The position numbers and the translations under genes were made by a program. Below, piece by piece: positions 1 to 64,000 of a stretch of DNA of 64,000 nt (the stretch's first letter is position 1; the number at the start of each line of letters is the position of its first letter). The notes beneath the pieces were generated by a model. The model ran no database searches and was not told the DNA's origin. It worked only from the letters and a program-made list of their open reading frames with translations. Source of the DNA: Deltaproteobacteria bacterium (GTDB taxonomy: Bacteria > Myxococcota > XYA12-FULL-58-9); NCBI GenBank assembly GCA_016218825.1, contig JACRCV010000037.1, forward strand, positions 1 to 64,000, read 5' to 3'.

Positions 1-1
1 G

Positions 2-121
2 CGCCAGCAGGAGCGCAATGTGCTCGAGTTCATCACCGCGGCCTGCACCGCGCAGTTGACTGGCTCCGCAGCTCCGTCGTTGCTCCCTGACCAAGATCAC
101 GTCATGCTCGCGGCGGCATGA
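2..121 (+). mobile_element. C-terminal remnant of a transposase, probably IS66 type
   Basis: The frame is open from the left window edge to a TGA at 119-121 and encodes about 39 residues. These include RNVLEFITAACTAQL and a terminal PSLLPD, which resemble the extreme C-terminus of IS66-type transposases (recalled from the family, not searched). Everything upstream lies outside the window, so I cannot tell whether the element is intact. No terminal inverted repeat is obvious in the few bases before the next reading frame. The following frame starts only 4 bases after the stop and lacks a normal gene start, which suggests the insertion replaced the front of that gene. Confidence 0.5.
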
Positions 122-125
122 GGGC

Positions 126-542
126 GTGAACGCTTACGATGCCGTCTTGGATCAGGGCGCGCTTAGAATCACTGCGACGTCACCTCTTCAGAAGGTTCTG
201 TCGGTCGCTGCACTTACGAACAATGGAGTGCTGGCTGGCGCAGCGATTGACTTTGCCTCGGCCAAATGGCTCTTCGATGCATACAACCACGATGGTAGTA
301 CCGCATTCTCCCTCAGTGATCCTGGCGATGGCAGTGCCGGCTTCTGCTCAATGAATCGTCTAGCTGCGTCGCAGGACCATTTTGTTGTTCTGGATTCGTG
401 CGCAAAGGGGCGTATCTACAATCTATCGGGTCGGCTCGTCGACTCCGTGGCAATGGAGGTCAGCGCTAGCGCCCTCCCTGCGAGCCACCCCGATGGACAT
501 GTGTACGCTCTATACAACAACGCCATCATTCCGCTTGATTGA
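126..542 (+). CDS. Hypothetical protein, probably a headless gene fragment next to a transposase
   Basis: The frame encodes 138 residues from a GTG. I recognise no family. It is rich in short beta-strand-like stretches (VLSVAALTNNGVLAGAAID, HVYALYNNAIIPLD) such as occur in propeller-type secreted proteins, but it has no signal peptide and no ribosome-binding site in front of the GTG. The frame remains open upstream to about position 60, inside the transposase tail. Base composition is less GC-biased than the core genes to the right. My inference is that this is the 3' part of a larger surface protein whose front was lost by insertion. The last bases overlap possible starts of the next gene. 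Confidence 0.45.
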   Translation: MNAYDAVLDQGALRITATSPLQKVLSVAALTNNGVLAGAAIDFASAKWLFDAYNHDGSTAFSLSDPGDGSAGFCSMNRLAASQDHFVVLDSCAKGRIYNLSGRLVDSVAMEVSASALPASHPDGHVYALYNNAIIPLD

Positions 543-547
543 TGGTC

Positions 548-1396
548 ATGAGCAAGCCCGGTGTTGTGGTTTGTCCGACATCATTGCCGGCTCTCCCGGC
601 CGTATTGGTTCGTCTGGTCGTTTTCGCACTTCTCGCCACGTTGTTGTCCTGCAAGCCGCTGCCGTGTCTCAGGGCACATGTCTTGATTCGAAGTCAAGAA
701 GATCTGGACAGGCTTCAAGAAATCACGTGCATAACCGGTACGCTTGACATCGCTGCGGATTCTGTCTTGCCGGCGGTTGAGCTGGCATCCATCGAGGAGA
801 TCAGTGATGGCTTTGGTGTTGTCGGCACCTCGTCTGTGAGGGGCATTCGCATGCCAAACCTTCGTCGCCTCCCCGGGGGGGGGCTCTCCATCACCAACAA
901 TAGCGCGCTATTGTCATTTGAGGCTTCTCAACTTTCCATAGTTGGGGGAACGATCGTTATTTCCAGAAACACCGTTCTTGAAGGATTGGTTCTACCACGG
1001 ATTGAGAAGATTGGCCTGGGGGGTCTGCAGATCCTGCGCAACCCTCGCATCAGAAACGTAGACCTGCCCACTCTCACGGAACTCGAGGGAGGCGGCATGC
1101 TTGGTGGTGTGCTCAGCGGTGGCGGTTTCTTGGTGGATGGTTGTGAGCGCCTAGAGCGTATAGATGCCTCACGTTTGGCATCGGTAACGGGGCACGTTGC
1201 CATTGATTCCAATAGCGAGTTGCGCGGAATCAGCCTTCCCGCTCTCCAGTTAGTGAAGGGCAATCTGGCAATACGCAACAATCCCTCTCTGCCGTCATGT
1301 TCCGTGCAGAACTTGATTGACCGGCTTCAGTCCGGCCACGGCGTTGGCGGGCAGGTGTTGAATCTCGGCAACCTAGACCCCTCTGTTTGTCCCTAG
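548..1396 (+). CDS. Putative lipoprotein with receptor-L-domain / leucine-rich-like repeats
   Basis: The product is about 282 aa. The N-terminus has a hydrophobic stretch (LVRLVVFALLATLLSC) ending in a lipobox-like Cys, so it is probably an exported lipoprotein. The rest is a ladder of repeats of the form 'leucine-x-I-x-x-N-x-x-L' (SITNNSALLSFEAS, ISRNTVLEGLVLP, ILRNPRIRNVDLP, IDSNSELRGISLP, AIRNNPSLPSC). This is the pattern of receptor L-domains and BspA-like LRR proteins, which form beta-solenoids often used for binding. It ends with a Cys-containing cap. ATG codons occur at 542 and 548, and I chose the second; neither has a clear Shine-Dalgarno. The gene overlaps the preceding fragment if the upstream TTG at 539 is used. 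Confidence 0.6.
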   Translation: MSKPGVVVCPTSLPALPAVLVRLVVFALLATLLSCKPLPCLRAHVLIRSQEDLDRLQEITCITGTLDIAADSVLPAVELASIEEISDGFGVVGTSSVRGIRMPNLRRLPGGGLSITNNSALLSFEASQLSIVGGTIVISRNTVLEGLVLPRIEKIGLGGLQILRNPRIRNVDLPTLTELEGGGMLGGVLSGGGFLVDGCERLERIDASRLASVTGHVAIDSNSELRGISLPALQLVKGNLAIRNNPSLPSCSVQNLIDRLQSGHGVGGQVLNLGNLDPSVCP

Positions 1397-1517
1397 CCGA
1401 GTCGCATGAACCGTGGATCAAAGGAAGCGCGTAACATGACCGGCCAAGCGCCACGCGTCCTGACCCCGACCCACAAACCGTTTTCGCGCTGCCGCGAGGC
1501 GTGGTAGGTTCGCGGCG

Positions 1518-3044
1518 ATGGCTGAGGTAGGTCCCAAGCTCCGGCGCACCAAGTTCAGCCTGCGCCTGAAGCTCACCCTCGGTCTCATCCTCATCATCGG
1601 CATCATCTTCACGGCGCAGAACCTGTTCACGCTCTACTCCCACCGGCAGAGCATGCAGGAGGAGGCGACGATCAGCCGCGAGACCGTGGGCCGAGTGGTT
1701 TACTCGGCGTTGACCGGGCAGCTCGCCTCCGAGGACCTGGAGAGCTCGCGCATCAAGAACTTCCTGACCAACTTCTTCACCGTCGCCATCATCGGCAACG
1801 AGAAGAACCGCGACCTCGCCTTCGGGCTGGTGGTCGACACCAAGAACCGCGTGGTCGCCGGCCGCGCCCGGCCGAAGCTGACGGTCTTCCCCGGCAACGT
1901 CCGCTACGACAACGAGGCCAAGGTCCTCGAGGAGATCGCGAGGCTCGGCGGCTCGCTCGGCGGCTCGATGCGCACCAAGCGCATCAACCTGCAGATCGCG
2001 GGCAAGGGCGAGGTCGGCAAGCTCCTGATCGGCACCTCCACCGAGCGCCTCGAGGCCGAGTTTCGCCGCGCCCTGATCGTCAACCTCGGCGTCCTGGCGT
2101 TCGCGCTGCTGCTCCTGGTGTTCTACTCGCTCGCGACCCTCAGCCGCCTGGTGATCCACCCCCTGTCCCGGGTGGTGAACGCGATGCGGGCGGTGCACGA
2201 AGGCGACCTCGACAAAGAGGTCATCGTCAACCGCAACGACGAGATCGGGGTGTTGGCGTCGACCTACAACTTCATGGTCAAGGGCCTACGCGAGCGCGAG
2301 CAGCTCAAGGACGCCTTCAGCCGCTACGTCTCGTCGCAGGTGCTGCAGAAGCTCAAGCTCGGCGACCTGAAGCTCTCGGGCGAGCAGCGCACCGCCACGG
2401 TGTTGTTCTCCGACATCCGCAGCTTCACCGCGCTCTCGGAGCGCCTCGCCCCCGCCGACGTCGTCAGCATGTTGAACGAGTACTTCAACGTCATGGTCGA
2501 GATCGTGTTCAACAACGACGGCTTCTTGAACAAGTTCATCGGCGACGCGCTGATGGCCATCTACAACGTACCTGTCGAACAGACCGAGCCGGAGCTGCGC
2601 GCCGTCAAGACCGCGATCGAGATGATCGAGGCCCTGGATCGCTTGAACAAGCGCCGCGCCGAGCGCGGCTTGTACGCCATCAAGATCGGGATCGGGGTCA
2701 ACACCGGCCCGGTGATCGCCGGCAACATCGGCCACATGAAGCGCATGGAGTACACCGTCATCGGCGACACCGTGAACCTGGCGCAGCGCATCGAGAGCCA
2801 GACCAAGGTCACCGGGATGCCGTTGCTCATCTCCGAGACCACCTACCAGGCGGTGGCCGGCAAGGTCGTGGCGCAAGCGCTGCCGCCGGTGAAGGTCAAA
2901 GGGAAGCAGGAGCCGGTGTCGCTCTACGCGGTCAGCGGTCTGGCGGCGCCCGGCGTCACCGCGAAGGTCGCGGCGCCGATCCCGGTGCCGGCCACCTCGG
3001 AGCCGGCGGCGAGCGCCCCGGAGTCCGCGGAGTCCGCGGAGTAG
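1518..3044 (+). CDS. Membrane class III adenylate cyclase with HAMP domain
   Basis: The 508-aa receptor-type nucleotidyl cyclase has a transmembrane helix at about residues 17-37, a periplasmic sensor segment to about 185, a second helix at about 188-208, a HAMP linker at about 210-265, and a class III cyclase domain at about 290-470. The metal-binding aspartates are visible in FSDIRSFT and FIGDALMAIY. The Lys of NKFIGDA and the Asp-Thr of VIGDTVNLAQR are the residues that normally select ATP over GTP, and the Asn and Arg of VNLAQR are the transition-state pair. It should therefore make cAMP in response to an envelope signal. It stands first in a rightward cluster that contains two proteins with cNMP-binding folds, which gives a plausible local target. 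The C-terminal tail is Ala/Pro-rich. Confidence 0.88.
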   Translation: MAEVGPKLRRTKFSLRLKLTLGLILIIGIIFTAQNLFTLYSHRQSMQEEATISRETVGRVVYSALTGQLASEDLESSRIKNFLTNFFTVAIIGNEKNRDLAFGLVVDTKNRVVAGRARPKLTVFPGNVRYDNEAKVLEEIARLGGSLGGSMRTKRINLQIAGKGEVGKLLIGTSTERLEAEFRRALIVNLGVLAFALLLLVFYSLATLSRLVIHPLSRVVNAMRAVHEGDLDKEVIVNRNDEIGVLASTYNFMVKGLREREQLKDAFSRYVSSQVLQKLKLGDLKLSGEQRTATVLFSDIRSFTALSERLAPADVVSMLNEYFNVMVEIVFNNDGFLNKFIGDALMAIYNVPVEQTEPELRAVKTAIEMIEALDRLNKRRAERGLYAIKIGIGVNTGPVIAGNIGHMKRMEYTVIGDTVNLAQRIESQTKVTGMPLLISETTYQAVAGKVVAQALPPVKVKGKQEPVSLYAVSGLAAPGVTAKVAAPIPVPATSEPAASAPESAESAE

Positions 3045-3106
3045 GGCTGCTAGATCTGCCGCCCCCCGCATGTTAGCGTGCCGTCCGTTCCGCGAAGGAG
3101 GACACC

Positions 3107-3541
3107 ATGGCCGTGTTGAAGCGTGACGAAGCGAGCAACCTCGCCAGCGACCTCAACGTCAACGACGTTCACACCATCCTCGGCAAGGAGAGCGCCTTCG
3201 AGGGCAAGCTGGTCTTCGACGGCACGGTGCGCATCGACGGCCGCTTCAAGGGCGAGATCAAGACCGACAACGTCCTGGTGATCGGCCAGGGAGCGCGGGT
3301 CGACGCCACCGTCAACGTCGGCAGCATCGTCATCAACGGCGAGGTCACCGGCGACATCACCGCCAAGCACTCGGTCGAGATCCACGCCCCCGGCAAGCTG
3401 CGCGGCAACATGTCGACCCCGACCCTGGTGATCGACCGCGGCGTGGTCTTCGAGGGCACCTGCAAGATGGAAGAGGCCCAGTCCGCGAAGCCGCCGGCGC
3501 AGGTGACGCTCCTCACCAACCGAGACAAAGACAACACCTAG
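3107..3541 (+). CDS. Bactofilin (polymer-forming cytoskeletal protein)
   Basis: The product is 144 aa. The central part (about residues 25-125) is the bactofilin right-handed beta-helix, with the recurring hydrophobic/Gly pattern: FEGKLVFDGTVRIDGRFKGE, then NVLVIGQGARVDATVN and GSIVINGEVTGDITA. Flanking short disordered tails are normal for the family. Bactofilins polymerise without nucleotide and serve as scaffolds; in Myxococcus and Caulobacter they place polar machinery and cell-wall enzymes. A strong GAAGGAGG ribosome-binding site precedes the ATG. Its position between a cyclase and a pilus/secretion-type ATPase suggests a scaffold for that machine, which is inference only. Confidence 0.9.
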   Translation: MAVLKRDEASNLASDLNVNDVHTILGKESAFEGKLVFDGTVRIDGRFKGEIKTDNVLVIGQGARVDATVNVGSIVINGEVTGDITAKHSVEIHAPGKLRGNMSTPTLVIDRGVVFEGTCKMEEAQSAKPPAQVTLLTNRDKDNT

Positions 3542-3626
3542 AACCGCGCGGCTCGGTCCGCGACCGCGCCTACTGACCGCAGGTCAACGGACGCAGCCTT
3601 CGTGGGGTGCGTCGTGATTCAAAACC

Positions 3627-4829
3627 ATGGTCCGCGAGATCGAGTTCGAGTTCCGCGATGACAGCGACGGCGGGCGCTTCCTGGCCTGCGGCAACGTCAT
3701 GGGCACGCTGCGCGACTACATCAACCGCGGCGACATCGACGCCGCCGCCAGGCTCTACGCCAGCTGCACCGAGAGCGTCGGTGAAGATCTGGTAGCCGAC
3801 CTGCAGGCCGGCGCCAGCGCCGCCGCCACCCTCAACGCCGCCAAGGTCTTCGCCGCCGCCCGCGACTTCCGCCGCGCCGCGATCTGTGCCGAACAGGCCG
3901 GCGATCACGCCAACGCCGCCCGCCTCTTCGAAGCCGACTACGACTTCGCCAAAGCCGCGGCACTCTACGCCCAAACCGGAAACCTGCCGAAAGCCGCCGA
4001 GCTGTTCGAAAAGAGCGGCGCCTTCGCCAAGGCGGGCGAGACCTACTTCAAGCTCAACGAGCCCCTGCGCGCCGCCGAGTGCTTCGAGCGCGCCCAGTCG
4101 TTCTTGAACGCCGGCAAGCTGTTCGCCAAGGCCAAGCGCTGGGACAAGGCTGTCGAGCTCCTGCAGCGCGTCACCCCGACCACCCCCGGCCACAGCGAGG
4201 CCTGTGATCTCGTCAAGAAGATCGTCGAACGACGCCTCGCCCCCGCAACCGCCGCCGCTGCCCCAACTTCCGCGTCCGCTATTGCGGCCACGACCGCCGC
4301 CACCCCGGCGACTCGGGGGCCCGCGCCCCTGAACCTTGCGGGGCCCGCGGCGGCGCCGGCGGCGCGGTTGATCGGCATCGATCCTCACTTCGAGTTCCTC
4401 AAGGGCTTGCCGCTGTTCGCCGAGCTGTCGTTGGACGAGCTCCGTCAGATCCACACCGCGGCCGAACGGATCCGCTTCCAGGCGGGCGCGACCCTCATCA
4501 AGCAGGGGCTCCCGGGGACCGCGCTCTACATTCTGACCCAGGGCAAGGTGCGGGTGTCGACCAAGGACGCCGCCGGCAACGACGTGGTGTTGGTGGAGCT
4601 CGGCCCGGGACAGTACGTCGGCGAGATGGCGTTGATCGACGACGCGCCGACGAGCGCCAACGTCACCGCGGTCGTCGACACCCATGCCTTCAAGCTCGGG
4701 CGCGACCGCTTCCGCGAGCTCTTGACCACCCAAGACCGCATCGCGCTGCGTTTCTATCGCACCTTCGTCGGGGATCTCGTCGGTCGCCTGCGCGACACCA
4801 ACCGTAAGCTGCAGCAACAAGGCTCTTGA
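3627..4829 (+). CDS. TPR-like protein with C-terminal cyclic-nucleotide-binding fold
   Basis: The 400-aa product has an Ala-rich, TPR-like helical repeat array in its first 200 residues (units such as RAAICAEQAGDHANAARLF, KAAALYAQTGNLPKAAELF). A Pro/Thr/Ala linker follows at about 205-240. A cNMP-binding (Crp-type) beta-roll then runs from about 250 to 390, with FLKGLPLFAELSLDELRQI at its start. The phosphate-binding cassette reads GEMALIDDAPTSANV: the Glu is present but the usual Arg is replaced by Thr/Pro, so classical cAMP binding is doubtful. It could act as a protein-interaction domain. The stop is 16 bases from the next gene, so the two are very likely co-transcribed. Confidence 0.8.
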   Translation: MVREIEFEFRDDSDGGRFLACGNVMGTLRDYINRGDIDAAARLYASCTESVGEDLVADLQAGASAAATLNAAKVFAAARDFRRAAICAEQAGDHANAARLFEADYDFAKAAALYAQTGNLPKAAELFEKSGAFAKAGETYFKLNEPLRAAECFERAQSFLNAGKLFAKAKRWDKAVELLQRVTPTTPGHSEACDLVKKIVERRLAPATAAAAPTSASAIAATTAATPATRGPAPLNLAGPAAAPAARLIGIDPHFEFLKGLPLFAELSLDELRQIHTAAERIRFQAGATLIKQGLPGTALYILTQGKVRVSTKDAAGNDVVLVELGPGQYVGEMALIDDAPTSANVTAVVDTHAFKLGRDRFRELLTTQDRIALRFYRTFVGDLVGRLRDTNRKLQQQGS

Positions 4830-4845
4830 GCGAGAGGGGGCTGTC

Positions 4846-6834
4846 GTGTCGACCATCGCCACCGCCGGGACCGCCGACAACGCCACGATCCTCGACAAGA
4901 CCCTGCTGTTCGCCGGGCTGCACGCGACGCACAAAGAGCAGATCTTCGGGGTCCTGAAGCGCCAGGAGTATCCCGCACAGCAGCCCATCTTCCACGAAGG
5001 CGACCCGGGCGACGCCCTCTACGTGATCCGCTCCGGGAAGGTCCTGGTGCACACCAAGAACGAGCAGCTCGGGGTCACCTTCGAGCTCGCGACGTTGGGA
5101 CCCGGGCAGGTCTTCGGCGAGATGGCCCTGCTCACCGAAGAGCGCCGCAGCGCCTCGGTGAAGGCGGTCGAGCCGACGGTCTGCTACGTCCTGAGCGTCG
5201 AGCTGTTCAAGAAGATCATCGGCCAGCTCCCGGCGGTCAGCCTCGGCATCGCCCAGACCCTGGCGCGACGCCTCATCGAGGTGAACAAGCAGCAGTCGAT
5301 CTCCTTCGGCTCGCTCGCCGACTACGCCTTCGACCCCGCGGTCTATCACTCGCTGCCGGCGGGGGTGTTGCTGCGGCACAAGATCATTCCCCTGGCCCAG
5401 AAGGGCAACGTCCTGACGCTGGCGATGGTCGACCCGGCCAACGTCATGGCCCTGGACGACCTACGGCGGCTGGTGCGCGACCTCGAGATTCAACCGGTCG
5501 CGATCAGCGACAGCGACTACACCCGCTTCTTGCGGGACAAGGTCAAAGCGCCTGCGACCGCCGCGACCGCGGCCGCGAAGGCTCAGGCCGGCGACGCCGC
5601 CCAGGTCAAGATCTTCGGTCAGAGTGACGGCAACGAAGAGAAGAGCGTCGACGTCCAGGGGCCGGAGGTGGTGGCTGCCGCCAATCAGATCTTGGCCGAA
5701 GGCCTGGAGCGCGGCGCCAGCGACATCCACCTCGACCAGGAGTCACTCGGCGTCTTGGTCCGCTACCGCATCGACGGGCAGATGCAGCAGCGCGACAAGG
5801 TCATCCCGCTGGCGTTCTCGAAGCCCCTGCTCGCGCGCCTGAAGGTCATGGGCGGCATGGACCCGACCGAGCGCCACAAGCCTCAGGACGGCCGCATCGC
5901 CCTCTCGTACCGCGACCACAGCTACGACCTCCGCGTCGCCACCATGCCGGTGCGCCGCGGCGAACGGGTGACGCTGCGGGTCCTCGACGCCGCCAAGAGC
6001 CTGGTCGAGGTGGGCAAGCTCATCCTCGCCCCCCGCCTGGCGCAGAGCGTCGAGCAGCTGGTCGCGCGGCCGCAGGGCCTGGTGCTGGTCACCGGCCCCA
6101 CCGGCTCCGGCAAGACCACGACGCTGTACTCGCTGCTCAAGGCGAGGATGAAGCGCCAGCAGAACATCAACGTCGTCACCGCCGAAGATCCGGTGGAGTA
6201 TTCGCTCGCCGGTGTGGCGCAGGTCGAGATCCACGAGAGCACCGGCCTCACGTTCCCGGCGGTGCTGCGCGGCCTCTTGCGCCACGATCCGGACGTGATC
6301 CTCATCGGCGAGACCCGGGACGCCGAGACCGCGAGGATCTCGGTGCAAGCGTCGCTCACCGGCCACCTGGTGCTCACCTCGCTGCACACCAACAGCGCCC
6401 TCGACTCCATCGTCCGCCTGCGTGACCTCGGCCTGGAGGGCTACCTCATCGCCAGCGCCCTCGCCGGCATCGTCGCCCAGAGACTCGTGCGGCGGAACTG
6501 CCCGGCGTGCGCGACCCCCAAGGCGCCGCCGCCCGCGGTGCTCAGCACCCTGATGACCGCGGGTTTCCTCAAAGAGAGCGACACCGTCGAGCTCAAGGAG
6601 GGCGCCGGCTGTGAGGCCTGCAAGGGCACCGGCTTCCAGGGCCGGATCGGGGTCTACGAGGTCCTGACCCTCGCCGACTCGACCCGGACGCTCATCGCCA
6701 CCAACGCGCCGCTCGCCGACGTCAAAGCGGACGCGCTGACTCACGGCCTGACGACGCTCAAGACCTACGCCACGTTCTTGCTCAAGAACGGGCTGACGAC
6801 GGTCGCCGAGATCTTGCGCGTCATCGAAGCCTGA
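4846..6834 (+). CDS. PilB/GspE-type ATPase with N-terminal cyclic-nucleotide-binding domain
   Basis: The 662-aa protein combines two normally separate parts. Residues about 14-135 form a Crp-type cNMP domain with a complete phosphate cassette (FGEMALLTEERRSASV, including the Arg). Residues about 150-230 resemble the MshEN/GspE-N domain. Residues about 260-655 are the assembly ATPase, with Walker A GPTGSGKTTT near 416, the Asp box and Walker B (DPDVILIGETRD) near 480, and the tetracysteine zinc site CPAC/CEAC near 552 and 589. This family powers type II secretion or type IV pilus extension. The fusion suggests that cAMP, or another nucleotide, gates the motor directly. The start is a GTG after a GAGAGG site. 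No pilin, secretin or PilC-like gene lies in the window. Confidence 0.85.
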   Translation: MSTIATAGTADNATILDKTLLFAGLHATHKEQIFGVLKRQEYPAQQPIFHEGDPGDALYVIRSGKVLVHTKNEQLGVTFELATLGPGQVFGEMALLTEERRSASVKAVEPTVCYVLSVELFKKIIGQLPAVSLGIAQTLARRLIEVNKQQSISFGSLADYAFDPAVYHSLPAGVLLRHKIIPLAQKGNVLTLAMVDPANVMALDDLRRLVRDLEIQPVAISDSDYTRFLRDKVKAPATAATAAAKAQAGDAAQVKIFGQSDGNEEKSVDVQGPEVVAAANQILAEGLERGASDIHLDQESLGVLVRYRIDGQMQQRDKVIPLAFSKPLLARLKVMGGMDPTERHKPQDGRIALSYRDHSYDLRVATMPVRRGERVTLRVLDAAKSLVEVGKLILAPRLAQSVEQLVARPQGLVLVTGPTGSGKTTTLYSLLKARMKRQQNINVVTAEDPVEYSLAGVAQVEIHESTGLTFPAVLRGLLRHDPDVILIGETRDAETARISVQASLTGHLVLTSLHTNSALDSIVRLRDLGLEGYLIASALAGIVAQRLVRRNCPACATPKAPPPAVLSTLMTAGFLKESDTVELKEGAGCEACKGTGFQGRIGVYEVLTLADSTRTLIATNAPLADVKADALTHGLTTLKTYATFLLKNGLTTVAEILRVIEA

Positions 6835-6846
6835 CGCCGTTGACTC

Positions 6847-7740
6847 GTGACCGCCTGGCCGCCTAGGCTCCGAGCCGTGGCGGCCGAAGACTCCAGCCCG
6901 ACGGCGGTCGTCATCGATCGCACCGCGCGCATCGTCCGCGCCGGGCCGCTGCAAGAGCTGTCCGACGACCCCATCGACCGCTACAGCCACCACTTCATCC
7001 ACGTCATCGAGCGCCACCTCGACGCCTTCGAGCGGCCGGTGACCGCGCTCGACCTCGCCGCCGGCACCGGCATGCCGTCGTTGAGCCTGCTGCCGAAGCT
7101 CCCCGAGGGCTCGCGCATCATCGCCCTCTCCGAGGACCGCGCCGAGCTCAAGCTGTTCCACGAGCAGGTGCCGCGCGCGCTGGCGCAGAGCATCTACCCG
7201 CGCAAAGAGAAGCGCGACCATTTGCCCTTTGCCCAGGGGGTCTTCGACGTCGCCTGGGCGGCGCTCACCCGGGAGCAGTTCCCCACCGCGCGCCTGTTTT
7301 TCGGCCCGGCGTTGCGGGTGCTGCGCAAAGACGCCGCGCTCTTGCTCGCGACCCCGTTGCGCCCCACCTTCGCCGAGCTCGTCACCGCGATCGGGCCGTC
7401 TCTCGTCGGCCACGAGGACGATCCCGCGTTCGCAGCGATGGTCGCCGCGCCACCGGAGCTGCTCGCCGCCCCCAGCTGGGCCGCCGAGCTCAGCCGCTGC
7501 GGCGCGGTCGCGGTCGAGGTCACCGAAGACAGCATCGAGACCCAGCTGTCGCCGCCGCTGTCGCGCCAGCCGTTGTTCACCCGGCATCTGTTGCCGGTGT
7601 GGCTCGGCGGCAACGCGGCGCTGCAGGAGCAGGCGCTCTGCTTGCTCGACCTGACGGTGCGCGAGCCGATCCGCGCCTTGATCCACATCGGCTGCATCCG
7701 CGGCCGCCGCGGCCCCGATCCAATCCCGAGCGCGGCCTGA
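6847..7740 (+). CDS. SAM-dependent methyltransferase-like protein
   Basis: The 297-aa product contains a class I methyltransferase core, with the SAM-binding glycine loop LDLAAGTGMPSLSLL at about residues 60-75. The acidic end of beta-2 lies in ALSEDRAELKLF, and a motif resembling the strand-4 segment reads VFDVAWAALTREQFP. A long C-terminal part is of unknown function. The substrate cannot be read from the sequence. The start lies 12 bases after the ATPase stop, so it is probably the last gene of the cyclase-bactofilin-ATPase unit. ATPase clusters of this kind sometimes carry methyltransferases that modify pilus or chemosensory proteins, but that link is speculative. The first 12 or so residues could be non-coding if a later start is used. 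Confidence 0.65.
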   Translation: MTAWPPRLRAVAAEDSSPTAVVIDRTARIVRAGPLQELSDDPIDRYSHHFIHVIERHLDAFERPVTALDLAAGTGMPSLSLLPKLPEGSRIIALSEDRAELKLFHEQVPRALAQSIYPRKEKRDHLPFAQGVFDVAWAALTREQFPTARLFFGPALRVLRKDAALLLATPLRPTFAELVTAIGPSLVGHEDDPAFAAMVAAPPELLAAPSWAAELSRCGAVAVEVTEDSIETQLSPPLSRQPLFTRHLLPVWLGGNAALQEQALCLLDLTVREPIRALIHIGCIRGRRGPDPIPSAA

Positions 7741-7763
7741 GCGCAAGGATCATCGCCCCCGCC

Positions 7764-7841
7764 CCACCCGGTCCCACCCGGGGGCGGGGGACGGGGGGTG
7801 GGGGTGGGGAGTGCGGCCGCACCGGCCGCGCGGGAATCAAA
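7764..7841 (+). repeat. Dispersed GC-rich intergenic hairpin repeat, copy A
   Basis: This gap between two convergent genes holds a G-run block (five G-runs of 4-6, 7780-7809), then TGGGGAG, a GC-rich imperfect hairpin (GCGGCC/GGCCGC) and the tail GCGGGAATCAAA. The same order of parts (G-runs, TGGGGAG, 18-nt hairpin, GCGGGAATCA-like tail) recurs at 46717-46803 and, inverted, at 15921-16019. The G-runs alone meet the pattern of an intramolecular G-quadruplex on this strand. In copies A and B the tail faces the stop codon of a leftward gene 13-16 bases away, which would suit a transcription-end structure. Confidence 0.6.
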
Positions 7842-7856
7842 GGCAGACGAAAAGAC

Positions 7857-8693
7857 CTAGCGTGCCGGCGCCGGCAACGGCACCTTGGTCTTGCGGATGT
7901 AGACGTAGAGACCGACCGCGGCGAGCGCGACCCCGATGGAGATGTACTGCGAGGTCGACAGCCAGCCGTAGACGCCGCGCTCTTTGTCGCCGCGGTACAT
8001 CTCGTTGATGGAGCGGAAGATCGGATAGATCATCATCCAGGTGAGCAGCAGCTGACCGTGCACCCGCTTGTAGGGCCGCATCAAAGTCAGCAACGCGAAC
8101 ATCAGAAGCTCGAAGCCCGCCTCGTAGAGCTGCACCGGATGCACTGGCAGGCTGGGGTCGCCGATGCCGATCAGGCCGTCCGCTTGCTGCTGGTGGTGGG
8201 CCATCGAGCCCACCGGGAATTGGATCGACCACGGCAAGTCCGCCGGTTGCCCGAAACAACAGCCGGCGGCGACGCAACCCAGGCGGCCAAAGGCGTGGGC
8301 GAGGGCGGTGTAGGGGATCATGATGTCGGTGAACTTGAAGAAGTTGAGGTGAAAACGACGGGTGTAATAGAGGATGAAGAGCGCCGCGCCGATGAAGCCG
8401 CCGTACCAGACCAGGCCGCCGCGCCAGAACATCACGATCTCGATGGGGTTCTTGGCGTACTCGTCGAGCTTGGTGAAGATGAAGATGATGCGCGAGCCGA
8501 CGAGCCCCGAGACCAGGACGTAGAACGCCAGGTCGACGATGCGATCCGGATCTTCGCCCTCCCGCTCCGCCTGCTTCTTCGCGAGCACCATCGCCAACAA
8601 GAAACCGCCGGCGATCAACAACCCGTAGGTGTGCAGCGACCACGGCTCGGAGAGCAGCCCGAACAAGTCGATTTGAAAGATGACGGGATGCAT
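7857..8693 (-). CDS. lgt: Prolipoprotein diacylglyceryl transferase
   Basis: The 278-aa inner-membrane enzyme transfers diacylglycerol from phosphatidylglycerol to the Cys of prolipoproteins, the first step of lipoprotein maturation. It has about seven hydrophobic helices. The Lgt signature region is visible as HAFGRLGCVAAGCCFGQ, and the catalytic-site area around HPVQLYEA and RSINEMYRGD is present. It is the last gene of a leftward run that begins at rpmH and lies 18 bases after lspA, the peptidase acting next in the pathway. The many lipobox proteins in this window are its expected clients. It ends next to repeat copy A. Confidence 0.95.
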   Translation of the reverse strand: MHPVIFQIDLFGLLSEPWSLHTYGLLIAGGFLLAMVLAKKQAEREGEDPDRIVDLAFYVLVSGLVGSRIIFIFTKLDEYAKNPIEIVMFWRGGLVWYGGFIGAALFILYYTRRFHLNFFKFTDIMIPYTALAHAFGRLGCVAAGCCFGQPADLPWSIQFPVGSMAHHQQQADGLIGIGDPSLPVHPVQLYEAGFELLMFALLTLMRPYKRVHGQLLLTWMMIYPIFRSINEMYRGDKERGVYGWLSTSQYISIGVALAAVGLYVYIRKTKVPLPAPAR

Positions 8694-8711
8694 CGCCGGA
8701 CTCCCGCGCGA

Positions 8712-9341
8712 CTACTTCGGTGCCGCGCTCTGTTCGGGCTCGCTCTTCGGCGTGCGGGAGAACATCATCTCCAACACCATCAGCGCCACGCCCACGCTAA
8801 TACCCGAGTCGGCAATGTTGAATGTCGGCCAGGTAGCTTTGTCGAACCAGTGCCAGTCGATGAAGTCGATCACGTACCCCAGGCGCACGCGGTCGATGAA
8901 GTTGCCGAGCGCGCCGCCGAACACCAGCGCCAGCGCCAAGCGCAGCAGCCGCTGCTCGGCCGTGGTCTTGCGCACGTAGTGGATGATGAAGATCATCGCG
9001 CCGACCGAGACCAGCAAAAAGAACGGGGTGCGGAACCAGCTCGCGCTCCCGGAGAGAAAACCCCATGCGGCGCCCGGGTTCTCGACGTAGCGGAAGTGCC
9101 AGAAGTCGTCGAGCACCGCGAACGCCTCGCTCTTCACCGGATGCTTCTGCCACAAGAACCGCGACAGCTTGTCGCCGAAGCCCAGCGCCTCGCCGGAGAA
9201 CGCCTCGAACGCGGTGGTCAGGCGGGAGACCGCCAACCACTTCGTGATCTGATCGAGGACGACCACCACCCCGGCGATGCTCAAGAACGTCCGGGTGCGC
9301 GCCGACAGCCGCTGCAGCACACCGACGCCGCCTGCGCTCAT
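8712..9341 (-). CDS. lspA: Lipoprotein signal peptidase II
   Basis: The 209-aa membrane aspartyl protease removes the signal peptide of lipidated prolipoproteins. Four hydrophobic segments are visible. The two catalytic aspartates lie in the conserved blocks GNFIDRVRLGYVIDFID and FNIADSGISVG. Between helices 1 and 2 there is an insert (about residues 45-75, with GFGDKLSRFLWQKHPVKSE) that makes it longer than the usual 160-170 aa. The start ATG overlaps the ileS stop (ATGA), and lgt follows, so the three are translationally coupled. I placed the start at MSAGGVGV because the frame upstream belongs to ileS. Confidence 0.95.
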   Translation of the reverse strand: MSAGGVGVLQRLSARTRTFLSIAGVVVVLDQITKWLAVSRLTTAFEAFSGEALGFGDKLSRFLWQKHPVKSEAFAVLDDFWHFRYVENPGAAWGFLSGSASWFRTPFFLLVSVGAMIFIIHYVRKTTAEQRLLRLALALVFGGALGNFIDRVRLGYVIDFIDWHWFDKATWPTFNIADSGISVGVALMVLEMMFSRTPKSEPEQSAAPK

Positions 9342-12154
9342 AGAGCCTCCAGACAACGATGACAGAGCGTCGGATGGACGGCGCTCGCCCCCACCTCGTC
9401 GCGATACAACCAACAACGCGCACATTTTGTTCCGCTGGCGTTCTCGACCAGCACCGTGAGCGCGTCCCCCTTCGTCGAGGTCCGCGCCCGCGACACGATG
9501 AACAGGTCCGCGAGCTCCGCGTCCGACAGCCCGGCGAGCGGCTGCAACTGCGCCTCCGAGCCGAACACCGTCACCATCGCCTCGACCGACGAGCCGATCT
9601 TCTTCTGTTGCCGGGCTTCTTCGAGCGCGACGTTGACCTGGCGGCGGACCTCGCGAGCGTAGTCGTAGCGCTTCGCGAGCGCCTCGCCGTCCTTGGCGAG
9701 CGCGGCAAAGAGGGCGGCGACGGCCTCGGGCTCGCGGATGCCCGGATGCAGCGCGAGGTGAACGCTCGCGGGATCGCCGTTCAAGCGCGGCAGCTTCTCC
9801 CAGGCCTCTTCGGCGGTGAACGAGAAGATCGGCGCCATCAATCGCAGCAAGTCGCGGGCGATGAGGTAGAGCGCGCTCTGCGCCGAGCGCCGCGCCACCG
9901 AGGTCTTGCCCGAGGCGTACAGGCGGTCCTTGAGGACGTCGAGATAGAACGCCGACAGGTCGACGGTGCACAGCTCGTTCACCCGGTGCAGCACGACGTG
10001 GAAGTCGTAGGCGCGGTAGGCCTCGTCGATGCGGTTGCCGGTGCGCTTCGCGACGCCGAGCGCGTAGCGGTCGAGCGGCAACAGCGCGCCGGCAGCGACC
10101 AGGTCTTTGTTGGGGTCGAAGTCGAAGAGGCTGCCGAGCAGGTAGCGGATGGTATTTCGGATCTTGCGGTAGGTGTCGGCGAGCCGGGTCAAGATCTCTT
10201 GGGAGATGCGAATGTCCTCGCGATAGTCCTCGCCCGCGACCCACAGGCGCAACAGCTCGGCGCCGTCCTTCTGGATCGCGACGAACGGGTCGACGAAGTT
10301 GCCTTTCGACTTCGAGATCTTCTTGCCGCTCCCGTCGACGACGAAGCCGTGCGTCAGCACGGTGCGAAACGGCGGCCGCTCCCGCGTCGCCAAGCCGCAG
10401 AGCAGCGACGAGTGGAACCAACCGCGGTGCTGGTCCGAGCCTTCGAGGTAGAGGTCCACCGCCGGGCCTTCGGGCTGTCCCAAGCCCTCGCGCTCGATCA
10501 CCGCGGCGTACGACACCCCGGAGTCGAACCAGACGTCGAGGATGTCCTCTTCTTTGCGGAACGTCTTGTGGCCGCACGTCGCGCACGCCAGGTCGTCGCC
10601 GAAGAGCTCGGCGACCGAGCGCGTGAACCAGGCGTCGGCGCCCTCGCGCTCGAACACGGCCGCGGCTTGGTTCATGCGCGCTTCGCTGACCAGCGGCGTG
10701 TCGCACTTGTCGCAGTAGACGACCGCGATCGGCACGCCCCAGCTGCGCTGCCGCGACAGACACCAATCGGGCCGGGTCTGGAGCATGCCGCGGATGCGGT
10801 CTTCGCCCCAGGGCGGGATCCACTGGACTTCCTTCAACGCCGCCAGCGCCCGCTCTCGCAAGGTCTTGCCGCCCTTGAAGGGCTTGTCGAGCGCCACGAA
10901 CCACTGCTCGGTGGCACGCAAGATGATCGGCTTGTGACAGCGCCAACAATGGGCGTAGCGATGCACCACGGTGTCGCTCGGATCGTTCAGCAACACCTTG
11001 GCGGCAAAGAGCGCCGCGATGATGCCGGCGTTGGCGGCGAACACCTGCTGGCCGGCGAACGGTCCGGCGGCCTCGGTGAACACCCCCCGGCCGTCGACCG
11101 GGCTCAACACCTCGAGGCCGTACTTGCGGCCGACCTCGAAGTCGTCGGGGCCGTGGCCGGGCGCGGTGTGCACGCAACCGGTGCCGGCCTCCAAGGTCAC
11201 GTGCTCGGCGAGGATGACCGGAGAGCGGCGCGGGAACAGCGGGTGTTCGTAGCTGAGGCCCTCGAGGTCGCGACCTTTGAAGCGCGCCACGATCTTGCTC
11301 TCATCCAGTGCGGGGGCCTTGACCGCGGCGAGGAAGCTCTCGACGAGGGGCTGGGCGACGATGCGCAAGCGCTCACCCACCGGGTAGGCGACGTAATCGA
11401 ATTCCGGGTGCACCGCGATCGCGAGGTTTGCCGGCAGGGTCCAGGGTGTGGTGGTCCAGATGACCAGATCGACGTCGTCGCGCTCGAGCCCCGGCGCCCT
11501 CTTGGCGAGCGGAAACGCCACGTAGACCGACGGCGAGGTGTGGTCCTCGTACTCGACCTCGGCCTCGGCGAGCGCGGTCTGGTGGGTGGTGCACCAGTTG
11601 ATCGGCCGCAGGCCCTTGTAGAGCAGCCCGGCGCCGGCGAACTTCCCGAGCTCGCGCAGGGTCTGCGCCTCGTAGCCGTAGGTCATCGTCAGGTAGGGCT
11701 CGTGCCAGCGCGCGAACACCCCGAGGCGGGCGAACTCGTCGCGTTGGATGGCGACGAACTTCTGGGCGTAGTCGCGGCAGGCGCGCCGGACCTCGGCGCG
11801 GCTCATCTCGGCCTTCTTCTTGCCGAGCTCCTTGTCGACCTGGACCTCGATCGGCAGGCCGTGACAATCCCAACCCGGGACGAACGACGCTTGGAAGCCG
11901 CGCATCGCGTGGTCCTTGACCGCGATGTCCTTCAAGATCTTGTTGAGGATGTGCCCGTGGTGCAGATGGCCGTTGGCGTACGGCGGGCCGTCGTGCATCA
12001 CGAAGCGCGGCGCGTCTTTGCGTGCCGCTTGGATCTGACCGTAGAGGTCCGCCTTCGCCCACTCTTCGAGCAGGCGCGGCTCCTTCTGACTCAAGCCGGC
12101 GCGCATCTCGAACGCCGTCTTCGGCAGATGCAAGGTCTCTTTGTAGTCCACCAT
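9338..12154 (-). CDS. ileS: Isoleucyl-tRNA synthetase
   Basis: The 938-aa class I aminoacyl-tRNA synthetase has full family length. The N-terminus carries the HIGH-type signature in PPYANGHLHHGHILNK (about residue 60). The CP1 editing domain follows, then the KMSKS motif as KISKSKGN (near 605), the anticodon-binding helical domain, and a C-terminal zinc knuckle (CARCWLYRDEVG ... CHRC) as in bacterial-type IleRS. Its place directly upstream of lspA is a common arrangement. It lies 34 bases downstream of jag, so it may also be read from the rpmH-side transcript. Confidence 0.97.
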   Translation of the reverse strand: MVDYKETLHLPKTAFEMRAGLSQKEPRLLEEWAKADLYGQIQAARKDAPRFVMHDGPPYANGHLHHGHILNKILKDIAVKDHAMRGFQASFVPGWDCHGLPIEVQVDKELGKKKAEMSRAEVRRACRDYAQKFVAIQRDEFARLGVFARWHEPYLTMTYGYEAQTLRELGKFAGAGLLYKGLRPINWCTTHQTALAEAEVEYEDHTSPSVYVAFPLAKRAPGLERDDVDLVIWTTTPWTLPANLAIAVHPEFDYVAYPVGERLRIVAQPLVESFLAAVKAPALDESKIVARFKGRDLEGLSYEHPLFPRRSPVILAEHVTLEAGTGCVHTAPGHGPDDFEVGRKYGLEVLSPVDGRGVFTEAAGPFAGQQVFAANAGIIAALFAAKVLLNDPSDTVVHRYAHCWRCHKPIILRATEQWFVALDKPFKGGKTLRERALAALKEVQWIPPWGEDRIRGMLQTRPDWCLSRQRSWGVPIAVVYCDKCDTPLVSEARMNQAAAVFEREGADAWFTRSVAELFGDDLACATCGHKTFRKEEDILDVWFDSGVSYAAVIEREGLGQPEGPAVDLYLEGSDQHRGWFHSSLLCGLATRERPPFRTVLTHGFVVDGSGKKISKSKGNFVDPFVAIQKDGAELLRLWVAGEDYREDIRISQEILTRLADTYRKIRNTIRYLLGSLFDFDPNKDLVAAGALLPLDRYALGVAKRTGNRIDEAYRAYDFHVVLHRVNELCTVDLSAFYLDVLKDRLYASGKTSVARRSAQSALYLIARDLLRLMAPIFSFTAEEAWEKLPRLNGDPASVHLALHPGIREPEAVAALFAALAKDGEALAKRYDYAREVRRQVNVALEEARQQKKIGSSVEAMVTVFGSEAQLQPLAGLSDAELADLFIVSRARTSTKGDALTVLVENASGTKCARCWLYRDEVGASAVHPTLCHRCLEAL

Positions 12155-12188
12155 GCGAAGCCACCACGCCGAGAGCGCGCCTCGCTTC

Positions 12189-13238
12189 TCAGTCGTCCGT
12201 GGGGATGATGAGCAGCGGCCGGTACAACCCTTCGCCCTCGGAGCGCGTCGTCACGCCCGACTTCTCCTGCAAGGTGATGTGGAAGATGCGGCGGTCGTGC
12301 GCCGACATCGGGCTCAGGCGTACCACCTTGCGCTCCTCGAGCGCCCGCGAGGCAAGCTTGGTCGCCAAGGTCGCCAGCGCCTCCCGTCTCCGGCCGCGAT
12401 AGTTCGCGGCGTCCAAGACAATGTGCTGCTCGCCCTCTTCCTGACGCGCGAGCATCCGATTGACGAGGAACTGCAACGCCAGGAGGGTCTCGCCCTTCTT
12501 GCCGATGGTGCGCTCTTCGTCGCTGCCGCGCAGGTCGAAGATGATCTCCTCGGTGCCCTCCTCGACCAGGTGCGCGTCGACCTTGAGGCCGGAGAGACGC
12601 AAGAGCTCGCCGAGCACCTCCGCCGCCTTCTTCGCCCGCTCGCCACCGCCGCCCGCCAAGTCGGGCCGCACCGGCGCCGGCTCGCGCGGCATGGTCTCGA
12701 GGTTCAACAACGACTCGATCGACTCGCCTTCGCGCTCGTCGCGATGCCGATGGCCGCCGCCACGGTCGCCCCGATCTCGCCCGCCGCGGTCATCCCGGCC
12801 CCGCCCGCCTCTACGGCCCCGGCCGCGCCCGCCCCGATCGCCCCGATCTCCACGGTCACCGCGGTCGTGCCGCTCACTCCCGGCCGGCCGCCCGAGCTGC
12901 GACTCGAAGCTCGAGGGTTGCCGGTCGCCGTCGTCGCTCGGCCGGTCGTCGTGGTGCTCGCGCCGTGGCGGTCGGCTGTCGCGGTCGTGGTCCCGATCGC
13001 GGCGCGGTCGGTCGCCGCCGGAGTCGCGGTGTTCGCTCGGCCGGTCCTCGAAGGGACTGCTGCTCTTCGCGGCCGCGGCCTGCTCGACGTCGACGGCGAT
13101 CACCACCCGCTTCCCCAAGCCCTCGCCGGTCTCCGAGACCAGCTCGTACTTGAGCGCCGAGCGCGACACGCTCAGCTGTTCGCATGCTTTGATCGCTGCC
13201 TCGGCCGCACTTCGGCCTTCAAACTCTCGACGGCTCAT
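12189..13238 (-). CDS. jag: Jag/KhpB-type RNA-binding protein with RG/RD-rich linker
   Basis: The product is 349 aa. Residues 1-50 match the Jag N-terminal domain (MSRREFEGRSAAEAAIKACE ... GKRVVIAVDVE). The C-terminal third carries a KH domain with its GXXG-type loop (IGKKGETLLALQ) and an R3H domain (SAHDRRIFHITL). Between them lies about 140 residues of extremely charged, low-complexity sequence dominated by RGD, RGG and RDR steps, much longer than in most homologues. Such tails usually bind RNA and can promote condensation. The gene sits directly after yidC, the normal place for jag, and the family regulates translation and cell-wall functions. Confidence 0.9.
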   Translation of the reverse strand: MSRREFEGRSAAEAAIKACEQLSVSRSALKYELVSETGEGLGKRVVIAVDVEQAAAAKSSSPFEDRPSEHRDSGGDRPRRDRDHDRDSRPPRREHHDDRPSDDGDRQPSSFESQLGRPAGSERHDRGDRGDRGDRGGRGRGRRGGRGRDDRGGRDRGDRGGGHRHRDEREGESIESLLNLETMPREPAPVRPDLAGGGGERAKKAAEVLGELLRLSGLKVDAHLVEEGTEEIIFDLRGSDEERTIGKKGETLLALQFLVNRMLARQEEGEQHIVLDAANYRGRRREALATLATKLASRALEERKVVRLSPMSAHDRRIFHITLQEKSGVTTRSEGEGLYRPLLIIPTDD

Positions 13239-13307
13239 GTTGTCTCCGGGTTGTAACGTGTGGAGCGCCGCGGCGCTCCGTGTGCGATGTTGTCTGTGCG
13301 CCCGCCC

Positions 13308-14975
13308 CTACAAGGTCACCTTGGTTCTGTTGATAGCCAGCTGCTGGAAGATGGTCAAGATGGCGTTGAACAGGATGTAGAGCACCAACCCCGACGGCAG
13401 CGCGATCATGAACACCACCATCATCGCCGGCATCATGTACAGCATCATCTTCGCCTGCTGCGAGTCCATCGTCGTCGGCGTCAGCTTCTGCTGCAGATAC
13501 GTCAGCGCCCCGAGGGCGATCGCCATGAACGGGAACGGCTCCTTCGCGGTCAGATCTTGGATCCACATGAAGGGCTGCTGGTAGAGGTCCACCGCCGACC
13601 ACAGGGTGCGATACAACGCCAGCCACACCGGCATCTGCAGCAACATCGGCAGACAGCCGCCCAACGGGTTGACGCCCTTGTCCTTGAACAGCTTCATCTG
13701 CTCGAGCTGCTGGCGCTGCTTGTCGTTCTCGAACTGCTTCTTGATGCGATCGAGCTCGGGCTTCAGCACCTGCATCTTGCGCATCGACAGCGAGCTCTTG
13801 AAGGTCACCGGGAACAACAGCGCCTTCACCAACAGCGTCAGCATCATGATCGCCACGCCCCAGCTCGTGGTCCAACCATGAAATATATTCAATAGAAACA
13901 CCATCGGCCGCGCCAAGAACCCGAGCGGGATGCCCCAGATGACGTAGTCGATCGTGTCCTCGAGGCGCGCCGCCACCTTCACCAGCGAGTCGTGGCGCTT
14001 CGGCCCGAGGTACACCGACAAGCTCCTCTCCCAGGTGGCGCCGGGGGCGACCGCCTCGGGAGCGAAGCCGTAGGCGACCTGCAGATCGTGGTCCTTGTCC
14101 TTGCCGTCGGCGGTGAGCACCTCGCTCCCCGACATCGAGCAGCGCGCGGTGAGGCCGTCGTGCGGCACCGCGGCGACCACGAAGTACTGGCGGTCGATGC
14201 CGACCCAGTCGGCCGGACCTTCGGCGCTCCACGGGCCGTCCTCGGCCAGCTTCTGCGCCAGGCGGCGCTCGACGGTGCCGCCGTGGGCGCACAGGCCGTT
14301 CATCATGTCGGCGGGCGGCGCCAGGAACCCGGACTTCTGCTTGACGGTGGGCTTGAGCATCAGGGTGACGCCGGCGCTGACCGGCACCGGCTCTGCGGCG
14401 CCGTTCGTGACCTTGAGGGTGTAGTCGAGGGCGTAGGCGTCGGGGCGCGGCTTGATCTGCACCTCGGTGCGCACCCCTTCGCCGCTGGTCCCGGCGAGCA
14501 CGAGCTCGTTGCCGCCGCCGGACCACGCGAGCGCCGGCGCGGCGATCTTGCCGAGGTCGAAGGTGACGAGCGCCTGGCGCGGCGCGCCGCCCTTGTCGTC
14601 GGTGACCAACGACACCGGCCCCTTCGGCGCCCCGCCTTCGGCGGTCTCTTTGTAGTCGTTGAGCGTCAGCGCGGTCAGGGACGCCGGGACGTTCGACACT
14701 TCGCCGGCAAACAACGGCGTGCTGAACGCACGACGGCTCTCTGGAACCGCGGGCAGGCTCGGCGCCGCAGCGGTCGGGGCCTCGGCGTTGGTGGGGACGG
14801 CGGCGGGGCTTGATGCTGCGGCCTCGGGCGAGGTGGGTCGCGCGGCCGTGGCCGGTTTTCCGGCGGTCTCTTGTGCACTCTTGTCGGCCTCGGGCTTGAC
14901 GAACACGAACTGCCACACGAGCAGGATGCCGAGGCAGAGCGCCACGGTGGCGAAGATGCGCTGCTGCTCACTCAT
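13308..14975 (-). CDS. yidC: Membrane protein insertase YidC
   Basis: The 555-aa product has the Gram-negative YidC layout: an N-terminal signal anchor (residues about 8-25), a large periplasmic beta-sandwich domain to about 340, and the conserved C-terminal five-helix core (WGVAIMMLTLLVKALLFPVTFKS, GGCLPMLLQMPVWLALYRTL, FPFMAIALGALTYLQQ). The region after the signal anchor is Ala/Pro-rich. It inserts membrane proteins, including F-type ATP synthase subunits such as those encoded near the right of this window, alone or with SecYEG. Its start overlaps the end of yidD by four bases. Confidence 0.96.
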   Translation of the reverse strand: MSEQQRIFATVALCLGILLVWQFVFVKPEADKSAQETAGKPATAARPTSPEAAASSPAAVPTNAEAPTAAAPSLPAVPESRRAFSTPLFAGEVSNVPASLTALTLNDYKETAEGGAPKGPVSLVTDDKGGAPRQALVTFDLGKIAAPALAWSGGGNELVLAGTSGEGVRTEVQIKPRPDAYALDYTLKVTNGAAEPVPVSAGVTLMLKPTVKQKSGFLAPPADMMNGLCAHGGTVERRLAQKLAEDGPWSAEGPADWVGIDRQYFVVAAVPHDGLTARCSMSGSEVLTADGKDKDHDLQVAYGFAPEAVAPGATWERSLSVYLGPKRHDSLVKVAARLEDTIDYVIWGIPLGFLARPMVFLLNIFHGWTTSWGVAIMMLTLLVKALLFPVTFKSSLSMRKMQVLKPELDRIKKQFENDKQRQQLEQMKLFKDKGVNPLGGCLPMLLQMPVWLALYRTLWSAVDLYQQPFMWIQDLTAKEPFPFMAIALGALTYLQQKLTPTTMDSQQAKMMLYMMPAMMVVFMIALPSGLVLYILFNAILTIFQQLAINRTKVTL

Positions 14976-15238
14976 CGCGACTCTCCGAGGGCGGTGGGCG
15001 GCACCGGATCGACGCCGCCCGGATGGAAGGGATGACAGCGGCCGATGCGTTTCACCGTCAACAAGCCGCCGTGGAGCGCGCCGTGGGTGCGGATCGCCTC
15101 CAGGCCGTAGAGCGAGCACGACGGCGCAAAGCGGCACCGGCCGCCGATCAAGAGCGCCAGGCTGTGGCGATAGGCTTGAATCAAGAGGATGAGGAGGCTC
15201 TGGAGCAAGCCCAGCCGTGAGCGCGCTGGATCAGACAT
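14972..15238 (-). CDS. yidD: Membrane protein insertion efficiency factor YidD
   Basis: The 88-aa membrane-associated protein carries the family hallmark CRFAPSCSLYGLEAIRTHGAL followed by RIGRCHPFHPGGVDPVP. Its N-terminal amphipathic helix (LLQSLLILLIQAYRHSLALL) is typical. It helps YidC-dependent insertion. The ATG at 15238 is inside the 3' end of rnpA: the two genes overlap by 58 bases in different frames, a recurring but fairly long overlap for this gene pair. The 3' end overlaps yidC by four bases, so the three genes are tightly coupled. Confidence 0.93.
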   Translation of the reverse strand: MSDPARSRLGLLQSLLILLIQAYRHSLALLIGGRCRFAPSCSLYGLEAIRTHGALHGGLLTVKRIGRCHPFHPGGVDPVPPTALGESR

Positions 15239-15537
15239 GTGAGCTCCTCCCTGAGTGACCTGTAGGTCGTGGTCGCCGCCTCCGGAAACGCGATGACGAC
15301 GAGGTCCCACTCCGGCAGCCACGGCTCGCTCGCCAGGCGGACGATCTCTTTGAGCCGCCGTCGCACCCGGTTGCGGACCACGGCGTTGCCGACCTTGCGA
15401 CTGACGGTGATGCCGAGCCTCGATCCGCCGCTCGCCGGGCGCGCCACCTGCAACATCAAGTGTCGGCCGCGAAGCTTCTTGCCGTGAGCCTTGGCATAGA
15501 GGAAATCGGAGCGCGTGCGCAGGCGCGAGAGCTTCAC
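15181..15537 (-). CDS. rnpA: Ribonuclease P protein component
   Basis: This is the 118-aa basic protein subunit of RNase P, which matures the 5' end of tRNAs together with the catalytic RNA (not present in this window). The family signature RNRVRRRLKEIVR is present at about residues 54-66, preceded by the LGITVSRKVGNAVV strand that contacts the pre-tRNA leader. It follows rpmH by 58 bases, as in most bacteria. Its last 58 bases also encode the beginning of yidD in another frame, so its Ser-rich C-terminus is constrained by yidD rather than by RnpA function. Confidence 0.95.
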   Translation of the reverse strand: MKLSRLRTRSDFLYAKAHGKKLRGRHLMLQVARPASGGSRLGITVSRKVGNAVVRNRVRRRLKEIVRLASEPWLPEWDLVVIAFPEAATTTYRSLREELTCLIQRAHGWACSRASSSS

Positions 15538-15595
15538 GAGCGGCCCCTGAACGGTGACGAGCGGCGAGGGTGAAGCTTGGAGGCTCGCGGCGCCG

Positions 15596-15745
15596 CTACT
15601 TGCCGCTCACCGACGCAGTGAGGCGCTTGCGCCCCTTGGTGCGGCGGCGCTTGATGACGCGGCGGCCACCGGGCGAGGCCATGCGCTTGCGGAAGCCGTG
15701 GGTGCGCAGACGGCGGCGGCGGTGCGGTTGATAGGTGCGCTTCAT
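15596..15745 (-). CDS. rpmH: Ribosomal protein bL34
   Basis: The 49-aa, strongly basic protein of the large ribosomal subunit begins [19 protein letters not shown], close to the universal L34 start, and ends in the expected KRLTASV-like tail. An AAGGAG site lies 6 bases before the ATG. It is the first gene of the leftward rpmH-rnpA-yidD-yidC-jag series that abuts the replication origin. Confidence 0.97.
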
Positions 15746-15920
15746 GACAGTCTCCTTGCTCAACTCGAGGCGGCGCATCTTACCCACCGCGGCCCGGTTG
15801 TCAACCGATCTCGGACCACTCCGCAGGGCGATCGAGCTCTCGGGCTTTGCCGATGTTGCCCGCCCCACCCGAGTAGGTGAAGCAATCGGTGGCGGCAGCG
15901 TAGGATACAAGTCGTCTTTG

Positions 15921-16019
15921 TCTGATTCCCGCCCGCCTGATGCAGGCGGGCTCCCCACCCACCTCACCCCCGGCGCCGGTCGGCGCCACCCCCGCTCCTC
16001 CCGGGTGGAGGAGCGGGGG
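15921..16019 (-). repeat. Dispersed GC-rich hairpin repeat, copy C, with two perfect hairpins
   Basis: Read on the minus strand, the element ends with TGGGGAG, a hairpin and GCGGGAATCAGA, the same order as copies A (7764) and B (46717). The tail hairpin is CCCGCCTG/CAGGCGGG (15932-15950, 8-bp stem, 3-base loop). A second hairpin at 15989-16019 has a perfect 13-bp stem (CCCCCGCTCCTCC with its complement) and a 5-base loop. Between them lie C-runs on the plus strand, which are G-runs on the minus strand. Confidence 0.6.
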
Positions 16020-16353
16020 AACGCGAACTGTCGATTCGCGCCGTGCCCGTCTGATGCGGTTTTGCGCGCTCGACCCGAAAAAAAGTTGTTCCCGATCTGG
16101 CCCTGAAATGGCGCGGATCCGCGCGCCGCGTGATCGCGATGCAAGATCTTCTTGACGCCGGCTCGCGCATTCTCTAATGGAGTCCGAGAATCCACGAGCA
16201 ACTGAACGCGTGATCGCGACGACACTTCAGAGAGTCAGTGCTCGAATTGTATCGCCACCGCGGCCTCCGACGTGAGGTGCGCGGCGGGGGAGCCGTGACG
16301 CAGTTTATTGGCTCTGCAGCTCGCTCCGTTTGGTCACTCAATCGCCGTTGCAC

Positions 16354-16456
16354 TCTGGATAACCTGTGGGTATCCCTGTGTCGCGGTTGTGGAAACCAAG
16401 GCCCAAGCTCCCGGTTCTTCAGGGGTTTCTTGCCTTGCCCACGGTGCTGTGGATAA
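16354..16456. promoter_or_regulatory. DnaA-box cluster upstream of dnaA
   Basis: The 9-mer TGTGGATAA at 16448-16456 is a perfect inverted DnaA box (TTATCCACA). It ends five bases before the dnaA ATG and so overlaps the ribosome-binding region. TCTGGATAA at 16354-16362 has one mismatch. TGTGGGTAT (16365-16373) and TGTGGAAAC (16388-16396) have two mismatches each. The position suits autorepression of dnaA, or DnaA loading for origin function together with the region after dnaA. Confidence 0.65.
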
Positions 16457-16461
16457 CCGCC

Positions 16462-17841
16462 ATGTCCATGTCGAGCCTCGACCCGAACGTCACCTGGACC
16501 TCGTTCCTCGCTGCTTCCGAGACCAAGATCTCCAAGCACGTCCTCGACACCTGGCTGGCGCCGGTGCGCCTGGTCGGCCTCGCGAACGGCACCGCGACCC
16601 TCGAGGTGCGCGATCAATTCTTTCGTGACTGGCTGAACGACCATTACCTGGACTTCATCCGCGCCGGCCTGAAGGAAGTGACCGGGGAGCACCTCGCGGT
16701 CGACTGGGTGATGAACCCGACGCACCCGGCGGCCGATTCGCCGGGGGTCGACCTCTCCGAGGAAGAAGCGCAGGTGGCGCCGCCGGCGCCGGTGAACACC
16801 TTCGTCGGCTCGTTGCCGTTGAACCCGCGCTACGACTTCGACACCTTCGTCGCCGGGCGCTCCAACGAGTTCGCGTTCGCGGCGTGCAAGGCGGTGGCCG
16901 ACAAGCCCGCGACCGCCTACAACCCGCTGTTCCTCTTCGGCGGCACCGGGCTCGGCAAGACCCACTTGTTGAACGCCATCGGCCATCAGATCGTGAAGGA
17001 GAAGCCGCGGACCCGCATCCTCTACACCACCTCGGAGCAGTTCGTGAACGAGGTGATCAACGGCGTCCGCTTCAACAAGCTCGACGAGTTTCACAACAAG
17101 TACCGCCGCTCCTGCGACGTGCTGCTGATGGACGACATCCAGCTGATCGCCGGCAAGGAGCGGACCCAGTACGAGTTCTTTCACATCTTCAACACCCTCT
17201 ACGACTCGCAACGGCAGATCGTGGTCACGAGCGACAAGCTGCCGCACGAGATCCCCGAGATCGAAGAGCGCTTGCGCTCCCGCTTCCAGTGGGGCCTGAT
17301 CGCCGACATCCAGCCGCCGGAGATCGAGACCCGCGTCGCGATCTTGCGCAAGAAGGCCGACAACGAAGGCATCCCGCTCTCCGACGAGGTCGCGTTCTTC
17401 CTCGCCAAGAGCATCCCGTCCAACGTCCGCGAGCTCGAGGGCGCGCTCATTCGCCTCGCGGCGCACGCCTCGCTCACCAACACCGTGATCACCCTCGACT
17501 ACGCCAAACAGGTGCTGAACGACATCCTCGATGCGCGTGGCCAACAGATCTCCATCGAGGCGATTCAAAAGCTCGTCGCCGGCTACTTCCAGGTGCGCGT
17601 CGCCGACCTCAAGTCGGCAAGACGCCAGAAAGTGCTGGTGCGGCCGCGCCAGGTCGCGATGTACCTGTGCCGCAAACACGCGCAGGCCTCGTTCCCCGAG
17701 CTCGGCACCCGCTTCGGCGACAAAGACCATACGACCATCATGAGCGCTTGCCGCCGCGTCGAAACCCAGCTCAAAGAAGATCCGTCGCTGCGCAAACAAG
17801 TCCTCGACCTCGAACGCCAGCTCGACGTGCCTGCAACCTAG
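16462..17841 (+). CDS. dnaA: Chromosomal replication initiator protein DnaA
   Basis: The 459-aa AAA+ initiator binds DnaA boxes and opens the origin. Domain I lies at about residues 8-85. A short linker leads to the AAA+ domain, with Walker A GGTGLGKTHLLNAIG and Walker B LLMDDIQLIAGKERTQ. Domain IV at the end carries the DNA-binding signature DKDHTTIMSACRRVE. The frame is open further upstream to 16366, but the homologous N-terminus starts at one of the ATGs at 16462 or 16468. The ribosome-binding site is weak and is overlapped by a DnaA box. The gene is followed by an AT-rich stretch and then dnaN. Confidence 0.97.
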   Translation: MSMSSLDPNVTWTSFLAASETKISKHVLDTWLAPVRLVGLANGTATLEVRDQFFRDWLNDHYLDFIRAGLKEVTGEHLAVDWVMNPTHPAADSPGVDLSEEEAQVAPPAPVNTFVGSLPLNPRYDFDTFVAGRSNEFAFAACKAVADKPATAYNPLFLFGGTGLGKTHLLNAIGHQIVKEKPRTRILYTTSEQFVNEVINGVRFNKLDEFHNKYRRSCDVLLMDDIQLIAGKERTQYEFFHIFNTLYDSQRQIVVTSDKLPHEIPEIEERLRSRFQWGLIADIQPPEIETRVAILRKKADNEGIPLSDEVAFFLAKSIPSNVRELEGALIRLAAHASLTNTVITLDYAKQVLNDILDARGQQISIEAIQKLVAGYFQVRVADLKSARRQKVLVRPRQVAMYLCRKHAQASFPELGTRFGDKDHTTIMSACRRVETQLKEDPSLRKQVLDLERQLDVPAT

Positions 17842-18145
17842 TCCCCTCACTTGATGCTGCCATACGCCACACTACGTGTGATCTAACGCGGCTGTGGTCA
17901 ACACTCTGGAAAAAGCTGTGGAGAAGCTGGTGTCACACCTGTGACTACATTCGCCCACACCATATCCAGATCTTGATTCACACTCTTGTCACCAGGTGTT
18001 TTCTATTTTAGATCAAAGTCTTAGGATCTGTTTTTCGATATCCACAACGGATCATGATCATAGTCTTATTTATATATAGTAGATCATGAGAAGAGGGACT
18101 TACCCCCAGGTGGACAAGCGAGAGGCGCAGCGACGCTCTGGTTGC
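17842..18145. other. Candidate origin of replication (oriC) between dnaA and dnaN
   Basis: This gene-free stretch of about 300 bp is strikingly AT-rich within a GC-rich region. DnaA-box-like sites are TGTGGTCAA (17893-17901), TCTGGAAAA (17905-17913), TGTGGAGAA (17917-17925, one mismatch) and ATATCCACA (18038-18046, one mismatch). Right of them lies an A/T block (CTTATTTATATATAGTAGAT, about 18065-18084) that would serve as the unwinding element, with TAG/TAG/GAT triplets like DnaA-trios. Six GATC sites crowd into 17960-18090. Location between dnaA and dnaN is the most common place for a bacterial oriC. Confidence 0.8.
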
Positions 18146-18174
18146 TTGACAAAGCGACGACAGCCGGTTTTAAC
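18146..18174 (+). promoter_or_regulatory. Probable sigma-70-type promoter of dnaN
   Basis: A perfect -35 box TTGACA (18146-18151) is followed after 17 bases by TTTAAC (18169-18174), a 4/6 match to the -10 consensus. The start of transcription would be about 30 bases ahead of the dnaN ATG at 18208, on the dnaN side of the AT-rich origin candidate. Confidence 0.6.
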
Positions 18175-18207
18175 GCGAGTGACAGCGCTCGTTCAGGACG
18201 AATGCCC

Positions 18208-19323
18208 ATGAAGATGACCATCGAAACCGCAGAGTTGGTGCGTGCCTTGTACCGGGTGCAGGGGATTGCCGACCGCAAGAGCACGATGCCGGCGTTGGCG
18301 CACGTATTGCTCGATGCTTCGGCGGACCGCGGTTTGACGGTGAGCGCCACCGACCTGGACGTCGGCTTGTCCGGCCACTACAAGGCCGAGGTCGCGGAGG
18401 CCGGCGCGGTCGCGGTGCACGCGCGGCAGCTCTACGAGATCGTCAAGACCTTGGCGACGCCGGCGATTCAGATCACGAAGCAGGAGAACAACTGGCTCGA
18501 GATCAAGTCGGGCTCGAGCCGTTTCCGTCTGGTGGGGATGGCGCCGGACGAGTTCCCGGCGTTGCCGACCGAGACCCAGGCGAAGATGTTCACGGTGTCG
18601 GCGGCGAAGCTGTCGCAGATGATCGACCGCACCATCTTCTGTGTCTCCACCGACGACAACCGCCACAACCTCGGCGGCATTCACTGCGAGTCGACGAAGA
18701 GCCACGAGCTGCGCATGGTCGCGACCGACGGCCACCGCTTGGCGCTCGCCGAGGAGAAGTTCGACACCCCGATCGGCATCGAGCAGGGTTTGATCGTGCC
18801 GCGCAAGGGCTTCCAGGAGCTGAAGCGCGTGCTCTCCGACGCCAACGAGGCGATCGACAAGGTCGAGCTCGGTTTCTCCGGCAACGCCGGCCTCATCCGC
18901 GCCGGCTCGGTGACGTTGTCGACGCGTTTGGTCGAAGGGCAGTTCCCGGACTACCAGCAGGTGATCCCCAAGGCGAGCGGCAAGCTGGTCAAAGTGAACC
19001 GCCACGCGTTCTCCGAGGCGTTGAAGCGCGTGTCGATTCTGTCGGCGACCCGCTCCTGGGGCGTGCGCTTCACGTTCCGCGACGGCGCGATGGAGATGCT
19101 GGCTGAAGATCCCGAGCTCGGCGAGGCGCAAGAGACCGTGGAGATCGACTACAAGGGCCCGGCCCTCACCATCGGCTTCAACGCCCGCTACGTGCTCGAC
19201 GTCCTCGCGCTCATCAAGGACGAGAGCGTCGTCCTCGAGCTCTCCGACGACCTGTCGCCGGCGGTCATCAAGCCGCTGGAGGAGAAGGGCTTCCTCGCGG
19301 TCGTCATGCCGATGCGCATCTAA
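18208..19323 (+). CDS. dnaN: DNA polymerase III beta subunit (sliding clamp)
   Basis: The 371-aa clamp protein dimerises into a ring that tethers DNA polymerase III to DNA. It begins MKMTIETAELVRALYRVQGIADRK, matching the usual beta-clamp N-terminus, and ends with the conserved VVMPMRI tail that forms part of the protein-binding pocket. Three domains of about 120 residues are expected from the length. The frame is open upstream to a TTG at 18142, but homology fixes the start at 18208. The stop is immediately followed by the recF GTG, so the genes are coupled. Confidence 0.97.
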   Translation: MKMTIETAELVRALYRVQGIADRKSTMPALAHVLLDASADRGLTVSATDLDVGLSGHYKAEVAEAGAVAVHARQLYEIVKTLATPAIQITKQENNWLEIKSGSSRFRLVGMAPDEFPALPTETQAKMFTVSAAKLSQMIDRTIFCVSTDDNRHNLGGIHCESTKSHELRMVATDGHRLALAEEKFDTPIGIEQGLIVPRKGFQELKRVLSDANEAIDKVELGFSGNAGLIRAGSVTLSTRLVEGQFPDYQQVIPKASGKLVKVNRHAFSEALKRVSILSATRSWGVRFTFRDGAMEMLAEDPELGEAQETVEIDYKGPALTIGFNARYVLDVLALIKDESVVLELSDDLSPAVIKPLEEKGFLAVVMPMRI

Positions 19324-20433
19324 GTGAAGATCACTCGGCTCGCCGCAGAGCACTTCCGCAACCTCGCCCCCTTCGACCTGACGCTCTCGGGCGACGCGGT
19401 CGTCCTCTGCGGCGGCAACGGCCAGGGCAAGACCAACCTCCTCGAGGCGCTCTACGTCGCCGCCACCGGCCGCTCTTTTCGGCACGCGGCCCAGAGCGAC
19501 ATCATCGCGTTCGGCGAACCGCGCGCCCGCCTCAGCGCCTCGTTCGTGCGCCAGGGCGTGCACCACGCGCTCGAGGTCGAGCTGTCCCCCGGTCACCGCC
19601 GGCTGCAGGTGGACAGCCGCGGGGTGCGGCACGCGGCGCGGCTCCTCGAGCTGTTGAACGTCGTGGCGTTCTTCCCCGACGACCTGCGGGTGGCGAAGGG
19701 CGCGCCCGAGGAGCGCCGGCGTTTGTTGGATCGCGCCATCGGCAACTACCGTCCGGAGTTCGTCGAGGCGTCACTGGCGTACGCCCGGATTCTGAAGAGC
19801 CGCAACGTGTTGTTGCGCGACCGTACGCGGCGGGCGCCGCAGCTGCTCCAGACCTATGACGACGAGCTGGTGCGCTATGGCGCGGTGATTCATTCGTGTC
19901 GGGTCGAGGGTCTGTCGATCTTGGCGCCGCTGGCGGCGGCGCGCTTCGCGGCGATCATGCCGAGCGCCGGGGCGCTGGCGCTCGCGCTCCACAGCGGCGT
20001 GGTCGAGGCTCCGGGCGAGGCGTTCGCGGACGGGTTTCGCCGCGGCCTCGTCGCGGCGCGGTCGCGGGACCTGGCGCGGGGGACGACGGGGGTCGGGCCG
20101 CATCGGGCCGACTTGGTGTTGTCGATCGCAGGAAGGGACGCGCGCCAGTTCGCGTCGCAGGGTCAGCAGCGCGCCATCGTGTTGGCGCTGAAGCTCGCCG
20201 AGGTCGAGACCTTGACCGAGCGCCTGAGCGCGCCGCCGATTCTGTTGCTCGACGACATCTCCAGCGAGCTCGATGCGACCCACACCCGGACGTTGTTCGC
20301 GGCGATCGACGCGGTCGGCAGTCAGCTGTGGATCAGCACCACCGGCACGGCGCGCCTGCCGCTCGGGCACGCTGCCGAAGTGTTCAGCGTCCAAGCCGGC
20401 GTCCTCGAGAAGACCGCGACGCTGCCCGGCTGA
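19324..20433 (+). CDS. recF: DNA replication and repair protein RecF
   Basis: The 369-aa SMC-like ATPase loads RecA at gaps with RecO and RecR. Walker A is GGNGQGKTNLLEAL near residue 36. The ABC-type signature lies in the QFASQGQQRAIVLALKLAE region, and Walker B is PPILLLDDISSELD near 310. The GTG start directly abuts the dnaN stop. Length and gene position are as expected for the origin cluster. Confidence 0.95.
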   Translation: MKITRLAAEHFRNLAPFDLTLSGDAVVLCGGNGQGKTNLLEALYVAATGRSFRHAAQSDIIAFGEPRARLSASFVRQGVHHALEVELSPGHRRLQVDSRGVRHAARLLELLNVVAFFPDDLRVAKGAPEERRRLLDRAIGNYRPEFVEASLAYARILKSRNVLLRDRTRRAPQLLQTYDDELVRYGAVIHSCRVEGLSILAPLAAARFAAIMPSAGALALALHSGVVEAPGEAFADGFRRGLVAARSRDLARGTTGVGPHRADLVLSIAGRDARQFASQGQQRAIVLALKLAEVETLTERLSAPPILLLDDISSELDATHTRTLFAAIDAVGSQLWISTTGTARLPLGHAAEVFSVQAGVLEKTATLPG

Positions 20434-20493
20434 CGGCTCTAATGTGTTGAAAAATAATGGCTTATTGGCGACGAAAGCGGGCGGTCGGTGTAG

Positions 20494-22995
<2,502 letters not shown>

Positions 22996-23009
22996 GCTAG
23001 GAGAGGCTG

Positions 23010-24020
23010 ATGACGCGGACGGTGTTTCTCGGCACTGGGCACTACGTTCCCGAGAAGGTCGTGACCAATGACGACCTCGCGAAGATGTTCGACACCTCGG
23101 ACGAGTGGATCCAACAGCGCACCGGCATCAAAGAGCGGCGCTACGTCGATTGGGACAAGGAGCCGCTCGGCTCGTCCGACCTCGGCACCCGGGCCGCGAA
23201 GGCGGCGCTCGAGAACGCCGGGGTCGCCAAGGACGAGATCGACTGCATCATCTACGCGACCTTGAGCTCGGACCGCGTCTTCCCCGGCGACGGGGTGTTG
23301 GTGCAGGCGAAGCTGGAGGTGCCCGCGGGGGTGCCGGCGTTCGACGTCCGCAACCAGTGCTCGGGTTTTCTCTACAGCCTGGCGATGGCCGACGCCTTCA
23401 TTCGGGTCGGCACCTATCGTCGGGTGTTGGTGGTCGGCGCCGAGGTGCATTCGTCGGGGCTGGAGTTCGCCGACCGCGGGCGTGAGGTCACGGTGATCTT
23501 CGGCGACGGCGCGGCGGCCTGCGTGCTCGGTCCATCGGAGACCGACGACGGTCGCGGGGTGTTGTCGGTGCACTTGCACGCCGACGGTCGCTTCGCGCAC
23601 GAGCTCCAGGTGCCGTATCCGTCGAGCGCCAAGTTCCCGCGCCTGGTGCCGGAGGGCCTGAAGGACGGCAATCAGTATCCGCAGATGAACGGCAAGAACG
23701 TCTTCAAGCACGCCGTGGTGCGGATGCCGGAGGCGGTGGTCGAGGCGCTCACCAAGAACAAGCTCACGCCCAAGGACATCAAGCTCTTCATCCCGCACCA
23801 GGCGAATCAGCGGATCACCGACATGGTGCAGCGCCGCCTCGATCTGTCGGACGACCAGGTGTTCTCGAACATCGCCCACTACGGCAACACCACCGCGGCC
23901 TCGATCCCCTTGGCCCTCGACCAGGCGGTGAAGGCCGGCCGCATCGAGCGCGGCGACCTGGTGTGCTTGGCGTCGTTCGGCGCCGGCTTCACCTGGGGCT
24001 CGGCGTTGATTCGTTGGTGA
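23010..24020 (+). CDS. fabH: 3-oxoacyl-ACP synthase III-type enzyme (FabH-like)
   Basis: The 336-aa thiolase-fold enzyme condenses an acyl-CoA with malonyl-ACP at the start of fatty-acid synthesis. The catalytic triad is visible: Cys in RNQCSGFLYSLAMA, His in IPHQANQRI and Asn in HYGNTTAASIPLAL. The N-terminal block SDEWIQQRTGIKERR is typical of the family. The Cys context (NQCSG rather than the common AACSG) places it among the broader KAS III relatives, so it may use a longer or unusual primer. It lies 14 bases after gyrB with its own AGGAG site. It stands alone, without other fab genes. Confidence 0.85.
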   Translation: MTRTVFLGTGHYVPEKVVTNDDLAKMFDTSDEWIQQRTGIKERRYVDWDKEPLGSSDLGTRAAKAALENAGVAKDEIDCIIYATLSSDRVFPGDGVLVQAKLEVPAGVPAFDVRNQCSGFLYSLAMADAFIRVGTYRRVLVVGAEVHSSGLEFADRGREVTVIFGDGAAACVLGPSETDDGRGVLSVHLHADGRFAHELQVPYPSSAKFPRLVPEGLKDGNQYPQMNGKNVFKHAVVRMPEAVVEALTKNKLTPKDIKLFIPHQANQRITDMVQRRLDLSDDQVFSNIAHYGNTTAASIPLALDQAVKAGRIERGDLVCLASFGAGFTWGSALIRW

Positions 24021-24024
24021 GCGG

Positions 24025-24336
24025 CTACTGCAAGATCTGATCGGCGGGGTTCGGCCCCGAGAGCTCGATCGCCCCGAAGCGCTCCTCGTAACGCCGCAGG
24101 TTCTCCTGCAACGCCAAGAGCAAGCGCTTGGTGTGCTTGGGGCTGGAGATGATGCGGGCGCGCACCTTGGCGCGGGGTTGCTGCGGCTGCAGGTACAGCG
24201 CGTCGATGGTGAACTCGGTCTCGGTGTGGTTGACGAGCGCGAGGTTGGCGTAGATGCCCTGCGCGACGTCGTCGTCCAGCTGGATTTGGATCTGAACCTG
24301 CTTGCCCTGCGGTTGCTGAAAGCGCTCTTCGGCCAT
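24025..24336 (-). CDS. DUF3467-like small protein
   Basis: The product is 103 aa. It resembles the uncharacterised DUF3467 family: a Gln-rich start followed by DDDVAQGIYANLALVNHTETEF and a closing ARIISSPKHTKRLLLALQENL. The residues suggest a small beta-rich cytoplasmic protein. The function of the family is unknown. It is convergent with fabH (4 bases between stops) and lies 14 bases downstream of the epimerase gene, so the two are probably one leftward unit. Confidence 0.75.
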   Translation of the reverse strand: MAEERFQQPQGKQVQIQIQLDDDVAQGIYANLALVNHTETEFTIDALYLQPQQPRAKVRARIISSPKHTKRLLLALQENLRRYEERFGAIELSGPNPADQILQ

Positions 24337-24350
24337 GGTCTCTCCTTCGC

Positions 24351-24776
24351 CTAGGTCGGCGGCTCGCGCCGGTGCTCGACCAGCTCCAACAACACCCCGT
24401 GCGCTCCTTTGGGGTGCACGAAGGCGACGCGGGTCTGGTGGGCGCCGGGGCGCGGGGTTTCGTCGATGAGCTTGGCGCCGCGGGCCTTCAGGTCGCGAAG
24501 CGCCGCGTCCAGGTCATGGACGCGGACCGCGACGTGATGCAACCCCTCGCCGTTCTTGGCGAGGAAGCGGCTGACCTCGGAGTCGGCGCGGGTCGGGGCG
24601 ATGAGCTCGATGCGGCTGTCGCCGACGGTGACGAAGCGCACCGCCAGGCCGCGCGTCTCGAGGGTCTCGCCGCCGGCGATCTCGAAGCCGAGCAGGTCGC
24701 GGTAGGTCGTGGTCGCCTTTTCGAGGTCCGCGACCGCGACGCCGACGTGGTCGACACCCAATGATTTCAACGGCAT
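24351..24776 (-). CDS. mce: Methylmalonyl-CoA epimerase
   Basis: The 141-aa glyoxalase-fold enzyme interconverts the (R) and (S) forms of methylmalonyl-CoA in propionate and branched-chain catabolism. The metal ligands are in the expected places: His of GVDHVGVAVADLEKA, His of GLHHVAVRVHDLDAAL and the Glu of VLLELVEHR. The length is normal. The mutase genes mutA/mutB usually found nearby are not in the window. The gene is divergent from the large Cys-rich protein gene to its right, with an 82-base gap. Confidence 0.88.
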   Translation of the reverse strand: MPLKSLGVDHVGVAVADLEKATTTYRDLLGFEIAGGETLETRGLAVRFVTVGDSRIELIAPTRADSEVSRFLAKNGEGLHHVAVRVHDLDAALRDLKARGAKLIDETPRPGAHQTRVAFVHPKGAHGVLLELVEHRREPPT

Positions 24777-24858
24777 TTCGGGACCTTATCACAGGGCCGA
24801 TCATTGCGCGAAGCGGTGGGCCAAGTATAATCGGTGGACGGTTCGAAAGGTGGCGGTG

Positions 24859-27800
24859 GTGAAGAACAAGCGCGCCCGCGCGTGGCGGCGGTATTCGTTG
24901 GCGGTCGGGCTGTTGTCGCTCGCGCAGTGTCGGGCCGTCGAGCAGCAGTCGACCGGCGTCTTGCTCACGGTGTCCGTCGTCGACCTGCCGAATCCGACGC
25001 AGCTGACGCGGGTGGACATCACGGCGCGCAACGTCGGTGGGGATCGGGCGTTGGTGAGCATCCCGGTCGAGGGCCGGGACATCTCCAAGGATCGGGAGCC
25101 GATTCAGATCTTCATCCAGATGGCCGCGATCACCAAGGACGACTTCTTCCTGCACGCCCGCGGCTTCGTCGGCAACGACCAGCGGGTCGCGGGCTCGGTG
25201 TTGACGAAGATCGTGATCAACGAGGTGACGTCGGCCGAGATCGGGATGAGCGCCAGCTTCCAGGACGCCGACGGCGACGGCTTCCCCCCCTGCGGCGTCG
25301 GCGCGCTGTGTGACTGCAACGACCAGAACGCCTCGGTCAACCCGTTCACTCCCGAGATCTGCGCCGACATGGTGGACAGCAACTGCAACGGCCAGTTCAG
25401 CGACGGCTGCCCGTGCTCGCCGAACGGCGCCACCCGGCAGTGCACCAGCTTGACCGGGGAGTTCGAGAGCCGCGCCGGCATCGGTCGCTGCAACTTCGGC
25501 GTCGAGACCTGCAGCAACGGGGTGTGGGCGGCGTGTGGCGGCGACGGCGCGCCGCAACAGGAGACCCGCGCGGCGGACAACACCATCAAGAACGACGGCG
25601 TCGACGACGACTGCAACGGGGTGGTCGACGCCGGGGCGCCGTGCACCGCGGGTGCCAAGCGAGCGTGCTTGATGGGCTTCGTCAACGACGCCGCGGTGCC
25701 CACCGCGATCCCGTCGCCGACCTCCACGGCGCGAGGCTTCGTCTACGGCACCACCGAACCGCCGGTCTCGACGCCCTTCGTGCCCTGCGTCGCCGGCGTC
25801 CAGACCTGCGGGAGCAACAACAAGTGGGGCGAGAGCTGTGACGGCGAGGTGCGGCCGCAGCGGATCGTCGATCGGGCGCACGACCTGGTCGGCTTCATGG
25901 AGCTGCCGTCGGGGCTCGAGCCGACGGCCTACAGCGTGCCGTCGCCCGGGTGTGCGGCGGTGGGACAGTGCGACGGTTTGGACAACGACTGTGACGGCGG
26001 CTTCGACGAGGAGCCGTGGTTCGACGCCGACTACGTCCTGCCGAACCCGAACGACCCCAGCGTCCACACGCCGACGCCGGACGGCTACACCTACTGCGGC
26101 ACGAACGTCGACACCCGCGGCGGCACGATCGCGATCACCGATCCGAAGAGCAAGGTCGGGGGGCTCGCGGAGCAGTTCATCGACTGCGCCGACGACAAGC
26201 CCAACGTCAACCCCGGCGAGACCGAGCTCTGCACCGCTGACAACCGCGTCGACGAAGACTGCCGCTGCGATCACGACCGCAGCAATCGGCCCTACGGCGC
26301 CGCCGGCAGTGAGATCAACAGGCCGTTCAACAAGCTGTTCAACTACGCGACCTGCTCGTGGCCGGCGCCGGCGACCAACTGCGTGGCGAGCGACAGCTAC
26401 TTGGATTGTCAGAAGAGTCCGCGCTACGTGGAGCCGACGGCATCCGGGAGCTGCGCGTCGCTTTCGCCGCCGTACCTGGCCGGCTACTACGACTCCGCGA
26501 GTGTTGCGGATCAGACCTGTGGCAGCTGTTACGAATGCGGCAAGTCGTACGGGCTGGTGTGTAGCGCTGGTGCCGATCGGTGCGCGAGCCCGGACGAAGA
26601 CTGTCGGTCTTGTGCCGGTATTCTCGGAGCGGTTGCCGCCGGTGGCGTCCGGCCGAGTTGTCGCGTGCCCGATCTCAGCGCGAACGTTTGCACCGCCCAG
26701 ATCCCGGTCGCCGGCCACTGGACGGCGGTCGTCGACGCGGATCCCTGCGACGACTGTCCGCCGCTGGATTGCGACGGCCAGGGGGCGAGCCCGCAGACTC
26801 CCGTCTATTGGGGTAGCGACAACCCGAGCGCGCCCAACCCGCGCTGTTTCTACGCGGCCGACGTTGTCGGCGAGTGCGACGGCGCCGGGAGCTGCAAGGG
26901 GCGGGTGCAAGAGTGCGGCGCGTCGAGCCGCGGCATCGAGGTCCCCAGCCGTCCGCTGTGTCGCATGCCGGATGTCACGAAGTGTGTGCGCGGACGCGTG
27001 GCCGTCGCCGGCGAGCCCTACACCGTGCTCGTGCCGCGCGGCCAAGATCCCTACGACGACTGTGCGGGCGCTGGCACCTGTGACGGCGCCGGCAACTGCC
27101 ACAAGCAGATCGGGGATCCTTGCGGCACCGGCCTGTGTGAGAACACCGCGGCGACGCTGACCTGTGCCGACGGCGTCTGCTGCACCGCGGCGTGCGGCGG
27201 CACCTGCTTCTCTTGTCTCGGGGCAAAGACCGGCGGCACCGACGGAACCTGCGCGCCGATCAGCAACCACACCGATCCCGACAACGAGTGCGCCAGCTGC
27301 AAGGAGTGCAACGGCGCCGGGGTGTGCGCCAACGTCGCAGACAACACCCAGGACAACGAGGGGACGAACGTCTGCAACGGCACCTGTCAGAAGTGCGCCG
27401 CGGGGACCTGTCAGTCCCAGGCATCGACCGAGGACCTCTTCGGTCAATGCGGCACGACGGGCTGTTTCACCGGCAACTGCCGGGGCGGCGCGGCCGCTTG
27501 CGGTTACTACAACACCGGCAAGCGCAACTGCTCCGTGTGTGCCTCGTGCGACGGGGCGACCTCGGGCAGCTGCGTGCCGGCGGCCTCGGGCTCGCAGGAC
27601 ATCGGCTGCAGCGGAACCTGCCAGAAGTGCAACGCCAGCGGCAGCTGCGTCAATCAGGCGTCGACCGAAGATCTCTTCGGCCAGTGTCCCGACAGCTCCG
27701 GGTGCTACACCGGCAACTGTCAGGGCGGGGCCGCGCAGTGCGGCCTGATCAACAGCGGCGAGGGCTACTGTCCCTCCTGTTGGACCTGCACCGGGGCGAC

Positions 27801-29076
27801 CTCCGGCTCGTGCGTCTTGATCGGCAACCGCGACACCCAGGGCAGCAATCTCTGCAACGGCGTTTGCGAGAAGTGCAACGGCTCCGGGGTGTGTGTGCCG
27901 CAGGATTCGATCGAAGACCTCTTCAGCCAGTGCGATCCCGCGCTCGGCTGCCTCACCGGCAACTGTCGCGGCGGCACCGCCGAGTGTGACTACTACACCT
28001 CCGGCGAGCGCAACTGCCCGGCTTGCAGGACCTGCGATGCCTCCGGCGTCTGTGCGTCGTCGGGCCTCAACCGAGACACGACCAACCCCAACCGCTGCGA
28101 CGGTCTGTGCCAGAAGTGTGATGCCGGGTCGTGCGCCACTCAGGCGTCGAGTGAAGATCTCTTCACCCAATGTCCCGACAACACCGGCTGCTACACCGGG
28201 ACCTGCCGCGGCACCACGGCAGAGTGCGGTTACGTCATCAGCGGCGAAGGCAACTGCCCGGTGTGCGGAACCTGCGTCGGGGCGACGTCCGGTTCCTGCG
28301 TTTCGACCGGCGGCCGTGACACCGCTGGGGCCAGCGTGTGCAACGGCACCTGCCAGAAGTGCACCGCCATCGGTACCTGCGATTTCCAGACCTCCGGCGA
28401 GGACCTCTTCGGTCAATGCGGCACCGCGGGCTGCAGCACCGGCAATTGTCGTGGGGGAGCGGCGGAGTGCGGCTACTACACCTCGCTCGAGCGCAACTGC
28501 GCGGTGTGCACCACGTGCGACCTCGCGACCTCGGGGACCTGCGTGGCGATGAGCAGCGGCAGCCAGGACACGCAAGGGACTGCGACCTGCAGCGCCACCA
28601 ACTATGCCTGCTCCGGCGCCGGACCCAGCTGTCTTGGAGCGACGGGCGCGGTGTGCGGCGTCAACGGCGATTGTGAGGCGAACAACTGTGTGGGGCCCGG
28701 GGCGGGCAAGATCTGTTGCCCGGCCGGGGAGTACAAGTGTGGGACCGGGTGTGTCGCCTCGTGCGGCACCTGCGCGGCCAGTCCGTATCTCTGCGCGGCC
28801 ACGGCAGCCTGTGTCTCGGGCTGCAGCGGCTGCAGCGGCGCGACCGTCGGCTGTTTGGGCTCGTCCACCTGTGTTGCCGACTGCAGCTCGTCGAGTTGCT
28901 CGGGAACCGGGACGTGGTGCAGGAACGACAACACCTGTGTCTCGGCGGGCAACACCGGGCAGTGCCAGAGCCAATGCTCTTCGACCTACCAGTTCTGCGA
29001 CAAGACGCCGGCCAACGCCCACGATGTGTGCTGCGCCAACACGGCCAATTGCTCGGATGCGGCCTGTGCTCCGTAG
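24859..29076 (+). CDS. Giant Cys-rich secreted protein with MopE-like motifs and five EDLF-Q-C repeats
   Basis: The product is about 1405 aa. A basic N-terminus and a hydrophobic stretch ending in SLAQC make export, perhaps as a lipoprotein, likely. After a beta-rich domain of about 110 residues come MopE-type putative metal-binding motifs (DADGDGFPPCG ... CDCNDQNASVNP; DNDCDGGFDEEPW; CADDKPNVNPGETELC). The middle is Cys-rich. From residue about 839 there are five tandem units of 78-82 aa, each with C-x-G-x-C-x-K-C, then EDLF-x-Q-C, then T-G-x-C-x-G-x-x-A-x-C. The last 140 residues are a separate Cys-rich tail. No family name can be given. Such proteins are typical of predatory or surface-rich myxobacteria. 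The start is one of several GTGs (24850, 24856, 24859) behind GAAAGG. Confidence 0.75.
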   Translation: MKNKRARAWRRYSLAVGLLSLAQCRAVEQQSTGVLLTVSVVDLPNPTQLTRVDITARNVGGDRALVSIPVEGRDISKDREPIQIFIQMAAITKDDFFLHARGFVGNDQRVAGSVLTKIVINEVTSAEIGMSASFQDADGDGFPPCGVGALCDCNDQNASVNPFTPEICADMVDSNCNGQFSDGCPCSPNGATRQCTSLTGEFESRAGIGRCNFGVETCSNGVWAACGGDGAPQQETRAADNTIKNDGVDDDCNGVVDAGAPCTAGAKRACLMGFVNDAAVPTAIPSPTSTARGFVYGTTEPPVSTPFVPCVAGVQTCGSNNKWGESCDGEVRPQRIVDRAHDLVGFMELPSGLEPTAYSVPSPGCAAVGQCDGLDNDCDGGFDEEPWFDADYVLPNPNDPSVHTPTPDGYTYCGTNVDTRGGTIAITDPKSKVGGLAEQFIDCADDKPNVNPGETELCTADNRVDEDCRCDHDRSNRPYGAAGSEINRPFNKLFNYATCSWPAPATNCVASDSYLDCQKSPRYVEPTASGSCASLSPPYLAGYYDSASVADQTCGSCYECGKSYGLVCSAGADRCASPDEDCRSCAGILGAVAAGGVRPSCRVPDLSANVCTAQIPVAGHWTAVVDADPCDDCPPLDCDGQGASPQTPVYWGSDNPSAPNPRCFYAADVVGECDGAGSCKGRVQECGASSRGIEVPSRPLCRMPDVTKCVRGRVAVAGEPYTVLVPRGQDPYDDCAGAGTCDGAGNCHKQIGDPCGTGLCENTAATLTCADGVCCTAACGGTCFSCLGAKTGGTDGTCAPISNHTDPDNECASCKECNGAGVCANVADNTQDNEGTNVCNGTCQKCAAGTCQSQASTEDLFGQCGTTGCFTGNCRGGAAACGYYNTGKRNCSVCASCDGATSGSCVPAASGSQDIGCSGTCQKCNASGSCVNQASTEDLFGQCPDSSGCYTGNCQGGAAQCGLINSGEGYCPSCWTCTGATSGSCVLIGNRDTQGSNLCNGVCEKCNGSGVCVPQDSIEDLFSQCDPALGCLTGNCRGGTAECDYYTSGERNCPACRTCDASGVCASSGLNRDTTNPNRCDGLCQKCDAGSCATQASSEDLFTQCPDNTGCYTGTCRGTTAECGYVISGEGNCPVCGTCVGATSGSCVSTGGRDTAGASVCNGTCQKCTAIGTCDFQTSGEDLFGQCGTAGCSTGNCRGGAAECGYYTSLERNCAVCTTCDLATSGTCVAMSSGSQDTQGTATCSATNYACSGAGPSCLGATGAVCGVNGDCEANNCVGPGAGKICCPAGEYKCGTGCVASCGTCAASPYLCAATAACVSGCSGCSGATVGCLGSSTCVADCSSSSCSGTGTWCRNDNTCVSAGNTGQCQSQCSSTYQFCDKTPANAHDVCCANTANCSDAACAP
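27373..28560 (+). repeat. Five tandem protein-coding repeats (about 234-246 bp each)
   Basis: Within the giant Cys-rich gene, the block starting CNG-x-C-QKC recurs five times. Every copy has the EDLF(G/S/T)QC core at the same spacing. Nucleotide identity between units is visible but imperfect, so the array is old or under diversifying change. The frame is kept through all units. Confidence 0.8.
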
Positions 29077-29587
29077 CGGCGGAGTCCTTCTCGTGGTCTT
29101 CGTTGCTGCCGCGTGTGCCGGCACCGGCAGCGAGAAGGCCACGCCCGCCGAGGCCGGCCTGCCGGTTCGTATCGAGCCGGTCGGAGCGACGGCGCCGATG
29201 GCCACGCCCCAGATCTCGTCGCGCAAGAGCGCCGCAACCCCGCCCCCGGCCCGTTCGCCGCCGCCGGCGTCCAGCCCGCCGCCCCCTCCCGATCCCGCCC
29301 AGGTGGCCAAGGCCAACGCCTTCGTGACCCAGGCCCAAGAGCTCTACCGCGCCGGCGCCTACGAGAAGGCGGAGGCGGCGGTCAAGGAGTCGCTGGTCAT
29401 CTACCCGTTCTTGCCCGAGGCCAATCTGCTCATGGGCAAGATCTTCCTGTTGAAAGGCTCCGCGACCCGCGACCCGGCGCTGGTCCACAGCGCCCGCCTG
29501 ATGTTCGAGATGGCCCACACCCTGGATCCGTCGATGCGCGAGGCCGACGTGCTCCTCGAGCTGTTCCGCCACGAGCCGAGCCAATAA
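29057..29587 (+). CDS. Small lipoprotein with TPR-like domain
   Basis: The product is 176 aa. The N-terminus (MRPVLRSGGVLLVVFVAAAC) is a clear lipoprotein signal with Cys at 20. A Pro/Ser/Ala-rich linker at about residues 50-85 is followed by a helical segment reading AFVTQAQELYRAGAYEKAEAAV and LPEANLLMGKIFLLKGS, which looks like one to two TPR units. The ATG lies inside the end of the preceding gene (20-base overlap). The stop is 3 bases before the ABC ATPase start. Its function is unknown, but it is transcribed with an uptake-type ATPase and a TonB-like protein. Confidence 0.75.
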   Translation: MRPVLRSGGVLLVVFVAAACAGTGSEKATPAEAGLPVRIEPVGATAPMATPQISSRKSAATPPPARSPPPASSPPPPPDPAQVAKANAFVTQAQELYRAGAYEKAEAAVKESLVIYPFLPEANLLMGKIFLLKGSATRDPALVHSARLMFEMAHTLDPSMREADVLLELFRHEPSQ

Positions 29588-29590
29588 GCC

Positions 29591-30367
29591 ATGCCGGCCT
29601 TGAGTGTCGAGGCGCTGCGCGTCAGCTATGGGGACCACGAAGTGATCCGCGGCGCGACCCTCGCGGTGGAGAGCGGCGAGATCGTCGGTCTCATCGGCCC
29701 GAACGGCGCCGGCAAGACCACGCTGCTGCGGGCGGTCGCCGGGCTGATCCCGGCCACCGGCGCCATCGCCTACGACGGCCGGCCGCTCGCGACCCTGAGC
29801 CCGCGCGAGCGCGCCGCGCTGCGCGCCTACGTACCACAGCAGGCGGAACAGGTGTTTCCGTATCGAGTCAAAGACGTGGTCGCGATGGGGCTGGCCTACA
29901 AGAGCCGCTGGTACGGCACGCCGGCCGCGAGCGAGGCGGTCAACGCGGCGCTGGTCGAGGTCGGGTTTGCCGCAGCCGCCGACACCCGCGTCGACTGTCT
30001 CTCGGGCGGCGAGCGCCAGCAGGTGATGCTGGCGCGCGGCCTGGTGCCGGGTGGGGCCCTGCTCTTGCTCGACGAGCCGACGAGCGCCCTCGATCTCAAG
30101 CATCGCGCGGCAGCGATGGCGGCGCTTCGGCGTCGGGCGCGCTCCGGGGGCGCGGTGCTGCTGTCGTTGCACGACCTGAACCTGGCGGCGGTCGTCTGCC
30201 ACCGCTTGTTGATTCTCGACGCCGGTCGGGTCGTGGCGAGCGGCAGACCGGAGGAGGTCATTCGCCCCGAGATCTTGGCGCCGGTCTACGGCGTCGCCGT
30301 CGTCTGCGGTCGCCATCCCGCGGCGGCAGCGCCGACGGTCGAGATCGACCCCGCGACCTGGGCATGA
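29591..30367 (+). CDS. ABC transporter ATP-binding protein, iron/haem/cobalamin type
   Basis: The 258-aa nucleotide-binding subunit has Walker A GPNGAGKTTLLRAVAGL, Q-loop region AYVPQQAEQ, signature CLSGGERQQVMLARGL, Walker B LLLLDEPTSALD and switch His in SLHDLNLAA. The sequence style fits the FecE/HmuV/BtuD group that drives uptake of iron complexes, haem or vitamin B12. No permease or binding protein lies nearby. Its stop overlaps the TonB-like gene start (ATGA), suggesting both serve the same outer-to-inner membrane import route. Confidence 0.85.
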   Translation: MPALSVEALRVSYGDHEVIRGATLAVESGEIVGLIGPNGAGKTTLLRAVAGLIPATGAIAYDGRPLATLSPRERAALRAYVPQQAEQVFPYRVKDVVAMGLAYKSRWYGTPAASEAVNAALVEVGFAAAADTRVDCLSGGERQQVMLARGLVPGGALLLLDEPTSALDLKHRAAAMAALRRRARSGGAVLLSLHDLNLAAVVCHRLLILDAGRVVASGRPEEVIRPEILAPVYGVAVVCGRHPAAAAPTVEIDPATWA

Positions 30368-31113
30368 GCGCGACGTGGCACCTACCGGCGTACGCCGCCG
30401 GCTCCGCACTGCTCCACCTCGCGGCCTTCGCTCTGGTGTCGCAAGCCTCCCACGACGCCGCCTCGGCATCGAAGTCGCAAGGGACCGTCGAGGTCCAGCT
30501 CCTGGCGGCCGGTGCGCCACCAACCATCAACGATGACGCCCGGCCGCGCCCGGCCGCGCTCCGCAGCACGCCGCGCGGACCGCCCGCACCCGAACCGGAG
30601 ATCGAACCGGCGGGGCCCGGCCACGCCGTTGAAGCGGGGCCGGTGGTCGCGGCGCCGGTCGCGAGCCCGCCGGGCGTCGGGCTGCCGGTCGCGGCAACCG
30701 GAGTGGACGCCAACGCCGGCGCTGAGGCGCCGGCAGGCGACGGCGCGGCGGGGACGGCGGGGACGGCGGGGACGGCGGGGGCGGGGGCGGGGGCGGGCGG
30801 CGGGTCGGGGGGTGGGGCCGAGGGTGCGGCGCTGGCGGCGACCGAGGCGTGTTGGCGCACCGTGACCGCGGAGCTCGACCACCGGGCTCGTTCCCGCGTC
30901 CCGCGCGCGTTGTTGCAGCGCGGCCTGGACGGCGTCGTCGCGGTGCTGTTCTCGCTGAGCGCCCGCGGCGAGGCGCAGAACGTGCGTTTCGAGGCCGTGA
31001 CCGGCTCACCGCTGTTGGTCGAGGCGGTGCGTGCGATCCTCGCCGAGCCTTTCGCCCGGAGCTGTGGTGGTGAACGGCGCTGGCGGGTGCGCTTTCGGCT
31101 GAGTCGGCCCTAG
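30364..31113 (+). CDS. TonB-like energy-transducing protein
   Basis: The product is 249 aa. An N-terminal membrane helix (AYAAGSALLHLAAFALV) is followed by about 130 residues of Pro/Ala/Gly-rich sequence that would span the periplasm. A C-terminal TonB-like domain follows, with RALLQRGLDGVVAVLFSLSARGEAQNVRFEAVTGSPLLVEAVRAI as its clearest block. Just before the domain a low-complexity stretch encodes Gly-Thr-Ala and Gly-Ala repeats. TonB passes proton-motive energy to outer-membrane receptors. It overlaps the ABC ATPase gene by four bases and converges with an outer-membrane protein gene with overlapping stops. Confidence 0.75.
   Translation: MSATWHLPAYAAGSALLHLAAFALVSQASHDAASASKSQGTVEVQLLAAGAPPTINDDARPRPAALRSTPRGPPAPEPEIEPAGPGHAVEAGPVVAAPVASPPGVGLPVAATGVDANAGAEAPAGDGAAGTAGTAGTAGAGAGAGGGSGGGAEGAALAATEACWRTVTAELDHRARSRVPRALLQRGLDGVVAVLFSLSARGEAQNVRFEAVTGSPLLVEAVRAILAEPFARSCGGERRWRVRFRLSRP
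30750..30828 (+). repeat. G-rich low-complexity tract inside the TonB-like gene
   Basis: Three copies of the 9-mer GGGACGGCG (encoding Gly-Thr-Ala) are followed by GGGGGC units and a GGGTCGGGGGGTGGGG run (Gly/Ala/Ser). The tract can vary in length by whole units without frame loss and has strong G-quadruplex potential on the coding strand. Confidence 0.7.
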
Positions 31114-31988
31114 AGGAAGAAGCCGAGGGTCGCGACCACTTTCCAGTTGTCGCGGCGTTGCAGCGAGCGGCTCCCGGCGACCGCGATCATGCCGCCGGGG
31201 CTCACCCAGCCGGCGCCGCCGCTGAGGATGTGCTCGTGGCCGGTCGAGCCGTCATCGCGGCCGAACGGGGCGTAGGACCAACCGAGCCGCAGCGGAAAGA
31301 CGTTGGCGACGAAGTACTCGGCGCCGGCCCGATAGGTCGTGAGGCGGTGATGCCAATTGCGGCCGTCGATGTCGGCGTCGACGGCGACCGCGAACGGCGC
31401 CGCATCCCAGGCGATGCCGCCGGCGAAGGTGAGCGGGGTCATGCGACTCAAGTCGGTCTTGACGATGTTGTGCGCCGACAGCCCGAGGCCGATGCCCTGG
31501 CCGAGGCGGGAGATCAGGCCGACGTCGCCGGTGTAGAGCGCCACCTCGCGTTTGCTGCCGGCGTCGACGAAGGTGCCGCGGATGTGGCGCATCGAGATCC
31601 CAAACGCCATGAACTCGCCCAGAGGATACGCGGCCGCGAGATAGGCGCGGTGCAGATTGGCGTCGACCCCTTTGGGGTCACCACGGTCGTGGGTGTAGCC
31701 CAGGCCTCCGGCCACCGGGCCCGACTTGGAGTCCACGGCCGAGAGGTTCAAATGAGTCAGCGAGTCGACCGGAGAGTAGCCGTAGTTGGCCTCGATCGCG
31801 TAGCGTTTGCCGAGCGCCATGCCCGCCGGGTTCAGCGTCAGGGTGTCGTTGCTGGTGCCGAGCCCCTGGTGCGCACCACCCATCGCTGTCGAGCGGACGC
31901 CGTGAAACTCGTCGAAGACGTCGGCCTGGCCGGGCCGGGCGACGACAGACGTTACGACCACCAGCAGCGAAGCCAGGCGAACCGACAT
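31110..31988 (-). CDS. Outer-membrane beta-barrel protein, PorV/FadL-like
   Basis: The product is 292 aa. It has a signal peptide (MSVRLASLLVVVTSVVA) followed by a PorV/OmpP1-like start: FHGVRSTAMGGAHQGLGTSNDTLTLNPAGMAL. This 'AMGGA ... N(P)AG' pattern is characteristic of FadL-superfamily barrels. The remainder alternates hydrophobic and polar residues with aromatic girdle residues and ends in Phe-Leu, as expected for a barrel. Substrate is unknown. The start at 31988 is chosen for the signal peptide; upstream in-frame sequence is Arg-rich and unlikely. It is convergent with the TonB-like gene. Confidence 0.75.
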   Translation of the reverse strand: MSVRLASLLVVVTSVVARPGQADVFDEFHGVRSTAMGGAHQGLGTSNDTLTLNPAGMALGKRYAIEANYGYSPVDSLTHLNLSAVDSKSGPVAGGLGYTHDRGDPKGVDANLHRAYLAAAYPLGEFMAFGISMRHIRGTFVDAGSKREVALYTGDVGLISRLGQGIGLGLSAHNIVKTDLSRMTPLTFAGGIAWDAAPFAVAVDADIDGRNWHHRLTTYRAGAEYFVANVFPLRLGWSYAPFGRDDGSTGHEHILSGGAGWVSPGGMIAVAGSRSLQRRDNWKVVATLGFFL

Positions 31989-32125
31989 AGCATGAGCCTT
32001 GCATGCCGCGGTCGGGGCGCCAAGAAACTCGCGGGTGCGGCGCGCGCGGCGTGCGGGGGCGGTGCTTGACCCAGGCACCAGGGTCCCCTAGGACAGCCGG
32101 GGTCCAGGGCTCGAGGAGGTCGGTC

Positions 32126-33409
32126 GTGGCAGGCATGAACCCGTTTCAGGTGCTCAAAGACCGGGGCTTCGTCGCCCAGGTCACGGACGAGGCGGCGCTC
32201 AGCGCCGCGTTCGCCGCCGGTCCGGTGACCGCCTACGTCGGCTATGACCCCACGGCGGCGAGCCTGCACGTCGGCCATCTCTTTACCTTGATGTCGCTCG
32301 TGCACCTGGAGCGGCTCGGGCATCGGCCGATCGTCGTCTTGGGGGGCGGCACCGCGATGGTGGGCGATCCTTCGGGCAAGACCGAGATGCGGCAGATGCT
32401 GACGCCCGATCAGATCCAAGCCAACCTCGACGCCTTCCGGGCCCAGGTGGCGCGCTTCTTCGACTTCGGCGCCGGCCGCACCACCGTGGTCGACAACGCC
32501 TCGTGGCTCTTGGACCTGAAGTACATCGAGTTCCTGCGCGACATCGGCCGCCACTTCTCGGTCAACCGCATGCTCGCGGCCGAGGCATACAAGCTCAGGC
32601 TCGAGCGCGGCTTGTCGTTCATCGAGTTCAACTATCAACTGCTCCAGGCCTATGACTTCTTGCAGCTGCGGCGGCGCTACGATTGCCGGCTGCAGATGGG
32701 CGGCGACGATCAGTGGGGGAACATCCTCGCCGGGGTCGATCTCTGCCGCCGCGTCGACCAGACGCTCGTGCACGGCCTGACCTTCCCGCTGTTGCTCACC
32801 GCGACCGGGCAGAAGATGGGTAAGACCGAGTCCGGCGCGGTGTGGCTCGACGCCGCACGGCTCTCTCCCTACGACTACTACCAATATTGGGTGAACGTGC
32901 ACGACGCCGACGTGATGCGGATGCTCGGCTTCTTCACCTTCCTGCCGATGGAAGAGGTGCGCGCGGTGCAAGGCCTGAGCGGCGCCGACTTGAACACCGC
33001 CAAGGCGATCCTCGCCTACGAGGCCACGGTCATCGCCCACGGTGAGGAGCAGGCGGCGGGCGCGCACCGGGCGGCGCAGGCGGCGTTCGGGTCGCGGACG
33101 TTGCCGGCGTCGATCCTGCCGTCGAGCAAGGTGCCGCGCGGCGGCGGGGCGGACGTCGCCGAGATCCCCACCACGATCGTGAGCCGCGCCGAGCTCGACA
33201 AAGGCTTGGCGCTGCCGGCGTTGTTGCAGCAGACCGGACTGGCGGCGTCGATGAACGAGGCGCGGCGGAAGATCGGCGAGAACGCGGTGAAGCTGAACGA
33301 TCAGGTGGTGAGCGACGCCCGCTATCAGGTGACCGCCATGGACTTCGAGGCCGGCCGGTTGATCCTCAAGCTCGGCAAGAAGAAGGTTCACCAGGTCAAG
33401 GTCGCCTGA
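32126..33409 (+). CDS. tyrS: Tyrosyl-tRNA synthetase
   Basis: The product is about 427 aa. HIGH-type motif AASLHVGHLFTLMSL is near the start, and the KMSKS motif appears as KMGKTESG. The tyrosine-binding residues lie in YVGYDPTA and FNYQLLQAYDF ... GGDDQWGN. A C-terminal S4-like RNA-binding domain (LAASMNEARRKIGENAVKLNDQ) is present. I prefer the GTG at 32126, six bases after AGGAGG; the ATG at 32135 would be 15 bases away. It stands alone between two envelope-protein genes. Confidence 0.95.
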   Translation: MAGMNPFQVLKDRGFVAQVTDEAALSAAFAAGPVTAYVGYDPTAASLHVGHLFTLMSLVHLERLGHRPIVVLGGGTAMVGDPSGKTEMRQMLTPDQIQANLDAFRAQVARFFDFGAGRTTVVDNASWLLDLKYIEFLRDIGRHFSVNRMLAAEAYKLRLERGLSFIEFNYQLLQAYDFLQLRRRYDCRLQMGGDDQWGNILAGVDLCRRVDQTLVHGLTFPLLLTATGQKMGKTESGAVWLDAARLSPYDYYQYWVNVHDADVMRMLGFFTFLPMEEVRAVQGLSGADLNTAKAILAYEATVIAHGEEQAAGAHRAAQAAFGSRTLPASILPSSKVPRGGGADVAEIPTTIVSRAELDKGLALPALLQQTGLAASMNEARRKIGENAVKLNDQVVSDARYQVTAMDFEAGRLILKLGKKKVHQVKVA

Positions 33410-33464
33410 TCGCGTGCTATAATCTGGACCGGTCACCGCGCCACGAGAAAGGGAACCGACACCA

Positions 33465-34274
33465 ATGTGCAGGCGCGCGCTTTGTTTCGCTGTGGTGGTT
33501 GCCGGTTTGGCCGCAGGGGTGGGCCGGGCGCGGGGTCAGCGCCGTGAGGGCGGCAGCGCGTCGGCGGTGCTGAACGTCGAGCTCAAGAGCGCGGTGCGCT
33601 TTGGCGAGGTCACGGTGCCGGCTCGCGTCTATCGGCTGACCCTGGGCGCCGAGTCGCTGGCGTTTGCGGACGCCGAGACCATGGTGCTGGTCGCGACGGT
33701 GCCGGCGAAGATCACCGAGGCCGAGGCGCCGGCGGCGACTCCGGTCGTCGAGGTGAAGAAGAGCGGGGCGCAGGTCGAGATCGTGGTGAAGATCGGCAAT
33801 CAAGTCGCGCGCGCCGTCGGCAGCCTGAGCGACGACAAGGCCGTGACCCGGGCCGTGACCCTGGACGCCAAGGCCGAAGAGAAGGTGAGCGGCAGCGAGC
33901 CCGAGGTCCAGACCGAGCAGGCGCTGGTGACCACGGCCATCGGCCGCTACCTCGGCGGCCTCAAAGACTGCGGCGACAAGGCGCAGCGCCGCCGCTGGGG
34001 AACGGACGACCTGCACTTCGTGAAGTGCGTCTGCCCGGTGTTGGCGAAGTGGCGCCTGCCGCGCATCAAGAAGCCGGTGCGCATCGACACCGCGCTCGTC
34101 AAAGGCCGGTCCGGGTTCTCGTTCACCGCGACCCCGGAGGGCAAGACCTCCGAATGCCGGGTGTGGGCAGGCGCTGGACCGCCGCCGCCGGTCTCGGAAG
34201 GTGACGCGCCGGCACCAGCGCCGGCGCTCGCGCCGACCCCTGTTGCGCCGCAACCCCCCGAGATCAAACCATGA
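33465..34274 (+). CDS. Secreted hypothetical protein
   Basis: The product is 269 aa. It has a signal peptide (ALCFAVVVAGLAAGVGRARG), then a domain of alternating strands, and a Cys pair in the C-terminal half (KDCGDKA, VKCVCPVL). The end is Pro/Ala-rich (APAPALAPTPVAPQPP). I do not recognise a family. An AAAGGGA site precedes the ATG. The stop overlaps the start of the following peptidase gene (ATGA), so the two products are probably made together; whether they interact is unknown. Confidence 0.65.
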   Translation: MCRRALCFAVVVAGLAAGVGRARGQRREGGSASAVLNVELKSAVRFGEVTVPARVYRLTLGAESLAFADAETMVLVATVPAKITEAEAPAATPVVEVKKSGAQVEIVVKIGNQVARAVGSLSDDKAVTRAVTLDAKAEEKVSGSEPEVQTEQALVTTAIGRYLGGLKDCGDKAQRRRWGTDDLHFVKCVCPVLAKWRLPRIKKPVRIDTALVKGRSGFSFTATPEGKTSECRVWAGAGPPPPVSEGDAPAPAPALAPTPVAPQPPEIKP

Positions 34275-35623
34275 GCCGAGGCGGCCGGCGCCGGAACCCG
34301 TTGCGGGTGGCGATCCTCTCGGAGCGCGAGTCGCCGGTGGTGCGGCTGCTGCTCGACAATGGTCTGGCGTTGGTGTTGTGCCCGCGGCCGCATCTATCGC
34401 AGGCCTATCTGGCGTTCTACTGCGGCGTCGGGTCGCGGCACGAGTCGCTCGCCGACAACGGCATCACCCACGTGCTGGAGCACATGCTGTTTCGCGGCAC
34501 CCACAGCTTCAAGGACGCGACCGCGCTCAACCTCGCGGCCGAGGAGTTCGGTGGCTTCCTCGAGGGCGCCACCTACCGCGACCATCTGCTGTTCGCGACC
34601 GCGGCGCACCCCGATGCGGTGGGTGAGGCGATCGCCATCCTCGCCGAGCTGGTGCAGCGGCCGCGCTATCGGGCGATGGAGGTCGAGCGCGCCATCCTCA
34701 AGGAGGAGCTCCTCGAGACCCTCGACGCCGACGGCCGAATGATCGATCTCGACAACATCACCCACCGCCTGGTGTTCGGCGCCGGCGGCCTCGGGCTGCC
34801 GATCGAGGGCCACCTGAAGAACATCGCCCGCTTCAAGGTCGCAGATCTCGAGGCGCATCGGCGGCGCTACCTGGTGGGCACGAACAGCGTCTTGAGCATC
34901 GCCGGACCGATCGACGTGCACGCGCTCTTGCCCAAGATCCGGCGAGCCTTCGGCCGGCTGCCGGCCGGCAATCCGCCGCTGGTCGAGGCGCCGTCGGCGC
35001 CGGCGCCGCGTCCGATCTTGCGCTACGTCCGCGACGCCGCCAGCCAAGTGGACATCCGTCTGTGTTTCCGTGGGGTCGCGGTGGACGACCCCGAGTATCC
35101 GGCGCTGGTGCTGTTGGCGCGGGTGCTCGCCGACGGCCTCGGCTCGCGGATGCACGCCGAGCTCGTCGATCGCCGGGGCTTGGCGTACGCGCTGCACGCC
35201 GGCCTCACGACCTACGGCGACTGCGGCCTGTTCGACTTCGAGGTCTCGGTGGCCCCGGACCGCGCCGCGGAGGCGGTGGCCGCGATCCTCGGCTTTGCCG
35301 CCGCGGCCGGGCGGTTTCGCTTCGGCGACAGCGAGCTCCGGCGGGTGCGGCGGCGTTACCGCTACGGCATCGAGTTCATGCGCGACTCGCCCCCCGACCT
35401 CGCGAGCTGGTACGGGCGCTCGACGCTGTTCGGCATCGAGCAGCAGATGGACCACCTCGGCGGCCGGATTGAGAAGCTCGGCGAACGAGAGATCCGGCAC
35501 GCCGCGCGGCGCGTCTTCCGGCGACCGGGGCTGGTGGTGGCGGCGGTGGGCGAGCTGGTGCGCGGTGAGTGGAAGCGGGTCGACCGCGTGGTTCAGCGCT
35601 GGCGCGGCTTCCGCGCCGACTAG
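34271..35623 (+). CDS. M16 family zinc peptidase
   Basis: The 450-aa insulinase-type metallopeptidase has the inverted zinc motif HVLEHMLFRG (HxxEH) at about residue 65, with the third ligand Glu in the ERAILKEELLET block about 75 residues later. The C-terminal half carries the YRYGIEFMRDSP region expected of the second M16 domain. No signal peptide is present, so it is predicted cytoplasmic unless exported another way. Unlike the pair near 57-60 kb, this one has no inactive partner next to it. It converges on the gene to its right, and the two stops share bases. Confidence 0.85.
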   Translation: MSRGGRRRNPLRVAILSERESPVVRLLLDNGLALVLCPRPHLSQAYLAFYCGVGSRHESLADNGITHVLEHMLFRGTHSFKDATALNLAAEEFGGFLEGATYRDHLLFATAAHPDAVGEAIAILAELVQRPRYRAMEVERAILKEELLETLDADGRMIDLDNITHRLVFGAGGLGLPIEGHLKNIARFKVADLEAHRRRYLVGTNSVLSIAGPIDVHALLPKIRRAFGRLPAGNPPLVEAPSAPAPRPILRYVRDAASQVDIRLCFRGVAVDDPEYPALVLLARVLADGLGSRMHAELVDRRGLAYALHAGLTTYGDCGLFDFEVSVAPDRAAEAVAAILGFAAAAGRFRFGDSELRRVRRRYRYGIEFMRDSPPDLASWYGRSTLFGIEQQMDHLGGRIEKLGEREIRHAARRVFRRPGLVVAAVGELVRGEWKRVDRVVQRWRGFRAD

Positions 35624-36555
35624 GCTGCCGAGGTCAGGTCGGTCCCGGAGACGACGACCGACAGCTTGCCGACGAGCACGCGCACCTGGGCCTTGGCGTC
35701 GATGTCTTGGACCACGCCGAGCTTGCCGGAGAACATCCCGGAGATGATCCGCACCTTGTCGCCGGGGCCGAAGCCCAACGCCTGGCGGCGCTTCTGCGCC
35801 TTCTCCTCCTGCAGCTGGCGGTTGACGTCGATGTGGTCGTTGGCCTTCTCCCAGGCGAGGAAACGGTAGATCGGCAAGAGCGCGCCGAGCCAGCGGCCGA
35901 CGTGGTCGGCGAGCTCGACGCCGAGCTCGATGGCATCGGTGGCCGGGATGCTGTGGCCGATCTGCCACGCCGGTTGATCGCTCCCCAACGTCCCCGTGAG
36001 ATCGGCGAGCCCCGCGAGCGTGATCTCCCCTGCCGCGGCGAGCTTGGTCGGCGCGCCGAACGACGCGCCTTCGGGCAGCTCCAAGATCAAATCCCGGAGC
36101 TGCTCCCGCTCCCAGGCCTTTTGCATGCTGGCGGAGAAGTTGCGCCGGTCGACGACCGCGCCGGCGGCCAACCACAGGCCCAACCAGAGGTCGGTCTGCC
36201 GTAGAACCACGGCGACCGCGAGGTGCTTGTCCTGGGGCGCGATGTTGAACAGCTTCTGTTCGTCGAGGGGGGTCTTCTCCAAGAACGACGCCAGGTTCTT
36301 GCGGGCGGCGGCGTCGCGGAACCAGTAGACCCACTGGGCGTCGACCTTCTTGTGGTTGATGATGTTGGGGACTTCGTCCGACGACGCGCGGTCGAGGCCG
36401 ACGAGCTCGGTCTGCAGGTCGCGCTGCGCCTGGTCGCAGAGGGCCAGCAAGGTGTCCTTGGCCCGCATCCGCGCCAGGTTGTGAACGTTGCTCGCCCACT
36501 TCTCCGGAGTGTAGGCGGCGAACGTATCACTGCTGAGTCCCTTGAACGCGGTCAT
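35620..36555 (-). CDS. KOW-domain protein of unknown function
   Basis: The product is 311 aa. The last 60 residues are a KOW motif (GFGPGDKVRIISGMFSGKLGVVQDID), as found in NusG, SpoU-type and ribosomal proteins that touch RNA or RNA polymerase. The N-terminal 240 residues are mainly helical and match nothing I recognise. The ATG at 36555 has GGAG nine bases ahead; a GTG at 36570 is the alternative. The gene is divergent from a PKD lipoprotein gene. A role in transcription or RNA binding is inferred from the KOW domain only. Confidence 0.65.
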   Translation of the reverse strand: MTAFKGLSSDTFAAYTPEKWASNVHNLARMRAKDTLLALCDQAQRDLQTELVGLDRASSDEVPNIINHKKVDAQWVYWFRDAAARKNLASFLEKTPLDEQKLFNIAPQDKHLAVAVVLRQTDLWLGLWLAAGAVVDRRNFSASMQKAWEREQLRDLILELPEGASFGAPTKLAAAGEITLAGLADLTGTLGSDQPAWQIGHSIPATDAIELGVELADHVGRWLGALLPIYRFLAWEKANDHIDVNRQLQEEKAQKRRQALGFGPGDKVRIISGMFSGKLGVVQDIDAKAQVRVLVGKLSVVVSGTDLTSAA

Positions 36556-36721
36556 CGCTTCGAGCTCCACTCGGACCCCGCCGAGCCAAGCGGCACTATA
36601 CTGGCCATCCGCAACAGGTCAACGGTCGCCCCCGAGCCTCGTGGTCGCGGCCGTTGGCTGCCTGCTGCGGGTGTGGTACCAGGCGGATCTTGCGACCACC
36701 TTCGCCCTCGGGGAGTGACCC

Positions 36722-37804
36722 ATGCTCTTCCTCAACGCCGCACGATTGGCGCTGCTCATCGCGGTGACCGGATCGGTCGCCGCCAGCTGCGGGAGTGACT
36801 CCAAGATCGCGAGCCTGCCGGTCGCCAACGCCGGCTTCGATCACCACGGCACCCGGGGCGTCGAGCTCCGCCTCGACGGCTCGGCGAGCTTCGACCCGAC
36901 CGGCGTCGTGCTCAGCTATGCGTGGGTGCTGGTCACCGCCCCGGCCGGCAGCAACGCGACGCTAATCGCGGCGACCACCGCCCAGCCGACCATCACCCCC
37001 GATCTCGGCGGCGACTATCTGATCTCGTTGGTGGTGAACAACGGCGAGCGCGACTCGCTGCCCGACGTGACCGCGATCATCGTCAGCAGTGCCGCGCAAA
37101 ACCAGACGCCGACGGCGGTGGCGACCTGTCTGCCGGGCTGCAAGATCGACCACGGCACCAGCCACTACCCCAACACCGCGACCCAAGTGACGCTCGATGG
37201 CCGTCAGAGCCTCGACCCCGACGACAGCACCGCGTCGCTGACCTACCAATGGACGCAGATCGTCAGCAGCACCGACTGCGGCGAGTGTCCGGCCCTGGCG
37301 AGCTGCAACCCCATCAATGCCGCGGCGACCTTCCTCGACGCCAGCGACGTGACGACGCTGGCGAAGATCCAGGCGCCGATGGCGGTGGGCTTCATGGTCT
37401 TCAGGCTGACGGTCACCGATCCCCACGGTCTCTCCGGGGTCGCGTGCGTCAACGTCGAGGCCACCAACAACGCGCCGCTCGCGATCGTCCAGACCCCGGG
37501 CAGCCTGACGGTCAACGAAGGCGAGGTCATCACCCTCAACGGCAGCACCAGCAGCGACCCAGACTTGATCGACCAACCCGGCCTCACCTATCTCTGGACC
37601 GCGGCGCCGACGGTCGCGACCTTCTCGCCGAACAGCACCACGAAATCGGTGACCGCGATCGTCACCGGTCTCGCCGTCTCTACCGACGTGACCTTCACCC
37701 TGACGGCGTTCGATGCCTTCGGGGCGTCGACTCCGTGCGGCGCCGGCTCGGGTTTTTGCGGCCGGACCTGCTGCGGCGAGGTGCTGGTGCACGTGCTGCA
37801 CTAG
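36722..37804 (+). CDS. PKD-domain lipoprotein
   Basis: The product is 360 aa. The signal ends in a lipobox, VTGSVAASC, at residue 23. Three PKD/Ig-like beta-sandwich modules follow. Each has the marks of the family: LRLDGSASFDPTGVVLSYAWVL, VTLDGRQSLDPDD ... TYQWTQI and ITLNGSTSSDPD ... TYLWT. The C-terminus has a Cys cluster (CGAGSGFCGRTCCGE). PKD proteins are surface-exposed adhesion or scaffold modules. The gene ends 20 bases before mfd and may be transcribed with it. Confidence 0.8.
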   Translation: MLFLNAARLALLIAVTGSVAASCGSDSKIASLPVANAGFDHHGTRGVELRLDGSASFDPTGVVLSYAWVLVTAPAGSNATLIAATTAQPTITPDLGGDYLISLVVNNGERDSLPDVTAIIVSSAAQNQTPTAVATCLPGCKIDHGTSHYPNTATQVTLDGRQSLDPDDSTASLTYQWTQIVSSTDCGECPALASCNPINAAATFLDASDVTTLAKIQAPMAVGFMVFRLTVTDPHGLSGVACVNVEATNNAPLAIVQTPGSLTVNEGEVITLNGSTSSDPDLIDQPGLTYLWTAAPTVATFSPNSTTKSVTAIVTGLAVSTDVTFTLTAFDAFGASTPCGAGSGFCGRTCCGEVLVHVLH

Positions 37805-37824
37805 CCGCGGCCGCGAAGTAGATC

Positions 37825-40800
37825 GTGGCCCTGTCCCGTCTCAGACCGTCCGCGGGTGCCCCCCGACCTCTGGTTCTCGCCGGCCTGCCCGCCGCGGGCT
37901 TGCCCTATCTCCTCGCGTGCGAGGGGTTCGAGACGCCGCTCACCATCGTCACCGCGAACGAGGAGCGCGCCGGGCAGCTCGTCACTGACCTGCGCGCCTT
38001 CGGGGTCGAGGACGTGCGTTTCTTCCCCGGCGAGCCGCACGTCGCCTTCGAGGACGTCTCTCCCGACCCGCGGTTGGTCTTCGACCAGCTCGGTATCCGG
38101 CACCGGATCCTGACGGGCGACCGACCCCGGGTCCTGGTGGTCTCGGCCGTGGCGCTCATCGACCGCTGGCTGCCGGACGCCGACTTTCTCGCCGCCACCG
38201 ATCTGTGGGTCGTCGGTCAGTGCATCAGCCGCGCGAAGATCACCGAGCACCTGGTCCGCTGCGGTTACCAGCCGGTCACCCTGGTGGAAGACGAAGGCAC
38301 CTTCGCGATTCGCGGCGGGGTCGTCGACCTCTATCCGCCGTCGGCAGAGCGACCGGTGCGCCTGGATCTCTTCGGCGACGAGATCGCTTCGATCAAGAGC
38401 TTCGATCCCGAGAGCCAGCGCAACCTCGGCGAGCACGAATCGCTCGCGGTCCATCCGCTCCGCGGCGTGTTGTTCGGCGACGCCCAGGTGGCCCGCGCTG
38501 CAACCCGCCTCAGAGCCCTCGCGGAGACCACCAACGTCCCGACCCGGCGCCTGCACGCCACTCTCGCCGACATCGAGCAACGCAACTACTTCTTCGGCAT
38601 CGAGGCCCTGTGGCCGGCGTTCTACGACGGCAGCGCCCGGGTGTTGGACGCGGTCGCAGATCCCAAGGCGGCGCTGGTGCTCGACCAGCCACGAGAGGTC
38701 GAAGCGGCGCTCGACGAGCGCTGGCGCCGGGCGGCGCACGAGCGCGAGCGGGCTCTCGCCGGTCATCGTTTGACCCTCGGCATCGAGGAGCACCTGGTGT
38801 CGCCCGCCGAGGTGTTGCGCGACTTGCAGGCGAGCGCCGCGCTCGTGGCGGTGCCGGTCGCCGACGACCGCGTCGCACCGGGCTTGCCGGTCGAGCTCGG
38901 AGACTGGCGCGAGCTGTCGCGCCGCATCGGCGAGCGTCGCGCCGACACCACGAAGGGTGAAATCCTCGACCCGCTGGTGAACGAGCTCAAGAGCCTGTTC
39001 GACAAGCGCCAGGAGGTCTTCCTCGCCTGCGGCTCACGCGGCAACGCCGAGCGCCTCCGGGAGCTGCTGCGGGCGCGCAAGCTCGACCTGCCCTTCATTG
39101 ACGCCTTGCCTCCGGCCACGACCTTCGGCGAGGCGCGCCGGACGCCGCGGATCGCGATCACCACCGCGGCGCTGTCGGCCGGGATCCGCGACCCGCAGCA
39201 CGGCGTCGCGATCTTGACCGACGTCGAGATCTTCGGGGCGGCGCGCCAAGCCGAGGGCCGCCGCCGCCGTCGGGCACCGAGCGAAGGGCTCGCGACCTTG
39301 CGCGACTTGAGCGACGGCGATCTCGTCATCCACGTCGATCACGGCGTCGGCCGCTACTTGGGGCTGAAGCGCCTGATCTTGGGTGGGGTGGACGGCGACT
39401 ACGTCAGCCTGGAGTACGCCGACGGCGACCGCCTCTACGTCCCGATCTACCGCCTCGGTCAGCTGCAGCGCTACCGCGGCCCGGTCGAGACCGTGCGCCT
39501 CGACAAGCTCGGCGGCACGCGCTGGGAGAAGGCCAAACAGCGGGTCAAGGACGCGGTGCTGGCGATGGCGCACGAGCTCTTGGCGGTCCAGGCGCGGCGT
39601 CACACTCTGAAGGGGTACGCGTTCAACGACCCCGACGATCACTTCCGCGCCTTCGAGGCGACTTTCCCGTACGAGGAGACCCCCGATCAGCAGCGCGCCA
39701 TCGACGAGGTCTTGCACGACCTGGTGCAGGACGCGCCGATGGATCGCCTGGTGTGCGGCGACGTCGGTTTCGGCAAGACCGAGGTCGCGATCCGCGCCGC
39801 CTTCTTGGCGGTGCTCGCCGGCAAACAGGTCGCGGTCTTGGTGCCGACGACGGTGCTCGCGGAGCAGCACGGGCAGACCTTTCGCGACCGCCTGCGCGGT
39901 GAGGCGGTGAGCGTCGAGGTCTTGAGCCGGTTTCGGAGCGCCAACGACAGCCGCGAGATCTTGCGCAAGGCCAAGGCCGGTGAGGTCGACATCCTCATCG
40001 GCACGCACCGAATGCTGTCGGCGGACGTCAGCTTCAGAGATCTGGCGCTCCTGGTGGTCGACGAGGAGCACCGCTTCGGGGTCAAGCAGAAGGAGCGCAT
40101 CAAGCAGTGGAAGAGCCAGGTGCACGTGCTGTCGATGAGCGCGACCCCGATCCCGCGCACCCTGCACATGTCGGTGACCGGCTTGCGCGACTTGTCGATC
40201 ATCACCACGCCGCCGCCGGACCGGATGTCGATCCGCACCGAGGTGACGCGCTTCGACGAGGAGGTGATCCAGGAGGCGATCCGGCGCGAGATCCACCGCG
40301 GCGGCCAGGTGTTCGTGGTCCACAACCGGGTGCAGTCGATATCGGCGATGCGCGACATCGTCCGCCGTCTGGTGCCGGAGGCGCGGGTCGTCGTCGGTCA
40401 CGGACAGATGACCGGCGAGGAGCTCGAGCGCATCATGGTGGAGTTCGTGCGCCGCGAGCACAACGTCCTGGTGTCGACCGCGATCATCGAGAGCGGCATC
40501 GACATCCCGACCGCCAACACGATGATCATCAACCGCGCCGACACCTTCGGCTTGAGCCAGCTGTACCAGCTGCGCGGCCGCATCGGCCGGGGCCGGGAGC
40601 GGGGTCACGCCTACCTGTTGTTGCCGCGCTCCGACCGGGTGGGGAAGGAGGCGCTGGAGCGTTTGGCGGTGTTGAAGCGTTTCTCCGAGCTCGGCTCGGG
40701 GTTCCAGGTCGCGAGCTTCGACCTCGACCTGCGCGGCGCCGGCGACCTGTTGGGCGCCGACCAATCGGGCCACATCGCCGCGGTCGGCTTCGAGCTCTAC

Positions 40801-41331
40801 ACCGAGCTGTTGAAGGAGGCGGTGGAGCGGGCGCGGGGCCAGGCGGCGCACAGCGCGATCGAGCCGGAGATCAAGCTCCCGGTCACCGCGGTGTTGCCGG
40901 AGAGCTACGTGCCCGAGCCGATGCACCGCCTGGCGTTCTATCAGCGCATGGCGCAGAGCGACTCGGACGCCGCGGTCTTCGACGTGTTGGCGGAGATCGA
41001 AGATCTCTACGGCAAGGCCCCGGACGAGGTCCGGCACCTCGCCGAGGTCATGGTGATCCGCCGCCGCCTGATCAACCTCGGCGCGGTGGCGCTCTCCGGG
41101 GCGGTCGACGCCACGACGATCAAGCTCGGCTTGACCTTCGTGTCCGAGCCGCGCCTCGACGTCGCGGCGCTGGCGCTCAGGGTGCAGCGGGAGCCGGAGC
41201 GCATCCGGGTGCTGCCCTCCGGGCGCTTGGCGTTGACGCTGCCGGCCGCGAAGGACCTGGCGGAGATGGACCTGCTGCGCTCGGTGCGGGAGGAGCTCGG
41301 CAAGCTGCCGCTCCTTGCCGGAGGCCGGTGA
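37825..41331 (+). CDS. mfd: Transcription-repair coupling factor Mfd
   Basis: The 1168-aa protein is a DNA translocase that removes RNA polymerase stalled at lesions and recruits UvrA. The UvrB-like N-terminal domains are present. The polymerase-interaction domain is LSDGDLVIHVDHGVGRYLGLKRL. The helicase core has Walker A CGDVGFGKTEVAIRAA and the DEEH box VVDEEHRFGVKQKE, and motif VI is QLYQLRGRIGRGRERGHAYLL. The C-terminal TRCF domain (PESYVPEPMHRLAFYQRMA) follows. The start is GTG. Its partner uvrA lies about 7 kb to the right, on the same strand. Confidence 0.96.
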   Translation: MALSRLRPSAGAPRPLVLAGLPAAGLPYLLACEGFETPLTIVTANEERAGQLVTDLRAFGVEDVRFFPGEPHVAFEDVSPDPRLVFDQLGIRHRILTGDRPRVLVVSAVALIDRWLPDADFLAATDLWVVGQCISRAKITEHLVRCGYQPVTLVEDEGTFAIRGGVVDLYPPSAERPVRLDLFGDEIASIKSFDPESQRNLGEHESLAVHPLRGVLFGDAQVARAATRLRALAETTNVPTRRLHATLADIEQRNYFFGIEALWPAFYDGSARVLDAVADPKAALVLDQPREVEAALDERWRRAAHERERALAGHRLTLGIEEHLVSPAEVLRDLQASAALVAVPVADDRVAPGLPVELGDWRELSRRIGERRADTTKGEILDPLVNELKSLFDKRQEVFLACGSRGNAERLRELLRARKLDLPFIDALPPATTFGEARRTPRIAITTAALSAGIRDPQHGVAILTDVEIFGAARQAEGRRRRRAPSEGLATLRDLSDGDLVIHVDHGVGRYLGLKRLILGGVDGDYVSLEYADGDRLYVPIYRLGQLQRYRGPVETVRLDKLGGTRWEKAKQRVKDAVLAMAHELLAVQARRHTLKGYAFNDPDDHFRAFEATFPYEETPDQQRAIDEVLHDLVQDAPMDRLVCGDVGFGKTEVAIRAAFLAVLAGKQVAVLVPTTVLAEQHGQTFRDRLRGEAVSVEVLSRFRSANDSREILRKAKAGEVDILIGTHRMLSADVSFRDLALLVVDEEHRFGVKQKERIKQWKSQVHVLSMSATPIPRTLHMSVTGLRDLSIITTPPPDRMSIRTEVTRFDEEVIQEAIRREIHRGGQVFVVHNRVQSISAMRDIVRRLVPEARVVVGHGQMTGEELERIMVEFVRREHNVLVSTAIIESGIDIPTANTMIINRADTFGLSQLYQLRGRIGRGRERGHAYLLLPRSDRVGKEALERLAVLKRFSELGSGFQVASFDLDLRGAGDLLGADQSGHIAAVGFELYTELLKEAVERARGQAAHSAIEPEIKLPVTAVLPESYVPEPMHRLAFYQRMAQSDSDAAVFDVLAEIEDLYGKAPDEVRHLAEVMVIRRRLINLGAVALSGAVDATTIKLGLTFVSEPRLDVAALALRVQREPERIRVLPSGRLALTLPAAKDLAEMDLLRSVREELGKLPLLAGGR

Positions 41332-41333
41332 CG

Positions 41334-42293
41334 ATGCTAGGCACCCGCATGGCTGTGCGATGGCTCGGGCTCACGGGGATCGTGCTCGCGACGGCGTGCG
41401 AGCCGGCGCGCCCGGCCGAGCCGGTGTGCTTGTCGCCGCCGCCCGGGGTCGGGCCGGCGATCGCCCAGATCGGCGACGTTTCTCTGACGGTGACCGAGGT
41501 CGTGAAGCGGTTGCGCGATCAGGGCACCGCGGCGTTGCGCCGCTACGACGACAAACAGCGCCTGCGGCAGTTCGTCGACGACCAGGTGCGCTTCGAGCTC
41601 TTGGCGCGCGCCGCGCAGGAGCGGGGCTTGGCGCGAGATCCAGAAGTCGTCGACGCCGCCCGCAAGGTGATGGTGCGCCGACTGCTGCAGCGCGATCTCG
41701 GCAACGGCGCGGGCACGGACGCGGACGCGGTGTCCGACGCGGCGATCCTGGAGTATTATCGCCAGCACATGAATGATTATCAGCAGCCCGAGATGGTGCG
41801 CATCGCGCACATTCAGCTGGCGCCGACCGACGACGGCCGGGCGCGGGGGCGGGCGTTGATCGTCAAGCTCAACGCCAAGGCCGCGGATCGGGCCCTGTTC
41901 GCGCGCCTGGTCGCGCAGAGCTCGCTCGACGCCGACAGCGTGCCGCGCGCCGGCGAGCTGACGTTCATGAGCCGGGAACAGCTGACCGAGACCTTGGGTT
42001 TGAGCTTCGCGGGGGACGTGTTCGCGCTCGCGGCCGGGAGCCTCGCGGCGGAGCCGGTGCAGAGCATCCGCGGCTGGCACGTCGTCAGGATGCTGGCGCG
42101 GCGCGAAGCCCTGGTCCGCGGCCTGGACGAGGTCAAAGGCGAGATCCGGGACAAGCTGATGAAGAACCAACGCGCCAAGGCCTTCGACGGTTACCTGGCC
42201 GAAATCCGGCGGCGTTTCCCGGTGGCGGTGTACGAAGAGCACCTGGACGAGATTGCGGCGCAGCTCAAGACGCCGGAGGCGAACAGCCCATGA
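41334..42293 (+). CDS. Parvulin-type peptidyl-prolyl isomerase lipoprotein 1
   Basis: The product is 319 aa. The N-terminus (WLGLTGIVLATAC) gives a lipoprotein signal. A SurA-N-like helical chaperone region lies at about residues 50-150. The parvulin (PpiC) domain follows (EMVRIAHIQLAPTDDGRARGR ... RGWHVVRMLARRE). It is the most divergent of three tandem parvulin proteins: key catalytic Cys/His residues are not obvious, so it may be mainly a chaperone for envelope proteins. GGAGG lies nine bases before the ATG. It starts 3 bases after mfd and overlaps the next gene by four. Confidence 0.8.
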   Translation: MLGTRMAVRWLGLTGIVLATACEPARPAEPVCLSPPPGVGPAIAQIGDVSLTVTEVVKRLRDQGTAALRRYDDKQRLRQFVDDQVRFELLARAAQERGLARDPEVVDAARKVMVRRLLQRDLGNGAGTDADAVSDAAILEYYRQHMNDYQQPEMVRIAHIQLAPTDDGRARGRALIVKLNAKAADRALFARLVAQSSLDADSVPRAGELTFMSREQLTETLGLSFAGDVFALAAGSLAAEPVQSIRGWHVVRMLARREALVRGLDEVKGEIRDKLMKNQRAKAFDGYLAEIRRRFPVAVYEEHLDEIAAQLKTPEANSP

Positions 42294-43237
42294 CGCGATA
42301 CTTCGTGGCCCTCGGGATGCTCGTCGCGGCCTGCGGCTGCGAGGATGGCGACAAGCGCGGCGACAAGGACAAGGAGCGGCGGGTGCTGGCGAGCGTCAAC
42401 GGCATGCCGATCTACGTCGACGAGTTCCTGCGCGAGTTCCATCGCATCCGCCTGAACGACGAGGAGGGCGGCCCGTCGGTCGCCAGCGACAACGCCCAGA
42501 AGCGCACCTTGCTCGACGATCTGATCGAGCGCCGCCTGACGATGCAGGAGGCCGAGAAGAGCAACGTCCTGGTGGGCATCGAAGAGGTCGAGGTCGCCTA
42601 CGAGCGCACCCGCGCCGGCTGGGACGTCAGCGAGGTCGACAAGCTCCTCGAGAGCAAGGACATCACCGCCGCCGAGATGAAGCGCGAGCTCCGCGAGCTG
42701 TTGATGCTGCAGAAGTATTTCCGCGATCACGTGTTCTCGCGGGTCGCGGTGACCGACGAGGAGATCTCGCGTTACATCGAGGCACATCCGGAGACCCAGA
42801 TCCTGCCCGAGGAGGTCCACGCGTTGCAGATCGTGGTCAAGACCGAGGAGAAGGCCCAGGAGATCTCGCAGCAGATCAAGAAGGGCATGCCCTTCGAAGA
42901 GGCGGCGACCAAGTACTCGCTGAGCCCCGAGGCCAAGAACGGCGGCGACCTGGGGTCGTTCGCGCGCGGCTCGATGCCGAGCATCTTCGACGAGGTCTGC
43001 TTTGGCTTGAAGGTCGGCGAGATCAGCAAGGTGGTCGCCAGCGACTACGGCTTCCACCTGTTTAAGGTCGTCGAGCGCCGGCCGGAGGCGCTCAAGCCCG
43101 TCGACCGGCTCCGCGACGAGATCGAGAAGAAGCTGCGGCGGGAGAAGGAACGCGAGGCGCAGACCGCCAAGATTCAGGACTTGAAGCGCGCCGCGAAGAT
43201 CGTCATCGAAGACAAGGAGCTCGCGCGTGTCCATTAA
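42290..43237 (+). CDS. Parvulin-type peptidyl-prolyl isomerase lipoprotein 2 (PrsA-like)
   Basis: The product is 315 aa. The lipobox is LVAACGC near residue 16. The N-terminal chaperone lobe is followed by a clear parvulin domain: EEVHALQIVVKTEEKAQEISQQI, EAATKYSLSPEAKNGGDLGSFARG and VVASDYGFHLFKVVERR. It would fold proteins at the periplasmic face of a membrane. The start overlaps the preceding gene (ATGA). Its last 11 bases overlap the GTG start of surA, so translation of all three is coupled. Confidence 0.88.
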   Translation: MTRYFVALGMLVAACGCEDGDKRGDKDKERRVLASVNGMPIYVDEFLREFHRIRLNDEEGGPSVASDNAQKRTLLDDLIERRLTMQEAEKSNVLVGIEEVEVAYERTRAGWDVSEVDKLLESKDITAAEMKRELRELLMLQKYFRDHVFSRVAVTDEEISRYIEAHPETQILPEEVHALQIVVKTEEKAQEISQQIKKGMPFEEAATKYSLSPEAKNGGDLGSFARGSMPSIFDEVCFGLKVGEISKVVASDYGFHLFKVVERRPEALKPVDRLRDEIEKKLRREKEREAQTAKIQDLKRAAKIVIEDKELARVH

Positions 43238-44204
43238 CCACTGCATCTTGGTGCTGGTGCTCGCGGTGACGGCGCCGGCGCGCGCCGCGTCGCGCGAGGT
43301 CGTCGACAAGATCGCCGCGGTCATCGAAGGCGAGATCATCACCATCGCGGAGCTCGACGCCAAGGCGCAGCCCTACATGGCGAAGCTCGACGACGTCAAA
43401 GATCCGAAGGAGCGCGAGCGCCAACGACTCGACATCCTGCGCCGGGTGCTCGACATCGAGATCGGCGAGCGCATCGTCGACGCCGAGCTCGAGCGCAGCC
43501 GCGACAAGCTCGGGGTCGCCGACGCCGACGTCGACCGCGCGGTGCAAGAGGTCCAGAAGCTCAACAACCTCAACGAGCAGCAGCTGCAGCAGGCGCTCTA
43601 CGCCCAGGGGATCACCTGGGCCGAGTACCGCAAGAAGCTCAAGGCGCAGATCGAGCGCACGCGGCTGATCCAATTCCAGGTGCAGGGCAAGGTGCAGGTC
43701 AAAGACGCCGACGTCGAGCACCGCTGCGAGGAGCGACAGCAGGCCCAGTCGCGCGATCTACAGCTGTGCGCCGCGCACCTCCTGACCGCCATCCCGAAGG
43801 GCGCCGCGGCCGACGAGGTCGAGCAGATCCACGCCCGGGCGTCGAAGCTCCAGGCCGAGCTCCAGGCCGGCGCCGACTTCTCGGCCTACGCGCTGAAGTA
43901 CTCCGACGACAAAGGCGCCCCGGACGGCAACCTCGGCTGCTTCGGCAAGGGCGAGATGGTGGAGCCGTTCGAGAAAGCGGCCTTCGCCTTGAAGGTCGGC
44001 GAGGTGTCGCCGGTGGTGCGGACCGAGTTTGGCTTTCACATCATCAAGCTCAACGATCGCCGGGCGCCCGGCGGCAGCAACTGCAAGGACGAGACGGTGC
44101 TCAACACCTTCCGCAACGAGATCTACCAAGAAGAGCTCGACCGGCAGATGAACAACTGGCTCACCGATCTCAGACGCAAACGCTTCGTAGAGGTGCGCTT
44201 CTAG
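43227..44204 (+). CDS. surA: Periplasmic chaperone/isomerase SurA
   Basis: The 325-aa product has a cleavable signal peptide (CILVLVLAVTAPARA). A SurA N-terminal domain follows (VVDKIAAVIEGEIITIAELDAKAQP ... RRVLDIEIGERI). One parvulin domain is present with AAHLLTAIPKGA, YALKYSDDKGAPDGNLGCFGKG and FGFHIIKLNDRR, and a C-terminal helix closes the chaperone lobe. It escorts outer-membrane proteins to the BAM complex. Having one parvulin domain rather than two is common outside enterobacteria. Immediate linkage to pdxA reproduces the surA-pdxA order known from E. coli. Confidence 0.88.
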   Translation: MSINHCILVLVLAVTAPARAASREVVDKIAAVIEGEIITIAELDAKAQPYMAKLDDVKDPKERERQRLDILRRVLDIEIGERIVDAELERSRDKLGVADADVDRAVQEVQKLNNLNEQQLQQALYAQGITWAEYRKKLKAQIERTRLIQFQVQGKVQVKDADVEHRCEERQQAQSRDLQLCAAHLLTAIPKGAAADEVEQIHARASKLQAELQAGADFSAYALKYSDDKGAPDGNLGCFGKGEMVEPFEKAAFALKVGEVSPVVRTEFGFHIIKLNDRRAPGGSNCKDETVLNTFRNEIYQEELDRQMNNWLTDLRRKRFVEVRF

Positions 44205-44214
44205 CGCCGCGCCG

Positions 44215-45186
44215 ATGACGTTGCCGCTCGCGGTGACGCTCGGCGACCCCGCCGGCATCGGCCCGGAGGTGACCGCCGCCGCCGCCCGCATCGCCCTCGG
44301 CACCGATCCGGCTCTGCAGCTCACCCTCTGCGGGCCGCGGGGAATCGCCGACCGCATCGCCGCGGATCTAGGCCCTCGGGTGACGGCCGAGCCGCAAGCG
44401 CCGTTTGCCGGGCCCCTGGGGAAACCGACGGCGGCGAGCGGCGGCGCCGGCCTCGCGGCGCTCGATGCGGCGATCGCGCTCCTCAAGCAGGGACGGGCAC
44501 GGGCGCTGGTGACCGCACCGCTGTCGAAGACCGCGATGGCGTTGGCCGGCAGCGGCGACCGCGGGCACACCTCGATCCTAGAGCGCGAGCTCGGCGACGG
44601 CCCCGTGGCGATGGCGTTCTTTGGCGACGAGCTGCGCGTGGTGCTCGCTACCGCGCACCTCTCTCTCAAGGAGATGCTCGCGGCGTTGTCGGCGGCGCGG
44701 ATCGTCGAGGTCGCACACCTCCTGACCCGGGCGCTGGAGCGCGATCTCGGTCTCACGAAGCCACGGTTGGCGCTCGCCGGCTTGAATCCGCACGCCGGCG
44801 AAGGCGGGCTGATGGGAGACGAGGAGAGCACGATCCTCGCCCCCGCCCTGGCGATGGCGAGCGCACGCGGGTTGTCGCTCGCCGGCCCGTATCCCGCCGA
44901 CTCGGTGTTTCGCCGGGCGTTGGATCGGGAGCTCGACGGCGTCGTGGCGCTGTACCATGATCAGGCGCTCATCCCCGTGAAGCTGTTGGGACGCGGGCGC
45001 GCGGTGCACGTGACGTTGGGCTTGAAGGCGGTGCGCACCTCTCCGGATCACGGCACGGCGTTCGAGCTCGCGGGCACCGGCAGGGCGCATCCCGAGGGGA
45101 TGCTCGCGGCCATCAGGCTCGCGGCCCGGCTGACGGCGGCGGGCGCTACCGCACCAGCACCAGCGCCCCGAAGCCGGGACGGGTGA
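44215..45186 (+). CDS. pdxA: 4-hydroxythreonine-4-phosphate dehydrogenase
   Basis: The 323-aa metal- and NAD-dependent enzyme of pyridoxal-phosphate synthesis begins TLPLAVTLGDPAGIGPEVTA, the family signature. GHTSILEREL and the block ALYHDQALIPVKLLG carry the metal-binding His residues, and LGLKAVRTSPDHGTAFELAGTGRA is the highly conserved C-terminal motif. It starts 10 bases after surA. Its last 41 bases overlap the 3' end of the convergent gene to the right. Confidence 0.95.
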   Translation: MTLPLAVTLGDPAGIGPEVTAAAARIALGTDPALQLTLCGPRGIADRIAADLGPRVTAEPQAPFAGPLGKPTAASGGAGLAALDAAIALLKQGRARALVTAPLSKTAMALAGSGDRGHTSILERELGDGPVAMAFFGDELRVVLATAHLSLKEMLAALSAARIVEVAHLLTRALERDLGLTKPRLALAGLNPHAGEGGLMGDEESTILAPALAMASARGLSLAGPYPADSVFRRALDRELDGVVALYHDQALIPVKLLGRGRAVHVTLGLKAVRTSPDHGTAFELAGTGRAHPEGMLAAIRLAARLTAAGATAPAPAPRSRDG

Positions 45187-46630
45187 GCACGACCTGCGGC
45201 GCCTCGCGGAAAGCCTCGGGTGAGATCTCACAGGCGCGCGCGACGTTCAGCAGCTGTTGTTGCTGGTAGTCGAAGAGCGCCTGGTGTTGCACGGTGAAGG
45301 GGTCGGGGGTGATCTTCGCCACCACCGCACCGTCACCGTTGGCGTCGAGCTGCAGGCCCGAGATCTCCCCACCCCAGGGTCCGAGCTCGATGAGCTCGGC
45401 GTTCTTGTGCAAGGGCCGAAACGCCGCCAATAGGTCGTCGCGTAGACCGGGATGCATCTGCTCGCCCTCCAACAGCGTCCGCAGCGCGTCCTTGGCGGCG
45501 ACGTAGCGCTCGGTCTCGCCTTGGCGGGCGCGCGCCGCGAGGTCGTCGAGATAGTCGCCGGCGTTGGCGACCGGCTCGAGCTGCTTCAGGAGGCGAAAGG
45601 GCGCGAACGGCGCCAGATGGTCGACGGCGCGGACGAACGCGAGGACGCGGGCCTTGGTGAACGGCAGCTCCTCCGACGAATGCGTGGCGACCGCGGTGCG
45701 GGCTTGCTCCAGCTCCTCGTGGGTGAAGAGGCCGCGGTAACGATTGATCTCATCATTGAAGATCCGCGCGCCGTAGGCCCGGTGCAGCTTGGAGCCGCGG
45801 AAGCTGACGCGCGCGGCGTAGGCGGTCTGTCCGAGGTCCTGGTGCACGTGGATGACGCGCATCAGCAAGCGCTCGCGCGGCGTGAAGTCCGGGAGGCGCT
45901 TGGCCTGGTTGTAGAGCTGCTCGGCTAGCTCGATGTTGCCGCAGATCCTACGAATGCCGCGATCGCCCATGGCGCGGCGGCGACTGCAGAGCTCTTGGTA
46001 GATCAGCTTCTCGACCAGGTCTTGAACCAGCGCCGCCGCCGAGACGGTGTCGATGCCCTGCACCGCGCGCACCCGCAGGCAGAGGTCGAAGAGCTTGTGG
46101 GTGTCGTCGACGAAGCGGATCAAGAGGCGGTAGCTGTCGGGCGCCAGGAGATAGCCATAGGCGTCGATCTCGGCGCGGACGTTGTCGTTCAGGCGCTTCA
46201 GGCCGCGAGCGTCCAAGCGGCCGCCGAGCTTGTGCGGCGCGTTCCACGGCATCGCCGAGAGCTTGAGGCTCGACTCCATCTCCAGGCGAAAGCGCTCCAC
46301 GGCGCCGGCGCGGAGCTTCTCGGCTTCGGAGAGGCTGTCCCAGATCTGATCCAAGTCGGCCCCAGGGCGAAAGGCGTCCTGCTGCGCCAGCGCCGCCAGG
46401 CCGTCCTGGGTCTTGCGGTAGGCGGGATCGACGAGGCCGATGGTGCGCACCTGCGCCTGGCGCTCGGTCGACGAGACGTCGATGGTCGGTCGCAGGATCT
46501 TCTGCGGGCCCTCGAGCGAGCGCGGCGTCTCGCCCTTCGCCTCCGCCTGCTCGGCTTCGCGCAACCGCTGCTCCAGACCCGGGTGCAGACCGGGGAGGGT
46601 GCGCGGATGGACCGACTTCTTGACCGTCAC
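45146..46630 (-). CDS. Hypothetical helical protein
   Basis: The product is 494 aa. It is predicted to be mostly alpha-helical and soluble, with no signal peptide or membrane helix. Notable segments are a Glu/Ala-rich N-terminal coil (LEQRLREAEQAEAKGET), a conserved-looking core KLHRAYGARIFNDEINRYRGLF and a C-terminal beta strand pair (GDGAVVAKITPDPFTVQ). I recognise no family. The size suggests a multi-domain cytoplasmic protein. It is transcribed leftward and shares 41 bases with pdxA in the opposite sense. The G-rich repeat copy B and a gap of 185 bp precede it. Confidence 0.6.
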   Translation of the reverse strand: MTVKKSVHPRTLPGLHPGLEQRLREAEQAEAKGETPRSLEGPQKILRPTIDVSSTERQAQVRTIGLVDPAYRKTQDGLAALAQQDAFRPGADLDQIWDSLSEAEKLRAGAVERFRLEMESSLKLSAMPWNAPHKLGGRLDARGLKRLNDNVRAEIDAYGYLLAPDSYRLLIRFVDDTHKLFDLCLRVRAVQGIDTVSAAALVQDLVEKLIYQELCSRRRAMGDRGIRRICGNIELAEQLYNQAKRLPDFTPRERLLMRVIHVHQDLGQTAYAARVSFRGSKLHRAYGARIFNDEINRYRGLFTHEELEQARTAVATHSSEELPFTKARVLAFVRAVDHLAPFAPFRLLKQLEPVANAGDYLDDLAARARQGETERYVAAKDALRTLLEGEQMHPGLRDDLLAAFRPLHKNAELIELGPWGGEISGLQLDANGDGAVVAKITPDPFTVQHQALFDYQQQQLLNVARACEISPEAFREAPQVVLTRPGFGALVLVR

Positions 46631-46716
46631 GCCGGCAAGCCTACCACAGGTGCCTCGACGAAGGCGTCAGGCAGGACGGGCGCCCCCTCTCTTGAGGGAG
46701 CCGTCGCCCGTCGCTC

Positions 46717-46803
46717 TACTTGGGGGCCACCCGGGGGACCCGGGGGCGAGGGGTTGGGGGAGTGGGGTTGGGGAGCGCCGCAGCAGCTGCGGCGCGGGAG
46801 CCA
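46717..46803 (+). repeat. Dispersed GC-rich hairpin repeat, copy B
   Basis: The gap holds G-runs (CGGGGGCGAGGGGTTGGGGG, then GTGGGGTTGGGGAG), a perfect 9-bp hairpin GCGCCGCAG/CTGCGGCGC with a 3-base loop (46775-46795) and the tail GCGGGAGCCA. The order of parts matches copies at 7764 and 15921. The tail lies 13 bases from the stop of the leftward Cys-rich lipoprotein gene. Confidence 0.6.
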
Positions 46804-46815
46804 AGAGAACTGCAG

Positions 46816-48381
46816 CTAGAGCAGGTCGTTGGTGCAGTAGGCGAAGAAGCCCATGTCCAGGAGATCGACACAGCGCGCCGCGCCGGTCTGCGGACAACAT
46901 CCGGGGTCGCCGGCGCACTCGTGGGTCGGCGGCAGGCAGGCCTCGGAGCAGGTGTTGAACATCGGGTTGCAGTACAGGCCGCTCCGGCAGTCGCCGCTGG
47001 CGGCGCACGGCTCCATCCACCCGGAGAGGCTGGCGCTGTCGAGGACGCAGGTGTGCGAGCCGTCACACACCTGATTCACGGCGCAGTCACCGCTGCGGCG
47101 ACAGCCCAAGCGACACTCGCCCGAGTACCCGAGCTGCAGGTCGCAATACTCGGTGTCTGGCCACGGCGCGGCGCTGCAGTCGGCGTCGCTCTGGCAGCCG
47201 GCGGCGGCCGGGGCCTCGCAGCTCCACGACGGGGTGAGGGCGTCGCCGGGGACGACCGCGGCCGTGGTCCCGTTCCAACCGATCGCCGCGGCCTCCCACA
47301 GGCCGGCGGTCGTGAGGTCGCGCCACTGTTGGAAGACCAGCGCGCCGCGGACCCAGATCTTGACGGTCGCCGTGGTCGGCGGCGTGGTGTTGCCGCCGTA
47401 GTAGTGCACCGCGACCGTGTATTGGCCGGACACCGGGGCGACGATGCGGATCTGCTCCGGGCCGTAGCCATCGAGGTCGTCGATCGCCAACAGCGGATCA
47501 CCGCTCGTCACGCCCGCGACCCCGTCCCAATCAGGATGGCCGTCGACGACGGCGGCGCCGCAGTTTTGGTAGTAGCAGCTGGTCGCGGTGCAGTAGGCGT
47601 CGTCGCTCTGCCGCATGTGCAGGTCCAGATCGGCGGCGGTGTTCCAGGTCACCCCGACCACGAGCCCGTCGGCCGGCGCACCCGAGCATCGACCGCTCGC
47701 GTCACAGGTGCCGGAGGTGCAACTGCCGCACGACTCGCCACAGACTGGATCGGGGCCGCACAGCCGGCCGCGACAATCGCGGACGCAGGTGCACCAGCCG
47801 TCGCTGCCGCATGCGCTCTGCGCGCAGGAGCCGCAGGAGACGCCGCAGACCGGGTCGGGCCCGCATTCTTGGTCGCTGCAGTCCGGAACGCAGGCGGTGA
47901 CGCACTGGCCGAGGTCTGGATCACAGACGCCCTGGCCGCAGCTGCCGCACGACACGCCGCAGATCGGATCGAGGCCGCACTGCTGCTGGCCGCAATCGGG
48001 CACGCAGGTGCTGCTGCAGGTGCCGTCGTCGCAGGTGCCGGAAGCGCACCGGCCGCACGCCACGCCACAGACGGGATCGGGGCCGCACTCGCGCCCGGAG
48101 CAGTCGGGCACACAGCCGTTCGCGCAGCCGACGGTGTCGAACGCGTCGCACGCCGCGCTGCAGCCGAGCGTGCCGCTGCCGAGGCCGAGGGTCGTGCAGC
48201 TCTGTTGGTCGAGGAGGCTGCCATCGCACCGCTCCCCGAGATCGAGGCGGCCGTTGCCGCACGCCGCCGCCGTCGGCTGGCTCGTCGTGACGTAGTAGGT
48301 GTTCTTCTTCTCGTCGCCGCCGGAGCAGGCGGCAGCGACGAGAGCGCCGGTGCACAGCAATGCCAACGACCTCAGGACCAT
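46816..48381 (-). CDS. Cys-rich repeat lipoprotein
   Basis: The product is 521 aa. The signal ends at LVAAACSGG (Cys19). Residues about 45-260 hold tandem Cys-rich units of about 36-40 aa with the pattern CVPDC-x4-CG-x-DP-(V/I)-CG-(V/E)-(S/A)-CG-x-C, seen five times. A beta-rich domain follows (VGVTWNTAADLDLHMRQ, a form common in PPC/carbohydrate-binding-like domains, with GQYTVAVHYYGG). The tail is Cys-rich with an EGF-like look (CRSGLYCNPMFNTCSEAC). A GGGAGG site precedes the start. No family name is offered. It is a surface or envelope protein of the kind abundant in myxobacteria. Confidence 0.72.
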   Translation of the reverse strand: MVLRSLALLCTGALVAAACSGGDEKKNTYYVTTSQPTAAACGNGRLDLGERCDGSLLDQQSCTTLGLGSGTLGCSAACDAFDTVGCANGCVPDCSGRECGPDPVCGVACGRCASGTCDDGTCSSTCVPDCGQQQCGLDPICGVSCGSCGQGVCDPDLGQCVTACVPDCSDQECGPDPVCGVSCGSCAQSACGSDGWCTCVRDCRGRLCGPDPVCGESCGSCTSGTCDASGRCSGAPADGLVVGVTWNTAADLDLHMRQSDDAYCTATSCYYQNCGAAVVDGHPDWDGVAGVTSGDPLLAIDDLDGYGPEQIRIVAPVSGQYTVAVHYYGGNTTPPTTATVKIWVRGALVFQQWRDLTTAGLWEAAAIGWNGTTAAVVPGDALTPSWSCEAPAAAGCQSDADCSAAPWPDTEYCDLQLGYSGECRLGCRRSGDCAVNQVCDGSHTCVLDSASLSGWMEPCAASGDCRSGLYCNPMFNTCSEACLPPTHECAGDPGCCPQTGAARCVDLLDMGFFAYCTNDLL

Positions 48382-48576
48382 GTCGACCTCCCAGAGTACG
48401 AAGCCGGCGGGATTCTGCCGCAACCCGGTGCAGATCCCTGCGGACAAATGTCGCAGTGGCGGCCGTTTGTTCACCGGGCGCCCGGCGCGCTTACGCTTTG
48501 GGGGCGGTTCTGTTAGGAGGCGGCTTCTCGAGGGCGGCGCGGATGCCTATCTTTCGGGCTTGCCGTGGAGGTGCAT

Positions 48577-51448
<2,872 letters not shown>

Positions 51449-51462
<14 letters not shown>

Positions 51463-51991
51463 GGCGCAAGACGCCGAGCGGCAAGCGGAGCTTGCCGAGC
51501 ACCGCCCAGGTGACGTCGTGGGTCGGGGCGCGCCAGACCTCGGTCTGGACGCCGAACGCGCTCCAGCCGACCGACAGCAGGGCGCCGTAGCGAGCGCGGA
51601 AGTCGAGGCCGGCGCCGAGCTGCGCCCAGGTGCCGCGCCACAGGTGCATGAGCTCGCCCTCGACGCCGACGACCGGCGGCGCCTGGGTCGAAAGCTGCAG
51701 GAAGACCCCCAAAGACGGGTACCAGGGCTCGTAGACGAACAGGCCGCCGACGCGGATGCGCGCCGCGCCGCTGGTGCGCTGCGCGGTGTGATAGGTGCGG
51801 CCGTAGGCGAGCTCGAGGTCGAGGTTGCCGGCTTCGCCGCGCCGCAAGGGCCCGAGCTCGGGGTCGGTGATGGTGTGCATCCGCCCCGGCGACGCGCGCG
51901 CGGTGCTCTCGGCAGCACCGGCGGGCGCGGCGTGAACGACGAGAAGGAGCGCGACGCGTGGCAACAGAGTTGGGGTCGGGGCGCGCGGCAT
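51449..51991 (-). CDS. Small secreted beta-rich envelope protein
   Basis: The product is 180 aa. It has a signal peptide ([19 protein letters not shown]). The rest alternates polar and hydrophobic residues and is rich in Tyr, Trp and Gly ([34 protein letters not shown]). It ends [19 protein letters not shown], consistent with a small outer-membrane barrel. I recognise no family. The ATG at 51991 has a G-run at good spacing; an ATG at 52000 is the alternative. It overlaps uvrA tail-to-tail by 14 bases. Confidence 0.6.
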
Positions 51992-52014
51992 GGGTCTCAT
52001 CCCCCAGAAAGCAA

Positions 52015-52051
52015 AATGGGCGGGAAGGTCTCATCGACCCACCCGCCCATT
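52015..52051 (-). terminator. Rho-independent terminator after the tandem small lipoprotein genes
   Basis: On the minus strand, AATGGGCGGG and CCCGCCCATT form a 10-bp stem extended inward by GGTC/GACC around a 5-base loop. TTTTGCTTTC follows. It would end the transcript of the two small lipoproteins, 22 bases beyond the stop of the downstream one. Confidence 0.75.
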
Positions 52052-52054
52052 GTG

Positions 52055-52071
52055 AGACAGTCAGACTGTCT
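52055..52071. repeat. Perfect 17-bp inverted repeat
   Basis: AGACAGTC-A-GACTGTCT lies two bases beyond the stop codon of the lipoprotein gene and ahead of its terminator. A perfect dyad with a single central base suits a dimeric protein's binding site; it could also be a short RNA hairpin. Confidence 0.5.
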
Positions 52072-52073
52072 GA

Positions 52074-52277
52074 TTACGGCGCGGTAGCGGCCTGGCAATC
52101 CGACAGACCGGTGTCCGTGATCTTGCAGACGTAAGCCGCGCGGAGCGCGCCGAACAAGAACGCGTCGTTCCGGAGAACAACAACCTTCTCGCCCGAGGCA
52201 GCGGCGCCGCCGTACGCACAAGCGGCGAGGGCAGCGGCCAACAGACTACCAACAACCAGAGCCTTGATCTTCTTCAT
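52074..52277 (-). CDS. Small lipoprotein, tandem copy 1
   Basis: The product is 67 aa. The signal ends at LLAAALAAC with a lipobox Cys at 20. The mature 48 residues contain two more Cys, 10 residues apart (YVCKITDTGLSDC), which could form a disulphide. It shares 58 of 67 residues with the neighbouring copy, and the first 29 are identical. An AAGGAG site precedes it. The family is unknown and the protein is too small for confident homology. Being exported and duplicated, it may be an abundant surface or signalling peptide. Confidence 0.75.
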   Translation of the reverse strand: MKKIKALVVGSLLAAALAACAYGGAAASGEKVVVLRNDAFLFGALRAAYVCKITDTGLSDCQAATAP

Positions 52278-52322
52278 TTGACTAACTCCTTGAGAAACAG
52301 TTTTTTTCAGATCGTTTTCAGA

Positions 52323-52526
52323 TTACGGCGCGTTGCCAGCCTGGCAGTTTTGCAGGCCGGTGTCCGTGATCTGGCAAACGAAAGCCGCGCGGAGAGCGCC
52401 CAGCAAGAATTGGTCGTTCCGGAGAACGACAACCTTGTCGCCCGAAGCGGCGGCGCCGCCGTACGCACAAGCGGCGAGGGCAGCGGCCAACAGACTACCA
52501 ACAACCAGAGCCTTGATCTTCTTCAT
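52323..52526 (-). CDS. Small lipoprotein, tandem copy 2
   Basis: The product is 67 aa and a paralogue of the gene 45 bases downstream. It has the same lipobox at LAAC (Cys20) and the same C-terminal ten-residue Cys spacing (FVCQITDTGLQNC). The copies differ at nine positions, all in the mature part. It has an AGGAGGGG site before its ATG and is the first of the pair in the direction of transcription. It lies 67 bases after the VWA lipoprotein gene, so all three could be co-transcribed. Confidence 0.75.
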   Translation of the reverse strand: MKKIKALVVGSLLAAALAACAYGGAAASGDKVVVLRNDQFLLGALRAAFVCQITDTGLQNCQAGNAP

Positions 52527-52593
52527 CGTAGCCCCTCCTTAGGGTGCGAAGATTTTTGATGTCGCGGAGAACACCACGCTTCGGGAGGTCGCG

Positions 52594-54255
52594 TCAATAG
52601 CCTCCTTCGCCTTTCTTGTACGACATCTGGCGCACCCGAAGGAGGCCGAAGAGCACGAGGCCGACGAGCATGAGTGGCACTTTGTCGCCGACCGCCGCTG
52701 CGCAGTACATCGGCTGCGCCCGGTAGTGGGGGTCGAGCCCGTCGCGGCAGCTGCCGTCCGGCGCCGAGCCCTCGATGCAGCGGCCGCCCCAGGTGCTGTC
52801 GCCGATGTAGCCGCCGAGGTTGATCGCGAGCTGGTTGACGAGCTCGACGCGGTCCTTCGCGATCTCTTCGTCCGCGAGCACCACGTTGGCGTCGTCGACG
52901 TAGGTCGCGAGTGCTTGAATCACTTCGAGCGCCGCGCCGCGGTCGTAGGTCTCGTGGTAGATGTCGGACGCCGCCTGGAAGCTCGTCACCATGTTCCACA
53001 ACACGATGGCCTTCAGCACCCCCTTCGATTCGTAGGCGCGACTCGAGGGCTCGGTCAAAGACACCATGCGCGCGTCGGTCACCGCGCCGGTGCTCTCCTG
53101 CGCCGTGCCGTCGTCGGCGATCGGGCGATACGAATAGTGGACGCTGGTGACCACCTCGCCGGCGTGCGCCGCGAGGCCGTCGGTGGAGTCGATGCGGACG
53201 AGCATCGCGCCACCCTGGCTGCTCGCGAACACCGTCGGCACGCGCAGCACCAGCTCGCCCAGATCGTTGTGCGTGAACGCGATGCCGTAGGTCTCGACCA
53301 TGTCGATGCCGGGCGCGAGCGCCAGCGTCACCTGCAAATCGTTCGCGAGCGGCGTCACCAGGAAGTCGAGCTCGTCCTTGAAGACCGCGGTCACCTTCGC
53401 GGGGTTCTCGATGAAGTAGAAGTTGCCGCCGCCCTGCTCGGCGAGAGTGCGCATCAGCGTCTGGTTGAAGTCGAGGCCGACACCGACGGTGGTGATGCCG
53501 ATGCCTTGGTCGTTGTAGGACGCGCTCTTCGATACGATCTGAGCGGAGTCGCTGATGCCGGTGTTCGCGAGCCCGTCGGAGAGCAACATCACCCGCGGCA
53601 ACGAGTAGGCGCTCGCGTTTGCGAGCACCTGCTCGTAGCCCAGCACCATCCCATCATAGAGGTTCGTCGAGCCGTTCGGCTGCAAGGCGTTGATCGCCTC
53701 TTCGAACACCGCCCGGTCGTCCACGAGCCGCGACGCCTCCACCACCCGCGCCGTGGTGCTGTAAGTCACCAGCGCCAAACGGTCCTCGGGGCCGAGCTCG
53801 GCGACCATCGTCAACAAGCCCTGCTTCACGTAGTCGAGCTTGCCGGCCTCCGCCATCGAGCCCGACACGTCCACCACCACCGCCATGTTCACCGGCAGCC
53901 GCGGCCGCGCCGAGAGGTCCACCGCCGTCGCCATCGCCAACGCGATGAAGGTCGCGCTGCCCCCCTCGGCCACTGCCTCGTCGTTGCCGACGAGCGCGTG
54001 CATGCAGAGCACCTGGTCACAGGTCGCCTCCGGATATTGAATGTCGTGCTCCCCCAGGAAGCCCTCGACCGTGATGTCGCTCGACTTCGGAACCGCCCCC
54101 GAATAGAGCTGGGCACGGAAATAGCCGGCGTCCTGCGCGCCCCCAGGCGCCACCCCCGGCGCCGACATCCTGTCCGCCGACGCCGACGCGCCACAGCCCG
54201 CGAGCAGCCCCACAACCGCCACCGCCAAAGCCAACCGTCCGCATTGCCGCAGCAT
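52594..54255 (-). CDS. VWA-domain lipoprotein
   Basis: The product is 553 aa. The lipobox is VGLLAGC with Cys21. A von Willebrand factor A domain covers about residues 120-300, with the metal-site motif DVSGS at 129-133 and a Thr/Asp-bearing strand pattern. After it comes a beta-rich region (RPRLPVNMAV, VTLALAPGIDMVETYG) and a helical segment (VIQALATYVDDANVVLADEEIA). The C-terminus has a hydrophobic helix followed by RVRQMSYKKG, a second possible membrane anchor. VWA proteins mediate metal-dependent protein binding, often in secretion or adhesion systems. GGAGAG precedes the chosen ATG. Confidence 0.82.
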   Translation of the reverse strand: MLRQCGRLALAVAVVGLLAGCGASASADRMSAPGVAPGGAQDAGYFRAQLYSGAVPKSSDITVEGFLGEHDIQYPEATCDQVLCMHALVGNDEAVAEGGSATFIALAMATAVDLSARPRLPVNMAVVVDVSGSMAEAGKLDYVKQGLLTMVAELGPEDRLALVTYSTTARVVEASRLVDDRAVFEEAINALQPNGSTNLYDGMVLGYEQVLANASAYSLPRVMLLSDGLANTGISDSAQIVSKSASYNDQGIGITTVGVGLDFNQTLMRTLAEQGGGNFYFIENPAKVTAVFKDELDFLVTPLANDLQVTLALAPGIDMVETYGIAFTHNDLGELVLRVPTVFASSQGGAMLVRIDSTDGLAAHAGEVVTSVHYSYRPIADDGTAQESTGAVTDARMVSLTEPSSRAYESKGVLKAIVLWNMVTSFQAASDIYHETYDRGAALEVIQALATYVDDANVVLADEEIAKDRVELVNQLAINLGGYIGDSTWGGRCIEGSAPDGSCRDGLDPHYRAQPMYCAAAVGDKVPLMLVGLVLFGLLRVRQMSYKKGEGGY

Positions 54256-54566
54256 GTTTGCTCTCCAGCTCAGGTTCATGAGGCCCGGAAGAGCAGGATC
54301 TGAGCCACCGGCGAGAACAGATACTGTCATGAAAAACAACAGATTCTAGCACGTCAGCGAGAGACTGTGTGTCCACGATCCAGGACACGCATGGCGCGAC
54401 GTGACCGGGAAGCCAGGCATGTGATTGGGCATACTACGGCACAGGGCGGATTTCTTTGTGAGCCGATCGTTCCGCGCCCTTTCTTGCGTTCCTCGCGCTC
54501 GCGGCTTCGCCTCCGCGCTGCGGTACCGGCGGGCGCGACGGTGACTCGGGTGACGGCGGGATGGCT
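54256..54566. other. 311-bp gap with direct repeat copy 1
   Basis: No gene is evident. It contains the upstream region of the VWA gene on its left, the first copy of a long direct repeat (54458-54540), and the 3' flank of the leftward zinc-finger gene on its right. Confidence 0.6.
54458..54540 (+). repeat. Direct repeat, copy 1 (flanks zinc-finger gene)
   Basis: The 83-bp sequence shares a 52-base identical core (54465-54516) with 55101-55152. Outside the core the two copies differ by one 2-base indel and a few substitutions. It is in the same orientation as copy 2 and 636 bases away from it, with one small gene between them. Confidence 0.8.
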
Positions 54567-54932
54567 CTAGTTGTTGACGGACAGCTCGGTCGATTTGCTG
54601 CTGGGGGGGAGGACGACGGTGGCGCCGAGGTCGAGGTTGTGGCGGCGGGAGAGGCGGGTCTTGCGTTCGCGGTAGCGCCACTGTTGGTAGTGGGCGGAGC
54701 ACAGGCCGCGGGCGACGGCGGTGCGTTCGCACAGCGAGCAGACTCGGCCGTTCTTGTCGGTGGCGGCGTCGGCGTTCTGGGGGTCGACCTGGTCGAGGCG
54801 GCGCTCGATGCGGCTCAAGCGCTTGTTGAAGTCGGAGAGGGTGCGGTCGACCGAGGCTGCGATCTGAATGCGCAGATCTTCCATCAACGAATCAAACAGC
54901 GCCCCGAAATCAGTGCTCTTGCGCGGTGGCAT
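54567..54932 (-). CDS. Small protein with a CxxC...CxxH zinc-finger-like motif
   Basis: The product is 121 aa. Residues about 10-55 form a helical, probably coiled-coil segment (FGALFDSLMEDLRIQIAASVDRTLSDFNKRLSRIERRLDQ). Residues about 62-87 read CSLCERTAVARGLCSAHYQQWRYR, a C-x2-C-x9-C-x2-H pattern seen at the front of HNH nucleases and in small phage-type DNA-binding proteins. The basic tail is RERKTRLSRRH. The ATG at 54932 has GAAGGAG six bases ahead. The gene lies between 82-bp direct repeats, so it may belong to a small insertion. DNA binding is inferred, not shown. Confidence 0.65.
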   Translation of the reverse strand: MPPRKSTDFGALFDSLMEDLRIQIAASVDRTLSDFNKRLSRIERRLDQVDPQNADAATDKNGRVCSLCERTAVARGLCSAHYQQWRYRERKTRLSRRHNLDLGATVVLPPSSKSTELSVNN

Positions 54933-55238
54933 CGATCGCTCCTTCTCGATATCCAATCTTCTTCAGGTTGCGCCCGCCAATATCCGCCCTGATCCCATTT
55001 GTCAATCCTCAACAATTCAACAACTCACGGTGCGGCACGGACGAATCGATAGCATCCACGCGGGGGGCGCGAGCGGACCGTGCCGGTGTCGCCGTGAGCT
55101 GATCGTTCCGCGCCCTTTCTTGCGTTCCTCGCGCTCGCGGCTTCGCCTCCGCTGCAGCACCGGCGGGCGCGACGACAAGGTCGAGTCCAGGCGAAACGGC
55201 TCTGGTGCTGACGACGGGGGAGGGGCTGCGGGGCGCGG
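54933..55238. other. 306-bp gap with direct repeat copy 2
   Basis: No gene is evident between the zinc-finger gene start and the end of atpE. It contains direct repeat copy 2 (55094-55174) and the 3' flank of atpE. The stretch just upstream of the zinc-finger gene (54960-55030) is AT-richer than its surroundings and probably holds its promoter. Confidence 0.6.
55094..55174 (+). repeat. Direct repeat, copy 2 (flanks zinc-finger gene)
   Basis: The 81-bp second copy of the repeat at 54458. The core 55101-55152 is identical to 54465-54516. Confidence 0.8.
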
Positions 55239-55568
55239 CTACAGCTTGCCGAGCATGAGGAACATCAAGACCCAGGTGAAGAGCACCAGGGACTCGATGA
55301 ACGCCAGGCCGAGGATCATCGGCACGAACACCTTGTCGGAGGCGTTCGGGTTGCGCGAGATCCCTTCGAGCGCCGCCGCGGCCGCGCGCGACTGGCCGAA
55401 CGCGCCGCCGAACGCGGCGACGCCGATGCCGATGGCGATCGCGAGCGCCATCATGCCGCCGTGCTCTTGCGCCAGCACGTTGGTGGCTTCGGCTTCTTGC
55501 GCCAGCGCGGCGCCGGCGGTGAAGAGCACGGCCGCGGCCGAGGTGAGAATGGTGAACAGCTTCTTCAT
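55239..55568 (-). CDS. atpE: F-type ATP synthase subunit c
   Basis: The product is 109 aa, longer than usual because of an N-terminal signal-like segment (MKKLFTILTSAAAVLFTAGAALA) known from several deltaproteobacteria. Two transmembrane helices follow. The polar loop RNPNA and the ion-binding carboxylate Glu92 (GLAFIESLVLF) are clear. Gln59 and Ser93 sit 33 residues before and one after Glu92, the same spacing as Gln32/Glu65/Ser66 of the sodium-binding c-ring of Ilyobacter tartaricus. Two other usual contacts are not conserved, so coupling to Na+ is only a possibility. An AGGAG site lies six bases before the chosen ATG. Confidence 0.93.
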   Translation of the reverse strand: MKKLFTILTSAAAVLFTAGAALAQEAEATNVLAQEHGGMMALAIAIGIGVAAFGGAFGQSRAAAAALEGISRNPNASDKVFVPMILGLAFIESLVLFTWVLMFLMLGKL

Positions 55569-55672
55569 GGTCATCTCCTTGTCAAACGTCTCGAGGGTTC
55601 GCGCCGCCGCTCATCCTCTTCTCTCTCTCCCACTCCTGTGCCCAAGCGGGGTTGTGCGGTCTCGAGACAATT

Positions 55673-56485
55673 TCATGCATGCGCTGCGGCTTCGTGCTCC
55701 TCGTCGTGCTCTTCATCGTGATGGGTCTCGGCCACGGACAGGCCGATGTAGATCATGGTCAAGAGCACGAACACCAGCGTCTGCACCAGACAGACGATGA
55801 AGCCCAACAACAAGAACGGTAGCGGCACCAGCACCGGCACCAGGCCGAGGAAGGCCGCGAGCACCGCGTGGTCACCGACCATGTTGGCCGCGAGACGCAC
55901 GGTGAGCGAGAACGGCCGGGCCACGTGGCTGACGAGCTCGATCGGGAACATCAGCGGCGAGATGAACCAGCCCCACCAGGTGCCGGCGGGGTTCGCCATG
56001 TGGGCGATGTGGCCGAGGCCGTGGGCGCGCAGGCCGTGGTAGTTGTAGTACAGGAACACGAAGATCGAGCAGGCGGCGGTGGTGTTCCAGTTGTCGGTGG
56101 GCGGCGCGAAGCCGGGCACGAGGCCGAGGATGTTGCAGAAGAAGATGAACAGCGCCAGGGTGCCGATGACCGGGAAGTAGCGCTTGGCGTCCTTGCCGAT
56201 GATCTGATGCGCCTGGTTGTACAGCCACTCGAGCGCCACCTCGATGAAGCCGCGCAACGACGGCGTCGGCGACGGGATCACCGCGGCGTCGCCGAGGCGA
56301 CGGATCTCCATGCCGGCCTGGATGCCGACGAGGCTGACGATGAGCACCACCAGCACCGCCGCGACCACGTGTTGGATCAAGAGGGCGTTGCCGAACAGCG
56401 ACGCGTTGTGGGTCGCCTCGCGCAAGTAGTCCTGGAGTTGTTGATAGCCGGGCAGAAACGACAACCAAGTGACGCCGTGTCCCAT
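55673..56485 (-). CDS. atpB: F-type ATP synthase subunit a
   Basis: The 270-aa membrane subunit forms the ion half-channels next to the c-ring. The essential Arg is in PFSLTVRLAANMVGDHAVLAAF, followed by the C-terminal helix bundle. The N-terminus is short. The tail is His/Glu-rich (ETHHDEEHDEEHEAAAHA), an unusual acidic/His extension that could bind metal. It lies directly downstream of atpI and 104 bases upstream of atpE. The rest of the complex (b, delta, alpha, gamma, beta, epsilon) is not in the window. Confidence 0.94.
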   Translation of the reverse strand: MGHGVTWLSFLPGYQQLQDYLREATHNASLFGNALLIQHVVAAVLVVLIVSLVGIQAGMEIRRLGDAAVIPSPTPSLRGFIEVALEWLYNQAHQIIGKDAKRYFPVIGTLALFIFFCNILGLVPGFAPPTDNWNTTAACSIFVFLYYNYHGLRAHGLGHIAHMANPAGTWWGWFISPLMFPIELVSHVARPFSLTVRLAANMVGDHAVLAAFLGLVPVLVPLPFLLLGFIVCLVQTLVFVLLTMIYIGLSVAETHHDEEHDEEHEAAAHA

Positions 56486-56487
56486 AG

Positions 56488-56880
56488 TCACACCACCTGA
56501 GTCGGCGACGGGCCGGTCTTGTCCGCAGCCGCAAACGCCTGATGTGCGGTCGCGAGGCCGATGGCGACGAACAAGCTCGACAGCCCCAGACCAAACCCGA
56601 GGCCGTCGAGGCGCAGCACCGAAAGGCACAGGGCCATCAGACCCATCATCGCGACCAGCTTCACCGCGAGCGCCAACGCGTACGCCACCTTCGGCTTGCT
56701 GCCCGCGAACGCCTTCACCGCGAAGTAGCGCAGCGCCCAGAAGTTCACGCCCAGCAGCGCGCCGCCCGCCAGCACCGCGAGGGCGCGGCTCGGCCACAAC
56801 CAGAGGCTCAGCGCCACGAACACCACGGTGGTCGCGAGCTGATAGAGGCTCGTGAGGAACAGGGTCTTGTGCGACACCAT
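56488..56880 (-). CDS. atpI: AtpI-like ATP synthase assembly factor
   Basis: The 130-aa protein has four hydrophobic helices (SLYQLATTVVFVALSLWLW, LAVLAGGALLGVNFWALRYF, LALAVKLVAMMGLMALCL, LFVAIGLATAHQAF), the topology of AtpI-type proteins that help c-ring assembly. The stop is three bases before the atpB start. A gap containing two copies of a 53-bp repeat lies upstream. Confidence 0.8.
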   Translation of the reverse strand: MVSHKTLFLTSLYQLATTVVFVALSLWLWPSRALAVLAGGALLGVNFWALRYFAVKAFAGSKPKVAYALALAVKLVAMMGLMALCLSVLRLDGLGFGLGLSSLFVAIGLATAHQAFAAADKTGPSPTQVV

Positions 56881-56948
56881 CGCGGCGCGTGACTATCGCA
56901 GCCCCACCCGCTTGGCAAGCCGTTGCTGTCGTACGGGGCGAGGAGGGG

Positions 56949-57001
56949 GGCGGCGCAGGGCTTTGGTGGAGAGCAGAGGAAGCGTGCCGCCGGGCGGTCC
57001 C
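56949..57001 (+). repeat. 53-bp direct repeat, copy 1
   Basis: The sequence starts GGCGGCGCAGGGCTTTGGTG and ends CCGGGCGGTCCC. An identical copy starts at 57072. The two are 123 bp apart, both upstream of atpI. Confidence 0.8.
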
Positions 57002-57071
57002 GCAGCGAGCAAGGAGGCGACGAGCATCCGGCTAAGCCGGTGCGAGGAGCGGGGGCGCGGGGGGACGCAGA

Positions 57072-57124
57072 GGCGGCGCAGGGCTTTGGTGGAGAGCAGA
57101 GGAAGCGTGCCGCCGGGCGGTCCC
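57072..57124 (+). repeat. 53-bp direct repeat, copy 2
   Basis: Second copy of the repeat at 56949, identical over the 53 bases as read. It ends just left of the terminator of the adjacent RNA gene. Confidence 0.8.
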
Positions 57125-57128
57125 CCCG

Positions 57129-57168
57129 AAACAAAAGAAGACACGGCGAGTGCGCGCTCGCCGTGTCT
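57129..57168 (-). terminator. Rho-independent terminator of the structured RNA
   Basis: On the minus strand, AGACACGGCGAG and CTCGCCGTGTCT form a perfect 12-bp stem around CGCGCA, followed by TCTTTTGTTT. No T-run occurs on the plus side, so it acts only for leftward transcription. No leftward protein gene ends here, so the terminator must serve the RNA gene. Confidence 0.85.
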
Positions 57169-57359
57169 AAAGTCACCTCAGAAAGTCGGAGGGGGCTCCC
57201 TGAGATGGCCGGCCCTACCCGCAAATGCGGGAGGGCACACTGTTTACTATTAGAACGCCGGCGTCTCATTGCGTGACGCCGCTTGTTCTCTACTTTACCA
57301 CCCCTTTCCGCAGCTGACCTGATTTCCCAGGCCCATCTGGTGTGTTAGTGTGTGACCTT
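57129..57359 (-). ncRNA. Structured small RNA, 6S-like architecture (ssrS candidate)
   Basis: The predicted transcript starts near 57359 and ends in the terminator at 57129. The body to 57169 is 191 nt, the usual size of 6S RNA. Its ends pair: 5' AAGGUCAC (57359-57352) with 3' GUGACUUU (57176-57169), eight pairs with one G-U. Inside, AGAUGG pairs with CCAUCU. A terminal arm is built from AGAAC/GUUCU and GGCGUC/GACGCC. A hairpin CCCGC-AUUU-GCGGG lies in what would be the 3' side of a central bubble. A long rod with closing stem, open centre and terminal arm is the 6S layout, which binds sigma-70 RNA polymerase. I cannot confirm the family by sequence alone. It is also possible that this is a new RNA. 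Confidence 0.6.
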
Positions 57360-57366
57360 GAGGTAC

Positions 57367-57394
57367 ATTGTAGGACAATGAGCGCAGACGTCAA
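57367..57394 (-). promoter_or_regulatory. Sigma-70-type promoter of the structured RNA, with overlapping dyad
   Basis: On the minus strand TTGACG (57394-57389) is followed after 16 bases by TACAAT (57372-57367), 5/6 matches in each box. The predicted start is 57359. CATTGT-AGG-ACAATG, a perfect 6-bp dyad at 57366-57380, overlaps the -10 box and could be an operator. Confidence 0.75.
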
Positions 57395-57458
57395 AAAAAG
57401 TGATCATTTTCTTCGTTGAAGACGTCGGCAGGGCGGTCGCGAACCGGGAGCGGAGAAC

Positions 57459-58820
57459 TTGACGAGCGCGCAGGTGGGCGCCGCGCTTGAGCGCGCGGCG
57501 GTGGTGGCGAGCAGGGAGGCGGGGGTTGCGGTCTCGCTCGCCGGCCATTTTCGTTACAACGATGTGTTGATGGCGGCGCGCTTTCGGTTGGCGAACGGGC
57601 TGACGGTGTTGTTGTTGCCGGACGAGCGCGCCCAGATCTTCGCCTACCAAACCTGGTTCCGCGTCGGCTCGAAGCACGAGGACCCCGAGAAGAGCGGCAT
57701 GGCCCACTTCCTCGAGCACCTGATGTTCAAAGGCACCGCGCGCCACCCGCTCGGCGAGCTCGACCGCGAGATGGAGCGCCGCGGCTCGCAAACCAACGCC
57801 GCCACCTGGGTCGACTGGACCTACTACGTCGAGACCCTCGCGACCCACGGCGACAACTTCGCGACCGTCATCGACTTCGAGTCCGACCGCATGACGCGCC
57901 TCATCCTCGACGCCCAGACCTTCGAATCCGAGCTCGAGGTCGTCAAGAACGAGCGGCGGATGAGCGTCGACAACTCGCCCTCGGGCGCGCTCTCCGAAGC
58001 GCTCTACAGCGCCGCGTTCACCAGCCACCCCTACCGTCGCCCGACCATCGGCCTGATGGCGCACCTCGAGCAGATGCAGCGCGACGCGGTCGAGCACTTC
58101 TACCGAACCTACTACGCCCCCAACAACGCCACCGTCGTCGTCGCCGGCGCCCTCGATCCCACCGAAGCCCTGGTGCAGCTCGCGAAAGGCTACGGCGGCC
58201 TCGCGGCGCAAGCGCTGCCGGCGGCGAACCGCATCGTCGAGCCCGAGCAGCGCGAGGCGCGCCAGGTCACGCTCACCCGTCCGGTGGTCTCGCCCATCGT
58301 CGTCGCGGCGTTCCACGCGCCGGCGCAGTTGCAGCCGGACTTCGCGGCGCTGGAGCTGCTCTCCGAGGTGCTGGTGGTCGGCGACAACGCCCGCCTCTAC
58401 CGGCGCCTGGTGACCGAGGACGAGCTGGCGAGCGACGTGATGGGGGTGCTGGTGCCGTTCGCGGAGCCGGGGCTCTACGAGGTCGTCGTCAACGCGCGAC
58501 CGGGGGCCGACGTCGGCCAGATCGTGCGCGTCATCCAAGAAGAGCTCGACCACCTCGCCGACGGCCTGAGCGCCCAAGAGGTCCGCAAGGCGCGCCACGG
58601 CCTCGAGCTCGGGCTCTACGACGGTCTCAAGGACGTCGAGGGCTGCGCCGAGGCCCTCGGCCACTACGAGACCAACTACAAGGACTACACGTTGGCGTTC
58701 ACCGGCATGGACCGCTGGTCGAAGGTCGAGGTCGCGAAGCTGCCGGAGGCCGCGGCGCGGGTGTTCTCGCCCACGAACCGCACGGTCGCGGTGGTGTTGC
58801 CGGGCGAGGGTGGCGCATGA
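57459..58820 (+). CDS. M16 peptidase, catalytic subunit
   Basis: The 453-aa insulinase-family zinc peptidase has the inverted motif HFLEHLMFKGT (HxxEH) at about residue 83, and the downstream ligand Glu lies in ELEVVKNERRM about 75 residues later. The C-terminal domain follows (RARYGLELGLYDG-type block). A TTG start is chosen because GGGAG lies eight bases ahead. The start of the next gene overlaps its end by four bases. It pairs with a non-catalytic partner, like the two-subunit M16 peptidases of bacteria and the mitochondrial processing peptidase. Confidence 0.9.
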   Translation: MTSAQVGAALERAAVVASREAGVAVSLAGHFRYNDVLMAARFRLANGLTVLLLPDERAQIFAYQTWFRVGSKHEDPEKSGMAHFLEHLMFKGTARHPLGELDREMERRGSQTNAATWVDWTYYVETLATHGDNFATVIDFESDRMTRLILDAQTFESELEVVKNERRMSVDNSPSGALSEALYSAAFTSHPYRRPTIGLMAHLEQMQRDAVEHFYRTYYAPNNATVVVAGALDPTEALVQLAKGYGGLAAQALPAANRIVEPEQREARQVTLTRPVVSPIVVAAFHAPAQLQPDFAALELLSEVLVVGDNARLYRRLVTEDELASDVMGVLVPFAEPGLYEVVVNARPGADVGQIVRVIQEELDHLADGLSAQEVRKARHGLELGLYDGLKDVEGCAEALGHYETNYKDYTLAFTGMDRWSKVEVAKLPEAAARVFSPTNRTVAVVLPGEGGA

Positions 58821-60160
58821 TCGGCAAGAGCTCGCTCGCGATCGTCCAAGAAGACGTCGACGGCGCGACCCTGCTCGTCATCGAGGACCACAGCCTGCCG
58901 GTGGTCCGCTTCCTGGTGACCCTCCGGCCCGGCGCCGAGAGCGACCCTTCCGGGCAAGCGGGGCTGACGCGGGTGTTGATGGACCTGTCGTTGCGCGGCA
59001 CCACCACCGACGACCGCCAGGCGTTCAACGCCAAGCTCGAGGAGATGGGCTCACACCTGTCGGCGGTCACCGGCACCGAGGCGGCGATGTGGCGCGGCAT
59101 CACGTTGCGCCGCCACCTGGACCCGACGCTGGCGCTGCTCGCCGACGCGATGGCGCGGCCGGCGCTCCAGCCCGACGAGATGACGCCGCTCGTCGAGGAG
59201 ATCGTCGAAGGGCTGCGCGCCGATCGCGACGACGACGAGACCCTGGCCGAGATCTTCCTGCGCCGCAGCCTCTACGAAGGCCACCGGCTCGGACGATCGC
59301 CGCAAGGCGAGATCCCCGATCTCCAAGGCCTCGCGAGCGACGCGGTCACCGCCGCGTTCCGAGAGCGCCTGCGGCCCGGCGCCGTCGTCGCGGCGTTCGC
59401 GGGCGATCTCAGCGTCGCCGAGGCCCGCGCCGCGCTCCAGCGCCTCGTCGCCGACTTGCCGAAAGGTGCTCCGGTCACGTCGACCTTGGCGCCGTTGCCC
59501 CGACCCCGAGGGGTCAAGGTCGTCATCGTCGACAAGCCGGAGCGCACCCAGGTGCAGCTGCGGCTGGCTCGCCCCGCGCTCTCGGGGCGCGACGCGGACG
59601 CGTTGGCGTTCTGGTTGGGGGTGATGGCGTTCGGCGGCACCTTCACCGCGCCGTTGTTGCACGAGGTGCGTGACGTGCGCGGCTGGTCGTACACCGCGCA
59701 CGCCGGTTTTGACCGCCTCGGTCGGCTGGTGGCGCCGATGGTGTTCCGGTCGGCGCCCGGGCTCGAGGTGGCGCTGGACTGCGTGGCGTTGGAGCTCGAC
59801 CTCTACCGCAAGCTCGCGGCCGGTGAGCTCGCCAGCGAGGCCATCGAGCTCGCGCGCTCGTACGTGTTGAACCGCTACCCGTTGGAGATCGCGACCTCGT
59901 CCGACCTGTTGATGGCGGCGCTGCGCCACCAGCTCATCGGCCAAGAGCCCGAGGAAGTCTTTCAGATCCCGGCGCGCCTCGCCGCGATTCAAATTGCCGA
60001 CGTCGGCGCCGCCCTGCGGCGCACCCTCGACCCGGCCGGCGTCGTCGTCGTGATGGTGGCGACCGCGAGCGCCATCGAGCCGGCCGTCCGCGCCCGGTTC
60101 CCGGAGGCCGAGGTTCGAGTCGTTGACTTCGCCGAGGGACTGGGGTTGAACCGTTCCTGA
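58817..60160 (+). CDS. M16 peptidase-like protein, non-catalytic partner
   Basis: The 447-aa M16 fold protein has GLTRVLMDLSLRG where the zinc motif HxxEH would be; neither His nor the catalytic Glu is present. It is thus probably the substrate-binding partner of the upstream peptidase. The C-terminal half keeps the Arg/Tyr substrate-binding block RDVRGWSYTAHAGFDRLG, which is typical of active M16 complexes. The two genes overlap by four bases, which favours equal production and a heterodimer. Confidence 0.85.
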   Translation: MIGKSSLAIVQEDVDGATLLVIEDHSLPVVRFLVTLRPGAESDPSGQAGLTRVLMDLSLRGTTTDDRQAFNAKLEEMGSHLSAVTGTEAAMWRGITLRRHLDPTLALLADAMARPALQPDEMTPLVEEIVEGLRADRDDDETLAEIFLRRSLYEGHRLGRSPQGEIPDLQGLASDAVTAAFRERLRPGAVVAAFAGDLSVAEARAALQRLVADLPKGAPVTSTLAPLPRPRGVKVVIVDKPERTQVQLRLARPALSGRDADALAFWLGVMAFGGTFTAPLLHEVRDVRGWSYTAHAGFDRLGRLVAPMVFRSAPGLEVALDCVALELDLYRKLAAGELASEAIELARSYVLNRYPLEIATSSDLLMAALRHQLIGQEPEEVFQIPARLAAIQIADVGAALRRTLDPAGVVVVMVATASAIEPAVRARFPEAEVRVVDFAEGLGLNRS

Positions 60161-60660
60161 TGAAATTCCGCGCCGAGCACAGTTTTCGTGGCATCAGTCT
60201 CGCCGACTACGAGCAGCTCTACTTCAACGAGGACTTCAACGCCGCGCTCTGCAAGGCGGTGAAGCTCGCCCGGGCGCTCGAGAAGCGTGACCTCAAGGAC
60301 GGCAAGCTGTCGCGGGTGGTGCGGGTCGGGCCGGACCGCGAGATCCCGCCGCCGGTCGCCAAGCTCCTCGGCGCGTCGCGCATCGAGTACACCGAGCACT
60401 TGACCTACACCTTCAGGTCGTACAACGGCGTCTGGCACACGGTGTCGTCGGTGTTCACCGACAAGATCGACAGCCGCGGCACCTTCGGGTTCAGCGCCGT
60501 CAAGGACGGCGTCACCCGAGTCGTCGAGGGCGACATCAAGGTCAAGGTGTTCGGCATCGGTGGCGTGATCGAGCGCTTCATCGTCGCCGACGTCGAGCGC
60601 TCGTACAAGGACGCGGCGCAGTTCACCCAACGCTTTATCGACGGCGGCGGCAAGGCCTGA
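60160..60660 (+). CDS. DUF2505-like / SRPBCC-type small protein
   Basis: The product is 166 aa. It has the N-terminal helix and strand pattern of the DUF2505 family (MKFRAEHSFRGISLADYEQLYFNEDFN) and the closing helix GGVIERFIVADVERSYKDAAQF, consistent with a START/SRPBCC-like cavity fold that may hold a lipid. No enzyme residue is evident. The start shares one base with the peptidase stop, so it is transcribed with the M16 pair. Confidence 0.7.
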   Translation: MKFRAEHSFRGISLADYEQLYFNEDFNAALCKAVKLARALEKRDLKDGKLSRVVRVGPDREIPPPVAKLLGASRIEYTEHLTYTFRSYNGVWHTVSSVFTDKIDSRGTFGFSAVKDGVTRVVEGDIKVKVFGIGGVIERFIVADVERSYKDAAQFTQRFIDGGGKA

Positions 60661-60677
60661 TCGGCCGGGGCGCGGGT

Positions 60678-61865
60678 GTGGTCGTGATCCCGACCCCCAT
60701 CTCCGCCGCTGCCGAGCGTCGCGCGGAGCGCGAGCGCTTCGAGACCGAGCTCGCGCGCCGGTTGCTGAACCTTCGGGTCGTAACGCAGTCGAACCTCGAG
60801 GCGGCCATTCGGCAGCAGGTGCTGACCGGCGGTCACCTGGCGACCAACCTCTGGGAGCTGGGTCTCGCCGACGGTCGGACCTTGAGCCGCACCAGCGCCG
60901 AGATCCTCGACATCCGCGAAGCCTCACCGAAAGCGCTCGCCAAGGTCCCGGCGAAGGTGCGCCGCCTGCTCGCCCTCGACGTCGTCGAGCGCACCCGGGT
61001 GCTGCCGATGGCGGTGGTGCGGAGCGTGCTCCGGGTGGCGACCGCGGAGCCCTGGGATCATTTGGCGCTGGGCGAGGTGGCGCGGGTCTCCGGCTATCCG
61101 TTGGAGCCGTTCTTCGTCGCCGAGGTGCCGCTGGTGCGCCTGATGCGGCGGCTCTACGGCATCCCGCTTTGCCCCCGCTTCGTGCCGGCCGACAAGAGCA
61201 TCAAGACCCAGCGCCACCGGCCGGGCGCCGCGCCGCCGAGCGCCGACGACGGTTTGTGGGACGAGCTGCCCGAGCTCTCCGCCGACATCGCGACGGTGGT
61301 GGTGTCGGGAGAGCCGCAAGCCGGAGCACCGCGGCGGCCGCCGGAGGGCGAGGCGCTCGTTCCCCTGACGACGCTCGCCGCGGCCCGCGAGGCGTTGGCG
61401 GTGGCCGAGGATCGGGACGCGATCGCGACCGTGCTCTTGCGCTTCGCGTTGTCGCGCGGCAAACGCGCGGCGTTGCTGTTGTATCGGCACGGCGTATGGA
61501 GCGGCTGGCACGCGGCCGGGCACGACGTCGATCCCGAGCGCGTGCGGCAGCTCTCGGTGCCGGCCCAGACCGCGACCATGTTCGGACTGGTGGCGTCCTC
61601 GGGCGCGCCCTACCTCGGGCCGCTGGCGCCGCACCGTTGGCACATCGAGCTGTGGCACGCGCTCGGCGAGGCGGTGCCGGGGACGGTCGCGTTCCTGCCG
61701 GTGCATTTTCGCGGCAAGCTGGTCTTTGGGCTGTACCTGGACGCCGGCGACGGCGCCGACATGCCGACCGACGTCGCCGAGATCTTGGTGCTCGCCCACA
61801 GCGTCCCGACCGCGATCGAGCGCCTGATCGCGCACCGCATCGAGGCGAGCCGGCGGTCGGGTTAG
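60678..61865 (+). CDS. MshEN/GspE-N-like protein without ATPase domain
   Basis: The product is 395 aa. The first 150 residues resemble the N-terminal regulatory domain of GspE/PilB ATPases: ELARRLLNLRVVTQSNLEAAIRQQV, then VLPMAVVRSVLRVATAEPWDHLALGEVARVSGYPLEPFFVAE. MshEN domains bind cyclic di-GMP in some ATPases. There is no Walker motif after it. The C-terminal half (RDAIATVLLRFALSRGKRAALLLYRHG ... AHRWHIELWHALG) looks like a GAF-type sensory domain. It may regulate a pilus or secretion machine by nucleotide binding. The GTG start is preceded by a G-rich stretch. Confidence 0.65.
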   Translation: MVVIPTPISAAAERRAERERFETELARRLLNLRVVTQSNLEAAIRQQVLTGGHLATNLWELGLADGRTLSRTSAEILDIREASPKALAKVPAKVRRLLALDVVERTRVLPMAVVRSVLRVATAEPWDHLALGEVARVSGYPLEPFFVAEVPLVRLMRRLYGIPLCPRFVPADKSIKTQRHRPGAAPPSADDGLWDELPELSADIATVVVSGEPQAGAPRRPPEGEALVPLTTLAAAREALAVAEDRDAIATVLLRFALSRGKRAALLLYRHGVWSGWHAAGHDVDPERVRQLSVPAQTATMFGLVASSGAPYLGPLAPHRWHIELWHALGEAVPGTVAFLPVHFRGKLVFGLYLDAGDGADMPTDVAEILVLAHSVPTAIERLIAHRIEASRRSG

Positions 61866-61913
61866 CTCCCGGCCGACCTGCACCTCCGCCTCGGGAGGTT
61901 GCTCCCCAGCGAA

Positions 61914-64000
61914 TCAAGGGGCCGCGAACGCGCCGATGGAGTAGGGCGCCACACGCGTGGCGCCGTCGAAATCATCGACGACGGCACCACAGCTCGCGGC
62001 GCCGGTGCCAGGACATCCGGTGCCGGCGCCGCCGCAGAGACTCTGGCCGGCGTTGCGCCCACCTCTGGTGATCGAGGCGTCGGTTGTGCGCAGATGCCAA
62101 TCGTTGTCATCGATGGTGGTAAGGTCGTCGTCGGGCCCATCCGGATCGACGAACACTTCAGCAGGGGTCAACGAGGTCACGAAGTTGCCGGCGGCGGGGA
62201 TCGAGGAGGCACACAGCGCGCTCTCCATGGCAGCGGTGGTCACGATGTTGCCGCCGCCGTCGGCGTCCCAGTACACTGAGGACTGCGCGCCCACGAAGAG
62301 ATTGCTGTGCATCGAGGCGGGGTCGGAGCTCGCGGAGAACTCGTACACGCCGTCGGCGTCGGCGACCAGCGCCACGAAGATGTTGTTCACGACGACCGGC
62401 GTCGCCGGGCCGTATTGGTCCCACAACAAGATCCCGCGCCCGCTGCCGCCGCCGAGGGAGGCGATCAAGGTGTTGTTGCTGATGCTCGGCGTGGCGCTCA
62501 CGACCTGGACCGGAATGTGCCAGCCGCCGCCGCTGCCGCCGTAGATGACGTTGTTGCGGATGGTGACGTTGCCGACGCCGCGAACCGACACGCCACGACC
62601 GGCCTGACTCGCGGCGCCGCTGACGACGTTCTTCTCGATGACGACGTCCGTGCATTGATAGAGATAGAGGCCGTAGCTCTCGGTCGCGGTGCTCGCGGCC
62701 GCGATCGCGTTGTTCCGGATCGCCATGGTGCCGCCGTCGCAGTTGATGCCGGAGACCGAGGCGTCGCTCGCGACCGAGATCTGATTGCCGTCGAGGACCG
62801 CGTCGCCGCCGTCGAACACGTAGACGCCGGTGTCGGAGCTGGTGATGACGTTGCCGATGACGTCGACGCGGCCGCCCCAGGAGAGCATCACCGCGGTCCG
62901 GCCGAATTGCGCGCTGCCCGCGTCGATCACGTTGTTCAAGATCTTCGGCGCGCCGTTGTTCGTCACCTTGGAGACCGCGACCGTGGAGCTCAACGCCTGG
63001 CCGGCGTGGATCTCGTTGTTCGACAGCGTCGGGCTCGCGCCGGCCAAGATCTCGACCGCGGTGTTCCAGGTCGCGAGCGGCGCGACCACCGCCGGCTCGA
63101 CGTAGAATCCGTCGACGACGCTGGTGGCGTCGATCGCGGCGCCCACGGCGCTCACGCCGACGAGGTATCCGCCCGCGACCGTCTCCGGTCGGATCCAAGA
63201 GCGATAGAGCTTCGGATCGCGCAGCAGGAAGTCGCCGCGGTAGCCGCCGAGCAGCCGCACTCCCGGGGCCAGGTCCACCGTTTCGGCGTAAACGCCCTCG
63301 GCGACTCGCACGTCGGTGCCGACGGCGACCACCGCGAGCGCCGCCGTGAGGCTGGGCAGGGTGTTCAGGGGGTCACTCCCCGACTGGTCACCCGAGCCGC
63401 CCGGTGCCACGTAGCGGAAGTTGCCCAGCACAAACGGCGCGCTCACGGTCCACGGCGCCGCCGGGCATCCGGCCTGAACCGGGCGGACGCGGAAGCGGTA
63501 CTCCCCGGCGCCGGGGATCAGCGCCTGCGCGGCCCCCCCCACCACGCTGACGCCGGCCGCGCTCCAGGTCTCGAGACCGCTCTCGGCGCTGGTGTCGACC
63601 TCGGCGTCGAAGCCCGCCCAGCCGTCCGGCTCGAAACCAAAGACCGCCGTGCCGCCGGGTTGGATGTCGGGCGGCAATCCCACCGGCACCAGGTCTCGAC
63701 GTGACGCCCAGAAGGTCCGATCGCGCCCGATCGAGGCGCCGTTGCCGTTCGTGGCGATGACCCGCACCACGTATTCGGTCCCGAGCGCCACCGGGCTGCC
63801 GGCCGCGAGAGCCGTCCGAGCGCCCAGCGTGTCGGCCACGGTCGGAAACACGGTGCCGGAAAGAGGCGGCTGGTCCGAGGTGGTCCCGAGCTGGAGCTGT
63901 TGGCTGCCGGTGTCCGGCGAGTGGACGAGGAGCCAGCCGGTTTCATCGGTGCACCAGCCGAGCTCTGCAGCGGTGACCAGGGGAACCCGAACGCCGGGCG
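61914..64000 (-). CDS. Right-handed beta-helix surface protein, 5' end outside the window
   Basis: The frame is open from the right edge to the stop at 61914, encoding at least 695 residues; the start lies beyond 64000. N-proximal Ig/FN3-like modules (VRVIATNGNGASIGRDRTF, EYRFRVRPVQAGCPAAPW) lead to a parallel beta-helix region (DVRVAEGVYAETVDLAPGVRLLGGY, then GNVTIRNNVIYGGSGGGWHIPVQVV and SISNNTLIASLGGGSG), as in pectate-lyase-like or DUF1565 adhesins. The terminal part is Cys-bearing (CGGAGTGCPGTGAASCG), ending VAPYSIGAFAAP. The repeats of N-N-x-I rungs mark the helix turns. No catalytic residues are clear. Confidence 0.8.
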   Translation of the reverse strand, partial: PGVRVPLVTAAELGWCTDETGWLLVHSPDTGSQQLQLGTTSDQPPLSGTVFPTVADTLGARTALAAGSPVALGTEYVVRVIATNGNGASIGRDRTFWASRRDLVPVGLPPDIQPGGTAVFGFEPDGWAGFDAEVDTSAESGLETWSAAGVSVVGGAAQALIPGAGEYRFRVRPVQAGCPAAPWTVSAPFVLGNFRYVAPGGSGDQSGSDPLNTLPSLTAALAVVAVGTDVRVAEGVYAETVDLAPGVRLLGGYRGDFLLRDPKLYRSWIRPETVAGGYLVGVSAVGAAIDATSVVDGFYVEPAVVAPLATWNTAVEILAGASPTLSNNEIHAGQALSSTVAVSKVTNNGAPKILNNVIDAGSAQFGRTAVMLSWGGRVDVIGNVITSSDTGVYVFDGGDAVLDGNQISVASDASVSGINCDGGTMAIRNNAIAAASTATESYGLYLYQCTDVVIEKNVVSGAASQAGRGVSVRGVGNVTIRNNVIYGGSGGGWHIPVQVVSATPSISNNTLIASLGGGSGRGILLWDQYGPATPVVVNNIFVALVADADGVYEFSASSDPASMHSNLFVGAQSSVYWDADGGGNIVTTAAMESALCASSIPAAGNFVTSLTPAEVFVDPDGPDDDLTTIDDNDWHLRTTDASITRGGRNAGQSLCGGAGTGCPGTGAASCGAVVDDFDGATRVAPYSIGAFAAP

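Follow-up and report, generated by a model that had tools for sequence, protein, structure and literature searches.

A Myxococcota Small RNA Family with an Invariant Anti-Shine-Dalgarno-like Loop and an Invariant Terminator Loop

The window analyzed here, a DNA stretch of 64,000 nucleotides from the genome G000, carries on its minus strand (approximately 57359-57129) a stand-alone small RNA (sRNA) gene, whose promoter is close to consensus and whose terminator is perfect. The gene encodes a conserved, covarying RNA, and homologues were found in seven of the eight genomes of the window's order and in eight of the nine genomes of a second Myxococcota family, f8, giving 15 in total. Both the family and its fold are well supported. 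A literature search found no description of this sRNA, and we regard it as a new sRNA family of an already known functional kind. The RNA is probably a stand-alone, trans-acting antisense RNA, for which we infer expression, a base-pairing mechanism, and targets.

The sRNA Gene and Its Predicted Transcript

The features of the locus, in window coordinates, are as follows:

57367..57394, minus strand: sigma-70-type promoter, with TTGACG at 57394-57389, a 16-nt spacer, and TACAAT at 57372-57367
57129..57360, minus strand: predicted sRNA transcript, starting at about 57360-57359 and ending in the T-tract (from promoter and terminator positions, fold z-score, and homologues)
57210..57359, minus strand: variable 5' domain, differing in sequence and length among relatives and nearly missing in the second Myxococcota family
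57174..57207, minus strand: conserved hairpin, with CAUCUC.../...GAGGUG as its covarying stem and GGGAG/CUUUC as the upper one
57186..57195, minus strand: apical loop CCCCCUCCGA with the anti-Shine-Dalgarno (anti-SD) motif, its core CCCUCC unchanged in all 15 genomes (alignments)
57139..57168, minus strand: intrinsic terminator hairpin, a perfect 12-bp stem that covaries between genomes
57151..57156, minus strand: CGCGCA hexaloop of the terminator, identical in all 15 genomes
57129..57138, minus strand: T-rich terminator tail TCTTTTGTTT
57459..58820, plus strand: M16 peptidase gene, divergent neighbor (Pfam PF00675/PF05193)
56488..56880, minus strand: atpI, co-directional downstream gene (Pfam PF03899)

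An earlier interpretation of this DNA, made from its letters alone (the sequence-only reading), had described an unannotated structured sRNA with a leftward promoter TTGACG-16-TACAAT and a perfect 12-bp terminator followed by a U-tract. Both signals are present. The promoter, on the minus strand at 57394..57367, is the sole promoter-like site in 56800-57700 (50 shuffles, mean 0.0), and the terminator stem at 57168..57139 runs into a T-rich tail. Transcription is predicted to start from the gene's own strong housekeeping-type promoter and to end at its own terminator, yielding an RNA of approximately 230 nt with the terminator included. The 231-nt minus strand folds with a minimum free energy (MFE) of -98.4 kcal/mol (z = -4.3; 0 of 200 shuffles as good), and the part from 57325 reaches z = -5.0. 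The fold, the gene's own promoter and terminator, and the homologues bear out a stand-alone structured sRNA. A search of the region against Rfam release 15 returned no credible family, even at E ≤ 10, and the conservation of the RNA in 15 genomes agrees with the earlier suggestion of a possible new class.

Homologues, Covariation, and Invariant Loops

The 3' half of the RNA was matched by BLASTN in G001, G002, G003, G004, and G007, with no match in the 140 other genomes searched. Aligned in one orientation, these homologues share the promoter, the GGGAGCCCCCUCCGACUU block, and a terminator with the CGCGCA loop. R1, a covariance model covering the 3' half, added G005 and the second family, f8. 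A further model built from five f8 sequences only (R2) recovered six of the seven loci of the first order at the same positions, the window included, with E-values of 2.5e-8 (G000), 1.0e-7 (G001), 8.7e-7 (G003), 9.6e-7 (G002), 3.8e-6 (G007), and 1.1e-4 (G005), and added G024 within f8. The best R2 match among non-carrier genomes was 3.7e-4; G004 was missed by R2, though found by both R1 and BLASTN. Non-member genomes of the same phylum served as the control for the model searches. R1 alone is not decisive for linking the two groups, since it gives even a perfect terminator in G040 a score of 2.7e-5; the link is supported jointly by R2, by both invariant loops, and by promoters that match. Weak model matches elsewhere in the phylum were rejected, since those inspected were without the promoter and the loops, G040 being a mere perfect terminator. 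A motif scan for CCCCTCCGASTY...GCGCGC gave mostly chance matches in GC-rich genomes and was likewise set aside.

An upstream TTGAC element and a -10-like hexamer, in most cases separated by 16 nt, precede all 15 homologues, and every one of them has the terminator. The f8 RNA is short: counted from its predicted start through the terminator loop, it spans approximately 66-75 nt in seven of the genomes, and 108 nt in G024. At about 90 nt overall, it consists of two hairpins, one with a CCCUCCU loop and the other a terminator of the same kind as in the window.

The f8 promoter regions (L132-L139) contain an imperfect inverted repeat, YYACA-N10/11-TGTAR, in the spacer and the -10 region; CCTACATGTAGTACAATGTAGT is one instance, and some changes in it are symmetric, as from CTACATGTAG to CCACATGTGG. 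To judge from its sequence, this repeat looks like a repressor operator overlapping the -10 element. In G024 (L139), a second possible CCCUCC-loop hairpin, CCACCCTCCAGTGG, lies just upstream of the anti-SD hairpin, as if the latter had been duplicated; this possible duplication is reminiscent of the three-fold motif of the αr14 RNAs discussed below.

A joint covariation test was performed on 14 sequences from both groups. Standard pairs filled 96.3% of the pair cells, and 18 of the 22 pairs changed on both sides, so that the covariation among homologues on which the sequence-only reading had made its RNA depend is present. The covariation score was 0.540, against 0.198 ± 0.021 for shuffled and at most 0.151 for slid alignments, values to be read with the bias of alignments fitted to the models' own structure. 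Each lineage on its own gave the same picture, and single sequences, folded without alignment, almost always showed the same pair of hairpins. The CCCUCC loop and the CGCGCA hexaloop are unchanged in every sequence, with the surrounding stems exchanged; in G024, for example, the end of the terminator stem is ACG/CGU in place of GAG/CUC and the hexaloop is kept. In the predicted structures, CCCUCC is mostly unpaired. An invariant loop on an exchanged stem is unusual in an intrinsic terminator.

Candidate Function of the Two Loops

The anti-SD of 16S rRNA reads 5'-CCUCC-3', and the 16S tail GGATCACCTCCTT is present in G000. The loop of the conserved hairpin, (C)CCCUCC(GA), is a copy of this anti-SD tail, and it most likely pairs with ribosome-binding sites of the GGAGGG type in a number of mRNAs. 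Such pairing would block the access of ribosomes and lower the translation of these mRNAs. The invariant CGCGCA loop of the terminator would then be a probable second contact, whether with an mRNA, with another copy of the RNA in a dimer, or with a protein.

A comparable arrangement is found in the αr14 RNAs of Alphaproteobacteria, which carry the anti-SD sequence CCUCCUCCC in the loops of variable-stem hairpins; NfeR1 uses its anti-SD loops to block translation initiation on ntrB and further mRNAs, and anti-SD loops on variable stems are tested working parts of NfeR1 and αr14 (PMC10746234). The likeness of the Myxococcota RNA to αr14, NfeR1, and the cuckoo RNAs lies in their being short, stand-alone RNAs with an ultraconserved anti-SD in a loop on variable stems (PMC10746234). 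It has its own promoter and terminator in a stand-alone gene, as expected of trans-acting anti-SD sRNAs, and its CCCUCC is invariant on covarying stems. It differs in having one CCCUCC(GA/U) hairpin, with a possible second only in G024, where αr14 and cuckoo RNAs have three hairpins, each with CCUCCUCCC, and in its terminator with the invariant CGCGCA loop and no Rfam match. Because the architecture is in principle the same as that of αr14/NfeR1, antisense occlusion of ribosome-binding sites is, by analogy, the most likely mode of action. Listeria LhrC is a more distant parallel: several of its C-rich single-stranded sites, the terminator loop included, reportedly bind SD regions. LhrC differs in sequence, in its CU-rich motifs, and in its firmicute host, and the CGCGCA terminator loop of the Myxococcota RNA is not C-rich.

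Complementarity searches found no target set. In G000, the loop complement TCGGAGGGG occurs at 47 sites versus 19 for the reversed control. For CGGAGGGG with a start codon after it, G001-G004 and G007 showed no enrichment relative to the reversed control, and the excess in G000 is partly due to one repeated sequence. A single 10-nt perfect complement of the loop, TCGGAGGGGG, precedes a start codon, as the SD of an OmpA/MotB-like gene (G000:C44:10187-10195, L118). This gene, which has no clear orthologue for a comparison of conservation, is a possible target of the sRNA, though the sequence match may be due to chance.

The same outcome of the target search speaks for a different, rather unlikely explanation, according to which proteins bind the invariant CCCUCC and CGCGCA loops and the RNA serves as a scaffold or sponge and not as an antisense molecule. 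The stems covary and neither loop varies, and a loop conserved for protein contact would look identical. However, CCUCC is the exact anti-SD sequence, a common antisense seed, and each RNA carries one copy of each motif, whereas sponge RNAs usually have many. We also consider, as an improbable extension, a new RNA class in which an anti-SD mimic sits on a defined scaffold and the CGCG/GCGC part of the terminator loop, which is self-complementary, forms kissing-loop dimers or holds a partner; such an RNA would tune translation broadly and not act on a few targets.

Genomic Neighborhood and Other Readings of the Locus

The M16 peptidase gene adjoins the sRNA in all seven carriers of the window's order. 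The atpI-atpB pair lies downstream in G000 and G003 only, so the adjacency to atpI is incidental; of the proposed setting between atpI and an M16 gene, the M16 side was retained in the relatives and the atpI side was not. In G006 (L192), the M16 gene stands directly beside atpB and no sRNA was found, even with the search filters off; the sRNA was either lost from or never gained at this site. Within f8, where neighbors were named from their translations only, the sRNA is flanked by a beta-barrel-like and a subtilase-like gene in G009, G039, and G044; related neighbors recur in G018 and G030, and different ones are found in G036 and G041. The settings thus differ between the two groups, and the sRNA gene therefore forms an independent unit.

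Two pairs of direct repeats were observed in this part of the window. Copies at 56949-57022 and 57072-57145 (86% over 74 nt) lie in the stretch that separates atpI from the sRNA terminator, and the second of them abuts the terminator; an intergenic pair at 54441-54516 and 55077-55152 (88% over 76 nt) flanks the ORF 54567-54956.

Among myxobacterial RNAs, the Pxr sRNA has the two-component genes pxrR/pxrK upstream (PMC5684412). Pxr is likewise a stem-loop small RNA of this phylum; compared by neighborhood, the new sRNA differs in that its neighbor is an M16 peptidase gene, or genes for TPR and subtilase-like proteins in the case of the second family, with no pxrR/pxrK neighbors. Model searches of Myxococcaceae genomes gave weak matches only, and those inspected were without the motifs.

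In G000 and G003, the sRNA is co-directional with atpI-atpB and separated from them by the terminator, an arrangement that would also suit a 5' leader or attenuator controlling the downstream atp operon. We rejected this very improbable reading because the downstream gene is another one in G001, G002, G004, G005, G007, and all second-family genomes, and because the site in G006 is empty; in the window, moreover, the terminator ends approximately 250 nt ahead of atpI.

The sequence-only reading had favored a divergent 6S RNA, i.e., an open-promoter mimic binding RNA polymerase, on the grounds of a 191-nt rod with paired 5' and 3' ends and a wide center. In the window itself, the closing stem AAGGUCAC/GUGACUUU is part of the MFE structure (pair probability 0.72-0.96), the ends pair around a structured interior, and the length in G000 is similar to that of 6S/SsrS (RF00013). 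In relatives of the same order, however, the stem is not kept (roughly 0.3 in G007 and no higher than 0.09 in G001-G005); the second-family RNAs reach only about 90 nt with two hairpins. The fold predicted for the sRNA in the window is multibranched and no rod, and its predicted length is about 230 nt instead of 191. The proposed check with Rfam 6S covariance models gave no 6S match in 56500-58000 at E ≤ 10, whereas a canonical 6S RNA is encoded at G000:C81:11856-12046 (91.9 bits, cut-off 46.4) and 6S scored above the cut-off in 29 of the 39 related genomes searched. A 6S identity is, on these data, scarcely credible. Upstream of the canonical 6S gene (L005) lie two tRNA genes in the opposite orientation.

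Equally implausible is an mRNA of a very small protein: short ORFs occur here as in any sequence, but those crossing the region are only short or overlapping, the conservation sits in stems and loops, compensatory changes rewrite the stems, the 5' domain varies in length, and no conserved reading frame with synonymous substitution is visible in the relatives, whose indels and stem swaps would break any frame, in keeping with the earlier statement that no protein gene is present.

To our knowledge, post-transcriptional control in Myxococcota has hardly been studied apart from Pxr. The present RNA adds a compact, well-defined sRNA family that is missing from Rfam, and our alignment can be used as the seed of a new Rfam family. 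Its two invariant loops give direct predictions, and the invariant terminator loop with its exchanged stem is a testable feature. If the antisense reading is true, cuckoo-like sRNAs with anti-SD loops would also have arisen or persisted in Myxococcota.
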